64,000 nt of DNA. It comes from DASRDR01 sp963812945 [NCBI: uncultured Candidatus Rokubacteria bacterium] (lineage in GTDB: Bacteria > Methylomirabilota > Methylomirabilia > Rokubacteriales). A model generated the notes under the pieces. That model did no database searches. It saw nothing but the letters and a program-made list of their open reading frames with translations, and was not told the origin of the DNA. The stretch is taken from the NCBI GenBank assembly GCA_963812945.1, contig CAWEXD010000010.1, forward strand, positions 372,001 through 436,000, given 5' to 3'. Shown piece by piece: positions 1-64,000 of the stretch. Within the stretch, counting starts at the first letter, position 1, and every line of letters begins with the position of its first letter. The translations under genes were made by a program, and so were the position numbers.

Positions 1-2476
1 TGTCGGACAGGGAATTGTCGACGGTCACGCGGGCCGGGCCGGGCGTCGAGGGGCGGACCAGCCCCGCCCGGCCCGGCCGCCGCTCGGCCAGGAGCGCCTC
101 CACGGTGCACTCGCCCGCGAGGGCCCGGCGGAGGTCTCGCGTGACCGCCTCCCAGCGGCTCTCGTCGAGGATCGCGTCGCCCCCGGGGTCGTTGACATGG
201 AGCGTGTCCACGGCCACGCCGTCGGCCCGCGTCTCGATCTGGGCGGACAGGATGTTGACCCCGTGGGCCGCGAGCGTGCCCGCGATGAGCGCGAACAGCC
301 CCGACGTGTCCCGGGTCACCACCACGAAGTCCGAGGCCCCGAGATCCGGGAAGTGGAACACCTCGGTCGCGACCGCCTCCTCCCGGAGCCGCTCGATCAG
401 CCGGAGATGGGCCGCCATGCGCTGGGGCGACGTCGTGCGGACGTACCGGTCCGACATCGCCTGGAGGTGCCGCGCCGCCGCCTCCGCGTAGGCCGGGTCC
501 GCGAGGGCCTGCACGATCCGCTGCGCCACCACCGCCCGGCGGGGGGCCTTCGGGGAGCGCCCGGCCAGCCGTGTCCGCGTCCGGAGGTAGAGCTCGCGGA
601 GCAGCGCCCCCCGCCACGCGTTCCAGACGCCGGTGCCGACGGCCCGGATGTCCACGCACGTGAGGAGGTAGAGCATCGTGAGCCACGCGGGAAAGCGCAC
701 CGTCGCCGCCAGGCGCTCCACCGTCTTCGGGTCGTCGAGGTCCCGGCGCTCGGCGATGTGCGAGAGAAGGAGGTGGTGCTCGACCAGGAACTCGACCGCC
801 GCCGCGTCGTCGGCGTCCAGGTTCAGCCGGCGCGTCACGGCCTTGATGAGCGGCACGCCCTTCGCCGCGTGGCCGTGGCCCAGCGCCTTGCCGATGTCGT
901 GGAGCAGGATGCCGAGGGTGAGGAGCTCCGGGCGCTCGACCTCAGCGAAGATCTGCGCCAGCTCGTCGATCTCCGGGCCCTGCCCCGGCCCGAGCCCCTC
1001 CAGCACCTCCACGGCGAGGAGGGAGTGCTGGTCCACGGAGAAGCGGTGGTAGTGGTCGTACTGGACCAGGCAATCGAGGGCCCCGAACTCCGGGAGGTAG
1101 GCGCCGAGGACGCCGGTGTCGTGCATCCGCCGGAGGGTCGTCGCCACGCGCCCCGACGAGCGCAGGATCGACAGGAACACGCCCTTGAGCTCGGGGGACG
1201 CGCGCCAGGCCTGCTTGGCGAGAGTCGGGGCGGCCTCCTCCAGCGCCCGCTCGAGCTCCACCCCGAGCTCCGAGCCCAGCTGCTGCGCGTGCCAGAAGAC
1301 GCGCAGGATGCGGGCGGGATCCGACTGGAGCGCGCCGGGCTCCGCGAGGTGCAGCCGGCCGTCGTAGACGACCAGGCCCTCGGCGAGGGCGGCCCGCCGC
1401 CCCCGGCGCCCGACCGTGCCGTGGCGCGCCAGGCCTTCCTGGCACCGGGCGATCAGCCGGGCGGAGATGCGGTGGATCGTGCGGGCATGGCGGTAGTAGT
1501 CCCGCATGAAGCTCTCGACCCCGAGCCGGACCTCGTCGTCCTCGTAACCGAGACTCTTGGCCACCGGGGCCTGGAGCCCCCGCTCGAGCACGTCCTGCTT
1601 CGTCCCGGCCAGGAAGTGCAGCTCGTTCCGCACGCGCCAGAGGAAGGTCAGGGCGGCGTCCGTGGCCGTCCGCTCCTTGGCGGTCAGGAGGCTCTTGTCC
1701 TCGAGCTCCCGGAGCGTGCGCGTCCCGAACCGGGCCGAGGCGAGCCAGAGCGCGGTGTGGACGTCGCGCAGCGCCCCGGCCGACTCCTTGACGTTGGGCT
1801 CCTGGAGATACACGGAGCCGCCGTGGCGCCGGTACCGCTCGTCCCGCTCCGTCAGCATCTGGGCGAGGAACTCCGGGTAGTCCCGGCGGTACACCTCGCG
1901 CCGAAGGGTCTGCTGGAGCTGGCGGAACAGCCGGGAGTCCCCGGCGAGCACGCGGGCGGCCTGCATCGAGGTGCGGCTCGGGAGGTCCGTCCGCGCAATG
2001 GCGAGACAGTCGTCGAGGGAGCGGCAGGCGTGGCCCACGCGGAGCCCGAGGTCCCAGAGCGTGTAGAGGATCTCCTGGGCCATCCGCTGGACGTAGGGGG
2101 TGACCTCACCTTGGTGGATCAGCATGAGGTCGAGGTCCGACGAAGGGTGGAGCTCGCCCCGCCCGTATCCTCCGAGCGCGACCAGCACCAGGGCCGACGG
2201 GGCGTGGCCCGCGGCGCGCACCTCGCTGTCGGCGGTCTCGTAGAGCCACCGCAGGAGATCGTCCATGAAGGCCGTGTGCGCGCGGACGCTCTCGGCCCCC
2301 GACGCGCCGTCCGCGTGGCGGACCTTGAGGCGGTCGTACCCGGCCGTGACGTGCTCGCGGAGAAGGTCGAGGCGCGCGCGCCGCCGTCGCTCGGGCCACT
2401 CCGCCTCGGGGCCGACGAAGCTCTCCCTGAGCGTCGCCTCCGCGCGACGCAGGCGGCCCGCCAGCGTCTGAGCCAT
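1..2476 (-). CDS. glnD: [Protein-PII] uridylyltransferase/uridylyl-removing enzyme, C-terminus cut by the window edge
   Basis: Bifunctional nitrogen sensor that uridylylates PII proteins when glutamine is low and removes UMP when it is high. The 825 visible residues show the nucleotidyltransferase motif GGYGRGELHPSSDLDL at about residues 102-117, an HD-domain HDIGK near residue 524, and a first ACT domain from about residue 708 (DFVVVTRDTSGLFALIAG). The window ends where the second ACT domain should begin, so roughly 60-80 residues are missing against the usual 850-900. The start is the ATG at 2476, which gives MAQTLAGRLR. A sigma70-like promoter ends only about 10 nt upstream, so the mRNA is probably leaderless. 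It is divergent from the binding-protein gene at 2654. Family assignment is secure. Confidence 0.95.
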   Translation of the reverse strand, partial: MAQTLAGRLRRAEATLRESFVGPEAEWPERRRRARLDLLREHVTAGYDRLKVRHADGASGAESVRAHTAFMDDLLRWLYETADSEVRAAGHAPSALVLVALGGYGRGELHPSSDLDLMLIHQGEVTPYVQRMAQEILYTLWDLGLRVGHACRSLDDCLAIARTDLPSRTSMQAARVLAGDSRLFRQLQQTLRREVYRRDYPEFLAQMLTERDERYRRHGGSVYLQEPNVKESAGALRDVHTALWLASARFGTRTLRELEDKSLLTAKERTATDAALTFLWRVRNELHFLAGTKQDVLERGLQAPVAKSLGYEDDEVRLGVESFMRDYYRHARTIHRISARLIARCQEGLARHGTVGRRGRRAALAEGLVVYDGRLHLAEPGALQSDPARILRVFWHAQQLGSELGVELERALEEAAPTLAKQAWRASPELKGVFLSILRSSGRVATTLRRMHDTGVLGAYLPEFGALDCLVQYDHYHRFSVDQHSLLAVEVLEGLGPGQGPEIDELAQIFAEVERPELLTLGILLHDIGKALGHGHAAKGVPLIKAVTRRLNLDADDAAAVEFLVEHHLLLSHIAERRDLDDPKTVERLAATVRFPAWLTMLYLLTCVDIRAVGTGVWNAWRGALLRELYLRTRTRLAGRSPKAPRRAVVAQRIVQALADPAYAEAAARHLQAMSDRYVRTTSPQRMAAHLRLIERLREEAVATEVFHFPDLGASDFVVVTRDTSGLFALIAGTLAAHGVNILSAQIETRADGVAVDTLHVNDPGGDAILDESRWEAVTRDLRRALAGECTVEALLAERRPGRAGLVRPSTPGPARVTVDNSLSD

Positions 2477-2486
2477 TGCGAAATCG

Positions 2487-2515
2487 ACGCTAGCATGGGG
2501 GGTATGGGGTGTCAA
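2487..2515 (-). promoter_or_regulatory. Sigma70-like promoter for glnD
   Basis: Reading the minus strand, a perfect -35 TTGACA (2515-2510), a 17-bp spacer and a -10 TAGCGT (2492-2487). The -10 ends 10 nt before the glnD ATG at 2476, so transcription would begin at or within a few bases of the start codon, with no room for a ribosome binding site. Confidence 0.55.
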
Positions 2516-2543
2516 ACCCGCGTCACCATTGGCGCCTCGACGA

Positions 2544-2573
2544 TTGACACGTTCACGTCCGGGCCCGTATGAT
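2544..2573 (+). promoter_or_regulatory. Sigma70 promoter for the ABC binding-protein gene
   Basis: -35 TTGACA at 2544-2549, an 18-bp spacer and -10 TATGAT at 2568-2573, one of the best consensus matches in the window. It leaves a leader of about 70 nt before the ATG at 2654, which has a good ribosome binding site (AGGAGA at 2641). It lies back to back with the glnD promoter. Confidence 0.65.
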
Positions 2574-2653
2574 CCACCCGCCCCCCGACCGTCTCGGCTC
2601 GGCTGGACCGTCGGGCGAGGGGGCCACCCCAACCCACAAGAGGAGAGAGCGCC

Positions 2654-3637
2654 ATGGGCACCTCGCGACGCCAGTTCTTCCAGGTCACGGCCGGAGGTCT
2701 CGTCGCCGCCAGCGGGCTTGCCGGGCGCGTCCGTCCGGTCGCCGCCCAGGGCCCCACGGTCAAGATCGGCTCGGCGGTGCTCGGCGACTATTCGATGGTC
2801 GCGCCGATCCTCGTGGCGCTCGAGAAGGGCTTCTTCCGGAGCCAGGGCGTAACGGTCGAGTACCAGCCGCTCCGCGGGGGCCCGGACCTGGTGAAGGCGG
2901 TGGTGGCGGGGCAGTTCCAGATCGCCACCAGCGGGGCGACGGACGTGCCCGTGTTCCGGGCCACCGGCGTGCCCATCCGGTTCATCGCCTCCGGGGTGGA
3001 CGGCAACCACTTCACCCTCAACGTCGCGCCGACGATCGGCAAGCTCGCCGATCTCAAGGGCAAGTCGATCGGGGTGACGCGCGTGGGCGCGACCACGTGG
3101 GTCTTCGCGATGATGCTGGCCAAGCAGCAAGGCTGGACGCCGGAGAAGGACCTCACCGTCGTGGGCCTGGGCGGGCTCGACGCCCAGCTGGCGGCGCTCA
3201 GCCGGGGCGAGATCGCCGCCTTCGTGTGGGGCGACGGCGGGGCGGTCACCGAGCTTCAGGGCAAGTCGAAGATCCTGCTCCGGCTCGACACGGTGACCCC
3301 GAAGTGGCTCAGCCAGGCCTACTACGCGACCGACGACTACATCAAGGGCAACAAGGACGCGATCCAGCGGACCCTCAAGGCCCTCTTCCAGGGATCGCGC
3401 TTCATGCTCGAGAACACCAAGGAAGCGGCGGCGATCGCCACCAAGACCCTCCAGTGGTCGGAGGAGGCCATCCTCCGGGCGCACCAGGTCTCGGGGCCGC
3501 TGCTCTCGAAGGACGGGGCGCTCCACGTCGACGCCATCGAGACGATGCAGACGACACTCCTCGAGTACAAGGCCCAGGACAAGCGCGTCCCGACGGCCGA
3601 CCTCTACACGACGGAGTTCACCCCGGTCCGGCTGTAG
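2654..3637 (+). CDS. Tat-exported ABC transporter substrate-binding protein (NMT1/SsuA-like)
   Basis: Periplasmic binding protein of the nitrate/sulfonate/taurine/thiamine-precursor class, 327 aa. The N-terminus carries a twin-arginine signal (TSRRQFFQ, then a hydrophobic stretch ending near VAAQG). The mature part has the usual elements: an early ligand-loop region (SAVLGDYSMVAPILVALEKG), FRSQGVTVEY, and LKGKSIGVTRVG at the hinge. A strong promoter and an AGGAGA ribosome binding site precede it. No permease is on the same strand, but a matching ATPase/permease operon lies 1 kb downstream on the other strand (4435-6798) and lacks a binding protein, so the two probably work together. The substrate cannot be read from sequence. 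Confidence 0.85.
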   Translation: MGTSRRQFFQVTAGGLVAASGLAGRVRPVAAQGPTVKIGSAVLGDYSMVAPILVALEKGFFRSQGVTVEYQPLRGGPDLVKAVVAGQFQIATSGATDVPVFRATGVPIRFIASGVDGNHFTLNVAPTIGKLADLKGKSIGVTRVGATTWVFAMMLAKQQGWTPEKDLTVVGLGGLDAQLAALSRGEIAAFVWGDGGAVTELQGKSKILLRLDTVTPKWLSQAYYATDDYIKGNKDAIQRTLKALFQGSRFMLENTKEAAAIATKTLQWSEEAILRAHQVSGPLLSKDGALHVDAIETMQTTLLEYKAQDKRVPTADLYTTEFTPVRL

Positions 3638-3663
3638 CCAGGGGTCCCGAGAGGAGAACACGC

Positions 3664-4380
3664 ATGGAACCCTATGAGCTGAAAGCGGGCACCGGTGCCC
3701 CGATCACATCCGCGCACGCCGCCGAGCGCGTATCGGCGTTCCTCAGGCGCGTCTACGGCTGGATGGGGGCCGGGCTCGCCATCACCGCGCTGGTGGCCTT
3801 CGCCGTGGTGGGCTCGCCCGCGATCCTCCAGGTGGTCTTCGGCAATCGCCTCGTGTTCTTCGGGCTGATCATCGCCCAGCTGGGCCTCGTGTTCTTCCTG
3901 TCCGGGCGCGCGGCGTCTCTGGCCCCCGGCACCGCCGCCTTGCTGTTCGCGCTCTACTCGGCTCTCACCGGCGTCACCCTGTCGGTGGTGCTGCTCGCCT
4001 ACACCGGCGAATCCGTGGCCACCACCTTCGTGGTGACGGCGAGCATGTTCGCGGCGCTGGCCGCCTTCGGGACGATGACCTCGCGCAGCCTGGCCGGCGT
4101 CGGTCAGTTCTTCTTCATGGGGCTGATCGGACTCGTGCTGGCGTCGGTGCTCGGAATGTTCTGGCACAATGACGCGCTTCAGTTCCTGATCACGGTCGTC
4201 GGCGTCCTCGTCTTCACCGGGCTGACCGCGTACGACGCCCAGCGCCTGCGCCAGATGGCGCTCGCGGTTCCGGAGGGCCAGGCGGGGTCGGTCGCGATCG
4301 CGGGCGCCCTGTCCCTCTACCTGAACTTCATCAACCTCTTCCTCTTCATGCTGCGCTTGGCGGGCGGCCGGCGGAGCTGA
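3664..4380 (+). CDS. Bax inhibitor-1/YccA family membrane protein
   Basis: 238-aa integral membrane protein of the BI-1 (TMBIM/YccA) family, with about seven hydrophobic segments. The N-terminal RVYGWMGAGLAITALVAF resembles the family's conserved first helix, and the C-terminal ALSLYLNFINLFLFMLRL is the typical BI-1 ending. Bacterial members are linked to calcium leak and membrane-protease modulation; the role here is unknown. The start is the ATG at 3664 behind GAGAGGAGAA. The open frame extends far upstream without a stop, but that part is antisense or out-of-frame noise over the previous gene. It follows the binding-protein gene by 26 nt and may be cotranscribed. Confidence 0.9.
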   Translation: MEPYELKAGTGAPITSAHAAERVSAFLRRVYGWMGAGLAITALVAFAVVGSPAILQVVFGNRLVFFGLIIAQLGLVFFLSGRAASLAPGTAALLFALYSALTGVTLSVVLLAYTGESVATTFVVTASMFAALAAFGTMTSRSLAGVGQFFFMGLIGLVLASVLGMFWHNDALQFLITVVGVLVFTGLTAYDAQRLRQMALAVPEGQAGSVAIAGALSLYLNFINLFLFMLRLAGGRRS

Positions 4381-4434
4381 TCCCGCCCGCCGCCGGGTCA
4401 GGCCGGCGCATCGCCGCCGCCGGCGCCAAACGGC

Positions 4435-5178
4435 CTAGCGCCAGTGGCCGAGGCGCCGGTTCAGGCGCTCGAGCCCGACGACGACGGCGATCGAGAGCGC
4501 GGATACCAGCGCCGTCGCGGCGAAGAGCTCCGGCGCGCGGAACGCGTTCGCGAGGCTGACCAAGAGAAAGCCCATCCCCCGGATCCCGCCGAACATCTCG
4601 ACGACCAGGACCCCCAGCAGGCAGAAGACGATGCCGAGCCGCATGCCCGCCAGCACCGCGGGCAGCACCGCGGGCAGGACCACCTTCCGGTAGAGCTGCC
4701 ACGGGGTCGCGCCCATCGAGTGGGCGACGCGGAGCGGCATCCGGTCGATGTCCCGCACCCCGCCCGCCACCAGGAGGCAGATCGGGAAGAAGCCCTGGAG
4801 CACACCGTACACGACGGCGGGCGTCATCCCGAGCCCGAACATGAGCAGGATCCAGGGCAGCACCAGGATCTTGGGCAAGGCGTAGGCCGCGACGAGGAAC
4901 GGGCTCAGGACGTCGTGGAGGTACCGGACGCCGCCGATCAGGAGCCCGGCGCCGACGCCGAGCGCGACGGCCAGCACGTAGGCGACCAGCGTCTTCCCGA
5001 GGGTCTCGCCGAGGAGCCCGACCGCGTCCGGCGTGACCGTGCGGAGCGCGCGCGCCACCGCCGACGGCGCCGGCACGAAGAGCGGATCGACCCATCCCCC
5101 GCGCACCGCCAGCTCCCAGGCCGCGACCAGCACGGCGAGGGAGGCGCCCTGGGCCAGGAGCCGGCGGGACGCGGTCAC
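4435..5178 (-). CDS. ABC transporter permease (SsuC/TauC type)
   Basis: Inner-membrane permease, 247 aa, of the binding-protein-dependent transport family with several hydrophobic helices. The coupling-loop region for the ATPase reads AHSMGATPWQLYRKVVLPAVLP (about residues 150-170), matching the EAA motif. The start chosen is GTG 5178 (VTASRRLLAQG), preceded by a G-rich GGGGGCGGGGGTGG; an upstream GTG at 5307 would overlap the previous gene. It is the third gene of the 6798-to-4435 transporter operon and a close relative of the neighbouring permease, so the transporter probably uses a permease heterodimer. A short palindromic repeat sits between the two permease genes. Confidence 0.88.
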   Translation of the reverse strand: MTASRRLLAQGASLAVLVAAWELAVRGGWVDPLFVPAPSAVARALRTVTPDAVGLLGETLGKTLVAYVLAVALGVGAGLLIGGVRYLHDVLSPFLVAAYALPKILVLPWILLMFGLGMTPAVVYGVLQGFFPICLLVAGGVRDIDRMPLRVAHSMGATPWQLYRKVVLPAVLPAVLAGMRLGIVFCLLGVLVVEMFGGIRGMGFLLVSLANAFRAPELFAATALVSALSIAVVVGLERLNRRLGHWR

Positions 5179-5218
5179 CGGGCCACCCCCGCCCCCCGGG
5201 AGTTGATCGGACGACCCT

Positions 5219-5238
5219 GGGACGGCCTTCGGCCCGTG
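5219..5238. repeat. Short extragenic palindromic repeat, copy A
   Basis: GGACGGCCTTCGGCCCGTGG, a GGCC(TTC)GGCC hairpin. The same 20-mer with one or two changes recurs at 29792-29811 and 33394-33413. Each copy lies just after a minus-strand stop codon inside a transporter operon. Confidence 0.6.
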
Positions 5239-5251
5239 GCGGCCCGGGGGC

Positions 5252-6010
5252 TCACGCGGCGCCCTCCGTCCACCGCCGGGCGCGCGCCTCGATCCACGCC
5301 GCGACACCGTCCACGGCCAGGACGAGCCCGAGCGCCAGGAGCGCCAGCGCGGCGTACTCCGCCGTCCGCAGGAACCCGTACGCGTAGTTGATGAGGTAGC
5401 CGAGCCCGCGGCGGGAGCCGAGGATCTCGCCGACCAGCACGCCGACGACCGTCAAGGCGAGGCCGGCCCGGAGGCCGGCCAGGAGCGTCGCCGTGATCGC
5501 GGGGAGAATCACCTTGACGAAACACGTCCACGCCCCCGCCCCGAGGCCCCGCGCCACGGTGAGGAGGTGCGGGTCCACCGAGCGGATGCCCGCCAGGACG
5601 GCCAGCACAATGGGGAAGAACCCCAGCAGCACGCCGAAGGCGATCTTCGAGGCGGCGCCGAGTCCGAAGAGGAGCATGAGCGACGGGTACCAGACCACGC
5701 TCGGAATCGCGTAGAGGGCCGCGATGAGCGGCTCGTAGATCTCGCCCACGTGCCGCGGCAGTCCGAGCGCGAAGCCGAGCGTGAGGCCGAGGCCGACCGC
5801 CACGAGGTAGGCGGCGAGGACCTCCAGTACCGTCAGCCCGAAATGCTCGAGCAGCGTCGGATACGCCTCCAGCCGGAGGACACGGGCGAGCGCCGGCAGG
5901 ACACGCGAGGGTGGCGCGTAGAGCAAGGGATCGCGCCGCGCGGCCCAGAGCTCCCAGAGCGCGACGAGGCCCGCCAGGAGCCCCAGCCGGGCGAGGGCGA
6001 TCCGCTTCAT
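5252..6010 (-). CDS. ABC transporter permease (SsuC/TauC type)
   Basis: 252-aa inner-membrane permease, second gene of the operon. Hydrophobic helices flank a conserved EAA-type coupling segment (TVARGLGAGAWTCFVKVILP). The ATG at 6010 overlaps the ATPase stop as ATGA, which fixes the start; the open frame continues far upstream but only as a shadow of the ATPase and glycosyltransferase. It is similar throughout to the permease at 4435-5178, which suggests an old duplication and a heterodimeric pore. Confidence 0.9.
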   Translation of the reverse strand: MKRIALARLGLLAGLVALWELWAARRDPLLYAPPSRVLPALARVLRLEAYPTLLEHFGLTVLEVLAAYLVAVGLGLTLGFALGLPRHVGEIYEPLIAALYAIPSVVWYPSLMLLFGLGAASKIAFGVLLGFFPIVLAVLAGIRSVDPHLLTVARGLGAGAWTCFVKVILPAITATLLAGLRAGLALTVVGVLVGEILGSRRGLGYLINYAYGFLRTAEYAALALLALGLVLAVDGVAAWIEARARRWTEGAA

Positions 6011-6798
6011 GCCCCGCCGTCGAGCGCCCGGCGCGACTCGTCGCGGATCGCGTCCCAGAGGGCGTGCCGGAGGGCCGCGGCCGGCGGGGCGTCGAGATCG
6101 CGCGGCGTCGGGAGCGCCACCTCGAAGCTCGCCTTGATCCGGCCCGGGCGCGCGGTCATGACCACGATCCGCTGGGAGAGGAGGATCGCCTCCTGGAGAC
6201 TGTGGGTCACGAACACGACGGTCTTCCGCGTCCGGGCCCAGATGCCGAGGAGCCACTCGCCCATGAGGAGCCGCGTCTGCTCGTCGAGCGCGCCGAACGG
6301 CTCGTCCATCAGGAGGATGGGCGCGTCGAGGGCGAGCGCCCGCGCGATCGCGACGCGCTGCTTCATGCCGCCCGAGAGCTCGCGCGGATACCGGCGCTCG
6401 AAGCCGCGGAGCCCGACCGGCTCGAGGAGGGCGCGCGCCCGCTCGCGCCGCGTGGCGGCCGGCACCCCCTGGAGCTCGAGCCCGAACTCGACGTTCTCGA
6501 GGGCGGTGCGCCACGGGAAGAGCCCCGGGTCCTGGAAGACCAGCGCCATCTGACGCGGGTCCGGAGCGGACACCCGGTGGCCGGCGATCCGAACCTCGCC
6601 CGTGTCGGGCGGCGTGAGACCGCCGATGATCGAGAGCAGCGTCGACTTGCCGCAGCCCGACGGGCCCAGCACGGTCAGAAACTCCTGCGGCGCCACGTCG
6701 AGCGAGATGGCCTCGAGCGCCGGCACGGGCTGATCGCGCGTGATCCAGCGCTTGGCGACGGCGCGCACCTCGATGTGGGCCCCGGTCACGGCCCGCAT
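6007..6798 (-). CDS. ABC transporter ATP-binding protein (SsuB/TauB/NrtD type)
   Basis: 263-aa cytoplasmic ATPase of the nitrate/sulfonate/taurine class. Walker A GPSGCGKST, Q-loop FQDPGLFPWRT, signature LSGGMKQR, Walker B ILLMDEPFGALD and switch histidine FVTHS are all present. The FPW after the Q-loop and the LSGGMKQR signature are typical of this subfamily. First gene of a three-gene operon joined to the next permease by a 4-bp overlap. The likely binding protein is at 2654 on the other strand. A GTG nine bases downstream is an alternative start. Confidence 0.92.
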   Translation of the reverse strand: MRAVTGAHIEVRAVAKRWITRDQPVPALEAISLDVAPQEFLTVLGPSGCGKSTLLSIIGGLTPPDTGEVRIAGHRVSAPDPRQMALVFQDPGLFPWRTALENVEFGLELQGVPAATRRERARALLEPVGLRGFERRYPRELSGGMKQRVAIARALALDAPILLMDEPFGALDEQTRLLMGEWLLGIWARTRKTVVFVTHSLQEAILLSQRIVVMTARPGRIKASFEVALPTPRDLDAPPAAALRHALWDAIRDESRRALDGGA

Positions 6799-6836
6799 GG
6801 TACCGCGGCCGCCCGGGTGCGGCGAGGACTACCCGC

Positions 6837-9458
6837 TCATCGAACCGGGGTGGCGCCGAAGGCCCGAAGCGGGGCCAGCTGCGCCGCCAGGCCCGGTCGG
6901 ACGTCCGGGACGATCGTGACCCAGTCCACGTCGAGCGGGCCTCGCTCGTGATAGCGCAGGCGGAGCTCGACGTCCATCGGCTCGACCTCCGTCTCGAACG
7001 GCAGCGCGACGTCCTGCCACACCGGGAGCCCGGGCGGGGGCGACCAGTCACGGGCCCGCAGCACCGCGTGCCCGCCCCCAGGGTGATGCCCGACGACCTC
7101 CAGCGTGGCCGCGGGCCGCGTAGCCGCGGGTCGCCCGTCCCCCGGCGCCCGGAGCCGGAAGGTCGCGACGAAACGGCCGCGCAGGAAATGCTGCGGGAAC
7201 CACACCTTGAGATGGCCCGGCGGCGTGGTGCCCGGAAACGCGCGCACGAGCCGGCCCCCGCTCGCGTCCTTCGCCTCGACGATGAGCCCGAGGGGCGCCG
7301 GCGTGGTCTCCGCCTCGACGTGAAAGGTCTGCCCTCGCCAGAACGTCCGGCCCCGTCCGAGGAGCGCGGCGTATCGCTCGCGCCACGCGCTGTCATCCGG
7401 CCCCGGCGCCTCCAGCAGGGCGCGGAGCCCCTCGAGCAGACCGGGCGCGACGCGGCCCAGCTCGGCCAGGGTCGCGCGCGCCGCCTCGGGCGCCCCGGCG
7501 CCGGCCTGGGCGCGCGCCAGATGAAGAAGCCGGGCCGGCTCGGCCCACCGCGTTCCCCGGCACGCGTGCAGGTGGGGGATCGCGGGGTTCCCCTCCCCGC
7601 GATCGAGCAGGAGCTCCCCCGCGTCGCAGGGCGAGCCCAAGATCCGGACCGCGGCGCGTCCGCCGCTCGCCGCGAGGCGGATCCGGTACACCGGCTTGAA
7701 CCAGGGGAAGCCGCGCCACGGCTGGACGGTCACGAGCTGGGGGCGCACCGGATCGAGGGCCCAGGTGCGGCTTCGGACCCCTGACCGAAGCCGGAGACGC
7801 CCCGACCCGCTCAGGGCGAGCGTCACCTCGGCGAGGGGACGGCGGGCCACGAGGGTGAGCGTGATCGGCCGCCCGGGCATGACCGTCACCCCGGCGCGGT
7901 CCGGCACGGCGTCCGGATCGACGAAGACCACGCGCTCGTCGGCCGTCACGGCGTCGGCGGGTGGAAAGGCGTAGGGCGCGCGGGCCGGGTCGAGCTCGTA
8001 GACGACGATGGTCGGCGCCGTGAATCCCCACGGCAGGAGCTCGAAGCGCCGCAGGAGCTTGCCGTCGCGTTCGAGCGCCGCGGCCGCCTCGACGACACGC
8101 GCGTCACGTCGGGGCGAGTGCCAGCGGAGGAACCGGTCGTTCGACTGCGTGTCGCTGATCACGAGCTCCATTCGCTCGCCCGCGGCTGCGGTCCGGTCGT
8201 CTGCGAGGCTCGGTGTGATTCGGGCATCGGGCGGCACGTGACGCTCCCGCCAGCGCTGCGCGAATTCCCGCGTGTCTTCTTCCCAGAACAGGTAGGTCGC
8301 ATGGAGCGACCCGACCGTGCCGGCGACGGCGAGGGCCGCGCCAGCCGCGACCGCGGCCCGGGGCATCCGCGGACGGATCGCCGCCACGGCGAGCGCGCCC
8401 GTCAACGCCACGAACGGGGCCAGGACCACGAGATAGCGGTCGTCCAGCCCGTGCGGGCGGAACAGGACATAGATCGCGGTGAACACGGCCGGCGGCGCCA
8501 GGATCAGGCCTCCCCGCCAGCCCCGCCGGGCCAGCACGAGCGCGCCCCCCGCCGCGGCGACGCAGGCGGCCGGCCCGAGGAACTCGAGCGCGAGGCCCGC
8601 CAGGGCCCGGCCGCCGACGACGGGCGCCAGGTACCAGGGCGGGCGGGGGATGTTCGGCAGGAAGAGCCCGGACGGCACCTGCGTCACCCCCTCGATCCAC
8701 GCGCGGGGCGCGAGGACGAGCTTCGGCGTGCCCACCACGAACGCGAGACCGGCCATCCCCGCCGCGGCAACCACCAGCCCCGCGCGCTGGCGCCCGGTGC
8801 GGTGAGGCGCGCCGAGCGCCGCCACCAGAGTGGAGGCGAAGACCGCGCAACCGAAGAACTTGGCGGCGCCGGCCAAGCCGGCCAGGGCGCCCGCCGCCAG
8901 GAACGCCCCCGCGCGGCCGGCAACCAGCGCCGCCGCGGCCGCGTCGAGGCTCGCCATCACGAAGAAGGTCTGCGCCACGTCGCCCATCTCGTAGTGCGCG
9001 TGAACGATGGAGACCGGGCTGACGGCAAGCAACGCCGCGGCAAAGAGGCCCACCCGCCATCCGAAGAGCCGCCGGGCCGCGTCGTACACGAGGGCGACCG
9101 TCCCCGCTCCGAGGGCGGCGTTCAGGAGGCGCGCGGCGGCCACGACGGCCGTCCACGACGGCCCGGGGCCGAACGCGAACGGGTCGAGGAGCGTGACCGT
9201 CTTGAAGATGGCGGCCAGGACGTACATGTGGAGCACCGGGTAGGCCGTCTCGGGCACGAGCGCGCCGCGCATGAACGGGACCACGAGATCGAGCTGCTTC
9301 GGTGTGTCGGAGTGGTAGACCCACGGGAGACCATAGTTCGCGCCGACGGCCCGCAGCAGAAACGCGCCCACCACGCACGCCGCGAGGCATCCCCGCGGCG
9401 GTCGGGGCCGCGCGAGGAGCGTGCGAAGCCAGGGCGAGGCGGCCCGCGCGTAGGTCAC
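6837..9458 (-). CDS. GT39-type membrane glycosyltransferase with soluble C-terminal half (downstream paralog)
   Basis: 873 aa. The N-terminal half (about 1-400) is a multi-pass membrane glycosyltransferase of the PMT/ArnT (GT39) type, which uses a polyprenyl-phosphate sugar. It has an early acidic loop (YHSDTPKQLDLVVPFMRG), the conserved VSIVHAHYEMGD segment and PHGLDDRYLVVLAPF. The C-terminal half is soluble and unusual: a beta-rich part (WRGFPWFKPVYRIRL), a Leu/Ala helical part with a Cys pair near a CDAGELLLDRGEGNP segment, and a final beta-sandwich-like part. GTG start at 9458, 7 nt after the stop of the upstream paralog, so the two are cotranscribed. Acceptor and sugar are unknown. Confidence 0.8.
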   Translation of the reverse strand: MTYARAASPWLRTLLARPRPPRGCLAACVVGAFLLRAVGANYGLPWVYHSDTPKQLDLVVPFMRGALVPETAYPVLHMYVLAAIFKTVTLLDPFAFGPGPSWTAVVAAARLLNAALGAGTVALVYDAARRLFGWRVGLFAAALLAVSPVSIVHAHYEMGDVAQTFFVMASLDAAAAALVAGRAGAFLAAGALAGLAGAAKFFGCAVFASTLVAALGAPHRTGRQRAGLVVAAAGMAGLAFVVGTPKLVLAPRAWIEGVTQVPSGLFLPNIPRPPWYLAPVVGGRALAGLALEFLGPAACVAAAGGALVLARRGWRGGLILAPPAVFTAIYVLFRPHGLDDRYLVVLAPFVALTGALAVAAIRPRMPRAAVAAGAALAVAGTVGSLHATYLFWEEDTREFAQRWRERHVPPDARITPSLADDRTAAAGERMELVISDTQSNDRFLRWHSPRRDARVVEAAAALERDGKLLRRFELLPWGFTAPTIVVYELDPARAPYAFPPADAVTADERVVFVDPDAVPDRAGVTVMPGRPITLTLVARRPLAEVTLALSGSGRLRLRSGVRSRTWALDPVRPQLVTVQPWRGFPWFKPVYRIRLAASGGRAAVRILGSPCDAGELLLDRGEGNPAIPHLHACRGTRWAEPARLLHLARAQAGAGAPEAARATLAELGRVAPGLLEGLRALLEAPGPDDSAWRERYAALLGRGRTFWRGQTFHVEAETTPAPLGLIVEAKDASGGRLVRAFPGTTPPGHLKVWFPQHFLRGRFVATFRLRAPGDGRPAATRPAATLEVVGHHPGGGHAVLRARDWSPPPGLPVWQDVALPFETEVEPMDVELRLRYHERGPLDVDWVTIVPDVRPGLAAQLAPLRAFGATPVR

Positions 9459-9465
9459 GCGCCGC

Positions 9466-12057
9466 TCAGCCAGGCGGCAGGGTCACGAGCGGACGGAGGA
9501 CGGCGAGCCGCTCGGCGAGGCTCGCCCGCACGTCCGGGATCACGGTCACCCGGTCCACGTCGAGCGTACCCCGGCCGTGGTAGTGGGCCCGGAGCTCGAG
9601 ATCCACCGGTTCCAGATTGGTCGAAAAGGGCAGGACGACGTCCTCCCAGGCGGCGGCCCCGGATCCGGGGATCCACTCCCGGGCGGCGACCACGTCGTAC
9701 CCGCGTCCGGGGAGGTGGCGGACGATCTCGAGCTTGGCTACCGGTCCCGGACCTGCCCGCGTCCCCCGCACCCGGAAGATCCCCAGGAACCGCCCCCGGA
9801 GGAAGTGCTCGGGCAGCCAGATCTTGAGGGGGCCCGGGGGCGTCGCGCCGGCGGCCGAGCGCAGGAAGCGGCCGCCGCTGGCCGTCGCGTCCTCCGCCAC
9901 GACGCCGAGCCGCGCCGGGGACGCCTCGGCCTCGCCGTGGAAGGTGTGGCCGTGCCAGGTGAAGGCGCCCCGGCCCGCGAGCGTCGCATAGCGTGCGCGC
10001 CACGCTTCCCCGTCCGGCTGGGCGACGAGCTCCGTGAGTCTCGCGAAGAGCCCGGGCGCCGCCCGCTCGAGCTCGGCGAGCGCCGTCCGGGCCTCGTCGG
10101 GTTGGCCCGATCGCGCCCGGGCCCACGCCAGGTCGAGCAGCCGCTCCGGCCGCATCCAGCGCGCGTCCCGGCACGCCTCGAGCAGGGTGATGCCCGCGGC
10201 CCAGTCCTCGTGGGCGAGCCGCTGCTCGGCCACCTCGCAGGGCGTGCGGAGCAGGCGCACGGCCACCCGGCCCTCGGCCGTCTCGAGCCTCACGCGGTAG
10301 ACCGGCTTGAACCACGGGAACTCCCGCCACGGCGCGAGCTCGACGAGGGTCGGACGCCGGGGGTCCACGGACCAGCTCCGGCTCGAGAGCCCCCAGCCGA
10401 CGCGCAACCGGCCCTCGCCCGAGAGGGCGAGCGTGATCCGGGGCAGCGGCGTCCGCGACACGAAGGTCCACGTGCGTGGGTGCCCCGGCATCACGACCAC
10501 GGCAGCACGGTCGGGCACCGCGTCGGGATCGACGAAGACGACGGCCTCGTCCGAGGCCGCGGCGTCCGGAGGCAGAAAGGCGTACGGCGCTCGCATCGAC
10601 TCCAGGTCGTAGAGGGCGATCGTCGGCGCGATGAAGCCCCGCGGCAGGAGCTCGAACCGCCGCAGGAGCTTCCCCTCGCGCTCGAGCCGCGCCAAGGCCC
10701 GGACGATCGGTTCCAGTTTCTGCGCCGAGTGCCAGGCATGGTACCGATCGTCGCTCTGCGTGTCGGTGCTGAGGAGGGACGCGCCGCGGGTCCGCGGGTC
10801 GTCGAACGCCCAGTCGCGAAGCCCGACCCAGGTGGCCTCGGCCGGGACGTGACGCCGCCGCCACCGGAGCGCATGCTCGCGCGTGTCGTCGGTCCAGAAG
10901 AGATAGGCCACGTGGAGCGCGTCCACCGCCGCCACGGCGAGGAGCGCGACGGCCACCACGAAGGCCGCGCGGCGCGACCAGCGGGACAGCGCCAGGGCAG
11001 CCACCGCGGCCCCGAGCGTCATGAAGGGGGCGAGGATCACGAGGTACCGGTCATCGAGCCCGTGCGGCCGGAACCACAAGTAGATCCCGAGCACGATGGC
11101 GGGAGTCACCAGGACGATGGCCCCTCGCCACCCGCGCCGCGCCAGGACGGCGGCCCCGGCGAGCGCCGCCACGCAGAGCGGCCACCCGAACCACGCGAGG
11201 GCGAGCCCCACGACCATGCGGCCCCCGAGCCAGAGGCGCTGGAGCGGCGGGGGCGGCGGCCCGAGGAACAGCTCCGGCGATTCGCGGACCTGGGCCAGCC
11301 AGCGGCCGGGCTCGAGGAGGAGGAGCGGCGTGCTGAGGACGAAGGCCCCGAGCCCCGCGAGGCCCGCCCCGGCGAGGAGCGCGACGACCCGGGCCGGCGC
11401 GCGGCGCCGGCCACCGAGCGCCGCCACCAGGCCCGTCGCGATCACGACGACGCCGAAGAACTTGGCGGACGCGGCCAGGCCCGCCAGGACGCCCGTCGCC
11501 AGGAACGCCGCGGGTCCCCCGCCCAGGAGCGCCGCCGTCGCCGCGCCGAGGGCCGCGACGACGAAGAACGCCTGGGGAACGTCGCCCATCTCGTAGTGGG
11601 CGTGCACGATCGAGACCGGGCTGAGCGCCAGGAGGGCGGCGGCGAGCAGCCCGACGCGCCAGCCGAACAGCCAGCGCGCCAGGACGGCGAGGAGCGCGAC
11701 GGTCGCCGTGCCCAGGAGCGCATTCAGCACCCGGACGGTGACGACCAGCTGTGGCCACGAGGGCTGGCCCGCCGGGCCGTGTGGGTCGACGAGCGCGCCG
11801 GCGCGGAGCAAGAGCGCCGCGAGGTACATGTGGAGCACGGGGTACGTGTCCGCGGGGACCAGGTCGCCGCGCATGAAGGGCACGATCCGCTCGAGCTGCT
11901 TCGACGTGTCCGAGTGGTAGACCCACTCGGGCATCCCGTAGCTGACCCCGGCCACGCGCAGGAGGAAGGCGATCGCCAGAATCGCGCCGAGGAGCCACCC
12001 GCCCCACGCGGGACGCGCGGCGGCGCTCGAAGCCGCGGCGGGCGAGGCCGGGTGCAC
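9466..12057 (-). CDS. GT39-type membrane glycosyltransferase with soluble C-terminal half (upstream paralog)
   Basis: 863 aa from the GTG at 12057. It aligns by eye with the next gene from end to end: YHSDTSKQLERIVPFMRG, VSIVHAHYEMGDVPQAFFVV, PHGLDDRYLVILAPF, WREFPWFKPVYRVRL and a shared C-terminus with LDVDRVTVIPDVR. The open frame runs on to 12189, but that start lies inside divergent hisC. The GTG at 12057 sits 6 nt after a TACAAT box, the spacing expected for a leaderless transcript. Probably acts on a lipid-linked or surface acceptor at the outer face of the inner membrane; no polysaccharide genes nearby identify the substrate. Confidence 0.8.
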   Translation of the reverse strand: MHPASPAAASSAAARPAWGGWLLGAILAIAFLLRVAGVSYGMPEWVYHSDTSKQLERIVPFMRGDLVPADTYPVLHMYLAALLLRAGALVDPHGPAGQPSWPQLVVTVRVLNALLGTATVALLAVLARWLFGWRVGLLAAALLALSPVSIVHAHYEMGDVPQAFFVVAALGAATAALLGGGPAAFLATGVLAGLAASAKFFGVVVIATGLVAALGGRRRAPARVVALLAGAGLAGLGAFVLSTPLLLLEPGRWLAQVRESPELFLGPPPPPLQRLWLGGRMVVGLALAWFGWPLCVAALAGAAVLARRGWRGAIVLVTPAIVLGIYLWFRPHGLDDRYLVILAPFMTLGAAVAALALSRWSRRAAFVVAVALLAVAAVDALHVAYLFWTDDTREHALRWRRRHVPAEATWVGLRDWAFDDPRTRGASLLSTDTQSDDRYHAWHSAQKLEPIVRALARLEREGKLLRRFELLPRGFIAPTIALYDLESMRAPYAFLPPDAAASDEAVVFVDPDAVPDRAAVVVMPGHPRTWTFVSRTPLPRITLALSGEGRLRVGWGLSSRSWSVDPRRPTLVELAPWREFPWFKPVYRVRLETAEGRVAVRLLRTPCEVAEQRLAHEDWAAGITLLEACRDARWMRPERLLDLAWARARSGQPDEARTALAELERAAPGLFARLTELVAQPDGEAWRARYATLAGRGAFTWHGHTFHGEAEASPARLGVVAEDATASGGRFLRSAAGATPPGPLKIWLPEHFLRGRFLGIFRVRGTRAGPGPVAKLEIVRHLPGRGYDVVAAREWIPGSGAAAWEDVVLPFSTNLEPVDLELRAHYHGRGTLDVDRVTVIPDVRASLAERLAVLRPLVTLPPG

Positions 12058-12062
12058 GCCCC

Positions 12063-12068
12063 GATTGT
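12063..12068 (-). promoter_or_regulatory. -10 element 6 nt before the GTG of the upstream GT39 gene
   Basis: TACAAT on the minus strand, 6 nt before the GTG at 12057; no good -35 at 17 bp. The same TAnnnT-N6-GTG arrangement occurs before the UPF0126 gene at 63157. Confidence 0.35.
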
Positions 12069-12131
12069 ACTCGGCGCGCGCGGTGGGTGGCGGCCGGAAG
12101 GCGTCACGAACGATGTTACACTCCGTCCGCC

Positions 12132-13226
12132 ATGCCGCCCCGCTGGCGATCAGTCCTCGCCGAGATCGAGCCCTACGTCGTGCCGCCACCGCTCGACGCG
12201 CTGGCGGCCGAGCTCGGCCAGCCGGTCCTGCGCCTGTCGGCCAACGAGAACCCGCTGGGCCCGTCGCCCCTCGCCGTCGCCGCGATCCGCCGGGAGGCCG
12301 AGCGGATCCACCTCTACCCCGACGGGGGCGCGCCGGCCCTCGCCGAAGCGGTGGCCGGGGCGCTCGGCATCGCGCCCGGGCAGCTGCTCTTCGGCAACGG
12401 CGGCGACGAGATCATCACGCTCCTCGCGCGCGCGCTCCTGGATCCCGGCGACGAGGTGGTCATCCCGGACCCGTCCTTCGAGCCGTACACGACCACGACC
12501 CGGCTGGCCGGGGCGACGGTGGTCCCGAGCCCGCTCCGCGATTACCGGATCGATCTCGACGACGTCCTGGCCCGCATCGGGCCCCGCACGAAGCTCGTCT
12601 GCCTGTCAAGCCCGCATAATCCCACCGGGACGGTGCTCGCCCGCGGCGCGTGGGAGCGATTCTGCGCCCGGTGTCCGGCCGACGTGCTGGTGCTCCTCGA
12701 CGAGGCGTACGTCGACTTCATCGAGGCGCCCGACCGCGCCGCGGACGGGCTCACGACGCTCCCGGCCCGGCCCGATGGGCTCGTGCTGCTACGGACGTTC
12801 TCCAAGATCACCGGGCTGGCGGGGCTCCGGGTCGGCTACGCGATCGCGAGCCCCGGGGTGATCGGACAGCTCGAGCGGACGCGGGAGCCCTTCAACGTCG
12901 GGCGGGTCGCGCAGGCAGGCGCGGCCGCCGCCGCGCGCGATCCGGCGCACTGCGAGGCGACACGCCGGGTCGTGTGGGCGGAACGACGGGCGCTCTCGGC
13001 GGCCTTCGCCGCCCGGGGACTCTCGCATCCCCCGACGGAGGCCAATTTCCTGCTGGTCCGCCTGGACCGGCCCGCCGTCCCGGTGGTCGCGGCGCTGCGG
13101 GCGCGGGGCGTGCTGGTGCGCGACGGGGCCGCCGTCGGTTACCCGGACCACCTCCGCATCAGCGTCGGCACCCCGGAGCAGAACGCGCGGCTCCTCGCCG
13201 CGCTCGACGTCGCCCTGACGCGCTAG
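12132..13226 (+). CDS. hisC: Histidinol-phosphate aminotransferase
   Basis: 364-aa PLP-dependent class I/II aminotransferase converting imidazole-acetol phosphate and glutamate to histidinol phosphate. Family hallmarks: RLSANENPLGPSP near residue 36, the cofactor region GNGGDEII, SSPHNPTG, the acidic LLDEAYVDF, the PLP lysine in TFSKITGLAGLRVGY and the substrate Arg in HLRISVGTPEQN near the end. The start is the ATG at 12132 giving MPPRWRSVL; TACACT at 12117-12122 ends 9 nt upstream, so the mRNA may be leaderless. It stands alone without other his genes, and relatives of the family can also act on aromatic amino acids. Confidence 0.9.
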   Translation: MPPRWRSVLAEIEPYVVPPPLDALAAELGQPVLRLSANENPLGPSPLAVAAIRREAERIHLYPDGGAPALAEAVAGALGIAPGQLLFGNGGDEIITLLARALLDPGDEVVIPDPSFEPYTTTTRLAGATVVPSPLRDYRIDLDDVLARIGPRTKLVCLSSPHNPTGTVLARGAWERFCARCPADVLVLLDEAYVDFIEAPDRAADGLTTLPARPDGLVLLRTFSKITGLAGLRVGYAIASPGVIGQLERTREPFNVGRVAQAGAAAAARDPAHCEATRRVVWAERRALSAAFAARGLSHPPTEANFLLVRLDRPAVPVVAALRARGVLVRDGAAVGYPDHLRISVGTPEQNARLLAALDVALTR

Positions 13227-13238
13227 GGGCCGGCGCGC

Positions 13239-13709
13239 TTACGGCGTGCGCTTGGCCCCCGGGCGGGTGGCCACCGGCGTCGCCTTCGGCTTGGCCGGCG
13301 ACGCCTTCGCCATGCCCGGCTTCTCGGCCTTCTTCTCGACCTTGGCCGTCGCCACGGGGCGCGTCTGCGCCGCCTTCTCGAGCGCCACCACCCGGTCGGC
13401 GAGCGTCTCCTTCTCGGCCGAGATGGCGACGAGCCGTTTCTGGATCGTGTCGACCTGGCGCTGGGCGTCCTCGGCCCTCAAGCGCTGCGTCTCGGCCTCG
13501 GCGCGGAGCCCGTTGACCTGCGCCCCGAGGGCCTCGGCGCGGCTGGCGGTCTGGTTCCACTGGTACCCGACGAAGACCAGCGCGAGGGCGAGGATCACGC
13601 TCGCGATCGCGCCCCAGGCGCGGCGCCGCGGCTCGTCCTCGTACATCTCGTCCATGTCGTCGTCCGGGTCCCGCGGCTCGGGCTTGAGCTCTTGCTGAAT
13701 CGTCGCCAT
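13239..13709 (-). CDS. Single-pass membrane protein with coiled coil and Lys/Ala/Pro-rich tail
   Basis: 156 aa. Residues 1-30 are acidic and cytoplasmic (DPDDDMDEMYEDEP), followed by one hydrophobic helix (AIASVILALALVFVGYQW), a heptad-like coiled coil at about residues 52-110, and a basic tail of Lys, Ala and Pro (AKVEKKAEKPGMAKASPAKP). The layout is typical of small envelope-spanning or scaffold proteins, but I do not recognise the family. ATG at 13709 behind GGGAGGTG. It converges on hisC with a 12-nt gap. Confidence 0.7.
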   Translation of the reverse strand: MATIQQELKPEPRDPDDDMDEMYEDEPRRRAWGAIASVILALALVFVGYQWNQTASRAEALGAQVNGLRAEAETQRLRAEDAQRQVDTIQKRLVAISAEKETLADRVVALEKAAQTRPVATAKVEKKAEKPGMAKASPAKPKATPVATRPGAKRTP

Positions 13710-13839
13710 GCGCGCACCTCCCTCGCGCGCGATTGTCCCACCGGGGCCGTGGGCCCCCAAAAGAAATTCGTGGCGCGCCGGCCTCGTCAGGGCTCGGTCG
13801 GCGCACGGCGCTGCGGTATAGTGCGAGCACCGGAGGGCG

Positions 13840-14403
13840 ATGATGGCAACAGGCGATCCGGCGCGGACGCCCGGGCTGACGCGCTTCTTCGAGCGCGTCG
13901 TCCGCCAGGCGCTCGGCGACCTCCGGCTCGGCGGCCCGGCCGAGGGCGCGTATCTCGCCGCACTGCTCACCCGGTTCGCGCGCACGGAGGAGCTCTATGC
14001 CATTCGCGACGCGGCGGGCCGGCCGCTCGACTCGGTGGCGGGCCTCCTGATCGAGGCCGAGCGCGCCTGGGACTTCCAGGCCCCGGATTTCGATCCCTTC
14101 CGGGAGCGGCGGGTGCGCCAGCACGTGGGCGACTACGCGCTCTTCATGACGGGGCTCTTCCGCGAGCATGTCGAGCGGCGGGCGGGCGCCCAGTACTACG
14201 TGCGGCAGGGGCAGCGAGCCTACCAGGCCGTCGCCGACTTCGAGCGCTCCGCCCTCCGGCCGGACGCGCGCCTGTTCGGGGCCCTCGCGGCAGGCTTCGA
14301 GCGCTACGCGGGGGCGCTCGCCTATCTCAAGCGCGTGTACTTCGGCCCGGTCGACTCCCCGCCCGCTCTCCAGCCGGTGCTGCGCCTCCTGACCCAATGG
14401 TAG
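13840..14403 (+). CDS. Conserved hypothetical protein, 187 aa
   Basis: Predicted soluble, mostly helical protein (TRFFERVVRQALGDLRL, QHVGDYALFMTGLFREHVE, FERYAGALAYLKRVYF). No signal, membrane segment or known motif. GGAGGG at 13832 precedes two consecutive ATGs (13840 and 13843), and the second has the better spacing. A TATAGT box at 13817-13822 may be its promoter. The stop overlaps the next ATG (ATGGTAG), so the two are translationally coupled. Codon use is like its neighbours. No function assigned. Confidence 0.75.
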   Translation: MMATGDPARTPGLTRFFERVVRQALGDLRLGGPAEGAYLAALLTRFARTEELYAIRDAAGRPLDSVAGLLIEAERAWDFQAPDFDPFRERRVRQHVGDYALFMTGLFREHVERRAGAQYYVRQGQRAYQAVADFERSALRPDARLFGALAAGFERYAGALAYLKRVYFGPVDSPPALQPVLRLLTQW

Positions 14404-15617
14404 GGGCTGCCCTGGAGGCGCTCGTCGGCGGCGAGCCCCCCGACGAGGCGCTCGAGGCGGCGCTCGCGACGATCCCGGCCGGCGAGCTCGAGGCGGCGCT
14501 CCGGTGGCTCGCGCGCGAGCGCGGGGTGGACGCCCTGCCCATTCTCCGGCGCTGCCTGGAGGGGCGGGTCGAGCGCGCGGTCGCGGCCGCGCAGGCGCTC
14601 GGGACGCTTCCTGTGCCGGCCGCCGCCGAGGCGCTCGAGACGGTCGAGGCCGCCACGGTCCCCAAGGCAGTCCGCACGGCCGCGCGCCGGGCGCTCTACC
14701 GGCTCCGCCAAGCGGGCGTCGCGCGCCCCGAGGCCCCGGCCCGGCCGGCCGCGGCAGCCCGCGTGACCCCGGACGAAGCCTGGATGTCCGCCATCGACGG
14801 CACGGGCGGGCGGGGCCTCTGGCTCACCCTGGCGGGACCGTACGGGGAGCGCACGCTCCTGGCCGCGATCGTCTCCGACGAGACGGGGCTCGTCGACTTC
14901 TCGGCCGGGACCCTGGCCAAGCGCCGAGTCGAGGAGCGCCTGCGCGCGCTCCGCGCCGAGAGTCCGCTGCCCTGGGTGACGGTCCCGGCCGGCTGGGCGT
15001 GGGCCCATCTGGTGGCCGCGGCGGACCGCGCCCGCGCGCACGGTCACCCCGTGCCGGCCGAGCTCGCGGGCTGGATCGCGCGCCTCGGCATCCCCCCGGC
15101 CGAGGCGGCTCCGATCCACGCACTCTTGCCCGAAACCGCCCCGGCGAGCGAGGAACGCAGCCTCCTCGAGCGCTCGGCCACGCTGCTCACGCTCCCCGAG
15201 TTCACGGGCTGGTTCCTGGACCCCCTCAGCCTGGCGAGCGACGCCCTGGAATGGCTTCAGGCGCTGGAGAGCCGGCTCGTCGTGAGCGACCAGATCAAGG
15301 CCGAGCGGCTCGCGGCCCTCGTGGACCGGGTCATCGAGAGCCGCTTCGACGACGCGACGCGCCACCGCTGGCAGGCGCGACTCGAGGACCAGGCCTACGT
15401 GCTCCTGGCCCTCGGGCGCGCGCCCGATGCCGCGACGGCCGTCGCCGTCGCCCGCGCGCTGGCCGCTCAGGACACGGCCCCCTGGCGCATCCCGTTCTTC
15501 CGCGCGCTCGGCGAGCGGAGCCTCCAGATCGCCGGGGAGGTCGCGACCGGCCGGCTGTCCGCCAGCGCGGCGAGCCGGGCGCCGCGCGGCCCGGCCACGC
15601 CGGTCCGCGGTAGCTAG
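14397..15617 (+). CDS. Conserved hypothetical protein with HEAT-like N-terminus
   Basis: 406 aa starting at the ATG at 14397, which overlaps the end of the preceding gene by 7 nt. Residues 1-110 are Ala/Leu-rich helical repeats of HEAT-like style (AVAAAQALGTLPVPAAAEALE, TARRALYRLRQAG). After a Pro/Ala linker, the remainder contains a short beta segment (GGRGLWLTLAGPYGERTLLA) and more helices. No transmembrane or catalytic motif is visible. With the 187-aa partner upstream it forms a tight pair that probably acts together. No function assigned. Confidence 0.75.
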   Translation: MVGAALEALVGGEPPDEALEAALATIPAGELEAALRWLARERGVDALPILRRCLEGRVERAVAAAQALGTLPVPAAAEALETVEAATVPKAVRTAARRALYRLRQAGVARPEAPARPAAAARVTPDEAWMSAIDGTGGRGLWLTLAGPYGERTLLAAIVSDETGLVDFSAGTLAKRRVEERLRALRAESPLPWVTVPAGWAWAHLVAAADRARAHGHPVPAELAGWIARLGIPPAEAAPIHALLPETAPASEERSLLERSATLLTLPEFTGWFLDPLSLASDALEWLQALESRLVVSDQIKAERLAALVDRVIESRFDDATRHRWQARLEDQAYVLLALGRAPDAATAVAVARALAAQDTAPWRIPFFRALGERSLQIAGEVATGRLSASAASRAPRGPATPVRGS

Positions 15618-16619
15618 GTGGGAGGCCTCACCGACGTCACCGGCCTCCTGGTCGGGCACGCCGCCGATCTCGTCGGGCTCACGGGGTGCACGGCCGTCCT
15701 CTGCCCGGCCGGCGCGGTGGCCGCCGTCGAGGTCCGCGGAGGCGCCACGGGGCTCCTGGGTCTCGACCTGCTCGACCCGGGACACCTGGTCACGCGCATC
15801 CACGGTGCCGTCCTGGCGGGCGGAAGCGCGTTCGGGCTCGAGGCGTGCTTCGGCGTCATGGCGGAGCTGGAATCGCGGGGGATCGGCCTGCCCACGTCGG
15901 GCGGCCCCGTGCCGCTGGTCGTCGGCGCCATTCTCTACGACCTCGCCGTGGGGGCGCCGGGCGTCAGGCCGGATCGCGCCATGGGCGCCCGCGCGGCGGC
16001 CGCCGCCCAGAGCGGTCCGGTCGCGGAGGGCTCCGTCGGCGCGGGCGCGGGCGCGTCCGTCGGCAAGGTGCTCGGCCTCGCGCGGGCCATGAAGGGCGGG
16101 CTCGGGACCGCGAGCCGCCGCGTCGGCGACGCCACCGTCGGGGCGCTCGTCGCGGTCAACGCGTTCGGCGACGTCCGCGACCCCGCCACCGGCCGCCTCC
16201 TGGCCGGAGCGCGCGACGCGCCGGACGGTCGCCGCCTAGTGGACACGGCGCGGCTCCTCCGCGAGGGCCGCATCGCGCCGGGATTCGGCCAGACCCACAC
16301 GACCATCGGCATCGTGGGCACGGACGCCACCCTCGACCAGGCCGAGGCGCGCCGCGTGGCCGCGCTCGGGCACCTCGGCTTCGCGGCGGCGCTCTCGCCG
16401 CCGCATTTGAGCGTCGACGGGGACGCGCTCTTCTGTCTGGCGACGGGCTCACTCGCGCGCGCCGAGGCGCCCCCGCCCGATGCCCTCGGGCTCGTGGCCG
16501 CGGATTGCGTGGCGGAGGCCATCGTCCGCGCCATCCGCGCCGCGACGGCGCTCGGCGGGCTCCCGGCCTGGCGCGACCTCTTCGGAGATCCGGCCGGCGT
16601 GGGAGGCGCGCCCGCGTGA
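15618..16619 (+). CDS. P1 family (DmpA/OAT-like, S58) peptidase
   Basis: 333 aa. Members are Ntn-hydrolase-fold aminopeptidases that self-cleave to expose a nucleophile. Visible family features: LVGHAADLVGLTGCTAVLCP at the start, LAGGSAFGLEA, a Gly-rich GSVGAGAGASVGK, and the segment SRRVGDATVGALVAVNAFGD, where the Thr of DATVGALV sits at the expected cleavage point and nucleophile. GTG start immediately after the previous stop (TAG-GTG), so cotranscribed. A downstream GTGA overlap joins it to the DUF2007 gene. Substrate unknown. Confidence 0.85.
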   Translation: MGGLTDVTGLLVGHAADLVGLTGCTAVLCPAGAVAAVEVRGGATGLLGLDLLDPGHLVTRIHGAVLAGGSAFGLEACFGVMAELESRGIGLPTSGGPVPLVVGAILYDLAVGAPGVRPDRAMGARAAAAAQSGPVAEGSVGAGAGASVGKVLGLARAMKGGLGTASRRVGDATVGALVAVNAFGDVRDPATGRLLAGARDAPDGRRLVDTARLLREGRIAPGFGQTHTTIGIVGTDATLDQAEARRVAALGHLGFAAALSPPHLSVDGDALFCLATGSLARAEAPPPDALGLVAADCVAEAIVRAIRAATALGGLPAWRDLFGDPAGVGGAPA

Positions 16620-16915
16620 CCGGCCGCGTGATCCCCTTTCCGTCCCGCGCGCCCGAGCCGGGTGATGACGAGTCGGAGTGGGCGGAACTGACGCGCGTGC
16701 GGGACCAGGCGGAGGTCCTCGTCGTGCGCGGGCTCCTGGAGGCGCACGGGATCGAGGTCCTCCTGCGGACGCACGTCGCCCAGTCCGTCCATCCCTTCTC
16801 GGTGGGCGACCAGGGCGCCGTGCAGGTCCTGGTCCGGCGGGAGGCGGTCGCGGCAGCCCGCGCTCTTCTGGCTCGGGGCGCGCCGGGCCCGTCGGGCGTG
16901 GACCCCGTCCGCTAG
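16616..16915 (+). CDS. DUF2007 family protein
   Basis: 99-aa protein from the GTG at 16616, overlapping the P1 peptidase stop by 4 nt. The DUF2007 core is clear: LTRVRDQAEVLVVRGLLEAH, GIEVLLRTHVAQSVHPFS and GAVQVLVRREAVAAARALL, a small alpha/beta fold that resembles ACT-like domains and is called putative signal-transducing protein in other genomes. Last gene of the 13840-16915 run. Molecular role unknown. Confidence 0.8.
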   Translation: MTGRVIPFPSRAPEPGDDESEWAELTRVRDQAEVLVVRGLLEAHGIEVLLRTHVAQSVHPFSVGDQGAVQVLVRREAVAAARALLARGAPGPSGVDPVR

Positions 16916-16946
16916 CTCGCGGGCAGCTCCACGGGTAAGCCGCCCA

Positions 16947-18158
16947 CTACTGGCCGAGGAACCGGCGGATCGCCTCGCCCGCTTTGGCGACGGCGAGGAC
17001 GCCGTCGAGGTGCCCTCCGTCCCCTTCGATCTCGAACCACTCCACCGTCTTGCCGTGCTGCCCGAGGATGGCCATGGCCTGCTTTGAGTACTCGGGAAAG
17101 AGCAGGAGGTCGGACTGGGCGGGAACCAGAAGCACCCTGGCCTTCACGTCCCGGAGCGCGTCCGAAAGGGAGCCCTTGTGCCCCGCCGAGAAGAGCTGGT
17201 TGGCCTTGGTCAGGTAGAGAAACGAGTTCGCGTCCGACACCTTGGCCCGGGCAGCCGCCGCGCTGTCCAGCGTGGCTTCGATCGCGAACTTGTTGTCCCA
17301 GCTCTTGGCCGGGTCCTTGTCGAGTGTGGCCCACTTGCGCCCGAACGCCTTGTCCGCCCAGCCCCAGTGGCGGGCGTGGAGCGTGACGGCCTTGAGCGCC
17401 AGGGCTAGGCCCTCGACCGGCTCGTCCCCCCCGTAGTACGCCCCGTTGTTCCACTTGGGGTCGAGCAGGATGGGCCCCGCCCAGATGTTGAGCCAGCCAA
17501 CGGCATACGCATTGATCTCCGCCGCCCCGATGACCGGCACGATGCGCCCGACCTTGTCGGGGTAGGCGACCGCCCACTCGAAGCTCTGGAGGGCGCCCAT
17601 GGACGCGCCCATCACTGCGTGGAGCTTCGCGATCCCAAGGGAGTCCAGGAGCGCCTTCTGCACCTCGACGAAGTCACGGATTGTCACGATCGGAAAGGTC
17701 ATCCCGTACGGCTTGCCGGTGTCCGGATTGATCGAGGCGGGTCCCGTCGTCACTGTGTTCGGGTCCTTCACGTTCAGATTGACCAGCGTGTCGGAGCTGA
17801 TCACGAAGAACTTGTCGGTGTCGATGGGCTTCCCCGAGCCGATGATCGCGTCCCAGTAGCCGGGCGCGGCGTCGCTCGCCTTGTACTTTCCAGCGGCATG
17901 AGAGTTGCCGGAGAAGAAGTGGCAGATCAGGATGACGTTGTCCCGATTCGCGTTGAGCGTGCCGTACGTCTCATACCCGACCCGTACGTTCTTGATCGTG
18001 TGGCCGCCGACCGTGGTGTAGGACGGCGTCGAGAAGATCTTCTTCTCGACCGGACCGTCGTAGGCGCGCGCGGTCGTGGTGGACAACCCTGACACGTCGA
18101 GGCCCATGAGCAGGAGGATCAGGGTGAGCCCCGTCAGGCGTGACCTTGTGTTCCGCAT
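16947..18158 (-). CDS. Exported alpha/beta hydrolase related to homoserine O-acetyltransferase (MetX-like)
   Basis: 403 aa with an N-terminal secretion signal (RLTGLTLILLLMGLDVSG, then AYDGPVEKK), so it acts outside the cytoplasm, unlike true MetX. The hydrolase core resembles MetX: GYETYGTLNANRDNVILICH, the nucleophile elbow VMGASMGALQSFEWA, an acid in VPAQSDLLLFPEYS, and the catalytic His in GDGGHLDG. A conserved NPDTGKPYGMTFPIVTIRDFV also matches MetX-like proteins. It is probably an esterase, acyltransferase or lactonase of unknown substrate. ATG at 18158 behind GAGGAGGACC. Codon usage is less GC-biased than its neighbours. Confidence 0.8.
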   Translation of the reverse strand: MRNTRSRLTGLTLILLLMGLDVSGLSTTTARAYDGPVEKKIFSTPSYTTVGGHTIKNVRVGYETYGTLNANRDNVILICHFFSGNSHAAGKYKASDAAPGYWDAIIGSGKPIDTDKFFVISSDTLVNLNVKDPNTVTTGPASINPDTGKPYGMTFPIVTIRDFVEVQKALLDSLGIAKLHAVMGASMGALQSFEWAVAYPDKVGRIVPVIGAAEINAYAVGWLNIWAGPILLDPKWNNGAYYGGDEPVEGLALALKAVTLHARHWGWADKAFGRKWATLDKDPAKSWDNKFAIEATLDSAAAARAKVSDANSFLYLTKANQLFSAGHKGSLSDALRDVKARVLLVPAQSDLLLFPEYSKQAMAILGQHGKTVEWFEIEGDGGHLDGVLAVAKAGEAIRRFLGQ

Positions 18159-18228
18159 GATGGTCCTCCTCAGTCTGCCAGTGCGCGAGGTCGGAGCGCG
18201 AACGTCTCGGCGGTTCGGCGTCGGTCCA

Positions 18229-18411
18229 CTACTGGTCCCGGAGCCCGGATGCGTAGGCCCTGTCGGTCAGCTCGCTGTCGGGACGAAATGCCGGTGACGC
18301 AAAGTAGAGGATGCCGAGCCCCGCGGGCTTCTCCACTGGCGGGGCTTCGGCCGCCAGCGGCACGGCGCGGAGGAGGGCGGCGGCTCGAAAGACGCGCACC
18401 GTGAGCGTCAA
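18229..18411 (-). CDS. Possible small ORF or gene remnant upstream of the MetX-like gene
   Basis: 60 codons from a TTG at 18411. It is preceded at a sensible distance by a TTGACG-N17-TACGCT promoter, and its composition looks coding (GLGILYFASPAF, PDSELTDRAYASGLRDQ). The N-terminus is weakly signal-like (RAAALLRAVPLAAEAP). There is no clear ribosome binding site and no recognisable family, so this could be a short exported peptide, a decayed gene end or chance. Confidence 0.3.
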   Translation of the reverse strand: MTLTVRVFRAAALLRAVPLAAEAPPVEKPAGLGILYFASPAFRPDSELTDRAYASGLRDQ

Positions 18412-18446
18412 GGGGCACCCCCAAACTCGACGGAGCGGACGGCCGG

Positions 18447-18475
18447 AGCGTATCGAAGGGCCGAGACCGCGTCAA
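18447..18475 (-). promoter_or_regulatory. Sigma70-like promoter upstream of the small ORF and MetX-like gene
   Basis: Minus strand -35 TTGACG (18475-18470), a 17-bp spacer and -10 TACGCT (18452-18447). It would serve the small ORF at 18411 and then the hydrolase at 18158. Together with the small ORF it is all I see in the 400-bp space 18159-18557; the part next to the M28 peptidase end (18476-18557) shows nothing. Confidence 0.45.
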
Positions 18476-18557
18476 TCGCGCCGTCGCCCGGGCCCCGGCG
18501 CCCCGCGGCCCTCCCGAGGACCGACCGAAGCCCGACTCCGATCCGGCGGGTCCGGCT

Positions 18558-19544
18558 CTAACCGCGGGGCGCCGCGTCGAGGGTCCGCACGAAGACCTCG
18601 AGGACCTGCTCCACGGCGGCGAGGGTCGGGGGCTCGAGCGTCTCCGCGGTGTCGTCGCTGGTGTGGTAGGTCGTGAAGGGCGGGGGCCGCCGCGCCGGCG
18701 GAATCAGGATGCCGCGGACGCCGCCGTAGATGAAGGCCCGCAGGGGCGTGATCGCCTCCCGCGGGATGGCCGTCAGCCCCACGCCCGGCACGCCGCGGTC
18801 GGCGAACGGCCGGTGGTCGCTCCCGAAGAAGGGCACGGGCTCCGCCAGGTGGTACGTCTCGTCCCGGCGGTAGCCGAGCGCCTCCACCGCCGCGATCCAG
18901 GTGCGGACGAGGGGCGTGGCCTCGAGCGCCGGCGTCACGTCCCAGAGCGCGAGGCTGTCCCCGATCCCGCAGAGCTCGAGGCTCATGACGCCGACGAGGT
19001 CCCGGAGATCGGCCCGCCGCACGTGGACGCGCGAGCCCAGCATGGCGCGCTCCTCGCCCCCGAAGAATCCGAGGCGCACGCGCAGCTGGCGCGGCGGATC
19101 GGCGAGGAGGCGGGCGCCGAGCGTGCGCAGGATTCCCACGGCCGCGGCGTTGTCGTTGGCGCCGGGGCTGCCCGGGACGGCGTCGTGGTGGCCTGCGAGG
19201 ACGAGCGTGGGGGGTCCGGGCCCCCCAGGCCCGAGGTCCACGAAGAGGTTGACGCCCGCGCCCTCCACCGTCCGGTACGGCCGGTGCTCGACCGGCAGCC
19301 CGCCCGCGTGGAGGATCGCCTCGGTCAGCTGGCCGCGCTCCCGATTCGAGCGCCCCGCGAGCAGCCGCACCGTGTCGAGCGCCGTGGGCGCGGGCAGGCT
19401 CAGATACGTCGCGAGGTCGAGCGCGGGCGGCTGGAGCCGCGCGCCGCGCCGGCGGTTCATGATCCGGGCCGTCGTGACGTTCAGCGCGCCGCCGAGGACA
19501 CGCCGGAGCTCCCGCCGCCAGAGCCCCGCCCGGGGCCGGTTCAT
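18558..19544 (-). CDS. M28 family zinc peptidase
   Basis: 328-aa aminopeptidase-like protein of the M28 class. The metal-binding sequence is recognisable: GHHDAVPGSPGANDNAAAVG (His and bridging Asp), GGEERAMLGSRVHV (catalytic and metal Glu), FFGSDHRPFADRG (Asp/His) and a final His in TTYHTSDDTAETLE. No classical signal peptide is evident; the N-terminus is basic. The ATG at 19544 overlaps the tatD stop as ATGA, so it closes the metG-DUF5924-tatD run. Substrate unknown. Confidence 0.82.
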   Translation of the reverse strand: MNRPRAGLWRRELRRVLGGALNVTTARIMNRRRGARLQPPALDLATYLSLPAPTALDTVRLLAGRSNRERGQLTEAILHAGGLPVEHRPYRTVEGAGVNLFVDLGPGGPGPPTLVLAGHHDAVPGSPGANDNAAAVGILRTLGARLLADPPRQLRVRLGFFGGEERAMLGSRVHVRRADLRDLVGVMSLELCGIGDSLALWDVTPALEATPLVRTWIAAVEALGYRRDETYHLAEPVPFFGSDHRPFADRGVPGVGLTAIPREAITPLRAFIYGGVRGILIPPARRPPPFTTYHTSDDTAETLEPPTLAAVEQVLEVFVRTLDAAPRG

Positions 19545-20347
19545 GCCGGCGGCACCTGCCCGCCGGCCGAGAGGCCGGGCAGTCCAAGGAGGCGGACAGC
19601 GTTCTCCGTCGTGGCCGCCGCGACCGTCGCGACCGGCTGTCCCAGGAGCTCGGCCACGCGCGCGGCGGTGGCCGGGAGATACGCCGGCTCGTTGCGCTGG
19701 CCCCGCCAGGGCTGGGGGGGCAGATACGGGCAGTCCGTCTCGACGACGAGCCGGTCGAGCGGGAGGGCGCGCACGACCTCCGCGAGCCGCCGGGCGCTCG
19801 GGTAGGTCACCGGCCCCGCGATCGAGATCAGGAGCCCGAGGTCCATCCCGCGGTGGGCCACCTCGAGGTCGCCCGAGAAGCAGTGCAGGATGCCCCCGAC
19901 CGCGCCCACGTCCTCCGCGCGGCAGATGTCGAGGAGATCCGCGTGCGCCTCCCGGCAATGGAGGAGCACCGGCTTCCCGACGGCGCGCGCCAGCGCGAGC
20001 TGGGCGACGAGCGCCGTCCGCTGGACGGGACGGGGCGAGTGGTCGCGAAAGTAGTCGAGCCCGAGCTCGCCGATGGCGACGACCTTCGGCGCCCGCGCGA
20101 GCGCCGCGATCCGGCCGAGCGCCGCCGCCTCCGCCGTGCCGGCGTCGTGCGGGTGGATGCCGACCGCCGCGTACACGTCGGGCTCGGCGGCGGCGAGGAG
20201 GACCGCCGCCTCGGAGGTCGCCACGTCGGTCCCGATCGTGAGGAAGCGCGTCACGCCGGCCGCGCGGGCGCGGGCGAGGACCAGCGCCCGGTCCGCGTCG
20301 AACGCCGGGTCGTGCAGATGCGCGTGGGTGTCGACGAGCCCGCTCAT
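19541..20347 (-). CDS. tatD: TatD family metal-dependent hydrolase (DNase)
   Basis: 268-aa TIM-barrel metal-dependent deoxyribonuclease. Family motifs: VDTHAHLHD with the HxH metal pair at the N-terminus, AVGIHPHDA, VAIGELGLDYFRD, KPVLLHCREAH, GGILHCFSGD and VVETDCPYLPPQ. The start chosen is the ATG at 20347 (MSGLVDTHAHL), with GGGTGG 9 nt upstream; an ATG 9 nt earlier (20356) would overlap the previous stop and sits too close to that site. It overlaps the M28 gene by 4 nt. Confidence 0.92.
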   Translation of the reverse strand: MSGLVDTHAHLHDPAFDADRALVLARARAAGVTRFLTIGTDVATSEAAVLLAAAEPDVYAAVGIHPHDAGTAEAAALGRIAALARAPKVVAIGELGLDYFRDHSPRPVQRTALVAQLALARAVGKPVLLHCREAHADLLDICRAEDVGAVGGILHCFSGDLEVAHRGMDLGLLISIAGPVTYPSARRLAEVVRALPLDRLVVETDCPYLPPQPWRGQRNEPAYLPATAARVAELLGQPVATVAAATTENAVRLLGLPGLSAGGQVPPA

Positions 20348-20348
20348 C

Positions 20349-21383
20349 TCAGGCATCCACCCGGAAGCGCACGCGGCCGATCAGCTGCCCCGACGCCGTG
20401 ACGACGTCCACCGTCCAGGCGCCGCGGGGGTCGGCGGGAAAGTCCGCCTTCCGCGAGAAGGTGCGAAACCCGCCCTGCCGGCCCCCGCGCACCGGCGTCG
20501 GCAGGCGCACCGTCGAGACGACCCGCCCCTCGTGGCGCCACCGGTGCTCGATCGGCTGGCGGAGCGCCGCGGGCGCCGCCACCGGGGTAAACGCGAAGAG
20601 TCCGCCCCAGGCGCGAAGCTCGTCCACGCTGACCCGCCCCACCGGGTCCACGGGCTCGAGGTCGCGCACGTCACGGGCGAGGGTCGGCCGCACCAGGCTG
20701 AGCGGCGCCGGCGGGATCGCCGGCCGGAGCGCCCACGCCGCCAGGACCGCGACGGCGGCGACGGCGGCCGCGCGCACCGCCGCCGCCCGCCAGACGCCCG
20801 CCCGCTGGAAGTGCGTCGGCAGGAGCCCGAGGGCGGCCAGCAGGGCGCTCCCCACGACCGCGGCCGCGGGCGGCACGCCGACCAGCGGGAGCGCCAGGTT
20901 GAGCCCCGCGAAGAGCGAGAAGCCGAGGAAGGCGAGCCCGAGCCAGGGCCGCGGGTGGACCACGGCGCGGTACCAGGGATCCACGGTGGTCAGGAGGGCC
21001 GCCGCCGACAGGACGACGAAGAAGGCGACCGTGATCCCATCGAGCGTCGTGCTCGCGAAGTAGCCCGGCAGCACGAACAGGAGGAGCCCGTGGTAGAGCG
21101 TCTGGATCGTGTAGTCCCCGGCCACCACGACCAGGCGGCGCCCGCGCGCGAGGAGCGCCGCGCGCGTCTGGCCGAGCACCGCGAAGAGGAACCAGAGCAC
21201 CACGATGTAGCCGACGATCCACCCGACGTGGGGCACGCCGCGCCGGAAGACCACGAGCGTCGCGAAGCCGGAGGCCAGGGACGCGAGGGAGATCCCCCAG
21301 CGGCGGAGGAAGGCCCGCGCCGCGGAGCGGTCGGCGGAGGCCAGCTCGCGCCGCGAGAGCGACGGATCGATCGGGAGGGTCAC
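20349..21383 (-). CDS. DUF5924/DUF2914 membrane protein
   Basis: 344 aa. About eight hydrophobic helices fill residues 25-240 (ISLASLASGFATLVVFRRG through AVAAVAVLAAWALRP), followed by a soluble C-terminal domain. The latter has the DUF2914 pattern: WGGLFAFTPVAAPAAL, IEHRWRHEGRVVSTVRLP, FRTFSRKADFPADPRGAWTV and ASGQLIGRVRFRV. Sits between metG and tatD. The DUF2914 end looks like a periplasmic sugar-binding or beta-sandwich sensor. Function unknown. Confidence 0.75.
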   Translation of the reverse strand: MTLPIDPSLSRRELASADRSAARAFLRRWGISLASLASGFATLVVFRRGVPHVGWIVGYIVVLWFLFAVLGQTRAALLARGRRLVVVAGDYTIQTLYHGLLLFVLPGYFASTTLDGITVAFFVVLSAAALLTTVDPWYRAVVHPRPWLGLAFLGFSLFAGLNLALPLVGVPPAAAVVGSALLAALGLLPTHFQRAGVWRAAAVRAAAVAAVAVLAAWALRPAIPPAPLSLVRPTLARDVRDLEPVDPVGRVSVDELRAWGGLFAFTPVAAPAALRQPIEHRWRHEGRVVSTVRLPTPVRGGRQGGFRTFSRKADFPADPRGAWTVDVVTASGQLIGRVRFRVDA

Positions 21384-21411
21384 CGGAGGGGGCGCGCGAC
21401 GCGGAGCGGCG

Positions 21412-23364
21412 CTACCGGATCTTCGCCCCGGGCGGGAGATCCTGGTCGGGCGTGAGGAGCGCGAGAGTGTCCCCCGCCGAGCCCGCCAGCACCATCCCGT
21501 TCGAGGTGACGCCCATGAGCGTCGCCGGCTCCAGGTTCGCGACGACGACCACCTTCCGTCCGACGAGCGTCTCGGGCCGGTAGTGCTCGGCGATCCCGGC
21601 GACCACGGTCCGCGTCTCGTCCGCCAGGCGGACGGTGAGCTTCAGGAGCTTCCTGGACTTCGGCACCGCCTCCGCCGCGACGACCTCGGCAACCCGGAGG
21701 TCCAGGCGCTTGAACTCGTCGATCGTGATGCGCGTCGGCGCGTTCGCGGCGGGCGCCGCGTCCACGGGCGCGCCGGCCACCGCTGGCGGGGTCTTCGTGT
21801 CGATCCGCGGGAAGAGCCCGGAGAGCCGCTCGACCGGGCCTCGCTCGTCGCCGCGCCCCACGACGGCGTTCGTGAGCACCGGGGGGCGCGTGTCCCCGAC
21901 CGCTTCCCGGATCCGGGCGGCGGCGGCGGGTACGAACGGCTCGAGGACGATGCCGAGATACCGGAGCGCGTCGGCGAGGGTCACCAGAACGGCCGCCAGC
22001 CGCGGTTGCTGCGCCGGGTCCTTCGCAAGCGCCCAGGGCCGGGCGGCATCGATGTACCGGTTCACCACGCCGATGAAGCTCCAGATCTCCACCAGGGCGG
22101 CGTGGACCGCGAAGCCGTTCATCGCGGCGATGAGCCCCCTCGTCGTCCCGCCGGCCCGCTCGGCGATCTCCGCCTCCGCCGCCCCCGGCGCCGGCTCCGT
22201 CTCCGCGACCTGCCGGCCGAAGTTCACCAGCATCGTCGTCGCGCGCGAGGCCAGGTTGCCGAGGTCGTTGGCGAGGTCCGCGTTGAGCCTCTCGACGAGG
22301 GCGTCCTCGGTGAAGTTCGCGTCCTGCCCGAAGGGCATCTCCCGGAGCACGAAGTAGCGGAAGGCGTCGTTCCCGTACTTCCGGGTGAGGGCCAGCGCCT
22401 CGACGACGTTGCCGACGCTCTTGGAGATCTTGCCGCCGCCGAGCGTCCAGTACCCGTGCACCCGGAGCCGCGCGAAGCCGGGGAGGCCCGCGTCCGGCGA
22501 GCCGTCGTCCTTCAGGAGCCCGGCCGCCTTCAGCATGCAGGGCCAGTAGATCCCGTGGGGCTTCAGGATGTCCTTGCCGATCAGGTGGTGGACGTGCGGC
22601 CAGTACCGCCGGAACCGGTCGCCGCCCGGGTCGCCCAGCGCGGACACGTAGTTGAGCAGCGCGTCGAACCAGACGTAGGTCACGAACCGCTCGTCGAAGG
22701 GGAGCGGGATGCCCCACTGGAGCCGGCTCTTCGGGCGGCTGATCGACAGGTCCTGGAGCGGCTCGCGGAGGAATCCCAGGAGCTCGTTCCGGTAGCGCTC
22801 GGGCTGGACGGCGTCGGGGCGGCTCTCCAGGTAGCGCCGCAGCCAGTCCTGGTACGCCGACATCCGGAAGAAGTAGTTCTCCTCCTCGATGTAGGTCAGC
22901 GGGGTCTGGTGATCGGGGCACTTGCCGTCGACGATCTCCTTGTCCGTGTAGAAGCGCTCGCACCCGAAGCAGTACTGCCCCCCGTACTTGCCGAAGTAGA
23001 TCTCGCCCTTCTCGAAGAGCCGCTGCAGGATGGCCTGGACCACGCGCAGGTGCCGCGGCTCGGTCGTCCGGATGAAGTCGTCGTACGTGATCCCGAGGGC
23101 GTCCCACTCCTCCCGGAAGGCCTTCGAGTTCCGGTCCGCGAGCGCCTGGGGCGCCTCGCCGGCCTTCGCGGCCGCCTGGGCGATCTTGTCGCCGTGCTCG
23201 TCCGTCCCGGTCAGGAAGAAGACGTCGTCGCCCGCGAGCCGGCGGTAGCGGGCCATCGTGTCGGCCACGATGGTCGTGTAGGCGTGGCCGAGGTGGGGCG
23301 GCCCGTTGATGTAGTAGATCGGCGTCGTGAGGTAGAAGACGCCGTCAGGGGAGCGGCTTGACAT
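21412..23364 (-). CDS. metG: Methionyl-tRNA synthetase
   Basis: 650-aa class I synthetase charging tRNA-Met. HIGH-type motif PPHLGHAYT near residue 22, zinc-knob cysteines in YCFGCERFYTDKE followed by GKCPDHQ, the anticodon-facing VTYVWFDALLNY, and the KMSKS loop as KISKSVGN. After a Pro/Ala linker, a C-terminal tRNA-binding (EMAP/Trbp111) domain begins at ITIDEFKRLDLRV. Ribosome binding site GGGAGGGG before ATG 23364. The gene start overlaps the end of ricT by 20 nt. Confidence 0.96.
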   Translation of the reverse strand: MSSRSPDGVFYLTTPIYYINGPPHLGHAYTTIVADTMARYRRLAGDDVFFLTGTDEHGDKIAQAAAKAGEAPQALADRNSKAFREEWDALGITYDDFIRTTEPRHLRVVQAILQRLFEKGEIYFGKYGGQYCFGCERFYTDKEIVDGKCPDHQTPLTYIEEENYFFRMSAYQDWLRRYLESRPDAVQPERYRNELLGFLREPLQDLSISRPKSRLQWGIPLPFDERFVTYVWFDALLNYVSALGDPGGDRFRRYWPHVHHLIGKDILKPHGIYWPCMLKAAGLLKDDGSPDAGLPGFARLRVHGYWTLGGGKISKSVGNVVEALALTRKYGNDAFRYFVLREMPFGQDANFTEDALVERLNADLANDLGNLASRATTMLVNFGRQVAETEPAPGAAEAEIAERAGGTTRGLIAAMNGFAVHAALVEIWSFIGVVNRYIDAARPWALAKDPAQQPRLAAVLVTLADALRYLGIVLEPFVPAAAARIREAVGDTRPPVLTNAVVGRGDERGPVERLSGLFPRIDTKTPPAVAGAPVDAAPAANAPTRITIDEFKRLDLRVAEVVAAEAVPKSRKLLKLTVRLADETRTVVAGIAEHYRPETLVGRKVVVVANLEPATLMGVTSNGMVLAGSAGDTLALLTPDQDLPPGAKIR

Positions 23365-24226
23365 GCGGGCGCCCCTCCCACGTGAGCTGGGAGAGCGGGA
23401 CCTCCGCCTCCGTTCCGTCGGCGAAGCCGACCATCACCGTCTCCTTCAGGACCTTCACCGAGCGGACGCGCCCTTCCATGCACCCGCCGCCTCCGCAATC
23501 GGCCTGGCAGGCCGAGCCGACGCGCGGGAGCTGGGCGCGCAGCGCCTCGTACTGCGAGAACTCGTAGAGGAGGCAGCACTTGAGCCGGCCGCAGTTGCCG
23601 AGGAGCCGGCTGTCGTTCAGCGGCACGTCCTGGCTCTTGGCCATCTTCACCGAGATCGGCGCGAACCCGCGCAGGTGGCTCGAGCAGCAGAGCTGGCGCC
23701 CGCACGGCCCGATGCCGTCCTGCACCTTCGTCACGTCGCGCGCGCCCACCTGTCGCATCTCGATGCGCGCGCGAAACTCCCGCGCGAGGTCCCGCACCAG
23801 CTCGCGAAAGTCGATCCGCGTCTCGGCGGCGAAGAGCACGGTCACGCGGCGGCTGTCGTGCGTGATCTCCACGTCGACGACCTTCAGCTCGAGCCCCCGC
23901 CCCCGGGCGCGGAGCTGGCACGTGTGGATGGCGTCCGCCTCCCGCTCCCGGCGCCGGCGAAGCTCCGTCACCTCGTCGGGCGTGGCCAGCCGCAGCACGT
24001 GCGGGTAGGTGCGGTCGCGCTTCGAGGCGGGCACCTCGCGCGCCGGGCGCCGGACCTGCCCGATCGCGTGGCCGCTCGGCACCTCCACGACGCAGTGGTC
24101 CCCCACGTGGAGCGTGAGGTCCTCGGCGAGGTAGTCATCGGCCCGCGCGCCCTCGCGGAGCCGGATGCCGACCAGTTGGCGGACCGGCTCGGCCGCGTCG
24201 TCGTGGAGCTCGGGGGTGTCGTGCAT
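23345..24226 (-). CDS. ricT: PSP1 domain protein RicT (YaaT-like)
   Basis: 293 aa with the PSP1 C-terminal domain. In Bacillus RicT acts in a complex controlling phosphorelay and RNase Y. Here the cysteine-rich iron-sulfur-type segments are intact: GPCGRQLCCSSHLRGF, NCGRLKCCLLYEFSQY and CQADCGGGGCMEG. Other PSP1 signatures are VVEVPSGHAIGQV and LKVVDVEITHDSRRVTVLF. The start is the ATG at 24226 behind the best ribosome binding site nearby, TAGGAGGG. It sits between holB and metG in a compact operon, an arrangement also seen in Firmicutes. Confidence 0.9.
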   Translation of the reverse strand: MHDTPELHDDAAEPVRQLVGIRLREGARADDYLAEDLTLHVGDHCVVEVPSGHAIGQVRRPAREVPASKRDRTYPHVLRLATPDEVTELRRRREREADAIHTCQLRARGRGLELKVVDVEITHDSRRVTVLFAAETRIDFRELVRDLAREFRARIEMRQVGARDVTKVQDGIGPCGRQLCCSSHLRGFAPISVKMAKSQDVPLNDSRLLGNCGRLKCCLLYEFSQYEALRAQLPRVGSACQADCGGGGCMEGRVRSVKVLKETVMVGFADGTEAEVPLSQLTWEGRPHVKPLP

Positions 24227-24237
24227 CGCCGACCCTC

Positions 24238-25239
24238 CTATGCGGCCTCGCCGAGGCCGAGCACGGCCATCTCCAGCGCGAGCCGCGGGCCGACGTTGCC
24301 CTCGAGGGCCACCCACGCGGCCTTCACCCGGCCGAGCGCCCGCGCCAGCGCCGGCGCCGGCACGCGGGTCGCGAGGGCGCGGAGCTCCGTCTCCTGGTCG
24401 GCGTGGACGAGCAGCTCCGCGGCGCCGCCCGCCGCGAGACAGAGGGCATCCCGGTACCACGACCAGTAGAGCTCGAGGTACGCCGCCACCGTCGCGCGGT
24501 CGAGGGACGCGGCGTCCAGCGCGGCGCCGAGCCGCGCCGGGGGCCCCGCCGCGAGGGCGAGCGCCGCCTGCCGGCGGGCCCGGAAGGCCTCGAGGTCCAG
24601 CTCGAGCGCCCGCCCGGGTCGGCCCTGCGCGAGCCGCGCGAGCAGTCCGCTGGCCGCGGCCGGGACGCCGCGGCCCTCGAGGAGCTCCGCCGCCGCGCGG
24701 TCGCCGAGGGGACCGAACCGCACGCGCTGACAGCGCGAGAGGACCGTCGGCGGCAGCGCCCGGGGATTCTGGATGATCAGCACGAGATGCGTCCGGGGCG
24801 GCGGCTCCTCGAGCGTCTTGAGGAGCGCCTGCGCGGTCGGGAGGGTCATGCGCTCGGCCTCATCCAGGATGAACATCTTCCGGCCGCCCTCGAGCGGGGC
24901 CAGCGCCGCGGCGCGCTGGAGCTCGCGGACCTGCTCGATCCGGATCGTGGCCAGCCCCTTCGGGTTGTCCCGGGGCGGCGTCGGGACGAGCACCTGGCAG
25001 TCGGGATACGTCCCGGCGGCCACGCGCCGGCAGGTCGCGCAGCTGGCGCAGCCCTGCTCGGGGCAGAGCGCCGCCTGGGCGAAGGCCATCGCCGTGAGCC
25101 GCCGGCCGACCCCGGAGGGGCCGAGGAAGGCGTAGGCATGTGCCGGCCGGTTCTGAGCGATCGCGCGCTGGAGCAGCGTCACCGCCCCCGGCTGACCGAC
25201 GATGCCGGCCCAGACCGCGGGCGCGACCGGTGGGGTCAC
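24238..25239 (-). CDS. holB: DNA polymerase III delta' subunit
   Basis: 333-aa clamp-loader subunit of the DnaX/HolB family. It has the N-terminal GIVGQPGAVTLLQRAIAQ, the P-loop relict FLGPSGVGRRLTAMAFA (Gly-Arg-Arg in place of GKT, as expected for a subunit that need not hydrolyse ATP), a zinc module (CPEQGCASCATCRRV), FILDEAERMTLPTAQALLK and the sensor LSRCQRVRF. The GTG start at 25239 overlaps the tmk stop as GTGA. With tmk and ricT it forms the common tmk-holB-ricT order. Confidence 0.9.
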   Translation of the reverse strand: MTPPVAPAVWAGIVGQPGAVTLLQRAIAQNRPAHAYAFLGPSGVGRRLTAMAFAQAALCPEQGCASCATCRRVAAGTYPDCQVLVPTPPRDNPKGLATIRIEQVRELQRAAALAPLEGGRKMFILDEAERMTLPTAQALLKTLEEPPPRTHLVLIIQNPRALPPTVLSRCQRVRFGPLGDRAAAELLEGRGVPAAASGLLARLAQGRPGRALELDLEAFRARRQAALALAAGPPARLGAALDAASLDRATVAAYLELYWSWYRDALCLAAGGAAELLVHADQETELRALATRVPAPALARALGRVKAAWVALEGNVGPRLALEMAVLGLGEAA

Positions 25240-25898
25240 GGCGGCGCGAGGCCGAGCCGGCGGGCGACGACCGTCCTGACCTCCGCGGCGACGACCGCCT
25301 CGGAACGGTCCGCGTCGATCAGAACGACGCGATCGGGCTCCCGATCGCGGATCGCCCAGTAGCCCTTTCGGACCCGCTCGTGGAACTCGATCGCGAGCCG
25401 CTCGAACGGATCGCAGGCCGCGAGCGCGCCGCGCCGGGCCCGGACCCGGCGGAGACCCTCGGCCACGTCGAGGTCGAGGACCAGCGTGAGATCCGGCATG
25501 ACGCCGTCGGTGGCGAGGTGGTTGAGCTGGGCGACCGCCTCCAGCCCGAGGCCCCGGCCATGCCCCTGGTACGCGACCGTCGAATCCACGTAGCGGTCGC
25601 ACAGGATCACCTGGCCCGCCGCGAGGGCCGGTCGAATCACCCGCTGGACATGCTCCGCCCGGCTCGCGGCGAAGAGCAGCGCCTCGGCCAGCGGACCGAC
25701 CCGGTCGACCTCGCCCAGGAGCCGCCTGAGGCTCGCCCCGAGCGGGGTCCCGTCCGGCTCGGCCGTCGTCACGACCGCGATCCCGCGCCCCGCCAGCCAC
25801 GCGCGGAGCCCCTCGAGCTGGGTGGACTTGCCCGCCCCCTCGACCCCCTCCATCGTGATCAGGCAACCACGGGACCCCTCGGGACGCACACCGGCCAT
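25236..25898 (-). CDS. tmk: Thymidylate kinase
   Basis: 220-aa dTMP kinase. P-loop MEGVEGAGKSTQ, the DR motif LCDRYVDSTVAYQGHGRGL, and TVVTTAEPDGTPLG where the usual EPGGT is EPDGT. The LID region RVRARRGALAACDPFE is short and basic. Start ATG at 25898 (MAGVRPEG); a GTG at 25910 is possible, and neither has a clear ribosome binding site. It overlaps holB by 4 nt. Confidence 0.92.
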   Translation of the reverse strand: MAGVRPEGSRGCLITMEGVEGAGKSTQLEGLRAWLAGRGIAVVTTAEPDGTPLGASLRRLLGEVDRVGPLAEALLFAASRAEHVQRVIRPALAAGQVILCDRYVDSTVAYQGHGRGLGLEAVAQLNHLATDGVMPDLTLVLDLDVAEGLRRVRARRGALAACDPFERLAIEFHERVRKGYWAIRDREPDRVVLIDADRSEAVVAAEVRTVVARRLGLAPP

Positions 25899-25934
25899 GG
25901 CGCCGATCACGCTATCACACGCGCGCCCGGAGCG

Positions 25935-27077
25935 TCATGCGCCGGCGGCGCGCACGCCCAGCAACGGAAAGACCAGGCGCCGGAGCTCGGCGACCTGGCG
26001 CTGGGCGAACTCCCGCGCGGGGCGGATCGCCTCGATCGGCAGGACGATGGGCGAATCCCACAAGGACCGCTGGCCTCCCAGGTAGGGCGCCGCCTCGGTC
26101 ACGAAGGCCGGGGGGAGCGCGGGCGGGAGGGCGACCCCGTTCATGAGGGCCCAGGCGGCGGTCCAGGCGCGGGCGACGTTGGAGAGGTCGTAGCCGCCGC
26201 CCCCGAGCGCGACCAGCCGCGGCGCCAGCCCGAGGATGCGGCGCACGGCCTCGGCGAACCCATCGACCGACAGCGCGAGATGCGTCAAGGGGTCCGTCCG
26301 GTGCCCGTCGATGCCGAGCTGGGCCACGACGACGTCGGGCGCGAAGGCGCGGAGCACGGGCGGCACGACGGCCTCGAAGGCGTCCAGGTAGACGACGTCG
26401 TCGGTGTACGGGTTCAGCGGCAGGTTCACCGCGTAGCCGCGGCCGGCCCCCTCGCCGATCTCCTCGACGGCCCCGGTCCCGGGAAAGAGGCGGTCCCCGC
26501 GCTCGTGGGTGGAGATGGTGAGCACGTCCGGGCTCCGGTAGAACGCCGCCTGCACGCCGTCTCCGTGATGCGCGTCGATGTCGACGTAGGCCACGCGCAG
26601 GCCGTGGCGGCGCAGCGCGAGGATCGCGAGCACCGCGTCGTTCACGTAGCAGAACCCGGACGCGCGATCCGGCATCGCGTGGTGGAGCCCGCCCGCGAAC
26701 GCGAACGCGCGCTCGACCTCGCCCCGGGCCACGAGCTCGGCCGCCAGGATCGACCCGCCCGCGGCCAGCGCCGAGGCCTCGTAGCAGCCGGGCCAGATCG
26801 GGTTGTCGCCCGGGCCGAGCCCGTACCGATAGGCCTCGGGCACGCGCTCGCCGGCGCTGGCGGCCCGGAGCACCGCGAGGTACTCGTCCGTGTGGAACTC
26901 CCGGAGCGCGGCCTCGGGGGCCGACACCGGGGGCAGCACCTCGGCGCCGGGCAGGCGGGTGAGCCCGTACGCCTCCATGAGCCCGAAGGTCAGGCCGAGA
27001 CGCTCCATTCGGAGGGGGTGCTCCGGCCCGTAGTCGAAGCGCTTGTACGCGTCCGAGTGGACGAGGGCTGTCTTCAT
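25935..27077 (-). CDS. Histone deacetylase-like/AcuC-type amidohydrolase
   Basis: 380-aa zinc deacetylase of the class I/AcuC superfamily. Intact active-site elements: GGLHHAMPDRASGFCYVND (tandem His pair and FCYVND), YVDIDAHHGDGVQ (metal Asp and His), LGIDGHRTDPLTHL (second metal Asp) and GGGGYDL with the transition-state Tyr. Bacterial relatives deacetylate acetyl-CoA synthetase, polyamines or lysines; AcuC is the likeliest role but no acetoin genes are near. ATGA overlap with moaC upstream. Confidence 0.88.
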   Translation of the reverse strand: MKTALVHSDAYKRFDYGPEHPLRMERLGLTFGLMEAYGLTRLPGAEVLPPVSAPEAALREFHTDEYLAVLRAASAGERVPEAYRYGLGPGDNPIWPGCYEASALAAGGSILAAELVARGEVERAFAFAGGLHHAMPDRASGFCYVNDAVLAILALRRHGLRVAYVDIDAHHGDGVQAAFYRSPDVLTISTHERGDRLFPGTGAVEEIGEGAGRGYAVNLPLNPYTDDVVYLDAFEAVVPPVLRAFAPDVVVAQLGIDGHRTDPLTHLALSVDGFAEAVRRILGLAPRLVALGGGGYDLSNVARAWTAAWALMNGVALPPALPPAFVTEAAPYLGGQRSLWDSPIVLPIEAIRPAREFAQRQVAELRRLVFPLLGVRAAGA

Positions 27078-27604
27078 CGTCCGACCCAGTGGCCGCTCCG
27101 CCCCCCGGACTTCTCGACGAGACGGAGATCGGTCAGCCGCATTCCCCGGTCGATCGCCTTCACCATGTCGTAGATCGCGAGGCCGGCTCCCACGGCGGCC
27201 GTGAGCGCTTCCATCTCGACGCCCGTCTTGTCCACGGTGCGCACCGCCGTCTCGACGTGCACCGCCGAGCGCGCGCGGTCCAGGACGAACCGCACGTCGA
27301 TGCCCGTGAGCCGGAGCGGGTGGCAGAGGGGGATCAGCTCCGCGGTCCGCTTCGCGGCCATGATCCCCGCGAGCCGGGCGACTCCGAGGACGTCCCCCTT
27401 GACGACCTCGCCCCGCCGGATCGCCCGCAGGGTGGCGGGGCGCAGGCGCAGGGTGACCCGGGCGCGCGCCTCGCGCACCGTGTCGGGCTTGGCGGAGACG
27501 TCGACCATCCGGGCCTTGCCGCGCCGATCGACGTGGCTCAGCCCGGCCAGCCCCAGCGGGCCGCGCGGAGCCGGCGGAACACGCCGTCGTGACGGGGCGG
27601 CCAC
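27074..27604 (-). CDS. moaC: Cyclic pyranopterin monophosphate synthase
   Basis: Molybdenum cofactor biosynthesis protein. Core motifs: MVDVSAKPDTVREARA, KGDVLGVARLAGIMAAK, LIPLCHPLRLTGIDV, VRTVDKTGVEMEALTA and YDMVKAIDRGM with the family's active-site Lys and Asp. The start is unclear. The family's conserved lead-in is present (LSHVDRRGKARMVDVS), so the ATG at 27508 is too late even though AAGG precedes it. The nearest acceptable start is the GTG at 27604 (176 aa), and a CTG closer to LSHVD is possible; an ATG at 27706 would add an unlikely Arg/Pro-rich leader. Near the molybdate uptake locus. Confidence 0.88.
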   Translation of the reverse strand: MAAPSRRRVPPAPRGPLGLAGLSHVDRRGKARMVDVSAKPDTVREARARVTLRLRPATLRAIRRGEVVKGDVLGVARLAGIMAAKRTAELIPLCHPLRLTGIDVRFVLDRARSAVHVETAVRTVDKTGVEMEALTAAVGAGLAIYDMVKAIDRGMRLTDLRLVEKSGGRSGHWVGR

Positions 27605-27730
27605 GACGTCAGCGGGGGGCGGGGAGCGGCGGGGCCTCCCCGCACGCCGGAGCGCGGGCACGCCGGGCCGTGAACGGGCCCGGGCGCCCGCAGGGGTGCG
27701 GGGCATGGGCTGGAGGGGGGTGACCCGGCC

Positions 27731-27967
27731 TCAGGCCGACATGTGGGCGGCGGCCTGATTCTGCCGGATCAAGGTCTCCATGCGGTCCTTGCCGATCAGC
27801 TTGAGCTTCTTCAGTTCGCTCACGCGCCACTGCTGCTCGGTGGTGAGGAACGACTGCGTCTGGAGCTGCCGGAGCTCCTCCTCATGCGCCTGGTGCTCGG
27901 CGCGCAGGCGGCGGAACTCCTCGTTGAGCTCGGTCAGACGCTGGACGACGGCCTCGCGATCGGGCAT
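27731..27967 (-). CDS. DUF465/YdcH family small helical protein
   Basis: 78 aa, almost entirely one or two amphipathic helices: VVQRLTELNEEFRRLRAEH, HEEELRQLQTQS and the conserved SELKKLKLIGKDRMETLIRQ near the end, which is the DUF465 hallmark. Very strong ribosome binding site (GGAGGAGGG) before ATG 27967. First gene after the terminator at 27984, so it probably begins the moaC/HDAC/tmk/holB/ricT/metG transcript. Function unknown. Confidence 0.85.
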   Translation of the reverse strand: MPDREAVVQRLTELNEEFRRLRAEHQAHEEELRQLQTQSFLTTEQQWRVSELKKLKLIGKDRMETLIRQNQAAAHMSA

Positions 27968-27983
27968 GCTTCCCTCCTCCCGT

Positions 27984-28023
27984 CAGAAAACAAAACGGCC
28001 AGCGCCCGCACGGGCAGCTGGCC
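27984..28023 (-). terminator. Rho-independent terminator closing the molybdate/tungstate locus
   Basis: On the minus strand an 11-bp stem, GGCCAGC plus GCCC pairing with GGGC plus GCTGGCC with one bulged base and a 4-nt loop, followed directly by GTTTTGTTTTC. It lies downstream of tupC and the kinase remnant and upstream of the DUF465 start, separating the two minus-strand transcription units. Confidence 0.8.
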
Positions 28024-28134
28024 ATCTCAGCGATCGGTCTTGGCGTCCGGCTCTCACACACTCGGCCTCCCGTTGACGCCCGGGGCTTGGCCTGCCGCGT
28101 TCAGCCTCCTTGTAGCAGACCGCGCGCGACTCTG

Positions 28135-28647
28135 TCAAGACAGTGTCGGCGTCCCCGCGGCCTCGTCGTCCGACGGCTGGCGCGTTCGCGACGGCTTCAC
28201 GGGGGCGCGGGCGGCGCGTCCAGCACGGGCCTGGAGCCGCGCGGCCAGCACGTGCGGCGCGGTCGGCCACCCGAGCCGGGGCGCGCCGAGGGGAACGCCC
28301 GCGGACGCGCCGCCGGGCGGGGCGTCGGCCTCGACCAGATAGAGCACACGGAGCTCCGGGCGCGCGGCGCGCAGCCTGAGCGGATCGGGTCCCGAGAGCT
28401 GCGGCAGATCGGCCGGCACGAGCAAGAGGTCGATCTGGTTCTCGTGCCACTCGGCGATGAAGAGCGCTTCCCCGCCGTTGGCCGCCTCGAGCACGGTGTG
28501 GCCCTGATGCGCGAGCCGGCTGCCGCGGCCGACCGCGCTGTCCAGGCCATGGTGCTGCCGCACGATGCCGTGCACCGTGGCCAGGCCGAGCCCCGTGCCC
28601 TGCCCCACCTCGCGCGTGGTGAAGAACGGCTCGAAGAGATGCGCGCG
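28135..28647 (-). pseudogene. Remnant of a hybrid histidine kinase/response regulator
   Basis: The reading frame begins right after an in-frame TAG with the end of a histidine-kinase ATPase domain ([20 protein letters not shown], then [12 protein letters not shown]). It jumps, with no linker, into a receiver-like stretch ([52 protein letters not shown]). The phosphoacceptor Asp expected in LLLTD is Pro, and the expected end of the receiver is replaced by unrelated sequence. There is no sensor, no dimerisation His box and no N-terminal ATPase half. This is a decayed, internally deleted fragment 25 nt downstream of tupC. Confidence 0.75.
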
Positions 28648-28672
28648 CTACTCGGCCGGGATGCGCGCACCC

Positions 28673-29776
28673 TCAGGACGGGTCGCCGGGATCGCGCCGA
28701 ACCAGGTGGAGGGCCGTGGCCTTGATCGAGACCGCGACCGGCACGCCCGGCGCGAGCGCGAGCGTCTCGACGGCCGGCCGCGTGACGAGCGCGGTGAGCG
28801 ACACCCCGCAGTCGACTCCGACGCGCCAGAGAGGCCCGAGCGGCGCGAGCCCCACGATGCGGCCGTCCAGGCGGTTCTGGGCGCTCGTGGGCCCGCCGGC
28901 GTGAGCATGGGCCAGCGTGAGGTCCTCCGGCCGGCAGCCGACCAGGACGCGCTCGCCCGGACGGGCGGTCGCCGCGACGGTCAGCCGGGCCCCGCCCACG
29001 TCCACCTCGGCGAGCCCATCGGTCACGGCCACCACGCGTCCCGGCAGGAGGTTCTCGACCCCGACGAAGCGGGCGATCGCTTCGCTGGCGGGCGCCCCGA
29101 AGACCGCCGCGGGCGGGCCCACCTGCGCCAGCCGGCCCTCCAGGAGGACGGCCACGCGGTCGCCGAGCCGGAGCGCCTCGGCCCGGTCGTGCGTGACCAG
29201 AACCGTCGTGGTTTCGGTCGCGCCGAGCAGGCGTCCGAGGTCGTCGAGCAGCCCCTCGCGGGTCGGCGCGTCCAGCGCGGCGAAGGGCTCGTCCAGGAAG
29301 AGGATCTCCGGCAGGGCGGCGAAGGCTCGGGCGAGACTCGTGCGCTGGGCCTCGCCGCCCGAGAGCCGGTCCACCGGCCGGTCGGCGAGCGCGGAGATCC
29401 CGAGGCGCCCGAGCCAGTCTCGCGCGCGCCGGTCGGCCTCGGCGCGCGCCACGCCGCGCAGCCGGCAGGCCAGGCCGGCGTTGTAGAGGACGGAGCCCCG
29501 GCAGAGGAGCGGCTCCTGGAAGACGCACGCCATGCGGCGTCGCCAGGCGAGCCGCTCGGCCTCGGATGTCGGCGCGGCGCCGTGGAGGCGCACCGTGCCC
29601 CGGGGCGGGCGCATCAGGAGCGCGAGCACGCGGAGGAGCGTGGACTTGCCCGCGCCGTTCGGGCCGATCACGGCCAGCACCTCGCCGGGCCGGACTTCCA
29701 GCGCCGGCACGGCGAGAACCACCTGGCCGTCGTACCGGACCTCGACGTCGGTGACTTCCAGCACCGGCGCGGTCAC
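28673..29776 (-). CDS. tupC: Tungstate/molybdate-type ABC transporter ATP-binding protein
   Basis: 367-aa ATPase: Walker A GPNGAGKSTLLR, signature LSGGEAQRTSLARA, Walker B ILFLDEPFAALDAP and H-loop LVTHDRAEAL. The C-terminal third (from about residue 245) is a molybdate-binding-like TOBE/MOP-type regulatory region. Its Q-loop FQEPLLCRGSVLYNAGLACR resembles TupC/WtpC proteins and differs from the ModC at 29832. Last intact gene of the tupB-modB-modC-tupC run. Assignment to tungstate rests on the presence of tupA and tupB-like partners; the substrate could be either oxyanion. Confidence 0.8.
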   Translation of the reverse strand: MTAPVLEVTDVEVRYDGQVVLAVPALEVRPGEVLAVIGPNGAGKSTLLRVLALLMRPPRGTVRLHGAAPTSEAERLAWRRRMACVFQEPLLCRGSVLYNAGLACRLRGVARAEADRRARDWLGRLGISALADRPVDRLSGGEAQRTSLARAFAALPEILFLDEPFAALDAPTREGLLDDLGRLLGATETTTVLVTHDRAEALRLGDRVAVLLEGRLAQVGPPAAVFGAPASEAIARFVGVENLLPGRVVAVTDGLAEVDVGGARLTVAATARPGERVLVGCRPEDLTLAHAHAGGPTSAQNRLDGRIVGLAPLGPLWRVGVDCGVSLTALVTRPAVETLALAPGVPVAVSIKATALHLVRRDPGDPS

Positions 29777-29791
29777 CGCAGTCTCTCTATT

Positions 29792-29811
29792 GGACGGCCT
29801 GCGGCCTGTGG
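29792..29811. repeat. Short extragenic palindromic repeat, copy C
   Basis: GGACGGCCTGCGGCCTGTGG in the 55-bp space between the modC stop (29832) and the tupC start (29776). Related to copies at 5219 and 33394. Confidence 0.6.
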
Positions 29812-29831
29812 GACCTCGAGGACGGGCGCGG

Positions 29832-30953
29832 TCACACTTCGGCGATCACCTGGAGCGCGCCGCGATGCATCGAGACGTCCCACTCTCGATCGCGGCCGAT
29901 CTCCAGGATCTCGTAGACGAGGTGGGGCACCTCGATCTCGAGGTCGTACGCCCCCTGGCTCGGCGGACCCGGCGCGGCGATCCGGAAGAGCAGTGTCCAC
30001 GACCGTCCGTGGTCGATCGCCTCCACGATCGTCCCTCGAAGGAGGTTCATGTGGTGGCCGGGATCGGGGCGCGCGCGATCCTTCCGGATGAGCCGCACGT
30101 GCTCCGGCTGCACGACGAACGCGACCGACGTCCCCGGCGCCGCCTGGAGCGGGGCGGTCGGCAAGTTGACCGCCTCGATCGTGTGCCCGCGCCAGGCGAT
30201 CTCCACGCGGTCCGGGGCGGTCTTGATCACGCTGCCGCGCACGACGTTGCGGAGCCCGATCAGCCGCGCCACCGTCTCGGAGGCCGGACGGCCCAGCACT
30301 TCGGTCTTCGGGCCGGCCTGTACGACCCGGCCGGCCTCGTAGAGGATCAAACGATCGCCGAGCTGATAGGCCTCGCCGAGATCGTGGGTGACGAGGACGA
30401 CGGTCCGCCGGAGCCCGACGATGAGGGCGCGCAGCTCCTCGCGGAGCTGCCGGCGCAGCGGCGCGTCGAGGGCGGAGAGCGGCTCGTCGAGGAGCAGCAC
30501 GGCCGGGTCCGGGGCGATGGCGCGGCCGAGGGCCACCCGCTGCTGCTGGCCCCCCGAGAGCGCCCCGGGGTAACGCCCGGCCAGCTCCTCGAGGCCCATC
30601 TGGGCGAGAACCTCCGCCGTGCGCCGTCGACGCTCGGGCCCCGGGCGGCCGCGGAGCCCGAACGCCACGTTCTCCGCCACGGTCCGGTGGGGGAACAAGG
30701 CGTAGCCCTGGAACACGTAGCCCAGGTGGCGGGCTTGGGGCGGCAGGTGGATCCCGGTCACCGTGTCGTCGAAGACACGGCCGTTGACGACCACCCGGCC
30801 CGCATCGGGGCGAGCGAGCCCCGCCAGGCACTGGAGCGTGAGGCTCTTCCCCGCGCCCGAGGGCCCGAACAGCGTCACGACCTCGTCGCCCGCCTGCCAC
30901 TGGACGTCGAGCATGAACCCCGGCAGGGCCATGCGGAGCGCCACCTCGATCAT
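29832..30953 (-). CDS. modC: Molybdate ABC transporter ATP-binding protein
   Basis: 373 aa. Walker A GPSGAGKSLTLQ, Q-loop VFQGYALFPHRTVAENVAFG, signature LSGGQQQRVALGRA, Walker B LLLDEPLSALDAPLRRQ and H-loop LVTHDLGEAY. The start region MIEVALRMALPGFMLDVQWQ matches ModC's habit of beginning close to the core beta strand. The C-terminal 130 residues form TOBE/MOP-like regulatory domains. Follows modB by 7 nt. ModB, ModA and a molbindin nearby support the molybdate assignment, but tungstate cannot be excluded. Confidence 0.87.
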   Translation of the reverse strand: MIEVALRMALPGFMLDVQWQAGDEVVTLFGPSGAGKSLTLQCLAGLARPDAGRVVVNGRVFDDTVTGIHLPPQARHLGYVFQGYALFPHRTVAENVAFGLRGRPGPERRRRTAEVLAQMGLEELAGRYPGALSGGQQQRVALGRAIAPDPAVLLLDEPLSALDAPLRRQLREELRALIVGLRRTVVLVTHDLGEAYQLGDRLILYEAGRVVQAGPKTEVLGRPASETVARLIGLRNVVRGSVIKTAPDRVEIAWRGHTIEAVNLPTAPLQAAPGTSVAFVVQPEHVRLIRKDRARPDPGHHMNLLRGTIVEAIDHGRSWTLLFRIAAPGPPSQGAYDLEIEVPHLVYEILEIGRDREWDVSMHRGALQVIAEV

Positions 30954-30960
30954 CGGGGCC

Positions 30961-31623
30961 TCACAGCCGGCTCCCCAGCCGGCTGGCGACGACCACGACC
31001 ACGCACGAGAGCGCCGTCAAGAGCAGCACCAGGAACTGCGCCTCGCCGGTCTCGCCCGTCGACACGGCCGTGTAGATGGCGAGCGGCACCGTGGTGGTTC
31101 GGCCCGGGATGTTCCCCGCCAGCATGAGCGTCGCCCCGAACTCCCCGAGCGCGCGCGCGAAGGCAAGCACCGCGCCGGCGACGATGCCCCGCCGCGCGAG
31201 CGGCAGCGTCACCTCGAGCGCCGTGCGCCACTCCGATCGGCCGAGCACGAACGCGGCGCGCTCGAGGTCCGGGCTCACGCTCTCGATCGCGGCGCGGGCC
31301 GGGCGCACCAGCAAGGGGAGCGCCATGACCGCCGACGCCACCACCGCGGCGTACCAGGTGAACGGGAGGCTGAAGCCCGTCAGGTCATAGAGCGGGCCGC
31401 CGAGCCAGCCGCGGCGGCCGAGGAGCACGATGAGGTAGTAGCCCGTCACCGTGGGCGGAAGGACCAGCGGCAGCATGACGAGGACGTCGAGCGCCTGCCG
31501 GCCCCAGAAGCGGCGCTTCGCGAGGAGATAGGCGAGCGGAATCCCAATCACGGCGGCGGCCAGGGTCGCCAGGATCGACACCCGGACCGAGAGCCAGAGG
31601 GCGCTCGCGATCGGCTCAGACAC
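30961..31623 (-). CDS. modB: Molybdate ABC transporter permease
   Basis: 220-aa inner-membrane permease. ModB signatures are clear: PLAYLLAKRRFWGRQALDVL, LPLVLPPTVTGYYLIVLLGR, and the ATPase-contact LGRSEWRTALEVTLPLARRG followed by AGAVLAFARALGEFGATLML. GTG start at 31623 overlaps the end of the upstream permease by 8 nt, so expression is coupled to it. Partner of modC immediately downstream and of the modA at 33426. Confidence 0.9.
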   Translation of the reverse strand: MSEPIASALWLSVRVSILATLAAAVIGIPLAYLLAKRRFWGRQALDVLVMLPLVLPPTVTGYYLIVLLGRRGWLGGPLYDLTGFSLPFTWYAAVVASAVMALPLLVRPARAAIESVSPDLERAAFVLGRSEWRTALEVTLPLARRGIVAGAVLAFARALGEFGATLMLAGNIPGRTTTVPLAIYTAVSTGETGEAQFLVLLLTALSCVVVVVASRLGSRL

Positions 31624-32312
31624 GGCGCCCCTGCTGGAGGGCGGTCAGCACCCAGTTCACGAGGAAGGTCAGCCCCAGCAGGATCACCGACAGCGCGATG
31701 GCGACGTCGAAGTTCCCCTTGCCCGTCTCGAGCACCGTCGCCGTCGTCAGGACCCTCGTCTGCCCCCGGATGTTGCCGCCGACCATCAAGCGACGCGCCG
31801 ACCTCCGAGATGACGGCGCCGAAGCCCGCCATCAAAGCGGCCAGGAGCCCGAGGCGGGCCTCGCGGACGAGGACCCACAGGAGCTGGCCGCGCGAGGCGC
31901 CGAGCGCCTGCATCTGGAGACGGAACCGCTCCGGGATCTGCTGCACGGCCGCGAGCGTGAGACCGATCACGAGCGGCGCCGCGATCACGAACTGGGCGAG
32001 CACGATGGCGGAGGGCGTGTAGAGAAGCTCGAGAACTCCCAGGGGACCGCTCCGCCAGAGGAGGATCGAGATGAACAGGCCAACCACGACGGGTGGGAGG
32101 CCCATCCCGGTGTTGACCAGGGCGATCGCGAGCCGCCGGCCGGGGAAGCGCACCAGCGCGAGGAGCGTCCCGAGCGGGATGCCGACCACGAGCGAGAGGA
32201 GCGTCGCGGTCGCGGAGAGCTTGAGCGAGAGCCAGGTGATTCCGAGCACCTCGGGGTCCCCGCTCCACATCAGCCCGACCGCGCGCACGAGCCCGTCCCA
32301 GATCAGCTCCAT
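31616..32312 (-). pseudogene. tupB: Tungstate ABC transporter permease, frameshifted by one inserted base
   Basis: TupB-like permease in two frames. Residues 1-174 read MELIWDGLVRAVGLMWSGDP through GFGAVISEVGAS; the frame then shifts and continues as MVGGNIRGQTRVLTTATVLE, GKGNFDVAIALSVILLGLTF and ends LVNWVLTALQQGRRV with a stop at 31616. Removing one A of the AA at 31788-31789 (plus strand) restores a 231-aa protein with the family motif VGASLMVGGNIRGQTRVLT. The unbroken frame instead runs into Arg/Pro-rich noise to 31548. This is a genuine lesion, a sequencing error, or less likely programmed shifting at CTTGATG. Its restored end overlaps modB by 8 nt. Confidence 0.8.
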
Positions 32313-32465
32313 GCCGGCCTCCCCGCCGTGCCGCCTTCCGCGCCCGATGATACCCCGCCGGCCAGGTGAAGACGCCGCCCGCCCGGGTTGCGGGCGAAAC
32401 GGTCTCGACGGGCGGGTGCGGCCGGGCGAGCGAGGACCCGGGTGAAGCCGCGCCGAGGGGCTCGG

Positions 32466-32675
32466 TCAGTCCTTGCCGACCATCACGTCCGAGGCCTTGA
32501 TCACCGCGTAGGCGGTGTCGCCCTTCGCGAGCCGCAGCTCCTCCACCGCCTCGTTGGTGATGGACGCCGTGATCACGGTCCCGCCGCCCACGTCGAGCTT
32601 GACGTGCGCGGTGGTGGCGCCCTTCACGACCTCGACGATTCGCCCCTTGATGACGTTGCGCGCGCTGATCCGCAT
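32466..32675 (-). CDS. Molbindin (Mop domain, molybdate/tungstate-binding)
   Basis: 69 aa, a single TOBE/Mop domain beginning MRISARNVIKGRIVEVVKGA and containing AHVKLDVGGGTVITASITNE and GDTAYAVIKASDVMVG, the classic molbindin pattern. These proteins assemble into rings that buffer molybdate or tungstate in the cytoplasm. It follows the decarboxylase-like gene by 6 nt and precedes tupB by 153 nt, within the oxyanion locus. Confidence 0.9.
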   Translation of the reverse strand: MRISARNVIKGRIVEVVKGATTAHVKLDVGGGTVITASITNEAVEELRLAKGDTAYAVIKASDVMVGKD

Positions 32676-32681
32676 CGCTGG

Positions 32682-33338
32682 CTATGCCTCCTCTTCGGGA
32701 AAGCCGAGCCGGGCGCCCGCCGCGAGGCGGACCCGCTCGACATGACCCGAGATCCGGTCGTCGACAGTCTTCAGATGCATGTGCACGTCGGCGTCCGCGG
32801 GCGTGAAAATTCCGTGGTGCGCCGTCGAGTAGAAGCCGAGGATTACGGCCGCCCGGTTCTCCAGGGTGAAGCGCACCTTGGCCGCCTCGTGCCGCTCCGG
32901 CGTGTGGCGCTCCCCGTCGCGTTTGTCGAGGACGTGCAGCCGGGCCTGCGTCACGCGCCCCCGGATCAGGAATGGAAACGGCTCGGCGAGCCTCGCGGCG
33001 GCGGCTCGCCGGACGATCGCCTCGACCAGCGCGCGATCGTCGACCTCCGACTCCAGCGGCTCCTCCCGCCACGCCGGGACCTCGCTGGAAACGAGGAAGC
33101 AGGCGCGATGGTCGAAGCCCGTCACCACGGTGGGCTGCCCGTCGACCATGGTCGCGATCGACGGCACGCCCGCGAAGATCGATACTTCGCCGCGGCACCC
33201 CTCGAGGGGGCCGAGCCCGTAGAGGCGCGGGCGGCCGGCCAGCGTCCGCAGGTCGACATGGCCGGCAATGTCGCCGCCGAGGACGTCGCGCTGGGCGCCG
33301 ACCCAGTGGACCCGAGTGCCCGCCGCGGGCACGCTCAC
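32682..33338 (-). CDS. Acetolactate decarboxylase-like protein in the molybdate/tungstate locus
   Basis: 218 aa. It resembles the alpha-acetolactate decarboxylase family: an N-terminal strand region (VGAQRDVLGGDIAGHVDLRT, GLGPLEGCRGEVSIFAGVPS) and, near the end, metal-type histidines in the order HxH ... H (DADVHMHLKTVDDRISGHVE). The usual residues of family members that convert acetolactate to acetoin appear, but there are no acetolactate synthase or acetoin genes around it. It is embedded between modA and the molbindin, so it may have been recruited to a metal-oxyanion role. No signal peptide. Substrate uncertain. Confidence 0.65.
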   Translation of the reverse strand: MSVPAAGTRVHWVGAQRDVLGGDIAGHVDLRTLAGRPRLYGLGPLEGCRGEVSIFAGVPSIATMVDGQPTVVTGFDHRACFLVSSEVPAWREEPLESEVDDRALVEAIVRRAAAARLAEPFPFLIRGRVTQARLHVLDKRDGERHTPERHEAAKVRFTLENRAAVILGFYSTAHHGIFTPADADVHMHLKTVDDRISGHVERVRLAAGARLGFPEEEA

Positions 33339-33393
33339 CGGGCTATCCCGGCTCCCCGGGAATCGTCGGACGCTCCTGTCGGACGGCCTTCTC

Positions 33394-33413
33394 GGACGGC
33401 CTTCGGCCTGTGG
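33394..33413. repeat. Short extragenic palindromic repeat, copy B
   Basis: GGACGGCCTTCGGCCTGTGG, ending 12 nt from the modA stop codon, in the gap before the decarboxylase-like gene. A partial extra half-copy (GGACGGCCTT at 33381) precedes it. Both this copy and copy A continue into a similar GGCTCAC that contains the gene's stop codon. Confidence 0.6.
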
Positions 33414-33425
33414 CGGTCTGTTGGC

Positions 33426-34211
33426 TCACCGGGCCCCGGGCGGGGGCGGCTGGAAGCCGAGGCGCGCGAGCACGGCCCGGCCCTCCGCGCTCGCCAGGAG
33501 CTCGATGAAGGCCCGGCCGAGGGCAGGCTGCTTCGAGCTCGCCACCACCGCGACTGGGTAGACGACCGGACGGTACGTCTCCTCGCCGGGGCGGAACGCT
33601 TCCGTGACGCGGTCGCGCCGCACCGCGGCGTCGGTGGTGTAGACGAAGCCGGCGTCGACCTCACCCCGGGCCACGTACTCGAGCGCCTGACGGACGTTCT
33701 CGGCCAGGACGAGCTTCGGCTGGAGGCGGTCCCAGAGCCCGAGGGCGCGCAGGCTCTCCTCGGCATACTGGCCCACCGGCACCGTCTTCGGGTTCCCGAT
33801 GACGATGCGACCCACGCGGGCGTCGAGCAGATCCTGGGGCTTGGCCAGATCCACCCGCGAGTCGGTCGGCCTGATGACGGTGAGGACGTTCCGCGCGAAG
33901 TTGCGCCGGCTGTCCTTGACGATCAGCCCCTTCTGGTCCAGCTCGTCCATCTGACGCTGAGCGGCCGACACGAACAGGTCCAAGGGCGCGCCGGCCTCGA
34001 TCTGCTTCTGGAGCTCGCCCGAGGACCCGAAATTGTACCGGAGCTGGACCCCGGGGTGCCGGGTCGCGAACGCGCGCCCCAGCTCCTCCACGGCGTCCTT
34101 CATGCTGATGGCGACCGACAGCGTCACCTCCTGGGCGCTCGCCGCGGGGACGACCCCCACGCACAGCGCGAGCATTCCCAGGAGCCCCCCAACCAGGTTT
34201 CGCCTCAGCAT
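33426..34211 (-). CDS. modA: Molybdate ABC transporter substrate-binding protein
   Basis: 261 aa, with a signal peptide (VGGLLGMLALCVGVVPAASA). Mature ModA motifs: VTLSVAISMKDAVEELGRAF, RYNFGSSGELQKQIEAGAPL, DLFVSAAQRQMDELDQKGL, and VRQALEYVARGEVDAGFVYT. Oxyanion ligands would be the Ser residues of the first two motifs and the Tyr of GFVYTTDA. Start at the ATG 34211 (MLRRNLVGG); an ATG at 34232 is possible. Divergent from the ModE-like gene, with only about 50 bp between them for both promoters. A repeat unit follows its stop. Confidence 0.9.
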   Translation of the reverse strand: MLRRNLVGGLLGMLALCVGVVPAASAQEVTLSVAISMKDAVEELGRAFATRHPGVQLRYNFGSSGELQKQIEAGAPLDLFVSAAQRQMDELDQKGLIVKDSRRNFARNVLTVIRPTDSRVDLAKPQDLLDARVGRIVIGNPKTVPVGQYAEESLRALGLWDRLQPKLVLAENVRQALEYVARGEVDAGFVYTTDAAVRRDRVTEAFRPGEETYRPVVYPVAVVASSKQPALGRAFIELLASAEGRAVLARLGFQPPPPGAR

Positions 34212-34264
34212 GCGAACCCCATCGTCTGGCATGATCTCGGTCCGATGTGCCCTATGCACCGCCC

Positions 34265-34762
34265 ATGACCCGACCCGACCGTACCGGCGCCCGCAGGGCT
34301 CGTCAAACGGCTCGGCCCGACATACGGGGCGCCCGCCTCAAGACCCGGCTCTGGCTCGAGGTGAACGGCCAGTTCGCCCTCGGGGACGGCGGGCTCCACC
34401 TGCTCCTCGGGGTCCGCCGCCTGGGCTCACTGGCGGCGGCGGTGCGGCGCGTCGGCTGGTCGTATCGTCACGCCTGGGGGTATCTCCGGCGGGCGGAGGC
34501 GGTCCTCGGTGCCCCTCTCACCGCCACCCGACCCGGGAAGGGCCGGGCGCGCGGCACGGTCCTCACGGAGCTCGGGGATCGGATGGTGGCCCGGCTGCTC
34601 ACCGCCCGGCGGACCATCGACGGCGCGCTCGGCGCCCCGAGCGGGCCCGCCCCCGACGAGATCGCGGCGCGGGGCGGCGTCAGCCGCCGACCTGGTCTTC
34701 CCGCTGGCCGGCGATCGGCACGAACAGGGGCTGCCCGAACTTCTCGACGCCGAAGGTCTTGA
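34265..34762 (+). CDS. ModE-like winged-helix DNA-binding protein
   Basis: 165 aa. Residues 25-115 match the ModE N-terminal (LysR-like) winged helix: LKTRLWLEVNGQFALGDGGL, LAAAVRRVGWSYRHAWGYLR and TELGDRMVARLL. There is no C-terminal molybdate-binding domain, so sensing would need a partner such as the molbindin at 32466. Divergent from modA, which it probably regulates. The last 27 codons overlap the 3' end of tupA on the opposite strand by 83 bp and read as an Arg/Pro tail, so the true end is uncertain. Confidence 0.75.
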   Translation: MTRPDRTGARRARQTARPDIRGARLKTRLWLEVNGQFALGDGGLHLLLGVRRLGSLAAAVRRVGWSYRHAWGYLRRAEAVLGAPLTATRPGKGRARGTVLTELGDRMVARLLTARRTIDGALGAPSGPAPDEIAARGGVSRRPGLPAGRRSARTGAARTSRRRRS

Positions 34763-35528
34763 TGACCGCCTGGACTTCGGGGGAGACCATGAAGTCCGCG
34801 AACGCCTTCCCCGCCGCCGCGTTGACCCGGGGCCCGTTGGCCGGATTCACCTCCATCACCGAGTAGATGTTCAGGAGCGCCCGGTCCTTCTCCACCAGCA
34901 CGGGCAGGTCGACGCGCTTCTGGAAGGCGAGGTAGGTGCCCCGGTCCGTCAGGGCGTAGGCCTTCCGCTCGTTCGCCACCAGCAGGGTTTGCCCCATGCC
35001 CTGGCCCGACTCGATGTACCAGCTCCCCTTGGGCTCGATCCCGGCCTGCTTCCAGAGCGCCAGCTCGAGGCTGTGGGTGCCCGACTTGTCGCCCCGCGAC
35101 ACGAACCGCGCCTCGGCGGCGGCGATGCGCTTGAACGCCTCGGCCGCCGGCAACCCCTTGACCCGCGCCGGATCCTCGGCGGGCCCGATCACGATGAAGT
35201 CGTTGTACATGACGAGGCGCCGGTTCGACATCTTGCCGTCCTCGACGTACTTCTTCTCCTGAGCGGGCGCGTGGGCAAGGGTGACGTCGGCCTCGCCGCG
35301 CGCGGCGAGCGCGAGCGCCTGGCCCGTCCCGACCGATATCGTCTTGACCGAGTAGCCGGTCGTCTTCTCGAACGTCGGCACGAGGACGTCGAGGAGCCCG
35401 GAGTCCTGCGTGCTCGTCGTCGTCGAGAGGATGACCGTCCGGGAGGCCGGGGCGGGCGTCTGGGCCGCGAGAGGCCCGGCGGCGACCACGAGTGCGAGGG
35501 TCGCGAGGGCGAGTCGACGTCGCGTCAT
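34680..35528 (-). CDS. tupA: Tungstate ABC transporter substrate-binding protein
   Basis: 282 aa with a signal peptide (RRLALATLALVVAAGPLAAQ). The TupA hallmark is intact: VILSTTTSTQDSGLLDVLVP near the start of the mature protein, then SVKTISVGTGQALALAARGE, DVTLAHAPAQEKKYVEDG and SRGDKSGTHSLELALWKQAG. The TTTSTQD and RGDKSGT loops hold the oxyanion. Good ribosome binding site GGAGGATG before ATG 35528. Upstream there is no stop codon in frame for over 200 bp, and that stretch encodes a solute-binding-protein remnant. Confidence 0.92.
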   Translation of the reverse strand: MTRRRLALATLALVVAAGPLAAQTPAPASRTVILSTTTSTQDSGLLDVLVPTFEKTTGYSVKTISVGTGQALALAARGEADVTLAHAPAQEKKYVEDGKMSNRRLVMYNDFIVIGPAEDPARVKGLPAAEAFKRIAAAEARFVSRGDKSGTHSLELALWKQAGIEPKGSWYIESGQGMGQTLLVANERKAYALTDRGTYLAFQKRVDLPVLVEKDRALLNIYSVMEVNPANGPRVNAAAGKAFADFMVSPEVQAVIKTFGVEKFGQPLFVPIAGQREDQVGG

Positions 35529-35559
35529 GATTCGGCATCCTCCCGTGGCTTCGGCCGTG

Positions 35560-35757
35560 GCTTCGGGGACCGAGCCCGGCCGGCCAGACCGCCCAGCTGT
35601 CGGCGCGGTGAAACGCTGCCGGGCCAGGAACCCCTGGCCTTCCGGTGACAGTATGAACGATACCAGCCGGAGCGCGCGTTCGGCACGGGCGCCAGCCAGG
35701 ACGGTGAGGGCGTGGGCGGCCGCGGGGCTCGGCTCGCCGGAGGCTATCCGGCCACTT
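35560..35757 (-). pseudogene. C-terminal remnant of a solute-binding protein fused in frame ahead of tupA
   Basis: Minus-strand frame reads GRIASGEPSPAAAHALTVLA, then GARAERALRLVSFILSPEG and QGFLARQRFTAPTAG. This is the typical last helix of a ModA/TupA-like binding protein, where VSFILSPEGQ...LARxxFxAP is conserved. It has no start codon of its own and overlaps the 3' end of the regulator gene in another frame. The frame stays open into tupA's ATG. I read it as the surviving tail of a deleted binding-protein gene. Chance coding similarity cannot be excluded. Confidence 0.45.
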
Positions 35758-36667
35758 CGCCGAGCACGCGCCCGCTGCGCGACGAGTCATAGCCGCCGAG
35801 GCGCTCGAGCTCCCGCTGGAAGCGCTCCGAGCGGATGGCCTCGATCAGCGCCTGGATCGGGGACCGGAAGAACCGGTCCTTGGGGATCACGAAGTCGAAT
35901 CGCTCGCGCGCGAGGGGCACGAACCCGAGGCTCAGCGCGCCGGCCACGGCGCGAGTCGCGACCCCGACGTCGGCCTCGCCCCGGAGGACCCGGAGCCCCA
36001 CTGCCCAGTGGGTCGACACCTCCTCCCGGTAGCCCACGACCCCCGCCTGCTCGACCCCGGCCGCGGCCAGCGCCTCGTCCGTGTACGCCCGCGTCCCCGA
36101 GCCGGGCTGGCGATTGACGAAGCGGAGGCCGCGGCGGCCCAGGTCCCCCACGCCCTCGACCTTTCGCGGGTTGCCGGTCCAGACCAGGAGCCCGAGCTCC
36201 CGCGAGAAGGCGTTCACCACCACCGCGGGGGACCCCGGCAGGTGGCGGGAGACCTGCGAGAGGTCGGGCTCCCCGGACGCGGGCTCGACGTGACCGCAGG
36301 CGGCCACGTCGGCTCGACCCTGGCTCAGGGCCGCCAGACCCCCGAGGCTCCCGATGCTGGCGATGAAGAGCAGGGGGTGTCCGGGCTGGCCACGGACGGC
36401 ATCCGGAAGTAGCGCGAGGGCCGGGTCATCGCCGCCGGCCAGAACGAGGCCCTTGGCAGGGAGGGCCACGCTCCCGGCCGGCGCCGGGCGGCCGCGTCCC
36501 CGTGCGCTGGTCTCGATCCACTCGTCGAGCAGGGGCACCGGGAACAGCCACTTGCCCGTGACTCGGCTCGCCGGAATCGCACCGCGCTGGGCCAGCAGGT
36601 ACACCGAACGCGGGTTCAGCCGGAGGTAGCGCGCGGCCTCGGCCACGGTCAGCAGACGCGACTCCAT
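35744..36667 (-). CDS. Excisionase-type HTH regulator fused to a periplasmic-binding-protein-like domain
   Basis: 307 aa from the ATG at 36667; a TTG four codons upstream is possible. Residues 1-55 form a MerR/excisionase-like DNA-binding domain (LLTVAEAARYLRLNPRSVYL, GAIPASRVTGKWLFP). The rest is a type II binding-protein-like domain with the LysR/ModA-like elements HVEPASGEPDLSQVSRHLP, FVNRQPGSGTRAYTDEALAA and RGEADVGVATRAVAGALSLG. One-component regulators of this architecture are associated with molybdate or tungstate transport and cofactor genes. It lies upstream of tupA on the same strand and starts beside a striking array of 10-bp-spaced ATCA units, its probable operator. Confidence 0.82.
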   Translation of the reverse strand: MESRLLTVAEAARYLRLNPRSVYLLAQRGAIPASRVTGKWLFPVPLLDEWIETSARGRGRPAPAGSVALPAKGLVLAGGDDPALALLPDAVRGQPGHPLLFIASIGSLGGLAALSQGRADVAACGHVEPASGEPDLSQVSRHLPGSPAVVVNAFSRELGLLVWTGNPRKVEGVGDLGRRGLRFVNRQPGSGTRAYTDEALAAAGVEQAGVVGYREEVSTHWAVGLRVLRGEADVGVATRAVAGALSLGFVPLARERFDFVIPKDRFFRSPIQALIEAIRSERFQRELERLGGYDSSRSGRVLGEVAG

Positions 36668-36777
36668 CCCAAGAGCCAATCTACATTGAAATCACAATGG
36701 ATCATACAGAATCATAACCGATCAATAATACTCTCTAGAGTACGAGTCCCAGGATTCCAGCGAGGTGGACGGATTTC
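36668..36777. promoter_or_regulatory. AT-rich control region with four 10-bp-spaced ATCA units
   Basis: Markedly AT-rich against the flanks. Four 10-mers begin with ATCA in exact 10-bp register: ATCACAATGG (36691), ATCATACAGA (36701), ATCATAACCG (36711) and ATCAATAATA (36721). Overlapping the first is an inverted repeat, CATTG-N6-CAATG. A 6-bp stem TACTCT-ct-AGAGTA follows (36728). It lies before the HTH/binding-domain regulator and after the D-aminoacylase stop. The one-turn spacing suggests an oligomeric regulator bound along one DNA face. Confidence 0.65.
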
Positions 36778-38385
36778 CTAGCGGACGGGCGCGAGAACGC
36801 GACCGGTCGGGCGAGGAGAGAAGCGCCCTGCCTCCAGCACGGCGCCCCCGTTCACCCAGACCCAGTCGATGCCCGCCGGGTAGCGGTGGGGCGCCTGGTA
36901 GGTGGCGAGGTCGTCGACCGTCCGCGGGTCGAAGACGACCACGTCCGCGGCGGCACCGGGCCGGAGGATCCCGCGGTCGGCGAGCCCGAGCCGCGCCGCC
37001 GACTGGCCGGTCATCTTGTGGACGGCGCCCTCCCAGCTGAGGACACCGCGCTCCCGGACGTAGGTGCCCAGGACCTTGGGGAAGCACCCGTGCTGCCGGG
37101 GGTGGGGCTTCCCCGCGTGCGCCTCCTCGGGGCCCGCGCAGAGCCCGAGGTTGTCGGAGCCGATCGTCACGTGGGGGAACTGGAGGCCCCGGGCGACGTT
37201 CGCGTCGAGCATCAGGAAGTGGATCATCGACACCTGCCCCTCGGCCTCGAGGAGGAGGTCGACCAGGGCGTCCTCCGCCGTGACCCGCCCGTCGGCCGCG
37301 ATCTCGGCCATGGTCCGGCCCTCGACTCCGGGAACCCGGGGACACTCCGCGATCAGGACGTCCGGCCAGGCGATCGGCCCGTTCGGCCCGCTCCAGCCTC
37401 CGTCGGCGGCCCGGCCGGCATCGAGGATCCGGCGGCGCGTGGGACCGTCCGCCAGCCGGCCGAGCAGCGCGGCCATGCCCCCCGCCTGGACCCACACGGG
37501 GAGCAAGGTCGCGAGCGTCGTCGACCCGGCCGTGTACGGGTACATGTCCGCCGTGACGTCGACGCCCCGCGCTCGCGCGGTCTCGATCGTCCGCAGGGCC
37601 TCGCCCATCTTGGGCCAGTTGGCCTTCAGGCACGCCTTCAGGTGAGAGATCTGGACCGGCACGTCGCCCTCGTCGCCGATGCGGATCGCCTCGGCGAGCG
37701 CCGCCTCGAGGGTCGGGCCCTCGCCCCGAATGTGCGAGGCGTAGAGGCGGCCGGATCGGCCCCCCACCACCCGCGCCAGCGCGATCAGCTCGTCGGTGGC
37801 CGCGTAGACGCTCGGCGCGTAGATGAGCCCCGTCGACAGGCCGAAGGCGCCGGCGTCGAGCGCTTCCCCGAGAAGGGCCGCCAGCTGTCGCCCCTCGTCC
37901 ACGGTCGGGGGGCGCTGCTCGAGCCCCATGGCGGCGATCCGCAGGGTCCCGTGGCCGACGAAGGGCACGACGTTCGCCGTGAGCCCGGCCTGCCGCAGCC
38001 GGTCGAGCCAGGAGCCGAAGCTGGTCCACCCCCAGTCGAGGTCCGGGGAGAGGAACGCGGCCCACTCCCGCAGCAGCCCTCCGCCCAGCGCCGCCGGGGC
38101 CGGGGAGAAGCCGCACATGCCCGTCACCTCGGTCGTGACCCCCTGGCGGACCTTGGCCTCCGCCGAGGGGTGGGCGAGGAGGGCGAAGTCGGAGTGGGCG
38201 TGCATGTCGATGAAGCCGGGCGCGACCATGCACCCCGCCGCCTCCACGACCCGGGCCGCGTCGCCCGGGAGAGCCGGCGCCACCGCCGCGACGCGATCGC
38301 CGCGGAGTCCGACATCCGCCTGCCGGCCCGGGCCGCCCGTTCCGTCGAGGACGGTCCCGCCGCGGATCAGCCAGTCGAACGCCAT
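36778..38385 (-). CDS. N-acyl-D-amino-acid deacylase (D-aminoacylase family amidohydrolase)
   Basis: 535-aa metal-dependent amidohydrolase. Key positions: the HxH pair in GFIDMHAHSDFALL, a metal-type Cys in TGMCGFSPAPAAL, the His in YASHIRGEG, the His in QISHLKACLKANWPKM and the Asp in TIGSDNLGLC. The C-terminus carries the family's HPRQHGCFPKVLGTYVRERG. It hydrolyses N-acyl-D-amino acids; the genomic context (after the Mo/W locus) gives no pathway. ATG 38385 with GGAGGGTC-type purines upstream. Confidence 0.88.
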   Translation of the reverse strand: MAFDWLIRGGTVLDGTGGPGRQADVGLRGDRVAAVAPALPGDAARVVEAAGCMVAPGFIDMHAHSDFALLAHPSAEAKVRQGVTTEVTGMCGFSPAPAALGGGLLREWAAFLSPDLDWGWTSFGSWLDRLRQAGLTANVVPFVGHGTLRIAAMGLEQRPPTVDEGRQLAALLGEALDAGAFGLSTGLIYAPSVYAATDELIALARVVGGRSGRLYASHIRGEGPTLEAALAEAIRIGDEGDVPVQISHLKACLKANWPKMGEALRTIETARARGVDVTADMYPYTAGSTTLATLLPVWVQAGGMAALLGRLADGPTRRRILDAGRAADGGWSGPNGPIAWPDVLIAECPRVPGVEGRTMAEIAADGRVTAEDALVDLLLEAEGQVSMIHFLMLDANVARGLQFPHVTIGSDNLGLCAGPEEAHAGKPHPRQHGCFPKVLGTYVRERGVLSWEGAVHKMTGQSAARLGLADRGILRPGAAADVVVFDPRTVDDLATYQAPHRYPAGIDWVWVNGGAVLEAGRFSPRPTGRVLAPVR

Positions 38386-38442
38386 GGGGAGGGTCTCAGC
38401 GCGGCCGGCGGCGCCGGGCGGCCGGCAAGCCGGCCGGGACGG

Positions 38443-38967
38443 TCAGGGCTTGGCCTCTTCGATCTTCACGCTCCGCATCTTGTCGCCCGGCTGGATGCGG
38501 TCGACCACCTCCATCCCCGCCGTCACCTGGCCGAAGACGGTGTAGTTGTTGTCCAGGTGCGGCGCGGGGGCGAAGCAGATGTAGAACTGGCTCCCCGCCG
38601 AGTCCGGGGACTGGGAGCGGGCCATGGCCACGGTCCCGCGCACGTGCTTCCGCTTGTTGAACTCGGCCTTGAGCTGATAGCCCGGGCCGCCGGTGCCGTC
38701 GCCCTTCGGGTCCCCGCCCTGCGCGACGAAACCCGGGACGACCCGGTGGAACTTGAGCCCGTCGTAGAAGCCCTTCTTCGTGAGCGTGATGAAGCTCTCC
38801 ACCGTTTTCGGGGCGTCCTCCGAGTAGAGCTCGATCCGGATCTCCCCGCCTTTTTCCATGGTGATCACCGCCGTCGGATGCATCCGCTGTTGCCCCTCCA
38901 CGCCGCCCGGGATGACCGGGAGCGCCGTCACGAGCCCCGTGAGCACGATCCATCGCCACGCCCGCAT
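38443..38967 (-). CDS. Exported cyclophilin-type peptidyl-prolyl isomerase
   Basis: 174 aa with a signal peptide (RWIVLTGLVTALPVIPG). The cyclophilin fold is complete: FHRVVPGFVAQGGDPKGDGT with the catalytic Arg, GTVAMARSQSPDSAGSQFYI, and APAPHLDNNYTVFGQVTAG, where the usual Trp is His as in many bacterial enzymes. Ribosome binding site GGAGGAGG and a TAGAAT box about 30 nt upstream. Likely assists folding of secreted proteins in the periplasm. Confidence 0.92.
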   Translation of the reverse strand: MRAWRWIVLTGLVTALPVIPGGVEGQQRMHPTAVITMEKGGEIRIELYSEDAPKTVESFITLTKKGFYDGLKFHRVVPGFVAQGGDPKGDGTGGPGYQLKAEFNKRKHVRGTVAMARSQSPDSAGSQFYICFAPAPHLDNNYTVFGQVTAGMEVVDRIQPGDKMRSVKIEEAKP

Positions 38968-39085
38968 GCTGTGCGCCTCCTCCGCGTCGAAGCGCCGGTC
39001 ATTCTACCCCAGGCGTCCGGGCGCCACCACGGCCCCGACCGCGTGCCGGGCCCGCGCCGGCGACGCCGGGCGACGGCGGCACCCG

Positions 39086-39102
39086 TGTAGCCATCTGCTA
39101 CA
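39086..39102. promoter_or_regulatory. Inverted repeat overlapping the typA -10 box
   Basis: TGTAGC-CATCT-GCTACA, a perfect 6-bp inverted repeat whose right arm overlaps TACACT (39099-39104), a -10 box ending 8 nt before the typA ATG. It could be an operator at a leaderless promoter. Confidence 0.4.
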
Positions 39103-39112
39103 CTGAAGGCAC

Positions 39113-40883
<1,771 letters not shown>

Positions 40884-40912
<29 letters not shown>

Positions 40913-42062
40913 GCGGGCGCGTCAGCTCCTCCGGGTCTTCGGCCTCGTCCTCGGCCTTTCTCCCGGCCTCGCCCCCGTTCTCGCCTTCGCGCAAGCCGAT
41001 CCCGAAGCCCGCTCCTACCTCGAAGTCGGCACCGAGGTGCCGCTCAAGGGCAACGCGCCCATCAACGGGTACGCCTTCTTCCTCTGGAACCGGCCTCACT
41101 TCCCGGAGCCGGATCAGTACCTTCGCGTGGTCGTGGCGCCGACGTACATCCTCACGGAGCTCGTCCAGGATCACTGGCCCTTCGGGCGGCACGCGGTCAG
41201 CGCGGGCCTGAACGGCGGGGGCATCCGGTTCGGCCACGAGGAGTACCGGAACGGGAGCTACAAGGACGCCGAGTCCTTCTGGGGCCACGGCGCCGAGCTG
41301 CCGCTCTCCTACTACGCGGGCACGAAGCTCTTCGACAAGCTCCCGCTCCAGGGCCAGATCCGCGCCACGCCCGCGTTCATCGTCTACCAGGATTCGTTCG
41401 GTACGGCCGAGCGCTTCGAGCTCCCCCCGGACACCGGGCTCCTCACCGGTCGTGTGGGGCTTCGCCTGGGCGGCGTCCCGCCCGAGCTCCTGCCGCAGCT
41501 CGCCCTCGAGGCCTCCGCCTGGTACGAGGCGGTCTACCGGACGAATACCGGCACCTTCGGGCTCCCCGAGCGCCCGGAGCCGCTGGAATCGCTGACCCAG
41601 CGCGCCTGGGGCCGCCTGGCGGCGGTTCTCAAGCCCACCGAGGGCCACACGGTCGACGTTCTCCTCACGGCCGGCTTCACCCTCGACACCGATCTCCTGT
41701 CGAGCTTCCGCATGGGCAGCGCGCTCCCGTTCCGGAGCGAGTTCCCGCTCATCCTGCACGGGTACTTCGTGGAGGAGGTGTTCGCCAAGCGATTCTGGCT
41801 GCTGAACCTGTCGTATCGGTTCCCGGCCTGGCCGGGCTCGCGGAACGTGCATCTCCGGATCAGCGGGGACATCGCGGGCGTCGAGTACGTAGACCGGCAC
41901 CGGCTGCCCAGGGAGCACCTCCGCGGGGTCGGGGGGGACATGTCGATCGCGATCACGCCGCGGGTCACGGTGGTCGCCGGGTACGGCTACGGCTTCGACG
42001 CGCCCCGAAACGACGGCTTCGGGGGGCATGAGGCCCACGCCCTGATCGAGCTGAAGTACTAG
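40884..42062 (+). CDS. Outer-membrane beta-barrel-like protein
   Basis: 392 aa from a GTG at 40884 inside the typA end. An N-terminal signal sequence ([20 protein letters not shown], cleaved after FAQA) precedes many short amphipathic beta strands with Gly/aromatic pairs ([43 protein letters not shown]) and a C-terminal [10 protein letters not shown] ending in an aromatic residue, as in outer-membrane porin-like barrels. I do not recognise a specific family. A later start within the signal is possible. Confidence 0.7.
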
Positions 42063-42117
42063 GGCGCGGGGTCCGGGCTCCCGGCTCCGCTATCCGCCGA
42101 ACGTCCTGAGGATCCCC

Positions 42118-43545
42118 CTAGGCGCCGGGCGGGGCCGCGGGCGCGCCCGGCGCGCTGCCCGGCCGGCGGCCGCGACGCCGGCGGGGCCGGCCCGGCGCGC
42201 CGGCAGGGCCCGGCCCGGCCGGCCGGGGCCGGTCCACCGGGGGCCGCGGGCCCTCGCGCCGGGGCCCCTCGGACGGGCGCCCCGGGACCCGGCGGCCCGG
42301 GCCCGGGGCGTCACTGTGCGCGCCCCGGCCAAAGCGCCCGCCCCGGCGCGCCTCGCGGGCCTCGGCCGACCGGCGGCGCTCCTCGGCCGTCGGTTTCACC
42401 TCCGGCAGGAACAGGGTGTCATCCGCCCACTCGACGCGGATGCGCTGGCCGATGAAGCGCTCGACGCCCTCCAGCGAGAACGCGCTCGCCTCGTCGACCA
42501 GGCTGACCGCCTTGCCGAACGCGCCAGCCCGGGCCGTGCGGCCGATCCGGTGGACGTAGTCCTCGGGGTCCTGCGGCAGGTCCCAGTTGTAGACGTGGCT
42601 GACGTCGGGGATGTGGAGCCCCCGGGACGCCACGTCCGTCGCCACGAGGATCGGCACGCTCCCGTCCTTGAACCCCTCGAGGGTCTTGAGGCGCTTCCGC
42701 TGATCCACGTCCCCGCTGAGAGCCCGCGCCGCGTGGCCGTTCCGCTCGAGCCGCTCGACCAGCCGGTGCACCTCGTCACGGGTGTTGGCGAAGATGAGGG
42801 TGCGCCCGCCGGGCTCCGCGCCGAGGAGCCCCAGCAAGAGGCCGAACTTCTCGTGGCGCCCCGCGTGGTAGAGAAGCTGCTCCACGCGCTCCACGGTCAC
42901 CTGCTCCGGCGAGACCGTGATCTGCGCGGGGTTGTTCATGAACTCGTAGGTCAGCTCGAGCACCCGGAACGAGAGCGTGGCCGAGAACAGGAACGACTGG
43001 CGGGCCTCGGGCGGGGGCAGGCGGCGGAGGATCCACCGGATGTCGGCGATGAACCCCATGTCGAACATCCGGTCCGCCTCGTCGAGCACGAGCACTTCCA
43101 CGCGGGCTGGCGACCAGGCGCGCTGCTTCAGGTAGTCGATCAGGCGCCCGGGGGTGCCGACCAGGAGGTCGATCGGCCCCTGGAGCGAGTCGCGCTGCTT
43201 GAGGTAGTCGACGCCGCCGAAGACGAGGGCCGTGCGGAGCCCCGTGAACCGCCCGAGCAGCCGCGCGTCCGCGTCGATCTGCACGACCAGCTCGCGCGTG
43301 GGCGCGACGATGAGGGCGCGCGGCGCGCCGTCGCGGGGGCTGGACGGGTGCCGGAGGAGCCGCGTGAACGTCGAGATCAGGAACGCCGCGGTCTTGCCGG
43401 TGCCCGTCTGGGCCTGCCCCGCCACGTCCTTGCCGCGGAGGGCCACCGGGAGCGCCGCTTCCTGGATGGGGGTGGCCACCGTGAAGCCCGCGGCCTGAAT
43501 CCCCTCGTGGACCTCGGGCGGCAGGTCGAGCTCGGCGAATCGCAT
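42118..43545 (-). CDS. DEAD-box RNA helicase (RhlB/RhlE type)
   Basis: 475 aa. Q motif AAGFTVATPIQ, motif I AQTGTGKTAAF, Ia PTRELV, Ib GTPGRL, II LDEADRMFDMGF, III FSATLS, IV FANTRDEV, V VATDVASRGLHIPDV and VI HRIGRTARAG. The tail past about 400 is very rich in Arg, Gly and Pro and probably binds RNA. Start ATG at 43545, 5 nt after the tatC stop, so cotranscribed with the clp run. Probably RNA unwinding in ribosome assembly or decay. Confidence 0.92.
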   Translation of the reverse strand: MRFAELDLPPEVHEGIQAAGFTVATPIQEAALPVALRGKDVAGQAQTGTGKTAAFLISTFTRLLRHPSSPRDGAPRALIVAPTRELVVQIDADARLLGRFTGLRTALVFGGVDYLKQRDSLQGPIDLLVGTPGRLIDYLKQRAWSPARVEVLVLDEADRMFDMGFIADIRWILRRLPPPEARQSFLFSATLSFRVLELTYEFMNNPAQITVSPEQVTVERVEQLLYHAGRHEKFGLLLGLLGAEPGGRTLIFANTRDEVHRLVERLERNGHAARALSGDVDQRKRLKTLEGFKDGSVPILVATDVASRGLHIPDVSHVYNWDLPQDPEDYVHRIGRTARAGAFGKAVSLVDEASAFSLEGVERFIGQRIRVEWADDTLFLPEVKPTAEERRRSAEAREARRGGRFGRGAHSDAPGPGRRVPGRPSEGPRREGPRPPVDRPRPAGPGPAGAPGRPRRRRGRRPGSAPGAPAAPPGA

Positions 43546-43550
43546 CGGCG

Positions 43551-44315
43551 TCAGGCGGCCGCCACCTTCCGCCGGCCGAACATCCGGGCCGCCAGGATGC
43601 CCGTCTCGTAGAGCAGGATGAGCGGGCCGGCCATCAGGATCTGGTTGAAGGCGTCGGGGGTCGGCGTCAGGATGGCGGCGGCCACGAAGCAGAGCAGGAA
43701 CGCGTACTTCCGGTTCTTGGCCAGGAACTCGGGGGTGACCAGGCCGAGCCGGCTCCCCAGCGTGATCGCGAGCGGCAGCTCGAAGATCAGGCCGAAGGCG
43801 AGGGTGAACTTGAGGATGAAATCGACGTAGCGGTTCACCGAGAGCGTGGGCACCAGGTTCTCGGTCTTGTAGCTCACCAGGAACTTCACGGCGAGCGGCA
43901 CGACCACGGTCAGGGCAAAGGTCGCGCCCACGAAGAAGCACAGGGTGGACAGGATCACGAACGGGATCGCGAACCGCCGCTCGTGCGGCAGGAGTCCCGG
44001 GGCGATGAACGCCCAGACCTGGTAGAGGATCACGGGCAGCACGAGGAAGCCGCCCGTGATCAGCGCGACCTTCATGTTGACCCAGAACGGCTCGGTCGGC
44101 TCCATGAACGCGAGCTTGATCGGCGCGATGGGCCGCGCCAGCCAGGTGATGATCCGCTCCGAGAACATGAACGCCGGCACGAAGCCGACGAGCAGCGCGA
44201 CCAGGCTCACGATGATCCGCTGCCGCAGCTCGCCCAGATGCGCCAGGAAGGGCATGCGCCCCTCCTGGGCGTCCTCGGGGGCGGCGCCGGGCGGCAGCGC
44301 CTTCTTGAAGAACAT
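43551..44315 (-). CDS. tatC: Sec-independent protein translocase TatC
   Basis: 254-aa six-helix membrane subunit that recognises twin-arginine signals. [20 protein letters not shown] is the family's first conserved cytoplasmic motif with the signal-binding Glu; [19 protein letters not shown], the periplasmic PTPDAFNQ and later helices match. ATG 44315 overlaps the rsmI stop as ATGA. No tatA or tatB is in the window. At least two Tat-type substrates are encoded here (2654 and 57583 binding proteins). Confidence 0.93.
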
Positions 44316-45088
44316 CACGCGCTCGAGCCCGCCGGCGACGCCGGCGCGCGCGGGTTCAGCACGAGCGTGACCTCGCCCCGCACGGCCGTGCCGGCGAGGG
44401 CCGCCCGGAGCGTGCCCGCCGTGCCCCGCCGGAACTCCTCGAACCGCTTCGTCACCTCGCGCGCGAGGACGACCTCGGCGTCCCCGAAGACCGCCTCGAT
44501 CGCCTCCAGCGTGGCCAGCACGCGATGCGGGCTCTCGTAGAGCACCACCGGACGGCCGAGCGCGTGGAGGGCCTCGAGCCGCGCGCGCCGGCGGCCGGGC
44601 TTCGGCGGCAGGAAACCCTCGAACACGAACCGGTCGGCGGGGACGCCCGCCGCCGACAGGGCGGCGACCAGGGCGGAGGGGCCAGGGATCGGCACCACCG
44701 GGATCCCCGCGTCGCGACACAGCCGCACCAGCCGGAACCCGGGGTCGGACACGCCCGGGGTCCCGGCGTCCGTCACGAGCGCCACGCGCGCCCCGCCCTG
44801 GAGCCGCCCGAGCAGCTCGGGCCCCCGGCGGCCCTCGTTGTGCGCGAAGTACGAGACCACCGGCACGCGGATGTCGTAGGCCTGGAGGAGCGTCCGCGTC
44901 CGGCGCGTGTCCTCGGCCGCGACCAGGTCGACCCCGCGCAGGACCCGGAGCGCCCGCAGGGTGATGTCCTCGAGGTTGCCGATCGGCGTGGCGACGACGA
45001 AGAGGGTGCCGGCGGGCAGCGCCGCCGGCGTGGCCGGGGCGAGACCCTCGTCGCCCGGGGCGGACCGGGGGCCGGCCGGGACGGCCAC
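44315..45088 (-). CDS. rsmI: 16S rRNA (cytidine1402-2'-O)-methyltransferase
   Basis: 257 aa from a GTG at 45088. Family motifs: [83 protein letters not shown] and [13 protein letters not shown]. The frame continues upstream into clpX; a GTG at 45088 starts closest to the conserved core after clpX ends at 45106, and the RsmI core begins about 30 residues later. Methylates helix 44 of 16S rRNA, aiding decoding accuracy. Confidence 0.92.
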
Positions 45089-45105
45089 CGCCGCGGCGGG
45101 ACCGA

Positions 45106-46356
<1,251 letters not shown>

Positions 46357-46378
46357 TCGCTCCCCCCGCGGGCCCGCC

Positions 46379-47005
46379 CTAGCTCCGCCGCCCGTCGCCC
46401 GCCGCCGCCGCGCGGAGGACCGGGGTGTGGGAGACGATCACCTGGTCCACGATCCCGTACTCCTTCGCCTGCTCGGCGGTCATGAAGAAGTCGCGGTCGG
46501 TGTCCTTCGAGATCCGCTCCACCAGCTGGCCGGTGTGCGTCACCAGGATCTTGTTCAGCTCGTCCCGGATGCGCAGGATCTCTCGCGCCTGGATGTCGAT
46601 GTCGGTCGCCTGGCCCTGCACCCCCGCCAGCGGCTGGTGGATCATGATCCGCGAGTGGGGCAGGGCGAACCGCTTGCCCTTCGCCCCCGCGCAGAGGAGC
46701 AGCGCGCCCATCGACGCCGCCTGGCCCATGCAGATCGTCGAGACGGCGGGCTTCACGTACTGCATGGTGTCGTAGATCGCCATCCCCGCCGTCACCGAGC
46801 CGCCCGGGCTGTTGACGTAGAGGTAGACGTCCTTGTCCGGGTCCTCGGCTTCCAGGAAGAGCAACTGCGCGATGACCAGGTTCGCCATGTCGTCTTCGAT
46901 GTAGCTCGGCAGGAAGATGATGCGCTCCTTGAGGAGCCGCGAGAAGATATCGTACGCGCGCTCTCCGCGCGGGGTCTGCTCCACAACCATTGGAATGAGT
47001 GCCAC
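46379..47005 (-). CDS. clpP: ATP-dependent Clp protease proteolytic subunit
   Basis: 208-aa serine peptidase with the catalytic triad in place: [11 protein letters not shown] (Ser), [12 protein letters not shown] (His) and [18 protein letters not shown] (Asp). Begins [22 protein letters not shown], followed by [19 protein letters not shown] and [19 protein letters not shown]. Between tig and clpX. Confidence 0.97.
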
Positions 47006-47044
47006 GCTGCCTCCTACCCTAGCCCGACGCGCGCGTCAGGCCCA

Positions 47045-48328
47045 TTATTCCGTCGGTTCGGCCGGTTCGATGTGCGCGTGCTCGACGAGGAGGGCCAGGG
47101 TCCTGGCCTCCCGGAGCGCCAGGCGCAGCCCGTCCAACTCGTCGCCCCGCTCGAGCAAGCTCCGGACCGCCTGGGGGGCGCGCCCGGACTCCTTCGCCAG
47201 GCGCGCGACTTCCGCATCCACGTCCGCGTCGCCGATGGCGATCTCTTCCTTCGCCGCGATGGCCTCCAGGAGGAGCGCCCGGCGCACGACCCGCTCGGCG
47301 TCCGGTCTGAGCTCGGACGCCAGTTTCCCGTAGTCCCAGCGCATGGCGTCCGGGTCCACGCCCTGCCGCCGCAGGCTCTCGCGACCGTGTTCGATCCGGT
47401 GCATCACCTCGCGCCCGACGAGGCTCTCCGGGACGACGACGGTGTGCCGGGCGAGCACGGCGTCGACGACCGCTTCCTCGAGCGCGTGCCGGTCCTGGCG
47501 CTCCCGCTCGGCGGTGAGCCGGGTCCGGACCGTCTCGCGGAGCTCGGCCAAGGTGTCGTGTACCCCCAGCCCGCGGGCGAGCTCGTCGTCGATCGGGGGG
47601 ACCTCCTTCTCCTTCACCTCGACCACCCGCAGGGCGAGCTGGCCCGTCCGCCCCCGGAGCTCCTCTCGCGAGTGCCCCTCGGGGAAGCGCACCTGCACCT
47701 GCCGTTCGGCCCCGGCCTCGAGCCCGATCACCGCCTCGTCCATCTCGGGGAGCACCCGGCCGGCGCCGACCTCGAAGGCGTAGCCCGGCTCGGTGCGCGG
47801 CTCGCCGCCCTCGGGGGTGAGCTCGTAGTCGACGACCACGAAGTCGCCGACGCGGGCCGGGCGGGCCGCGGTCACGAGCGTCGCCCGCTGCTCGGCGAGA
47901 TTGACGAGCGTCGTCTCGACGTCGGCATCCGCGATCGGCCGGGACGTGTGCTTGGCCGTGACCCCCCGGTACTCGCCGAGCGCGATCGCCGGCTTGATCT
48001 CGACGACGGCGGTGAAGCGGAGCGGCCGCCCCTCCTCGAGCTCGAGCTCCCGGAAGTCGGGATCCTCGACCGGCCGGAGGCGCGCCTCGTCCACCGCGCG
48101 CCGGTAGACCGCCGGGATCAGCGCCTCCGCGACCGCCTGGCGCACCTCGTCGGCGAAGCGGGAGCGCACGAGCGTCATCGGTACCTTGCCGCGGCGGAAC
48201 CCCGGCAACCGGGCGTCCCGCTGGACGCGGCCGCACGCCGCCGTCCAGGCTGCCCGCACTTCTTCCTCCGGGGCCTCGACGACCAGCTGCCGCTTACACG
48301 GATCGAGCTCTTGAACCTCGACCTTCAT
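47045..48328 (-). CDS. tig: Trigger factor chaperone
   Basis: 427-aa ribosome-associated chaperone and prolyl isomerase. The ribosome-binding loop is recognisable as LPGFRRGKVPMTLVRSRFAD, the FKBP-like domain begins DFVVVDYELTPEGGEPR with ALRVVEVKEKEVPPIDDELA, and the C-terminal helical arms run to the end. ATG 48328. First protein gene after tRNA-Leu, and a promoter upstream of the tRNA probably serves both. Confidence 0.94.
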   Translation of the reverse strand: MKVEVQELDPCKRQLVVEAPEEEVRAAWTAACGRVQRDARLPGFRRGKVPMTLVRSRFADEVRQAVAEALIPAVYRRAVDEARLRPVEDPDFRELELEEGRPLRFTAVVEIKPAIALGEYRGVTAKHTSRPIADADVETTLVNLAEQRATLVTAARPARVGDFVVVDYELTPEGGEPRTEPGYAFEVGAGRVLPEMDEAVIGLEAGAERQVQVRFPEGHSREELRGRTGQLALRVVEVKEKEVPPIDDELARGLGVHDTLAELRETVRTRLTAERERQDRHALEEAVVDAVLARHTVVVPESLVGREVMHRIEHGRESLRRQGVDPDAMRWDYGKLASELRPDAERVVRRALLLEAIAAKEEIAIGDADVDAEVARLAKESGRAPQAVRSLLERGDELDGLRLALREARTLALLVEHAHIEPAEPTE

Positions 48329-48362
48329 TCAGATGGACCGTGCCGTTGTCCTGCGAGAGGTG

Positions 48363-48449
48363 TGGTGCGAGAGGGGGGAGTTGAACCCCCAAGGGATTTC
48401 GCCCACTGGATCCTAAGTCCAGCGCGTCTGCCAGTTCCGCCACTCTCGC
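48363..48449 (-). tRNA. tRNA-Leu (anticodon UAG), CCA encoded
   Basis: 87 nt on the minus strand. Acceptor stem GCGAGAG pairs with CTCTCGC, discriminator A, then genomic CCA. Anticodon arm CTGGA-CTTAGGA-TCCAG gives UAG; the long variable arm (TGGGCGAAATCCCT) and TTCAACTCC T-arm fit a class II leucine tRNA. It lies about 60 nt after a good promoter and 35 nt before tig, so it is probably cut from the tig transcript. Confidence 0.93.
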
Positions 48450-48514
48450 GCGTCCGGGACTGTCGCGGCGGCGAACCTCCCTGCCTCGCGTAGCATTCTG
48501 TCTCGACCCCGACG

Positions 48515-48543
48515 AGTATACCGGACGGAGAAACCCCCGGCAA
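48515..48543 (-). promoter_or_regulatory. Promoter for tRNA-Leu and the tig-clpP-clpX run
   Basis: Minus strand -35 TTGCCG (48543-48538), exactly 17 bp, then -10 TATACT (48520-48515). It is 66 bp before the tRNA. Nothing else is apparent in the 207-bp space 48450-48655 apart from this promoter. Confidence 0.6.
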
Positions 48544-48655
48544 GAAACCGCGTCTCACGCGCGACATTCCCGTCGGCGTGGACACCGCCGCCGGGTCGTC
48601 GCGCCGAACGCGCAGCGCCCCACGGCGCGGGCGCCGCCCGGTCTTCGGCCCGCGG

Positions 48656-49408
48656 TCACTCCGCCGACGAGTAGAGCCGGATCGACACCCGTCGGTTCTG
48701 GTCACGCCCCTGACGGGTCTTGTTGTCCGCCATGGGACGGATGTCGCCCAGGCCGATGTTGTGGATCCGGGGCAGGTCGACCCCTTTTTCCACGAGGAAC
48801 CGGCGGACCGCCTCCGCCCGGCGCTGGCTGAGTCCGATGTTGTAGGCGCTGGCACCGATGTTGTCCGTGAAGCCCTCGAGCTCCACCGTCAGCTCCGGCT
48901 GGTCCTGCAGCTGCTTGACGAGCGTGAGCAGCTTCGTCTGCGCCCCGTCGTCCAGCTCCCACTTGTCGAACGCGAAGTGCACGAGCTGCGTGTCGGTGAG
49001 CGTGCGCTTGTTGCGGTTCGTCCAGAGCTTGGTCAGACGCTGGTCCGTGTCGGTCGCCTTGGCGTGCGCCTCCTTGGCGGTGGCGCCGGCCGCGTCGGCC
49101 CGGCTGGCGGCCTCGGTGGCCTTGGTGTTCGCCTCGGTGGCCTTGGTCGCCGCCTGCCCGGCGAGCGCCGTCGCCTCGGTGGCCTTTCGGTCGGCCTCGG
49201 CGGTCGCGGTGCGCGTCTCGGCGAGGCCTCGCTGGAGCTGCTCGCTCCGCGTCTTCTCCTCCCCGAGCGCTGTCTCGACCCGTCCGACGTCGGCGCCGAC
49301 CTTCTGCTGACTCTTGGCCACCTCTTCCTGGACGAACTTCTTCGTGGCGCACCCCGTCACGAGCAGAGCGCTGCCCAGGAGTCCTCCGATCACCAACCGC
49401 CCCACCAT
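48656..49408 (-). CDS. OmpA/Pal family peptidoglycan-associated lipoprotein with coiled-coil linker
   Basis: 250 aa. A lipobox ends LLVTGC, so it is likely outer-membrane anchored. About residues 25-130 are a long Ala/Thr-rich coiled coil (TEATALAGQAATKATEANTK), followed by a C-terminal OmpA domain: VHFAFDKWELDDGAQTKLL, LEGFTDNIGASAYNIGLSQR, RRAEAVRRFLVEKGVDLPRI and GRDQNRRVSIRLY, the peptidoglycan-binding signature. ATG 49408 behind AAGGGGG. Similar to Pal/OmpA-like envelope tethers. Confidence 0.87.
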   Translation of the reverse strand: MVGRLVIGGLLGSALLVTGCATKKFVQEEVAKSQQKVGADVGRVETALGEEKTRSEQLQRGLAETRTATAEADRKATEATALAGQAATKATEANTKATEAASRADAAGATAKEAHAKATDTDQRLTKLWTNRNKRTLTDTQLVHFAFDKWELDDGAQTKLLTLVKQLQDQPELTVELEGFTDNIGASAYNIGLSQRRAEAVRRFLVEKGVDLPRIHNIGLGDIRPMADNKTRQGRDQNRRVSIRLYSSAE

Positions 49409-49632
49409 GGCTGCGCCCCCTTCTCTCCGGAGTGTGTCCGACGGCGCCGCACCCGCGGCACCCTGGCGCCCAAGTGTACAAGGGGCGAGCCCTTCGGCGA
49501 AGCCCTCCTCCGGAGGCCCAGCCGGCCGGAGGCCGCTCGGGCGCCGGGAGGGGTCCGGGGGCTCGCCGACCGCGGCACCACTCCCCCGCACGGTGCCGCT
49601 CGAGGTCACGCCCTGACGGGGAGCGGGGGCGC

Positions 49633-49854
49633 TTACCGCGCGCTCGGCCCGCCGCCGGACCGGCAGCCGTGACAGAGGCGCTGGGCCTTGGAGTCGCTCC
49701 GGAAGGGGCGATCACACCCCAGGCAGGAGAGCTGGCGGCTACCGGCCGGCCAATCGTTGACGGACGCCGGCATCTCCCGACAGCCCAGATGCTCGACCCC
49801 GCCGGTGACGAGCGCCTGGCCGCACATTCGGCACCGGGAGGCCTGGCCGATCAA
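49633..49854 (-). CDS. Small double zinc-ribbon protein
   Basis: 73 aa from a TTG at 49854. Cysteines occur in pairs typical of zinc ribbons: RCRMCGQ and later LSCLGCDRPF with LCHGCR. No ATG lies upstream in frame, so the start is uncertain; a GCGGGAC precedes it. It sits in a run of small minus-strand genes with two RRM proteins. Probably nucleic-acid or protein binding. Confidence 0.55.
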   Translation of the reverse strand: MIGQASRCRMCGQALVTGGVEHLGCREMPASVNDWPAGSRQLSCLGCDRPFRSDSKAQRLCHGCRSGGGPSAR

Positions 49855-49905
49855 GCGGTGTCCCGCCAGCCGCGACGCGCGACCCCGACCGCGGACATCA
49901 CGCGC

Positions 49906-50295
49906 TCAGAGACTCCGCTTCCGCGCGCGCAACCCACGGCGGCTGCCCTTGCGCTTGAACGGCCGCCCGCCGCCCGGCCGATCGTTGCGCGGGCCCGAAC
50001 GGTCTGTGTTCATCGGTCGCGGGGGTCGCGGGCCATCCTGCCGAGGCGGGCGATCCTCCGCCGCGTTGACGGTGAGCTTCCTCCCCGCCACCTCGTGGTC
50101 GTGGAAGAGGCGGATCGCCTCGGCTGCCTCGGCCTCGGTGGCGAACTGGACGAAAGCGAACCCCCGCGGGCGTCTGGTCTCCCGATCGGTGGGGAGGTAG
50201 ACCTCGACGATGGCGCCGGCCGGGGACAAGAGCTGCGCCAGGGTGTCCGCCGTGGTCTCGAGGTGCAGATTCCCGACGAAGATGCGTGCTGGAAT
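49906..50295 (-). CDS. RRM RNA-binding protein with apparent AUU start codon
   Basis: 129 aa. A full RNA-recognition motif: RNP2 RIFVGNL at residues 4-10 and RNP1 RGFAFVQF, then AEAAEAIRLFHDHEVAGRKL, followed by an Arg/Gly-rich tail (RPFKRKGSRRGLRARKRSL). No ATG, GTG or TTG lies between the upstream stop and RNP2. An ATT at 50295 sits 6-8 nt after an excellent GAGAGGAGAT, giving [M]PARIFVGNL. Initiation at AUU is known from infC. A single-base error (ATG read as ATT) is the alternative. Confidence 0.75.
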   Translation of the reverse strand: MPARIFVGNLHLETTADTLAQLLSPAGAIVEVYLPTDRETRRPRGFAFVQFATEAEAAEAIRLFHDHEVAGRKLTVNAAEDRPPRQDGPRPPRPMNTDRSGPRNDRPGGGRPFKRKGSRRGLRARKRSL

Positions 50296-50355
50296 GGCTG
50301 ATCTCCTCTCGACCGATCCGCGGCGGGCCGCGCCGCTCGTCAGGCTCCGAACCCC

Positions 50356-50592
50356 TCAGTACCCCTCGCGCCGTGCCGCGCGGGCCTCAACGGCGGCCTT
50401 GATCTCCTCCGCGAACATGCCCAGGTGGAGCGGACACGGCGGCTCGTTCGCCTCGACGTACTGACACTCCGCCTGGTTGCACTGGACGAAGTAGCTGGTC
50501 GCCGGCCGGAGGCCGCTCGGGCGCGTCAGGCGGATGAGGACGGGCTCCGACACCACGGAACACCAGAATTCGCGCGGCCGGGTCGCGCGCAT
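50356..50592 (-). CDS. Small Cys/His-containing protein
   Basis: 78 aa from ATG 50592 with AAGGGGG upstream. The centre reads FVQCNQAECQYVEANEPPCP followed by LHLGMF, so Cys-x4-Cys and a further Cys with nearby His could bind zinc or iron. No family recognised. It also contains a copy of the GCCGGCCGGAGGCCGCTCGG sequence found at 49522. It lies between two RRM genes. Confidence 0.65.
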   Translation of the reverse strand: MRATRPREFWCSVVSEPVLIRLTRPSGLRPATSYFVQCNQAECQYVEANEPPCPLHLGMFAEEIKAAVEARAARREGY

Positions 50593-50653
50593 GGGCCGCC
50601 CCCTTACGGTCGACCCGCGCGCGACACCGTCGCGCGGGCGGCCCGGAGCAAGC

Positions 50654-50938
50654 CTACCAACGGGCCGGGCGCCGCGATCCGCCGCCGTCGCCCGGCGTCT
50701 TGGCGACGCTGACCAGCAGCTTTCGCCCTTCGAACATCTGGTCGTTGAGCTTCGCGATCGCATCCTGCGCCTCGGCCGCCGTCGACATCTCGACGAAGCC
50801 AAAGCCGCGCGACTGCCCCGAGAAGCGATCGGTGATCACGGTCGCCGACTCGACGGTGCCGCACTGCGTAAAGTACTCGCGCAGGCTATCGGACGTCGTG
50901 GAGTAGGACAGGCCACCGACATAGAGCTTGGACGCCAT
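50654..50938 (-). CDS. RRM RNA-binding protein (cyanobacterial/Rbp type)
   Basis: 94 aa, starting at ATG 50938 behind GGAGGCG. RNP2 KLYVGGLSYSTTSDSLREYF, RNP1 SRGFGFVEM, and AQDAIAKLNDQMFEGRKLLV, followed by a short Gly/Arg tail. Such single-RRM proteins bind RNA and are often cold-induced. The frame stays open back to an ATG at 51085, but that extension has no ribosome site and no conserved residues. Confidence 0.88.
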   Translation of the reverse strand: MASKLYVGGLSYSTTSDSLREYFTQCGTVESATVITDRFSGQSRGFGFVEMSTAAEAQDAIAKLNDQMFEGRKLLVSVAKTPGDGGGSRRPARW

Positions 50939-51250
50939 GGGGCGCCTCCTTCGAGACCCCGTTTCCAGGGTCAACCGCTTCCGCAGCCACGATTCGCGCC
51001 CCGAACACGCGGAAGCGCTGTCGGCGGCGAGGCTGGACTCGACTCGTACCCGAATCCGGCAGGAAAGCCATTCCGAGCATAGCACGCATAGGCGCGTCCG
51101 TGCTCCGGCGATTCGAGCGCTCCGGACCGTCCCGGATCGAGGGGTTCCGCCCCCCTCGCCCCGGGGCCGCCGGTCCGTTCCGGCCTGCGGATGAGCCTTC
51201 CCGGCGGGGTGGGGGAACGACGACTATCGGTAGCGCGCGGCCAGAGACGC
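50939..51250. other. Non-coding space upstream of the RRM gene
   Basis: 387 bp between the RRM start and the secreted-protein stop at 51326, including the hairpin at 51251. No convincing gene. A TATGCT box at about 51078 (minus strand) could be a -10, leaving a leader of over 120 nt. A copy of a GGTGG-GGAACGACGA-containing sequence, also found near 58891, lies at 51206-51229. Confidence 0.4.
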
Positions 51251-51275
51251 GGGAGCGGCCCCGAAGGCCGCTCCC
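51251..51275 (-). terminator. Hairpin downstream of the secreted DUF1554-like gene
   Basis: GGGAGCGGCC-CCGAA-GGCCGCTCCC, a perfect 10-bp stem with a 5-nt loop, 50 bp after the minus-strand stop at 51326. No T-tract follows, so it may act with Rho or as an RNA-stability element. Confidence 0.5.
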
Positions 51276-51325
51276 GCCCTGCGCGTCGATGGTGAGCCGT
51301 GAAGGGATCGACCCTTCACCCGCGC

Positions 51326-52036
51326 TCACTGTGCGGCGAAGCAGTACAAGAGGCCAGCGCCGCCCGTGCTCACGAGGTTCTGCTGGCTGCAGCCGTTGCT
51401 CAGGTGCACCGCGTTCCACGAGGAGTTGGGGCCGCCCAGTCGGTCGTGATGGCCGACCATGGCGCTGCCCGCGGCGTTGCTCGTCCAGTTCCCGCACGTG
51501 GTCACGTCGGGTCTGCCGATGAGCGACCGCCCGTGCGAATCCGAACCCGTCAGGATGTCGTGCACGTTGGGCGTGTCGCCCGATCCGAGGACGACTTCGC
51601 CCTTCTCGTTGAGGGCAATGGGCTTTCTGATGTTGTTGCGATCGCGCTGCGAGTCGCCGTGCAATTCGTCGACGTTGGCCGCGATGATCACGTTCTTCGC
51701 GTTGTACCAGGGCCCGGGGCCGATCCGGTCGCGCGCGTTGACCGGCAAGGTTCCCGTCGCGGGCACGGCGGTTTGGCTGAGATACGCGCGCCACGTGCGA
51801 TTGCCCGCGCCGACGGCCTGCGCCAGCGCCTGGCAATGCCGGTCGGCGCCCGCCAGACCGCCCAGGTTTGCCCCATCGCCGAGGCCGACGCTGGTGACGA
51901 AGAAGCCCAGGGGCTGCGTCGGCAGCGGCGGCGGCGCGGGGGGGGTCTGCTGCGCCTCGGCACCTCCCGCCACGGTGAGTGTCACTGCGGCGATCAGGAG
52001 GATCGCGGCGGATCCACGACGCGCAATCGGCATCAT
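51326..52036 (-). CDS. Secreted DUF1554/lectin-like protein
   Basis: 236 aa with a signal peptide (SAAILLIAAVTLTVAGGAEA) and a short Pro-rich linker. The mature domain reads FFVTSVGLGDGANLGGLAGA, then CQALAQAVGAGNRTWRAYLS, GPWYNAKNVIIAANVDELHG and CGNWTSNAAGSAMVGHHDR, ending LSNGCSQQNLVSTGGAGLLYCFAAQ-like. This matches the endostatin/lectin-like DUF1554 domain. Start at ATG 52036 behind AAGGAGGG (an ATG at 52033 is equally possible). A candidate promoter lies at 52081-52109 and a hairpin after the stop. Role unknown, surface or extracellular. Confidence 0.78.
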   Translation of the reverse strand: MMPIARRGSAAILLIAAVTLTVAGGAEAQQTPPAPPPLPTQPLGFFVTSVGLGDGANLGGLAGADRHCQALAQAVGAGNRTWRAYLSQTAVPATGTLPVNARDRIGPGPWYNAKNVIIAANVDELHGDSQRDRNNIRKPIALNEKGEVVLGSGDTPNVHDILTGSDSHGRSLIGRPDVTTCGNWTSNAAGSAMVGHHDRLGGPNSSWNAVHLSNGCSQQNLVSTGGAGLLYCFAAQ

Positions 52037-52080
52037 CGTTCCCTCCTTACGGTGCTCGCGGTGATGGGCACGGACCAGGC

Positions 52081-52109
52081 TCCATACGAAAACGCCGTCG
52101 AGCTTACAA
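52081..52109 (-). promoter_or_regulatory. Candidate promoter of the secreted DUF1554-like gene
   Basis: Minus strand -35 TTGTAA (52109-52104), a 17-bp spacer and -10 TATGGA (52086-52081), 45 bp before the ATG at 52036. Matches are partial (4/6 and 3/6). Nothing else apparent up to 52282. Confidence 0.4.
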
Positions 52110-52282
52110 TAGTTCCGGCCACGGCACCGGGCCGGGGCTCGCGCCGCCTCTTCGCATCGAGCGCGATCCCGATGGGGATCAGGATCCAAGCAGCTGCAAC
52201 TGCCGGATCGACGGCCTGAGGATCTCGGCGCGCGTCGGTCCCGCTCGGGGCGCGGCGCGCTGGGATCTTCGGAGATGCCCGA

Positions 52283-53035
52283 TCAGCGTGACGGATCGCG
52301 GCCCGCCCGCTGCGCCTTCCAGGCCTCGTATTCGGGCCGCGCGGCGTCGGACAGCGGGTAGTAGCGACGGAGATCACCGCCCCGCGCCAGCATCTCGCGC
52401 GAGAAGTCCTCCCACTCGTGGTCCTTCCTGGCCTTGGCGACGCACGCCTCGGCGAGTCCGGCGGGCACGACCACCGCGCCGTCGTCGTCGGCGACCACGA
52501 TGTCGCCGGGCATCACGGTGACGCCACCGCAGGCGATCGGGCCGTTGACGGCGAACGGCATGAGGTCGATCTGGGTGTGGAAGTTGGGGGTCACGCCGCG
52601 GATCCACAGCGGCACGTCGAGCTTGGCGATGTTCGGCCAGTCGCGCAGGCAGCCATCGATGACCATGCCGGCGCCGCCCTGTCCCTTGAAGTAGGTCATC
52701 ATCATCTCGCCGAACACCCCGCTCCGCATGTCGGCGCGGGCGTCGACGACCACCATGTCGCCGCGCTCGACGTGGTAGAGCACGTGGCGGTGGAGCTGCT
52801 TCTCGACGTCCTTGTACTCGCCCTCCCCGTAGAGGTCCTCGCGCTTGGGCATGAACTGGAGCGTGAGCGCCGGCCCCGCGACCGCACGGCCCTTCGTCCA
52901 CGCGACGGGGCCGGTGATGGCCGCGCCGCGGATGCCCATGTGGGCGAGCGTCGCGCTCGCGGTGGCAGCGCCGATCGCGCGGATCGCGTCGATCAGATCG
53001 CGCCGCGGGCGCACGATCTTCGGCGTGTCGGTCAT
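52283..53035 (-). CDS. RraA family protein (aldolase/decarboxylase-like)
   Basis: 250 aa. RraA-fold signatures: TLAHMGIRGAAITGPVAWTK, GDMVVVDARADMRSGVFGEM, MVIDGCLRDWPNIAKLDVPL with the catalytic Arg-Asp, and MPGDIVVADDDGAVVVPAGL. Members include HMG/CHA aldolases and oxaloacetate decarboxylases, as well as the RNase E inhibitor. Placed last in an operon with an enolase-superfamily dehydratase and a sugar ABC transporter, so a retro-aldol or decarboxylation step on a sugar-acid product is likely. GGGAGAAC before ATG 53035. Confidence 0.82.
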   Translation of the reverse strand: MTDTPKIVRPRRDLIDAIRAIGAATASATLAHMGIRGAAITGPVAWTKGRAVAGPALTLQFMPKREDLYGEGEYKDVEKQLHRHVLYHVERGDMVVVDARADMRSGVFGEMMMTYFKGQGGAGMVIDGCLRDWPNIAKLDVPLWIRGVTPNFHTQIDLMPFAVNGPIACGGVTVMPGDIVVADDDGAVVVPAGLAEACVAKARKDHEWEDFSREMLARGGDLRRYYPLSDAARPEYEAWKAQRAGRDPSR

Positions 53036-53124
53036 CCGTCGTTCTCCCGTTCCGGCCCGGGGCCGGCGCTCATGGTGGGTCGCCGAGGAGGCGCGAGACC
53101 GGCATGAGGCGCGCGGGCCACGTT

Positions 53125-54219
53125 CTAGGACGCCAGCGCGCGTCCGGTCGCGGCGTCGAACAGGTGCATCTTCTCCTGATCGAACGCGAGCCAGATTGGC
53201 TGGTTCGGCTCGAGCCGGGCGTGCGGCGGGATGCTCACGACGACGGTGTCCGCCCCGAGCCGGACGTGCACGTAGGTCACGTCTCCGGTCGGCTCGACGG
53301 TGTACACCTGGCCGGCGATGGCGTCGGCGGCCGTGTCCGCCGACAGCCGGAGCGTGCTGTGGCGCGCCCCCATCACCACTTCGGGCGAGGACGCGGCGAG
53401 GGCGCGGCGCGCGTTTCGGGGGGAAAGCGCGACCCGCCAGCCGTCCGTCCCCAGGAGCGCAGCGCCGGTCGCGTCGCCGGCGACGCGCGCCTTCAGGAGG
53501 TTCATGGCCGGGCTGCCCACGAAGCCGGCGACGAAGAGGTTGACCGGATGGTCGAACACGCGCTCGGGCCGATCGTACTGCTGCAGCACCCCGCCGTCCA
53601 TGACTGCCATCCGGTCCGCCATGGTCACGGCCTCGAGCTGATCGTGCGTCACGTAGATCACGGTCGCGCGGAGGTCCTGGTGGAATCGCTTGAGCTCGGC
53701 GCGCATCTGCACCCGAAGCTTGGCGTCGAGGTTGGAGAGCGGCTCGTCCATCAGGAAGACCTTCGGGTCCCGGACCAGCGCCCGGCCCAGGGCGACGCGC
53801 TGCTGCTGGCCGCCGGAGAGCTCCCGTGGGCGACGCTCGAGCAGGTGCCCGATGTCGAGCACCCTCGCCGCCTCGCGGACCCGGCGGTCGAGCTCGGCCT
53901 TCGGCGTCTTGCGCATCCTCAGCGGGAACGCGAGGTTCTTGTAGACCGTCTTGTTCGGGTAGAGCGCATAGTTCTGGAACACCATCGCCACGTCGCGGTC
54001 CTTCGGGTCCAGGTCGTTGACCAGGCGGTCGCCGATGCGGATCTCGCCCGCGGTCAGCTCGATCAGCCCCGCCACGAGGTTGAGCGTGGTCGTCTTGCCG
54101 CACCCCGACGGCCCGACGAGCGCCACGAACTCGCCGTCCGCGACGGTCAGCGACACGCGATCGACGGCCGGGTGCCGGCCGTAGGTCTTGACCACCTCGG
54201 TGAGCCTCACCTCGGCCAT
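53125..54219 (-). CDS. Sugar ABC transporter ATP-binding protein (MalK/UgpC type)
   Basis: 364 aa. Walker A GPSGCGKTTTLNLVAG, Q-loop VFQNYALYPNKTVYKNLAFP, signature LSGGQQQRVALGRA, Walker B VFLMDEPLSNLDAKLR and H-loop YVTHDQLEAV; the C-terminal TOBE domain (from about residue 235) is the usual MalK regulatory tail. Energises the two permeases upstream. Starts 31 nt after their end. Confidence 0.93.
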   Translation of the reverse strand: MAEVRLTEVVKTYGRHPAVDRVSLTVADGEFVALVGPSGCGKTTTLNLVAGLIELTAGEIRIGDRLVNDLDPKDRDVAMVFQNYALYPNKTVYKNLAFPLRMRKTPKAELDRRVREAARVLDIGHLLERRPRELSGGQQQRVALGRALVRDPKVFLMDEPLSNLDAKLRVQMRAELKRFHQDLRATVIYVTHDQLEAVTMADRMAVMDGGVLQQYDRPERVFDHPVNLFVAGFVGSPAMNLLKARVAGDATGAALLGTDGWRVALSPRNARRALAASSPEVVMGARHSTLRLSADTAADAIAGQVYTVEPTGDVTYVHVRLGADTVVVSIPPHARLEPNQPIWLAFDQEKMHLFDAATGRALAS

Positions 54220-54250
54220 CGCGCGCCCCGCCGGATTCGCCCCGCCCGGC

Positions 54251-55132
54251 TCACGACTTGACCGCGCCCTCGGTCAGCGCCTTGACGAACCACTTCTGGA
54301 GCACCAGGAAGAGCACGACCACCGGGACGCTCATGATGAACGACGCCGCCATCAGCCCCGGCCAGTTACTGGCGAACTCGGTGAAGAAGCGCTGGAGCCC
54401 GACCGGCAGAGTGAGCCGGCTCTTGTCGTTGAGAAAGGTGAGCGCGTAGACGTACTCGTTCCACGCCGTGATGAAGGAGTAGATCGCGGTCGCGATGATC
54501 CCCGGCGCGGACAGCGGCATGACCACCAGCACGAACGCCTTGAATCGCGACGCGCCGTCGATGCGCGCCGCCTGCTCGAGCTGGATGGGGATGTTGTCGT
54601 AGAAGCCTTTCAGCAGCCAGATCGACAGCGGCAGCCCGAAGGTGAGGTAGGTCAGGATCAGCGAGGCGTGGGTGTTCACCAGCCCCATCCAGCGCATCAT
54701 GATGAAGAGCGGCATGAGGAACACGACCGCCGGGAACATGTTGCGGACCAGCACCGCGTAGAAGAGCAGGTTGCGGCCGGGGAAGCGGAAGCGCGAGAAG
54801 GCGTAGGCCGCCGGGACGCCGACCAGCACGCCGAGCACGGTGGTCGCGGTCGAGACCCAGAGGCTGTTCAGCAGGTAGCCGAGGAACTCACGCCCGACCT
54901 CGTTCGCCGGCGAGAGCAGCCGGCGGTACTGCTCGAGGGTCGGGTTTCGGGGGATCCACTCGGGCGGGTACTGGACCGCGGCGAACTGCGTCTTGATCGA
55001 CGTGAGCAGCATCCACGCCATCGGCAGCAGCGAGAAGACCAGCAGCAGGACGAGCAGGAGGGCGCCGACGAGCGTCCACGGCTCGATCCGCCGCCGGCCG
55101 GCGCGCGCGGCCGCCGGCGTCGCGGCGCTCAT
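54251..55132 (-). CDS. Sugar ABC transporter permease (MalG/UgpE type)
   Basis: 293-aa inner-membrane permease with about six hydrophobic helices and the coupling motif EQAARIDGASRFKAFVLVVM PLSAPG-type segment. ATG 55132 overlaps the previous permease's stop as ATGA. The N-terminus is Ala-rich and cytoplasmic. Confidence 0.9.
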   Translation of the reverse strand: MSAATPAAARAGRRRIEPWTLVGALLLVLLLVFSLLPMAWMLLTSIKTQFAAVQYPPEWIPRNPTLEQYRRLLSPANEVGREFLGYLLNSLWVSTATTVLGVLVGVPAAYAFSRFRFPGRNLLFYAVLVRNMFPAVVFLMPLFIMMRWMGLVNTHASLILTYLTFGLPLSIWLLKGFYDNIPIQLEQAARIDGASRFKAFVLVVMPLSAPGIIATAIYSFITAWNEYVYALTFLNDKSRLTLPVGLQRFFTEFASNWPGLMAASFIMSVPVVVLFLVLQKWFVKALTEGAVKS

Positions 55133-56106
55133 CCCGGCCTCCGGTCCTCGCCGCGCGTGAGCGCGCGGACGTAGAACCAGCCCATCGCCATCATCACCAC
55201 GAATAGGATCACCGAGTAGGCCGAGGCGAGACCGAAGCGGATGCGGCCGAAGGCGAGCTGGTAGATGTGCGTGATCCAGATCTCCGACGCCCCCGCGGGC
55301 CCGCCGCCGGTCATGATCCAGGGAATGGTGAAGCTGTTGAGGTTGGTCACGAGCAAGAGCAGCAGGGTGACCAGCGACACGCCCCGGAGGTGCGGCACGG
55401 TGACGTGCCAGAAGCGCTGCCACGCGCTGGCGCCGTCGACCTGGGCGGCTCGCAGCAGCTGGTCGGGCACGGTCTGCAGCCCGGCCAGCATCATGATCAT
55501 CGCGAAGGGGAACTCCTTCCAGACGTTGACCACGATCAGCGCCGGCATCACCCGCGCGCGATGGTCGAGGATGTTGATCGGCCCGTCGGTCACGCCGAGC
55601 GCCACCAGGAGCGCGCCGATGACACCGAAGTCGCTGTGGTAGAGCCAGCGCCAGACGTAGGAGGCGGCGACCGCGCTGATCACGTAGGGCACGAGCAGCG
55701 TGCCCCGGAGCACGCCACGCCCGACGAGCTCGCGGTTGAGCGTGATCGCCACCCCGAAGCCGAGCACGAAGGCGAAGAGGGTCGAGAAGACCGTCCAGAC
55801 CAGCGTGTTCCAGGTCGCCTCGTGAAAGCTCTCGGCGGCGAGGATGCGGCCGTAGTTGCCGAGCCCGACGAAGATCTTGTCCTCGAGCGCGAGATTGGGC
55901 GGCGTGTTGAAGAACGAGAGATAGACCGTGAAGTAGACCGGGTAGGCGATGACGAGCGCCATCACCCCGAGCGCGGGCAGCACGTAGAGGTAGTCGGCGC
56001 GGTGGCGGACGACGCGCGCCAGCACGCCGCCGGGCCGCGAGCGCGAGGCGGCCGGCGGTGTGGCTACCGGCCGCTCGCGCGCGGTGCCCGCGTCAGAGAT
56101 CGCCAA
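55129..56106 (-). CDS. Sugar ABC transporter permease (MalF/UgpA type)
   Basis: 325 aa with a Pro/Ala-rich N-terminus and a conserved LYVLPALGVMALVIAYPVYF first helix, GLGNYGRILAAESFHEATWN, and LRAAQVDGASAWQRFWHVTV coupling motif. The start chosen is the TTG at 56106 (MAISDAGTARERP), which overlaps the binding-protein gene's end by 14 nt; a GTG at 56025 is an alternative. Pairs with the permease at 54251. Confidence 0.88.
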   Translation of the reverse strand: MAISDAGTARERPVATPPAASRSRPGGVLARVVRHRADYLYVLPALGVMALVIAYPVYFTVYLSFFNTPPNLALEDKIFVGLGNYGRILAAESFHEATWNTLVWTVFSTLFAFVLGFGVAITLNRELVGRGVLRGTLLVPYVISAVAASYVWRWLYHSDFGVIGALLVALGVTDGPINILDHRARVMPALIVVNVWKEFPFAMIMMLAGLQTVPDQLLRAAQVDGASAWQRFWHVTVPHLRGVSLVTLLLLLVTNLNSFTIPWIMTGGGPAGASEIWITHIYQLAFGRIRFGLASAYSVILFVVMMAMGWFYVRALTRGEDRRPG

Positions 56107-57583
56107 GCAGGTCCTTGATCTTCTTCGCCGCGTCGTCCGTCGCTTCGGCCACCGTCATCTTCTTCGTCAGCGCGGCCTGCATCATGTTCGGCATGACGAT
56201 GTTCATGATCTCCGCGGACTGCGGCAGCACCGGGAAGGGGATGCCGTGCGGAAGCATGGACGTCGTCACGTTCAGGAACCGGATCTGCTCGAGCCGCTGC
56301 TTCATCCACTTGGTCCGGAAGCCGCGGAGGTTGCCCGGGTTGGAGCCCACCCACGCCATCTTGGTCGACCACTCCGGGCCGGTGGCGAAGGCGATGATGG
56401 CCTTCGCCGCGCCGAGGTCGAGGCCGCCGTCGACGAGGTCGGGCCGGAAGACGTGCGCGTTCGATCCGCCGAAGACGACCGCGCGGCGCGCGGGGCCCTT
56501 GGGGATGAGCCCGTAGCGCATGTTGCTGACCACCGCGTCGGCGCTCTTGCGGTCGTCACCGGTGGCCTTCCGCGCGCGCTCGACCATCACGGCGTACTCC
56601 GCGGGATGGGCGATCATCATCGCGAGGTTGCCGGCGATGAACGGGTCCTGGTTCTCGACCTGCGTGTTGGTCAGCGCCGAGACCGGCACCGACTTGTCGC
56701 GCACGTACATGTCGTAGGACGCCTGCAGGGCCGCCCGCGTGCCCGCGTTGTTGGCGTAGATGGTCTTGTAGGTCGGGCTGGCCTCGGCCTCGTCGAGCGC
56801 GCCGCCGCCGTAGGCCCAGACCTGCGGCATGAAGCGGAAGGGCGTGTTGCCGGCGTTGACGCGGGCCACCATGCCGTAGCCGTACTTCCCGGTCTTCTCC
56901 TTGATCTTGCGCGAGTAGGCGACGACGTCGTCCCAGGTCGCGGGCGGCGACTCGGGGTCGAGGCCCGCGTCGCGGAAGATCGCCGCGTTCCAGATCAGCG
57001 CCATCGTCTCGTTGTTGGTCGGCACGCCGTAGGTCTTGCCCTTCCACGTCACCGACTTCATCGCGCCCGGCCAGAACTCGTCGGCGCCGTAGCCGACCTC
57101 GGCTGGCCCGAACTCGCGCAGCTGGCCCTTGGCCGCGAACTCGACACCCCACAGGATCGGCAGCCGCGCCACCATCGGCGCCGCCTTGCCCAGCGCGGCG
57201 GTGCGGAGCTTGTCCAGCATCTCGTTGTAGCTGAGGTTCTGCTTGGTGACCTTGATGTTCGGGTAGAGCTTGCCGAAGGCGTCCCAGAACTGCGCGTCGA
57301 GCTCGTGGTCGATCTGCGGCGAGGCCTGGGTCGGGCCGAAGTACCAGTAGCTGAGCCGGCCGGAGTGGTTCAGCGGCACGACCTTGGCGCACTCGGCCGC
57401 GGTGTCGTACTCGGCCGTGCCGGCGATGCTGGCGATGTGCTGCGGTGTCCACGTTGCCGCGTCGACACCGGTCCTGCTCCCCTGCGCGAGCGCCTGGCCC
57501 GCCAGGCCCGCGACGGCGGCGCCGGCGGCGCCGGCGAGAAAGGCGCGACGGTTCAACTCGGGACGGTCGTCGGAATGGCTCAT
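56093..57583 (-). CDS. Tat-exported sugar ABC transporter substrate-binding protein
   Basis: 496 aa. A twin-arginine signal (ELNRRAFLAGAAGAAVAGLA, cut near ALAQ) precedes an extracellular solute-binding family 1 fold: NIKVTKQNLSYNEMLDKLRT, WKGKTYGVPTNNETMALIWN, PATWDDVVAYSRKIKEKTGK and PFIAGNLAMMIAHPAEYAVM. It delivers substrate to the two permeases downstream. Exact sugar unknown. 73 nt after the dehydratase gene's end. Confidence 0.9.
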   Translation of the reverse strand: MSHSDDRPELNRRAFLAGAAGAAVAGLAGQALAQGSRTGVDAATWTPQHIASIAGTAEYDTAAECAKVVPLNHSGRLSYWYFGPTQASPQIDHELDAQFWDAFGKLYPNIKVTKQNLSYNEMLDKLRTAALGKAAPMVARLPILWGVEFAAKGQLREFGPAEVGYGADEFWPGAMKSVTWKGKTYGVPTNNETMALIWNAAIFRDAGLDPESPPATWDDVVAYSRKIKEKTGKYGYGMVARVNAGNTPFRFMPQVWAYGGGALDEAEASPTYKTIYANNAGTRAALQASYDMYVRDKSVPVSALTNTQVENQDPFIAGNLAMMIAHPAEYAVMVERARKATGDDRKSADAVVSNMRYGLIPKGPARRAVVFGGSNAHVFRPDLVDGGLDLGAAKAIIAFATGPEWSTKMAWVGSNPGNLRGFRTKWMKQRLEQIRFLNVTTSMLPHGIPFPVLPQSAEIMNIVMPNMMQAALTKKMTVAEATDDAAKKIKDLLGDL

Positions 57584-57656
57584 ACCATGATCCTCCTCGT
57601 CGTTCTCGTCGTTGCGCTCACTGCCCCCGGTCCGCCCCTGTCGCTTGCCAATCGGC

Positions 57657-58853
57657 TCAGTCGAAGAAGGTCGAGTCCTCCGGCGACAGGTAGCGCCGGG
57701 CGCGCTCGGGCACGAGCTCGACCCCCATGCCGGGCCGGTCCCAGACGGTGATGTGGCCGTCCTTCACGATCGGATTCGGCAGCCCGTCGACGATGTCGTA
57801 CCACCACGCCGGGTCGCCGGCCGGGTACTCGAAGGCGATGAAGCTCTGCGGCAGCGTCGCGGACACCTGCACCAGCGCGGCGAGGCCAAGCAGCCCGTTC
57901 CCGGTTCCATGCGGCGCCATGAGGATCCCGTGGAGGTCGGCGTACTCGGCGATCCACTTGAGCTCGGCGATGCCGCCGACGTCGCACGGGTCGGGGCCGA
58001 CCACCCGCACGGCGTGACGCTCGATCAGGTCCTTGAAGTTCTGCCGCAGGTAGATCTGCTCGCCGGTGTGGATGGGCGTCGAGGTGGCGCGGGTGACCTC
58101 CGCGTAGACGTCGGCGTTGACGTAGGGGATGTAGTCGCCGGTCAGCATGTCCTCGAGCCACATCAGATTGTGCTTCTCCACCGCGCGCGCGAAGCGGATG
58201 GCGTCGGGCAGCGTCCATCCCGGCCCGCAGTCGAGCGCGAGCCCGATCCCGTCGCCGAGCGCTTCCTTCATCGCGGCGACGCACTCCAAGACGTGGCCGA
58301 GCCCGCGCTCGGTCAGGAGCCCGCGGTCGGTCCAGGCGTGGAAGGTGCTCGGCACCATCTCGCCGTAGGTGAAGTCCGGCACCTCGTGCTTCATCGGGCT
58401 GTGGAAGGCGATGCCCTGCTTGACGATGGTGAAGCCCTCGGGCAGCGCCTTCATCCGCCGCATCTCGTCAGCGTAGTGCTTCGGGGTCTGGCCGGTGAGG
58501 GGCTTCCGCAGCGCCCCGTTGTAGACACGCACGCGGTCGCGGATCTTGCCGCCGAGCAGCCGGTGGACCGGGAGCCCCGCCGCCTTGCCCGCGAGGTCCC
58601 AGAGCGCCATCTCGATCGCGCTCACCGCCGACCCGTAGGGCTTGAAGGCCCCGCGCTGGCGGATCTTGAGCATCACCCGCTCGACGAGCGTCGGGTCCTC
58701 GCCGAGCAGCGCCTCGCGGAGATAGAGCACGAAGGGCTTGAGGTAGGGCTTGTACTGCTCGACCTCGCCGTAGCCGCTCAAGCCTTCGTCGGTGACGAGG
58801 CGGACGATCGGATTCTTGCCGATTACCGCGCAGCGAAGATCGACGATCTTCAT
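57657..58853 (-). CDS. Mandelate racemase/muconate lactonizing enzyme family protein (sugar-acid dehydratase-like)
   Basis: 398-aa enolase-superfamily enzyme. Metal ligands appear as Asp in GIGLALDCGPGW, Glu in LMWLEDMLTG and Glu in PIHTGEQIYLRQN; the acid/base pair is Asp in VVGPDPCDVGG and His in LMAPHGTGNGLLG. The first catalytic position is VKQG rather than the classic KxK. These features and the transporter behind it suggest a sugar-acid dehydratase (galactonate/gluconate type). First gene of the six-gene operon; RraA may take its product. Confidence 0.85.
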   Translation of the reverse strand: MKIVDLRCAVIGKNPIVRLVTDEGLSGYGEVEQYKPYLKPFVLYLREALLGEDPTLVERVMLKIRQRGAFKPYGSAVSAIEMALWDLAGKAAGLPVHRLLGGKIRDRVRVYNGALRKPLTGQTPKHYADEMRRMKALPEGFTIVKQGIAFHSPMKHEVPDFTYGEMVPSTFHAWTDRGLLTERGLGHVLECVAAMKEALGDGIGLALDCGPGWTLPDAIRFARAVEKHNLMWLEDMLTGDYIPYVNADVYAEVTRATSTPIHTGEQIYLRQNFKDLIERHAVRVVGPDPCDVGGIAELKWIAEYADLHGILMAPHGTGNGLLGLAALVQVSATLPQSFIAFEYPAGDPAWWYDIVDGLPNPIVKDGHITVWDRPGMGVELVPERARRYLSPEDSTFFD

Positions 58854-59366
58854 GCGGCGCGAGTCCGAGTGACGGCGGGCATGTGGCCTCCGGGGGTGGC
58901 GGAACGACGAAGATCGGATCCGACCGCCGTGGCCGGCAATCGCGGTGCCTCACGGCGGCGGGGCAGGCCCTTCGAGGCACGGCGCGAGAGGGTGGTCAGC
59001 ATCACGCCCCTTCTCGGTCCCCACCGGGGCCGGCGAACAATGGCAGGCAATGGCAGGGGATCCTAGGGCCGGGCGGGCCGGCGAGAATCCCCAAGCGGAT
59101 CCTAGGAGGGGGCCGCCACCGTGTCAAGGCTCCGCACCTGACCCGCTACGGTCTTCCGCGACTCAGCTCGGGCCTCGGGGAGCCCATCGCGGAGCCGCAC
59201 CACGCGGGCGGATGCTCGTCCGGAATGGCCCAGGCTCCGGGGAGCGCCCAGGATGAAGCGCAACCGCTGGATTCTCCAGGGAGGTCGTCGACACCCCGCC
59301 TCCCGCCGCTCCAGTCTTCAATTGACGGACCGGCGGGCGGCTGGTCATAGTCTCCCAGGCTCGAAG
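58854..59366. other. Intergenic region between the sugar-acid operon and the adenylate-forming gene
   Basis: About 520 bp without a credible gene. It holds a GGTGGCGGAACGACGA-type sequence at 58893-58921, a tandem duplication CAATGGCAGG at 59038-59057, and two identical GGATCCTAGG copies at 59058 and 59097, 39 bp apart. These could be operators for the dehydratase operon. A promoter for the next gene lies at 59322. Confidence 0.45.
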
Positions 59367-59387
59367 GTCGTGGCGTGACGCCACGAC
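59322..59387 (+). promoter_or_regulatory. Promoter with operator-like 9-bp palindrome before the adenylate-forming gene
   Basis: -35 TTGACG at 59322-59327, an 18-bp spacer and -10 CATAGT at 59346-59351. Directly downstream is a perfect inverted repeat, GTCGTGGCG-TGA-CGCCACGAC at 59367-59387, centred about 20 bp after the probable start site, where a repressor would block transcription. It also argues that translation begins at the ATG at 59417 rather than the GTG at 59375 inside the palindrome. Confidence 0.55.
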
Positions 59388-59416
59388 GCAACCACCCAGA
59401 AGCCGCCAGTAGCCAG

Positions 59417-60985
59417 ATGCTGCTCGACATCGCCGATGCCCGGGCCGGGGCCCGCCTGCTCCGGCGGCTCCCCGCGTTTCTCAGGAAGCCCATCACGGCG
59501 GAGGAGGCGCGCGCGACGCTGCGCGATCGCCTCGAGCGGCGTGACGCGGACTTCCTCGCGCTCGCGCGCCGGTTGATCTTCGGCCACGCGGTCAGTCCCT
59601 ACCGCGCCCTTCTCCGCATGGTCGGCTGCGAGTACGGCGACCTCGAGCGGCTCGTCGAGACCGGCGGTCCGGAAGGCGCCCTCGCCACCCTCGCCGGCCA
59701 GGGGGTCTACCTGACCGTGGACGAGTTCAAGGGGCGCCGGCCCGTGATCCGCGGGAGCACGCACCTCCATCCCGACCCGCGGGCCTTCACGAATCCAATG
59801 TGCGCGCCCGACGTGCCAGGCCGCAGCAGCGGGAGCCGCGGCGCCGCCACGCCCGTCCTCATCGCGCTCGACTACATTCGCGACTGCGGCGTCGATACCC
59901 GTCTCACGCTCGACGCCCGCGGCGGCGGAGACTGGCAGAAGGCGTACTGGGGAGTGCCGGGCGCGTCGGCGACAGTCGTGGTGCTCCGCCTGAGCGCCTT
60001 CGGGGCCCCCGTCGTGCGCTGGTTCTCCCAGATCGATCCCTGGACCCGCGGGCTCGACGCCCGCTACGGATGGAGCGTGACGGGGCTCCGCTGGGGCAGC
60101 CTCCTCGCCGGCCGGCCCATTGCCGCGCCCGAGTTCGTCAGCGTGGAGGACCCGCACCCCATCGTCCGATGGATGGCCGACCTGCTGAGATCGGGGCGGA
60201 CTCCGTTCCTCCAGACGTTTCCAACCTCGGCGGTGCGACTCTGTCAGGCCGCGCTCGCCGCCGGCGCCGATCTCACGGGCGCGAAGATGATCATGGGCGG
60301 GGAGCCGACCACCCGCGCGCGGCTCGCGACCATCCGGCAGGCCGGCGTGGACGCCGTCCCGCGGTACTCCAGCATCGAGTGCGGGCCGATCGGGCACGGC
60401 TGCCTCCGCCCCGAGGCGCCCGATGACATCCATCTCCTCCACGATCTCCACGCGGTCGTGCAGCGCGCCGGCACCGACCTCCTCGTCTCCTCCCTGCGGA
60501 TGACGGCCCCCCTCGTCCTCTTCAACGTCTCCCTCGGCGATCGCGCGACCCTTCGCCGGCGCGACTGCGGCTGTCCGATGGCACGGCTGGGCTGGGACAC
60601 GCACCTCCAGGGCATCCACAGCGTGGAGAAGCTGACCGCGGCCGGAATGACCTTCCTGGATTCCGACCTGGTCCGGGTGCTCGAGGAGGTGCTCCCCGCT
60701 CGCTTCGGTGGCGGGCCGACCGACTATCAACTGGTGGAGGACGAGGACGTGGACGGCCGCTCGACACTCCGGCTGCTCGTCCATCCACGGCTCGGCCCAC
60801 GGCTCGACGGGGTGCCCGACGAGGCCGTGACCGAGGTCTTTCTCTCCGCCGTCGGCCCCGGCGCGGGGGTCGAGCGCGTGATGGGGCTCGCCTGGCGCCA
60901 AGGCCGCATCCTGCGCGTGGAGCGGCGCGCCCCCCTCGTCTCGGGAACCGGCAAGATCCTGCACCTGCGGGCCGGGGCACAATGA
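59417..60985 (+). CDS. Adenylate-forming enzyme related to phenylacetate-CoA ligase/LuxE
   Basis: 522 aa from the ATG at 59417. It has the ANL fold late half: MGGEPTTRARLATIRQAGVD (about residue 295), YSSIECGPIGHGCLRPEAPD, LVLFNVSLGDRATLRRRDCG with a CGCP segment, and a C-terminal RVERRAPLVSGTGKILHLR hinge domain. The N-terminus (ARRLIFGHAVSPYRALLRMV) is unlike standard PaaK. It activates a carboxylate as an adenylate; no thiolation partner is evident. It converges on asparagine synthetase, whose stop is 26 nt away. Substrate unknown. Confidence 0.7.
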   Translation: MLLDIADARAGARLLRRLPAFLRKPITAEEARATLRDRLERRDADFLALARRLIFGHAVSPYRALLRMVGCEYGDLERLVETGGPEGALATLAGQGVYLTVDEFKGRRPVIRGSTHLHPDPRAFTNPMCAPDVPGRSSGSRGAATPVLIALDYIRDCGVDTRLTLDARGGGDWQKAYWGVPGASATVVVLRLSAFGAPVVRWFSQIDPWTRGLDARYGWSVTGLRWGSLLAGRPIAAPEFVSVEDPHPIVRWMADLLRSGRTPFLQTFPTSAVRLCQAALAAGADLTGAKMIMGGEPTTRARLATIRQAGVDAVPRYSSIECGPIGHGCLRPEAPDDIHLLHDLHAVVQRAGTDLLVSSLRMTAPLVLFNVSLGDRATLRRRDCGCPMARLGWDTHLQGIHSVEKLTAAGMTFLDSDLVRVLEEVLPARFGGGPTDYQLVEDEDVDGRSTLRLLVHPRLGPRLDGVPDEAVTEVFLSAVGPGAGVERVMGLAWRQGRILRVERRAPLVSGTGKILHLRAGAQ

Positions 60986-61010
60986 CACCCCCCCGCGTTT
61001 CGCCGTGGGC

Positions 61011-62942
61011 TCAGCCCCCCGTCGAGATGGGCGCGCCCCCGCGCGGCGAGCGCGGGCTCACCGTCGCTCCCTGACGTCCGGCCGGGTGGCCGAACAGCGT
61101 GTCCCAGAGCTGCACGCCCAGCACCATCCACAGGACGCGGGCGTGGAGGCTCCTCCCCGTCCGGACGTCCGTGACCAGGCCCTGGACGGCCGCGGGCTCG
61201 AAGTAGCCGGTGGCCCTGAGGCGCGCCGGCGACAGGAGCTCCTCCGCGAACGCCGGGAGCGCACCGCGAAGCCACGCCTCGAGCGGCGCCATCAGCGGAC
61301 GCTTCCGCCGCCACAGGATGTCGCGCGGCAGCGCGTCTTCCAGCGCGCGCCGCAGGACGTATTTCTCGCGCAAGCCGCGCAGCCTCAGCGAGACGGGAAT
61401 CCGGGCGCACAGCTCGACCAGTTCGTGGTCCAGGAACGGAGCCCGCGCTTCGAGACCGCACGCCATGCTCGCGGCGTCCAGCGTGTGGTTGATGTAGGCG
61501 GGCAGGCGCAGACTCAGCTCGAGCTGCTGCAGCTGGAGGAACGGGTCTTGCCCGGAAGGTCCCGCGGGTTCCTGGTCGCCATCGACTCCATCGGCGCCGA
61601 GCTCGTGCCGGACGTCGGCCGAGAAAACCGCCGCTCGCCGCTCGCCGCCCAGGGGGCCAACGAGCCGCGCGTAACGGGCGGGCCCCATCGACCGCGGCCC
61701 GAGCAGGAGCCGGCGGGCAAACGCTCGCCGGGCCGGGCCCAGCGGCGCGAGCACCGCGCGCTGGAGGGGAGCCGGCAGCGCCGCGATCGGACGGAAGAGC
61801 CGGTCGATGAGGAACCAGAGATAGCCGCCGAGCGCCTCGTCCGCGCCCTCGCCGGTGAGGACCACCTTGACGTGCCGGGCCGCCGCCTCCGACAGCAGCA
61901 GCCGGAGGAGGCCGAGCACCCCCGCCGCCGGCGTCTCCGTGTGCCAGAGCGCCTCGGGATACCGCTCGAGAACACGGCGGTCGCAGGGGACGCGCTCGTT
62001 GGGGAGCTCGTATCCCGGGACGCGGTCGAGCGTGCGCTGGCCACGCGTCTCGTCGAACGCGGCATCGTCGAAAACAAGTGTGAAGGTGGGCAGCGGCCCG
62101 ACGAGCTTCCGGGCGAGGCTCACCACGGCGCTCGAATCGATCCCGCCGCTCAGCCAGGCGCCGACCGGCACGTCGGCGCGAAGGTGAAGACGCACGGTCT
62201 CCTCGAGCTTGTCCCGCAGGCGCTCGGCCCACCCACGGGCGCTGACGCGATCCTCGCCGACCGCGACGTCGCCGTACCGCCAGTATCGGCGCCGGGTGAC
62301 GTGCCCCCCCTCGTAGAGCAGCCACTCGCCCGCTCCCAGGCGGCGCACGGCGCGGAGCAGGGTCCGCGGATCCGGCACGAAGCCGAAAACGAAGAGGTCG
62401 TCGAGGGCCCGCACGTCCAGGTCCCTCGCCGTCCGGCCGGCGGCGAGGATGGCTTTGATCTCCGAGCCGAAGAAGAGCCCCTCGGTCGTCAGGGCATAGT
62501 GAAGCGGCTTGATGCCGAGGCGATCGCGCACCAGCCAGAGGCGGCGGCGCGCGCTGTCCCAGAGCGCGAAGGCGAACATCCCGCGCAGGCGCCCGACGCT
62601 CTCGAGCCCGAGCTCCTCGTACAGATGGACGATGACCTCGACGTCCGAGGTCGAGCGGAAGCGGTGCCCTCTGGCCGTCAGCTCGGCCCGGAGCTCCGCG
62701 TGGTTGTAGATCTCGCCGTTGCAGACCACCGCCACGGTCCCGTCCTCGTTCTCCATGGGCCGTGACCCGGTCACGAGGTCGATGACGGCGAGGCGCCGAA
62801 TGCCCAAGGCCACGCCCGGGCCGACGTGGCAGCCCTCCCCGTCGGGCCCGCGGTGGCGGAGCGTCGCGGCCATGGACTCGACGAGCGCGGCATCGCCCGG
62901 GCGACCCCCATCCGCCCAGGCCACCCCGGCGATGCCGCACAT
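61011..62942 (-). CDS. asnB: Asparagine synthase (glutamine-hydrolysing)
   Basis: 643 aa. The N-terminal Ntn glutaminase begins with the nucleophile Cys2 (MCGIAGVAWADGG) and includes LGIRRLAVIDLVTGSRPMEN, VCNGEIYNHAELRAEL and GMFAFALWDSARRRLWLVRD. The synthetase half has the PP-loop VGAWLSGGIDSSAVVSLAR and GEGADEALGGYLWF. Convergent with an adenylate-forming enzyme. AsnB relatives in surface-polymer or amide-forming clusters use other acceptors, so the true product may not be free asparagine. Confidence 0.92.
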   Translation of the reverse strand: MCGIAGVAWADGGRPGDAALVESMAATLRHRGPDGEGCHVGPGVALGIRRLAVIDLVTGSRPMENEDGTVAVVCNGEIYNHAELRAELTARGHRFRSTSDVEVIVHLYEELGLESVGRLRGMFAFALWDSARRRLWLVRDRLGIKPLHYALTTEGLFFGSEIKAILAAGRTARDLDVRALDDLFVFGFVPDPRTLLRAVRRLGAGEWLLYEGGHVTRRRYWRYGDVAVGEDRVSARGWAERLRDKLEETVRLHLRADVPVGAWLSGGIDSSAVVSLARKLVGPLPTFTLVFDDAAFDETRGQRTLDRVPGYELPNERVPCDRRVLERYPEALWHTETPAAGVLGLLRLLLSEAAARHVKVVLTGEGADEALGGYLWFLIDRLFRPIAALPAPLQRAVLAPLGPARRAFARRLLLGPRSMGPARYARLVGPLGGERRAAVFSADVRHELGADGVDGDQEPAGPSGQDPFLQLQQLELSLRLPAYINHTLDAASMACGLEARAPFLDHELVELCARIPVSLRLRGLREKYVLRRALEDALPRDILWRRKRPLMAPLEAWLRGALPAFAEELLSPARLRATGYFEPAAVQGLVTDVRTGRSLHARVLWMVLGVQLWDTLFGHPAGRQGATVSPRSPRGGAPISTGG

Positions 62943-63156
62943 GGCGCCCGCTCCCCTCCCACGACCCGCCGAGCCGTCAGCGGGTCTGCCGGTCCTCTTG
63001 CGTCCGCCTCGGGCCTTGGAGCCCGTGACCGAGAACCCGGGCGGCCCCTCCTCTACCAGTTCCGACGCCGGCGGCGCCCGGGGCCGACCGCGTTGCGGCG
63101 GGACCGCTGGAGTCGCTCGCTCTAGCACCAGACGACGCCTCGGGTAGGATAGAACC

Positions 63157-63819
63157 GTGGATTTCGTCCTCAGATATGCCGCTGAATTTTACATCCCGCC
63201 GATCCTCGATCTCATCGCCATCATTCTCTTCGCCATTACGGGTGCGCTGAGCGCCGCAAGGCGCGGCTACGATTGGATCGGCGCCGTGTCGATCGCGCTC
63301 GCCACCGGATGCGGCGGGGGGCTCATCCGCGATATCCTCCTGAACGTTCGCCCGGTGTTCCTCGAGCACGAGGCGTACATCTGGGCGGTCCTCGCCGCCG
63401 TGCTCCTGAGCGTCTACGTGTTCCCGCTCGTTTCGCGAATGCGTTGGATCTTTCTCGTGGCGGATTCGCTCGGACTTGCGATGTATGCGGTGATCGGCAC
63501 GCAGAAGTCGTTGAATGCCGGGCTGGGGATCTCCGCCGCCATCCTCATCGGCACCCTCAACGCGATCGGCGGCGCGCTGATCCGGGATATTCTCACCCGA
63601 GAGGAAGCGAGCCTGCTGAAGCCGGGGCAATGGAACGCGGGGATTGCGCTCGGCGGCAGTGTGCTCTTCTGTCTTCTGAGCCGTCTCTTGCGCGTGCCCC
63701 CCGCCGTCGCCGGGACCCTCGTCGTTCTGGTTGCCTTCACCGCGAGAATTCTCGCGCACCGCTACGATCTTCAGACCCGGGCGGTCAGGCCCGTGGGGTT
63801 CGATCCGCGTCGGTCCTAG
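63157..63819 (+). CDS. UPF0126/TRIC-type membrane channel
   Basis: 220 aa, two repeated three-helix halves as in the trimeric intracellular cation channel/UPF0126 family: LIAIILFAITGALSAARRGY with GCGGGLIRDILLN, repeated as SLGLAMYAVIGTQKSLNAGL with IGGALIRDILTREEASLLKP. GTG start at 63157 with TAGGAT ending 6 nt upstream (leaderless pattern). Base composition is lower in GC than its neighbours and codons ending in A or T are common. Likely potassium or cation transport; ion unknown. Confidence 0.88.
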   Translation: MDFVLRYAAEFYIPPILDLIAIILFAITGALSAARRGYDWIGAVSIALATGCGGGLIRDILLNVRPVFLEHEAYIWAVLAAVLLSVYVFPLVSRMRWIFLVADSLGLAMYAVIGTQKSLNAGLGISAAILIGTLNAIGGALIRDILTREEASLLKPGQWNAGIALGGSVLFCLLSRLLRVPPAVAGTLVVLVAFTARILAHRYDLQTRAVRPVGFDPRRS

Positions 63820-63907
63820 CAACCGCGGCCGGCCCGGTTCCGGTCCGGCCCACGCCGTCCTCGCTCGTTCGCCGGCTCGGGCCCTCGCCGGCCCAGGCGG
63901 GGCTCCT

Positions 63908-64000
63908 TCATCGGCCTCCGCCGCCGCCCCCGCCTCCCCCTCCGCCCGACGACCCTCCGCCACCTCTCCCACTCGACGAGCCGGGCGGGCTCGACGACGA
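63908..64000 (-). CDS. C-terminal Gly/Ser-rich tail of a gene running off the window
   Basis: The last 30 codons before a TGA at 63910 read as Ser and Pro followed by an uninterrupted Gly run (SSGRGGGGSSGGGGGGG...GGR). Such low-complexity ends are typical of TPM/YgcG-type and some secreted proteins. The rest is outside the window, so no product can be named. Confidence 0.45.
   Translation of the reverse strand, partial: SSSSPPGSSSGRGGGGSSGGGGGGGGGGGR

What the first reader, a model, noticed from the sequence alone, without database searches (positions are those of the whole stretch)
36691..36730. Four ATCA-headed 10-bp units in exact helical register beside a Mo/W regulator
Seen directly: 10-mers at 36691, 36701, 36711 and 36721 each start ATCA, inside an unusually AT-rich pocket, overlapping a CATTG-N6-CAATG inverted repeat. 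They sit at the start of an excisionase-HTH/binding-domain regulator and at one edge of a molybdate/tungstate locus. Exact one-turn spacing points to a protein polymerising along one face of DNA, unlike the dyad of classical ModE sites.
Basis: partly seen in the sequence, partly recalled or inferred. Interest (0 to 1): 0.72.

Follow-up and report, generated by a model that had tools for sequence, protein, structure and literature searches.

The report
Ten-base repeat operator, molybdenum/tungsten regulator
A short DNA stretch repeated once per helix turn sits in front of a gene for a probable molybdenum/tungsten-sensing regulator, and many relatives of that regulator carry similar ten-base repeats, so it is probably the docking strip on which the regulator lines up side by side.

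Summary
ATCA starts at 36691, 36701, 36711 and 36721, in the gap just upstream of the regulator. It is the only tetramer repeated four times at 10-bp spacing in the 64 kb; 0 of 20,000 local shuffles reproduced it. The CATTG/CAATG inverted repeat is chance-level. I read the site as five units, 36684-36733.

The regulator is HTH_17 + PBP_like (the TaoR architecture), followed by a TupA-like gene. Comparison with relatives is the key result: upstream of related regulators, lag-10 self-similarity has z>2 in 34% of 79 and 51% of 31 loci, versus 6% of 110 control upstreams, and a tied-repeat fit strongly prefers period 10. The predicted HTH fold is closest to BldC and RdfS, known to line up head-to-tail on DNA.

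Best reading: an operator for cooperative head-to-tail binding of a TaoR-like Mo/W sensor.

Caveats: the window's core (ATC) differs from the family's (TAC/AAC), so the family motif does not score it. More than half of the relatives show no array. No close relatives were reachable. The TaoR paper was not held. Binding, stacking and ligand response are untested.

The parts
36684..36733 (+). Array of five 10-bp units: CATTGAAATC ACAATGGATC ATACAGAATC ATAACCGATC AATAATACTC; C at position 10 of all five units, ATC in the first four
   Evidence: framing of the unit follows the family motif
36691..36724 (+).
35744..36667 (-). Regulator, 307 aa: HTH_17 (PF12728) + PBP_like (PF12727), TaoR architecture
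36509..36655 (-). Codons of the HTH_17 domain (residues 5-53)
   Evidence: fold nearest BldC/RdfS
35831..36370 (-). Codons of the PBP_like domain (residues 100-279)
   Evidence: full-length model nearest to phosphate- and amino-acid-binding SBPs and LysR-type regulators
34680..35528 (-). TupA-like tungstate-binding protein gene, next gene downstream of the regulator on the same strand
   Evidence: NF041772, below its curated cut-off
36701..36730 (-). Candidate -10 hexamers inside the array (TATGAT 36701-36706 and 36711-36716, TATTAT 36725-36730), without a good -35
   Evidence: weak consensus matches only; the scan lists no promoter on this strand
34247..34762 (+). ModE-like DNA-binding domain gene; no TOBE domain was matched; a second Mo regulator in the locus
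   Evidence: TIGR00637, below cut-off
33426..34259 (-). modA molybdate-binding protein gene
   Evidence: TIGR01256, above cut-off
28673..32312 (-). Mo/W-type ABC transporter genes: two permeases (31548-32312, 30961-31623) and two ATPases (29832-30953, 28673-29776)

Best explanation
The array 36684-36733 is the operator of the regulator encoded just downstream. The regulator is a TaoR-like one-component Mo/W sensor: an excisionase-type winged HTH plus an oxyanion-binding PBP domain. Each 10-bp unit is contacted by one HTH: the recognition helix reads the C-containing core in the major groove, and the wing sits in the AT-rich minor groove four bases away. Neighbouring protomers stack head-to-tail on one face of the helix, as in BldC and RdfS. 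In the window the array covers -17 to -66 of the start codon, where the promoter should lie, so the simplest mode is autorepression of the regulator-tupA unit, tuned by molybdate or tungstate in the PBP domain. Shown here: the 10-bp array, the domain architecture, the association of 10-bp arrays with this regulator family, and the fold similarity. Inferred: binding, head-to-tail stacking, repression and ligand control.
For: Array unique in the window and not explained by composition. Related regulators: lag-10 self-match z>2 in 34% of 79 and 51% of 31 upstreams versus 6% of 110 other upstreams in the same loci, and 54% of 22 representatives after clustering at 60% protein identity. Tied-repeat fit with three repeats: log-likelihood 425.6 for period 10 versus 148.0 (9) and 170.2 (11). 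49 of 111 loci reach motif score 15, 46 of the 49 in the same orientation to the gene. Of 46 gene-strand arrays, 36 have a TTGACA-like box at one of three distances. Of the three non-self hits at E<=0.1 in 20 genomes, one lies upstream of a WtpA tungstate-binding protein gene and one beside a molybdopterin-binding-domain gene. HTH model: nearest solved folds are BldC-DNA (TM 0.73-0.76) and RdfS (TM 0.78-0.79). Regulators sharing Ala after the YxL of the recognition helix with the window tend to have a GAT core like the window (4 of 5, window included, versus 5 of 107; post hoc).
Against: The family motif does not recognise the window site: PWM score 0.0 with the window held out, and no match to model R1 up to E=10. 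More than half of the relatives show no array: 62 of 111 stay under motif score 15, and at lag 10 about 66% of 79 and 49% of 31 stay under z 2. The window lacks the -35-anchored layout seen in many relatives. Of six more distant plasmid-borne homologues examined (44 records matched), 1 of 6 has z>2 at lag 10. One of the three best non-self genomic hits (L153) has no Mo/W neighbour recognised. No genome of the window's own lineage could be reached (best BipA/TypA identity 60%). The GAT/Ala association rests on four related sequences plus the window.
Confidence: 0.66

Rival explanations
1. The AT-rich pocket is only the core promoter, and the 10-bp ATCA phasing is a coincidence of an AT-rich 50-bp stretch.
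For: The pocket has 0.43 GC in a 70-80% GC surrounding, as a promoter would; -10-like hexamers overlap the array; the family motif does not score the site; more than half of the relatives show no array.
Against: Local shuffles that keep the AT-rich composition never gave the pattern (0 of 20,000); relatives of the same regulator are 10-bp periodic far more often than other upstreams in the same loci.
Confidence: 0.16
2. The repeats bend DNA intrinsically (phased A-tracts) and no protein reads them.
For: Family units contain T-runs phased at 10 bp (listing).
Against: The best conserved positions are a specific dinucleotide (A 97%, C 93% on the strand opposite the gene), not the A-tract; the window's units have no A-tract of four.
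Confidence: 0.06
3. The site is a dyad operator for the ModE-like protein of the same locus.
For: A ModE-like HTH gene lies at 34247-34762; an inverted repeat CATTG-N6-CAATG overlaps the array.
Against: No E. coli-type ModE site (core of the consensus in PMC545781) in the window with up to 3 mismatches; Desulfovibrio-type sites (inner part of that consensus, up to 1 mismatch) number 5 against 2.3 expected, none at the array; the inverted repeat is chance-level.
Confidence: 0.05
4. The regulator binds the array but activates rather than represses, as a class I/II-like activator.
For: In many relatives the array lies upstream of TTGACA at fixed distances, a layout usual for activators; TaoR is recalled to activate one target and repress another.
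Against: In the window no good -35 box follows the array and only 16 bp separate it from the start codon; in the four Binatota arrays the array also lies downstream of TTGACA.
Confidence: 0.2

Closest known systems
TaoR family (Desulfovibrio vulgaris DVU3193; Rajeev et al. 2019, doi 10.1111/1462-2920.14500; paper not held, content recalled except for passages of citing papers)
   Same: HTH_17 + PBP-like architecture (PMC11980592, passage; its TaoR-like proteins also carry a TOBE domain), association with tup/mod transport genes; PMC10102598 (passages) cites it, as tupR, as regulator of tungstate uptake
   Different: I could not read its published binding motif, so I cannot say whether 10-bp direct repeats were described; the window's core sequence differs from the motif of the relatives that I found
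BldC of Streptomyces (PMC5859096, passages)
   Same: HTH fold nearest in the PDB; asymmetric head-to-tail binding to AT-rich direct repeats with a C four bases beyond the AT tract, one helical turn between protected tracts on smeA-sffA
   Different: BldC is a 68-residue protein without effector domain; the window regulator has a PBP sensor domain
RdfS and phage excisionases (PMC11963761, passages)
   Same: HTH group 17 fold, head-to-tail oligomer, about 10 bp per protomer
   Different: RdfS acts in ICE excision and its authors found no consensus motif; the passages seen describe no sensor domain
ModE (consensus sites from PMC545781, passages)
   Same: Mo-responsive control of transporters
   Different: Dyad sites; neither known site type is at the array

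Membership tests
TaoR-like regulators | N-terminal HTH_17 plus PBP_like domain | tested here: met
   PF12728 45.8 bits and PF12727 192.8 bits, both above cut-off (27)
TaoR-like regulators | Linked to tungstate/molybdate transport genes | tested here: met
   TupA-like next gene, modA and ABC genes beyond
TaoR-like regulators | Response to tungstate or molybdate | not testable with these tools
   needs ligand binding
TaoR-like regulators | Operator with the relatives' 10-bp unit (GTTATTTTTA on the gene strand, as derived here; not taken from the TaoR paper) | tested here: not met
   score 0.0 held out; no match. Periodicity is shared, core sequence is not; 62 of 111 relatives also stay under score 15
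BldC family | BldC-like winged HTH fold | tested here: met
   6ama/6amk chains among the top hits, rmsd 1.4-1.7 A in six listed chains and 2.5 A in one; Foldseek E 0.034-0.18, so fold-level only. By sequence profile BldC is not found
BldC family | Small protein without effector domain | tested here: not met
   PBP_like domain present
BldC family | Cooperative head-to-tail binding on direct repeats | not testable with these tools
   needs footprinting, stoichiometry or structure
ModE operator | E. coli-type dyad CGnTATATA-N6-TATATAnCG | tested here: not met
   0 matches in 64 kb with up to 3 mismatches

The most novel reading that the evidence does not exclude
HTH_17-PBP Mo/W regulators are ligand-gated DNA filaments: the oxyanion bound in the PBP domain switches head-to-tail stacking on arrays of 10-bp direct repeats, giving a graded, number-of-units response, with a recognition-helix residue (Ala versus Ile/Val) setting a GAT or GTW core. 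The window would be a member with a diverged core that lies over its own promoter.
Probability: 0.3. Interest if true: 0.7.

Novelty: new variant of a known kind. Interest (0 to 1): 0.5.

Why it matters
Bacterial one-component sensors commonly bind dyads as symmetric dimers. A metal-oxyanion sensor that reads arrays of one-turn direct repeats would join ligand sensing to the BldC/excisionase mode of stacking, and would explain how unit number, phasing and distance to -35 could set the response. It also suggests an operator rule (10-bp arrays at fixed distances from the -35 box) for finding Mo/W regulons in uncultured anaerobes.

Tried and rejected
Own-genome search: not possible, no genome is held for the window. 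Placing the window by its BipA/TypA homologue: best identity 60% in ten genomes of relatives' loci, so its phylum is not identified; a Methylomirabilota/Rokubacteria origin was my guess from GC content only and is not used.

ModE dyad reading: rejected. RNA element: at gathering thresholds Rfam finds only a tRNA at 48366-48449. Viral contigs: one marginal partial relative, L115, not used.

Extension to distant homologues on plasmids: 44 records matched, six were fetched (L176-L181); lag-10 z was -0.05, -0.44, -0.10, 1.75, 1.43 and 2.41, so the rule is not shown for the whole HTH_17-PBP class.

Search for more members of the Ala recognition-helix subgroup in 395 genomes returned only the four already known at 57% or more identity to L088 (L088 itself is one); the hits below that were not screened for the Ala residue.

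Non-self genomic hits with E between 0.1 and 1 were only partly examined: Pfam on chosen ORFs of L170, L172 and L173; L169, L171, L174, L175 and the hits without a locus were not followed. They are near chance level.

A first array alignment with approximate coordinates was replaced by one with computed coordinates. Hand counts were repeated by script.

Full report
Observation. The pattern is unique in the window and is not reproduced by 20,000 shuffles of the local sequence. The inverted repeat CATTG-N6-CAATG is of a kind that 38-52% of shuffles contain. Loose lag-10 self-similarity alone would not single the site out: 143 of 63,961 positions, its own included, score at least as high.

Context. 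The gap 36668-36777 lies between an amidohydrolase gene ending at 36778 and the regulator gene starting at 36667, both on the minus strand. The regulator has HTH_17 at residues 5-53 and PBP_like at 100-279, both above Pfam cut-offs. The next gene on the same strand is TupA-like (best NCBIfam model NF041772, below its cut-off); further on lie a ModE-like HTH gene on the other strand, modA, and ABC transporter genes. At gathering thresholds, no Rfam family other than a tRNA is found in the window.

Relatives. Three of the 34 repeat loci of the first set (L091, L111, L114) and were dropped, leaving 31. For every upstream (150 bp) I measured the best 30-bp self-match at lags 6-22 against dinucleotide shuffles. 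Lag 10 stands out: mean z 1.44 with 34% above 2 in set one (79 of 80 loci usable), mean z 2.19 with 51% above 2 in set two (31 loci), and mean z 0.05 with 6% above 2 in 110 other upstream regions of the same loci. Lag 20 has the second highest mean z in both sets (0.83 and 1.33); in set two lags 7 and 17 also rise a little (19% and 16% above 2), and in set one lags 6, 9 and 11 reach 11-13%. The window gives z 3.14 at lag 10, with 2.87 at lag 20 and 2.97 at lag 22. Greedy clustering of the proteins at 60% identity leaves 22 of 111, with mean z 1.83 and 54% above 2 at lag 10. By these measures more than half of the loci show no array.

Motif. A mixture model whose three repeats share one profile fits period 10 far better than 9 or 11 (log-likelihood 425.6, 148.0, 170.2). 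The unit reads GTTATTTTTA on the gene strand; on the other strand it ends in AC, with A at 97% and C at 93%. An AT-rich tract, four bases, then C is also the geometry published for BldC (AATTxxxxC; PMC5859096, passages). Of 111 loci, 49 reach score 15, 46 of them in the same orientation to the gene; 46 loci reach it on the gene strand alone, and 36 of these 46 have a TTGACA-like box (at most one mismatch) at 32-34 (14 loci), 49-51 (15) or 59-61 bp (9) from the first unit. Five have it 12 bp before the first unit, the four Binatota arrays with an exact TTGACA among them. These sequences are related, so the counts are not independent events.

The window against the motif. Framed as in the family, the window array is CATTGAAATC ACAATGGATC ATACAGAATC ATAACCGATC AATAATACTC: C in the last position of all five units, but T instead of A before it. 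The family profile therefore scores it 0.0 with the window held out, and the sequence-only model R1, built from 22 arrays, finds nothing in the window up to E=10. The shared features are period, orientation, place and AT tract, not the core. A possible reason lies in the protein: the window and L085, L088, L092 and L103 have Ala after the YxL of the recognition helix, where 106 of 112 regulators have Ile or Val and one has Thr; GAT pairs at 10 bp occur in 4 of 5 Ala loci (window included; L085 has one only at 20 bp) and 5 of 107 others (Fisher p 1e-4). This was noticed after looking, and the other three are 57-79% identical to L088, so I treat it as a lead.

Targets elsewhere. Model R1 was run over 20 genomes of array-bearing loci, the source of 20 of its 22 arrays. 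The regulator's own upstream is the best hit in 18 of 20, as expected by construction. Three non-self hits reach E<=0.1: one upstream of a WtpA tungstate-binding protein gene that is above its NCBIfam cut-off, on the same contig as the regulator about 3 kb away (L163, E 0.075); one beside a divergent gene with a molybdopterin-binding domain (L166, E 0.007); one between Fe-S protein and proline dehydrogenase genes with no Mo/W link seen (L153, E 0.002).

Fold. The full-length model (mean pLDDT 87.7) shows a winged HTH, a low-confidence linker at 56-66 and a PBP domain. Its best PDB matches are phosphate- and amino-acid-binding SBPs and LysR-type regulators. The HTH alone (pLDDT 93.9) matches BldC-DNA complexes first and RdfS among the top seven; TM to query is 0.73-0.79, but Foldseek E-values are 0.03-0.3, so this is fold similarity only. 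A sequence profile of the HTH finds three weak PDB matches: part of an oxidoreductase (E 0.009), RacA (0.18) and Gp37 (0.59), the last being the Pukovnik Xis entry named in PMC11963761; BldC is not among them. BldC and RdfS line up head-to-tail with about one DNA turn per protomer (PMC5859096 and PMC11963761, passages).

Limits. Six of 44 plasmid records with more distant homologues were examined; z>2 at lag 10 in 1 of 6. No close relative of the window's organism could be reached. The TaoR paper is not held; seven of the eight library searches looked for this regulator family or its operators, and I saw no description of 10-bp operator repeats for it in their listings or in the passages I read, but most subscription papers are missing from the library, so I make no claim that it is unpublished. 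Binding, stacking, sign of regulation and ligand response are all untested.

Verdict. The feature is real and most likely a protein-binding operator made of one-turn direct repeats, used by a TaoR-like Mo/W regulator in the manner of BldC. The family-level periodicity is the strongest part; the step from family to window rests on place, orientation and period, not on core sequence.

Noticed in passing
36729-36742: Perfect 6-bp inverted repeat TACTCT-CT-AGAGTA at the far edge of the array, overlapping its fifth unit; unexplained.
   Followed up: no
31548-32312 (-): TupB-like permease ORF matches its best NCBIfam model only to position 147 of 184, and the rest reads unlike a permease: possible frameshift or truncation, or assembly error.
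   Followed up: no
34247-34762 (+) and 33426-34259 (-): ModE-like DNA-binding domain ORF overlaps the start of the divergent modA ORF (as listed, starts not checked); the locus thus has two different Mo/W regulators.
   Followed up: partly
32682-33338 (-): ORF with an alpha-acetolactate decarboxylase match (PF03306, E 8e-7) between modA and the permeases; an odd partner in a Mo/W locus.
   Followed up: no
L178 and L181, just upstream of position 2495: Alphaproteobacterial homologues lie divergent from ABC transporter genes, with ATGCA twice at 10-bp spacing just before the regulator gene in both.
   Followed up: partly
L179:2501-3427: In Rhodobacter capsulatus plasmid pRCB133 the HTH and substrate-binding domains are annotated as two genes beside arsenic genes (ArsR-type regulator, arsJ), hinting at another oxyanion for this architecture.
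   Followed up: no
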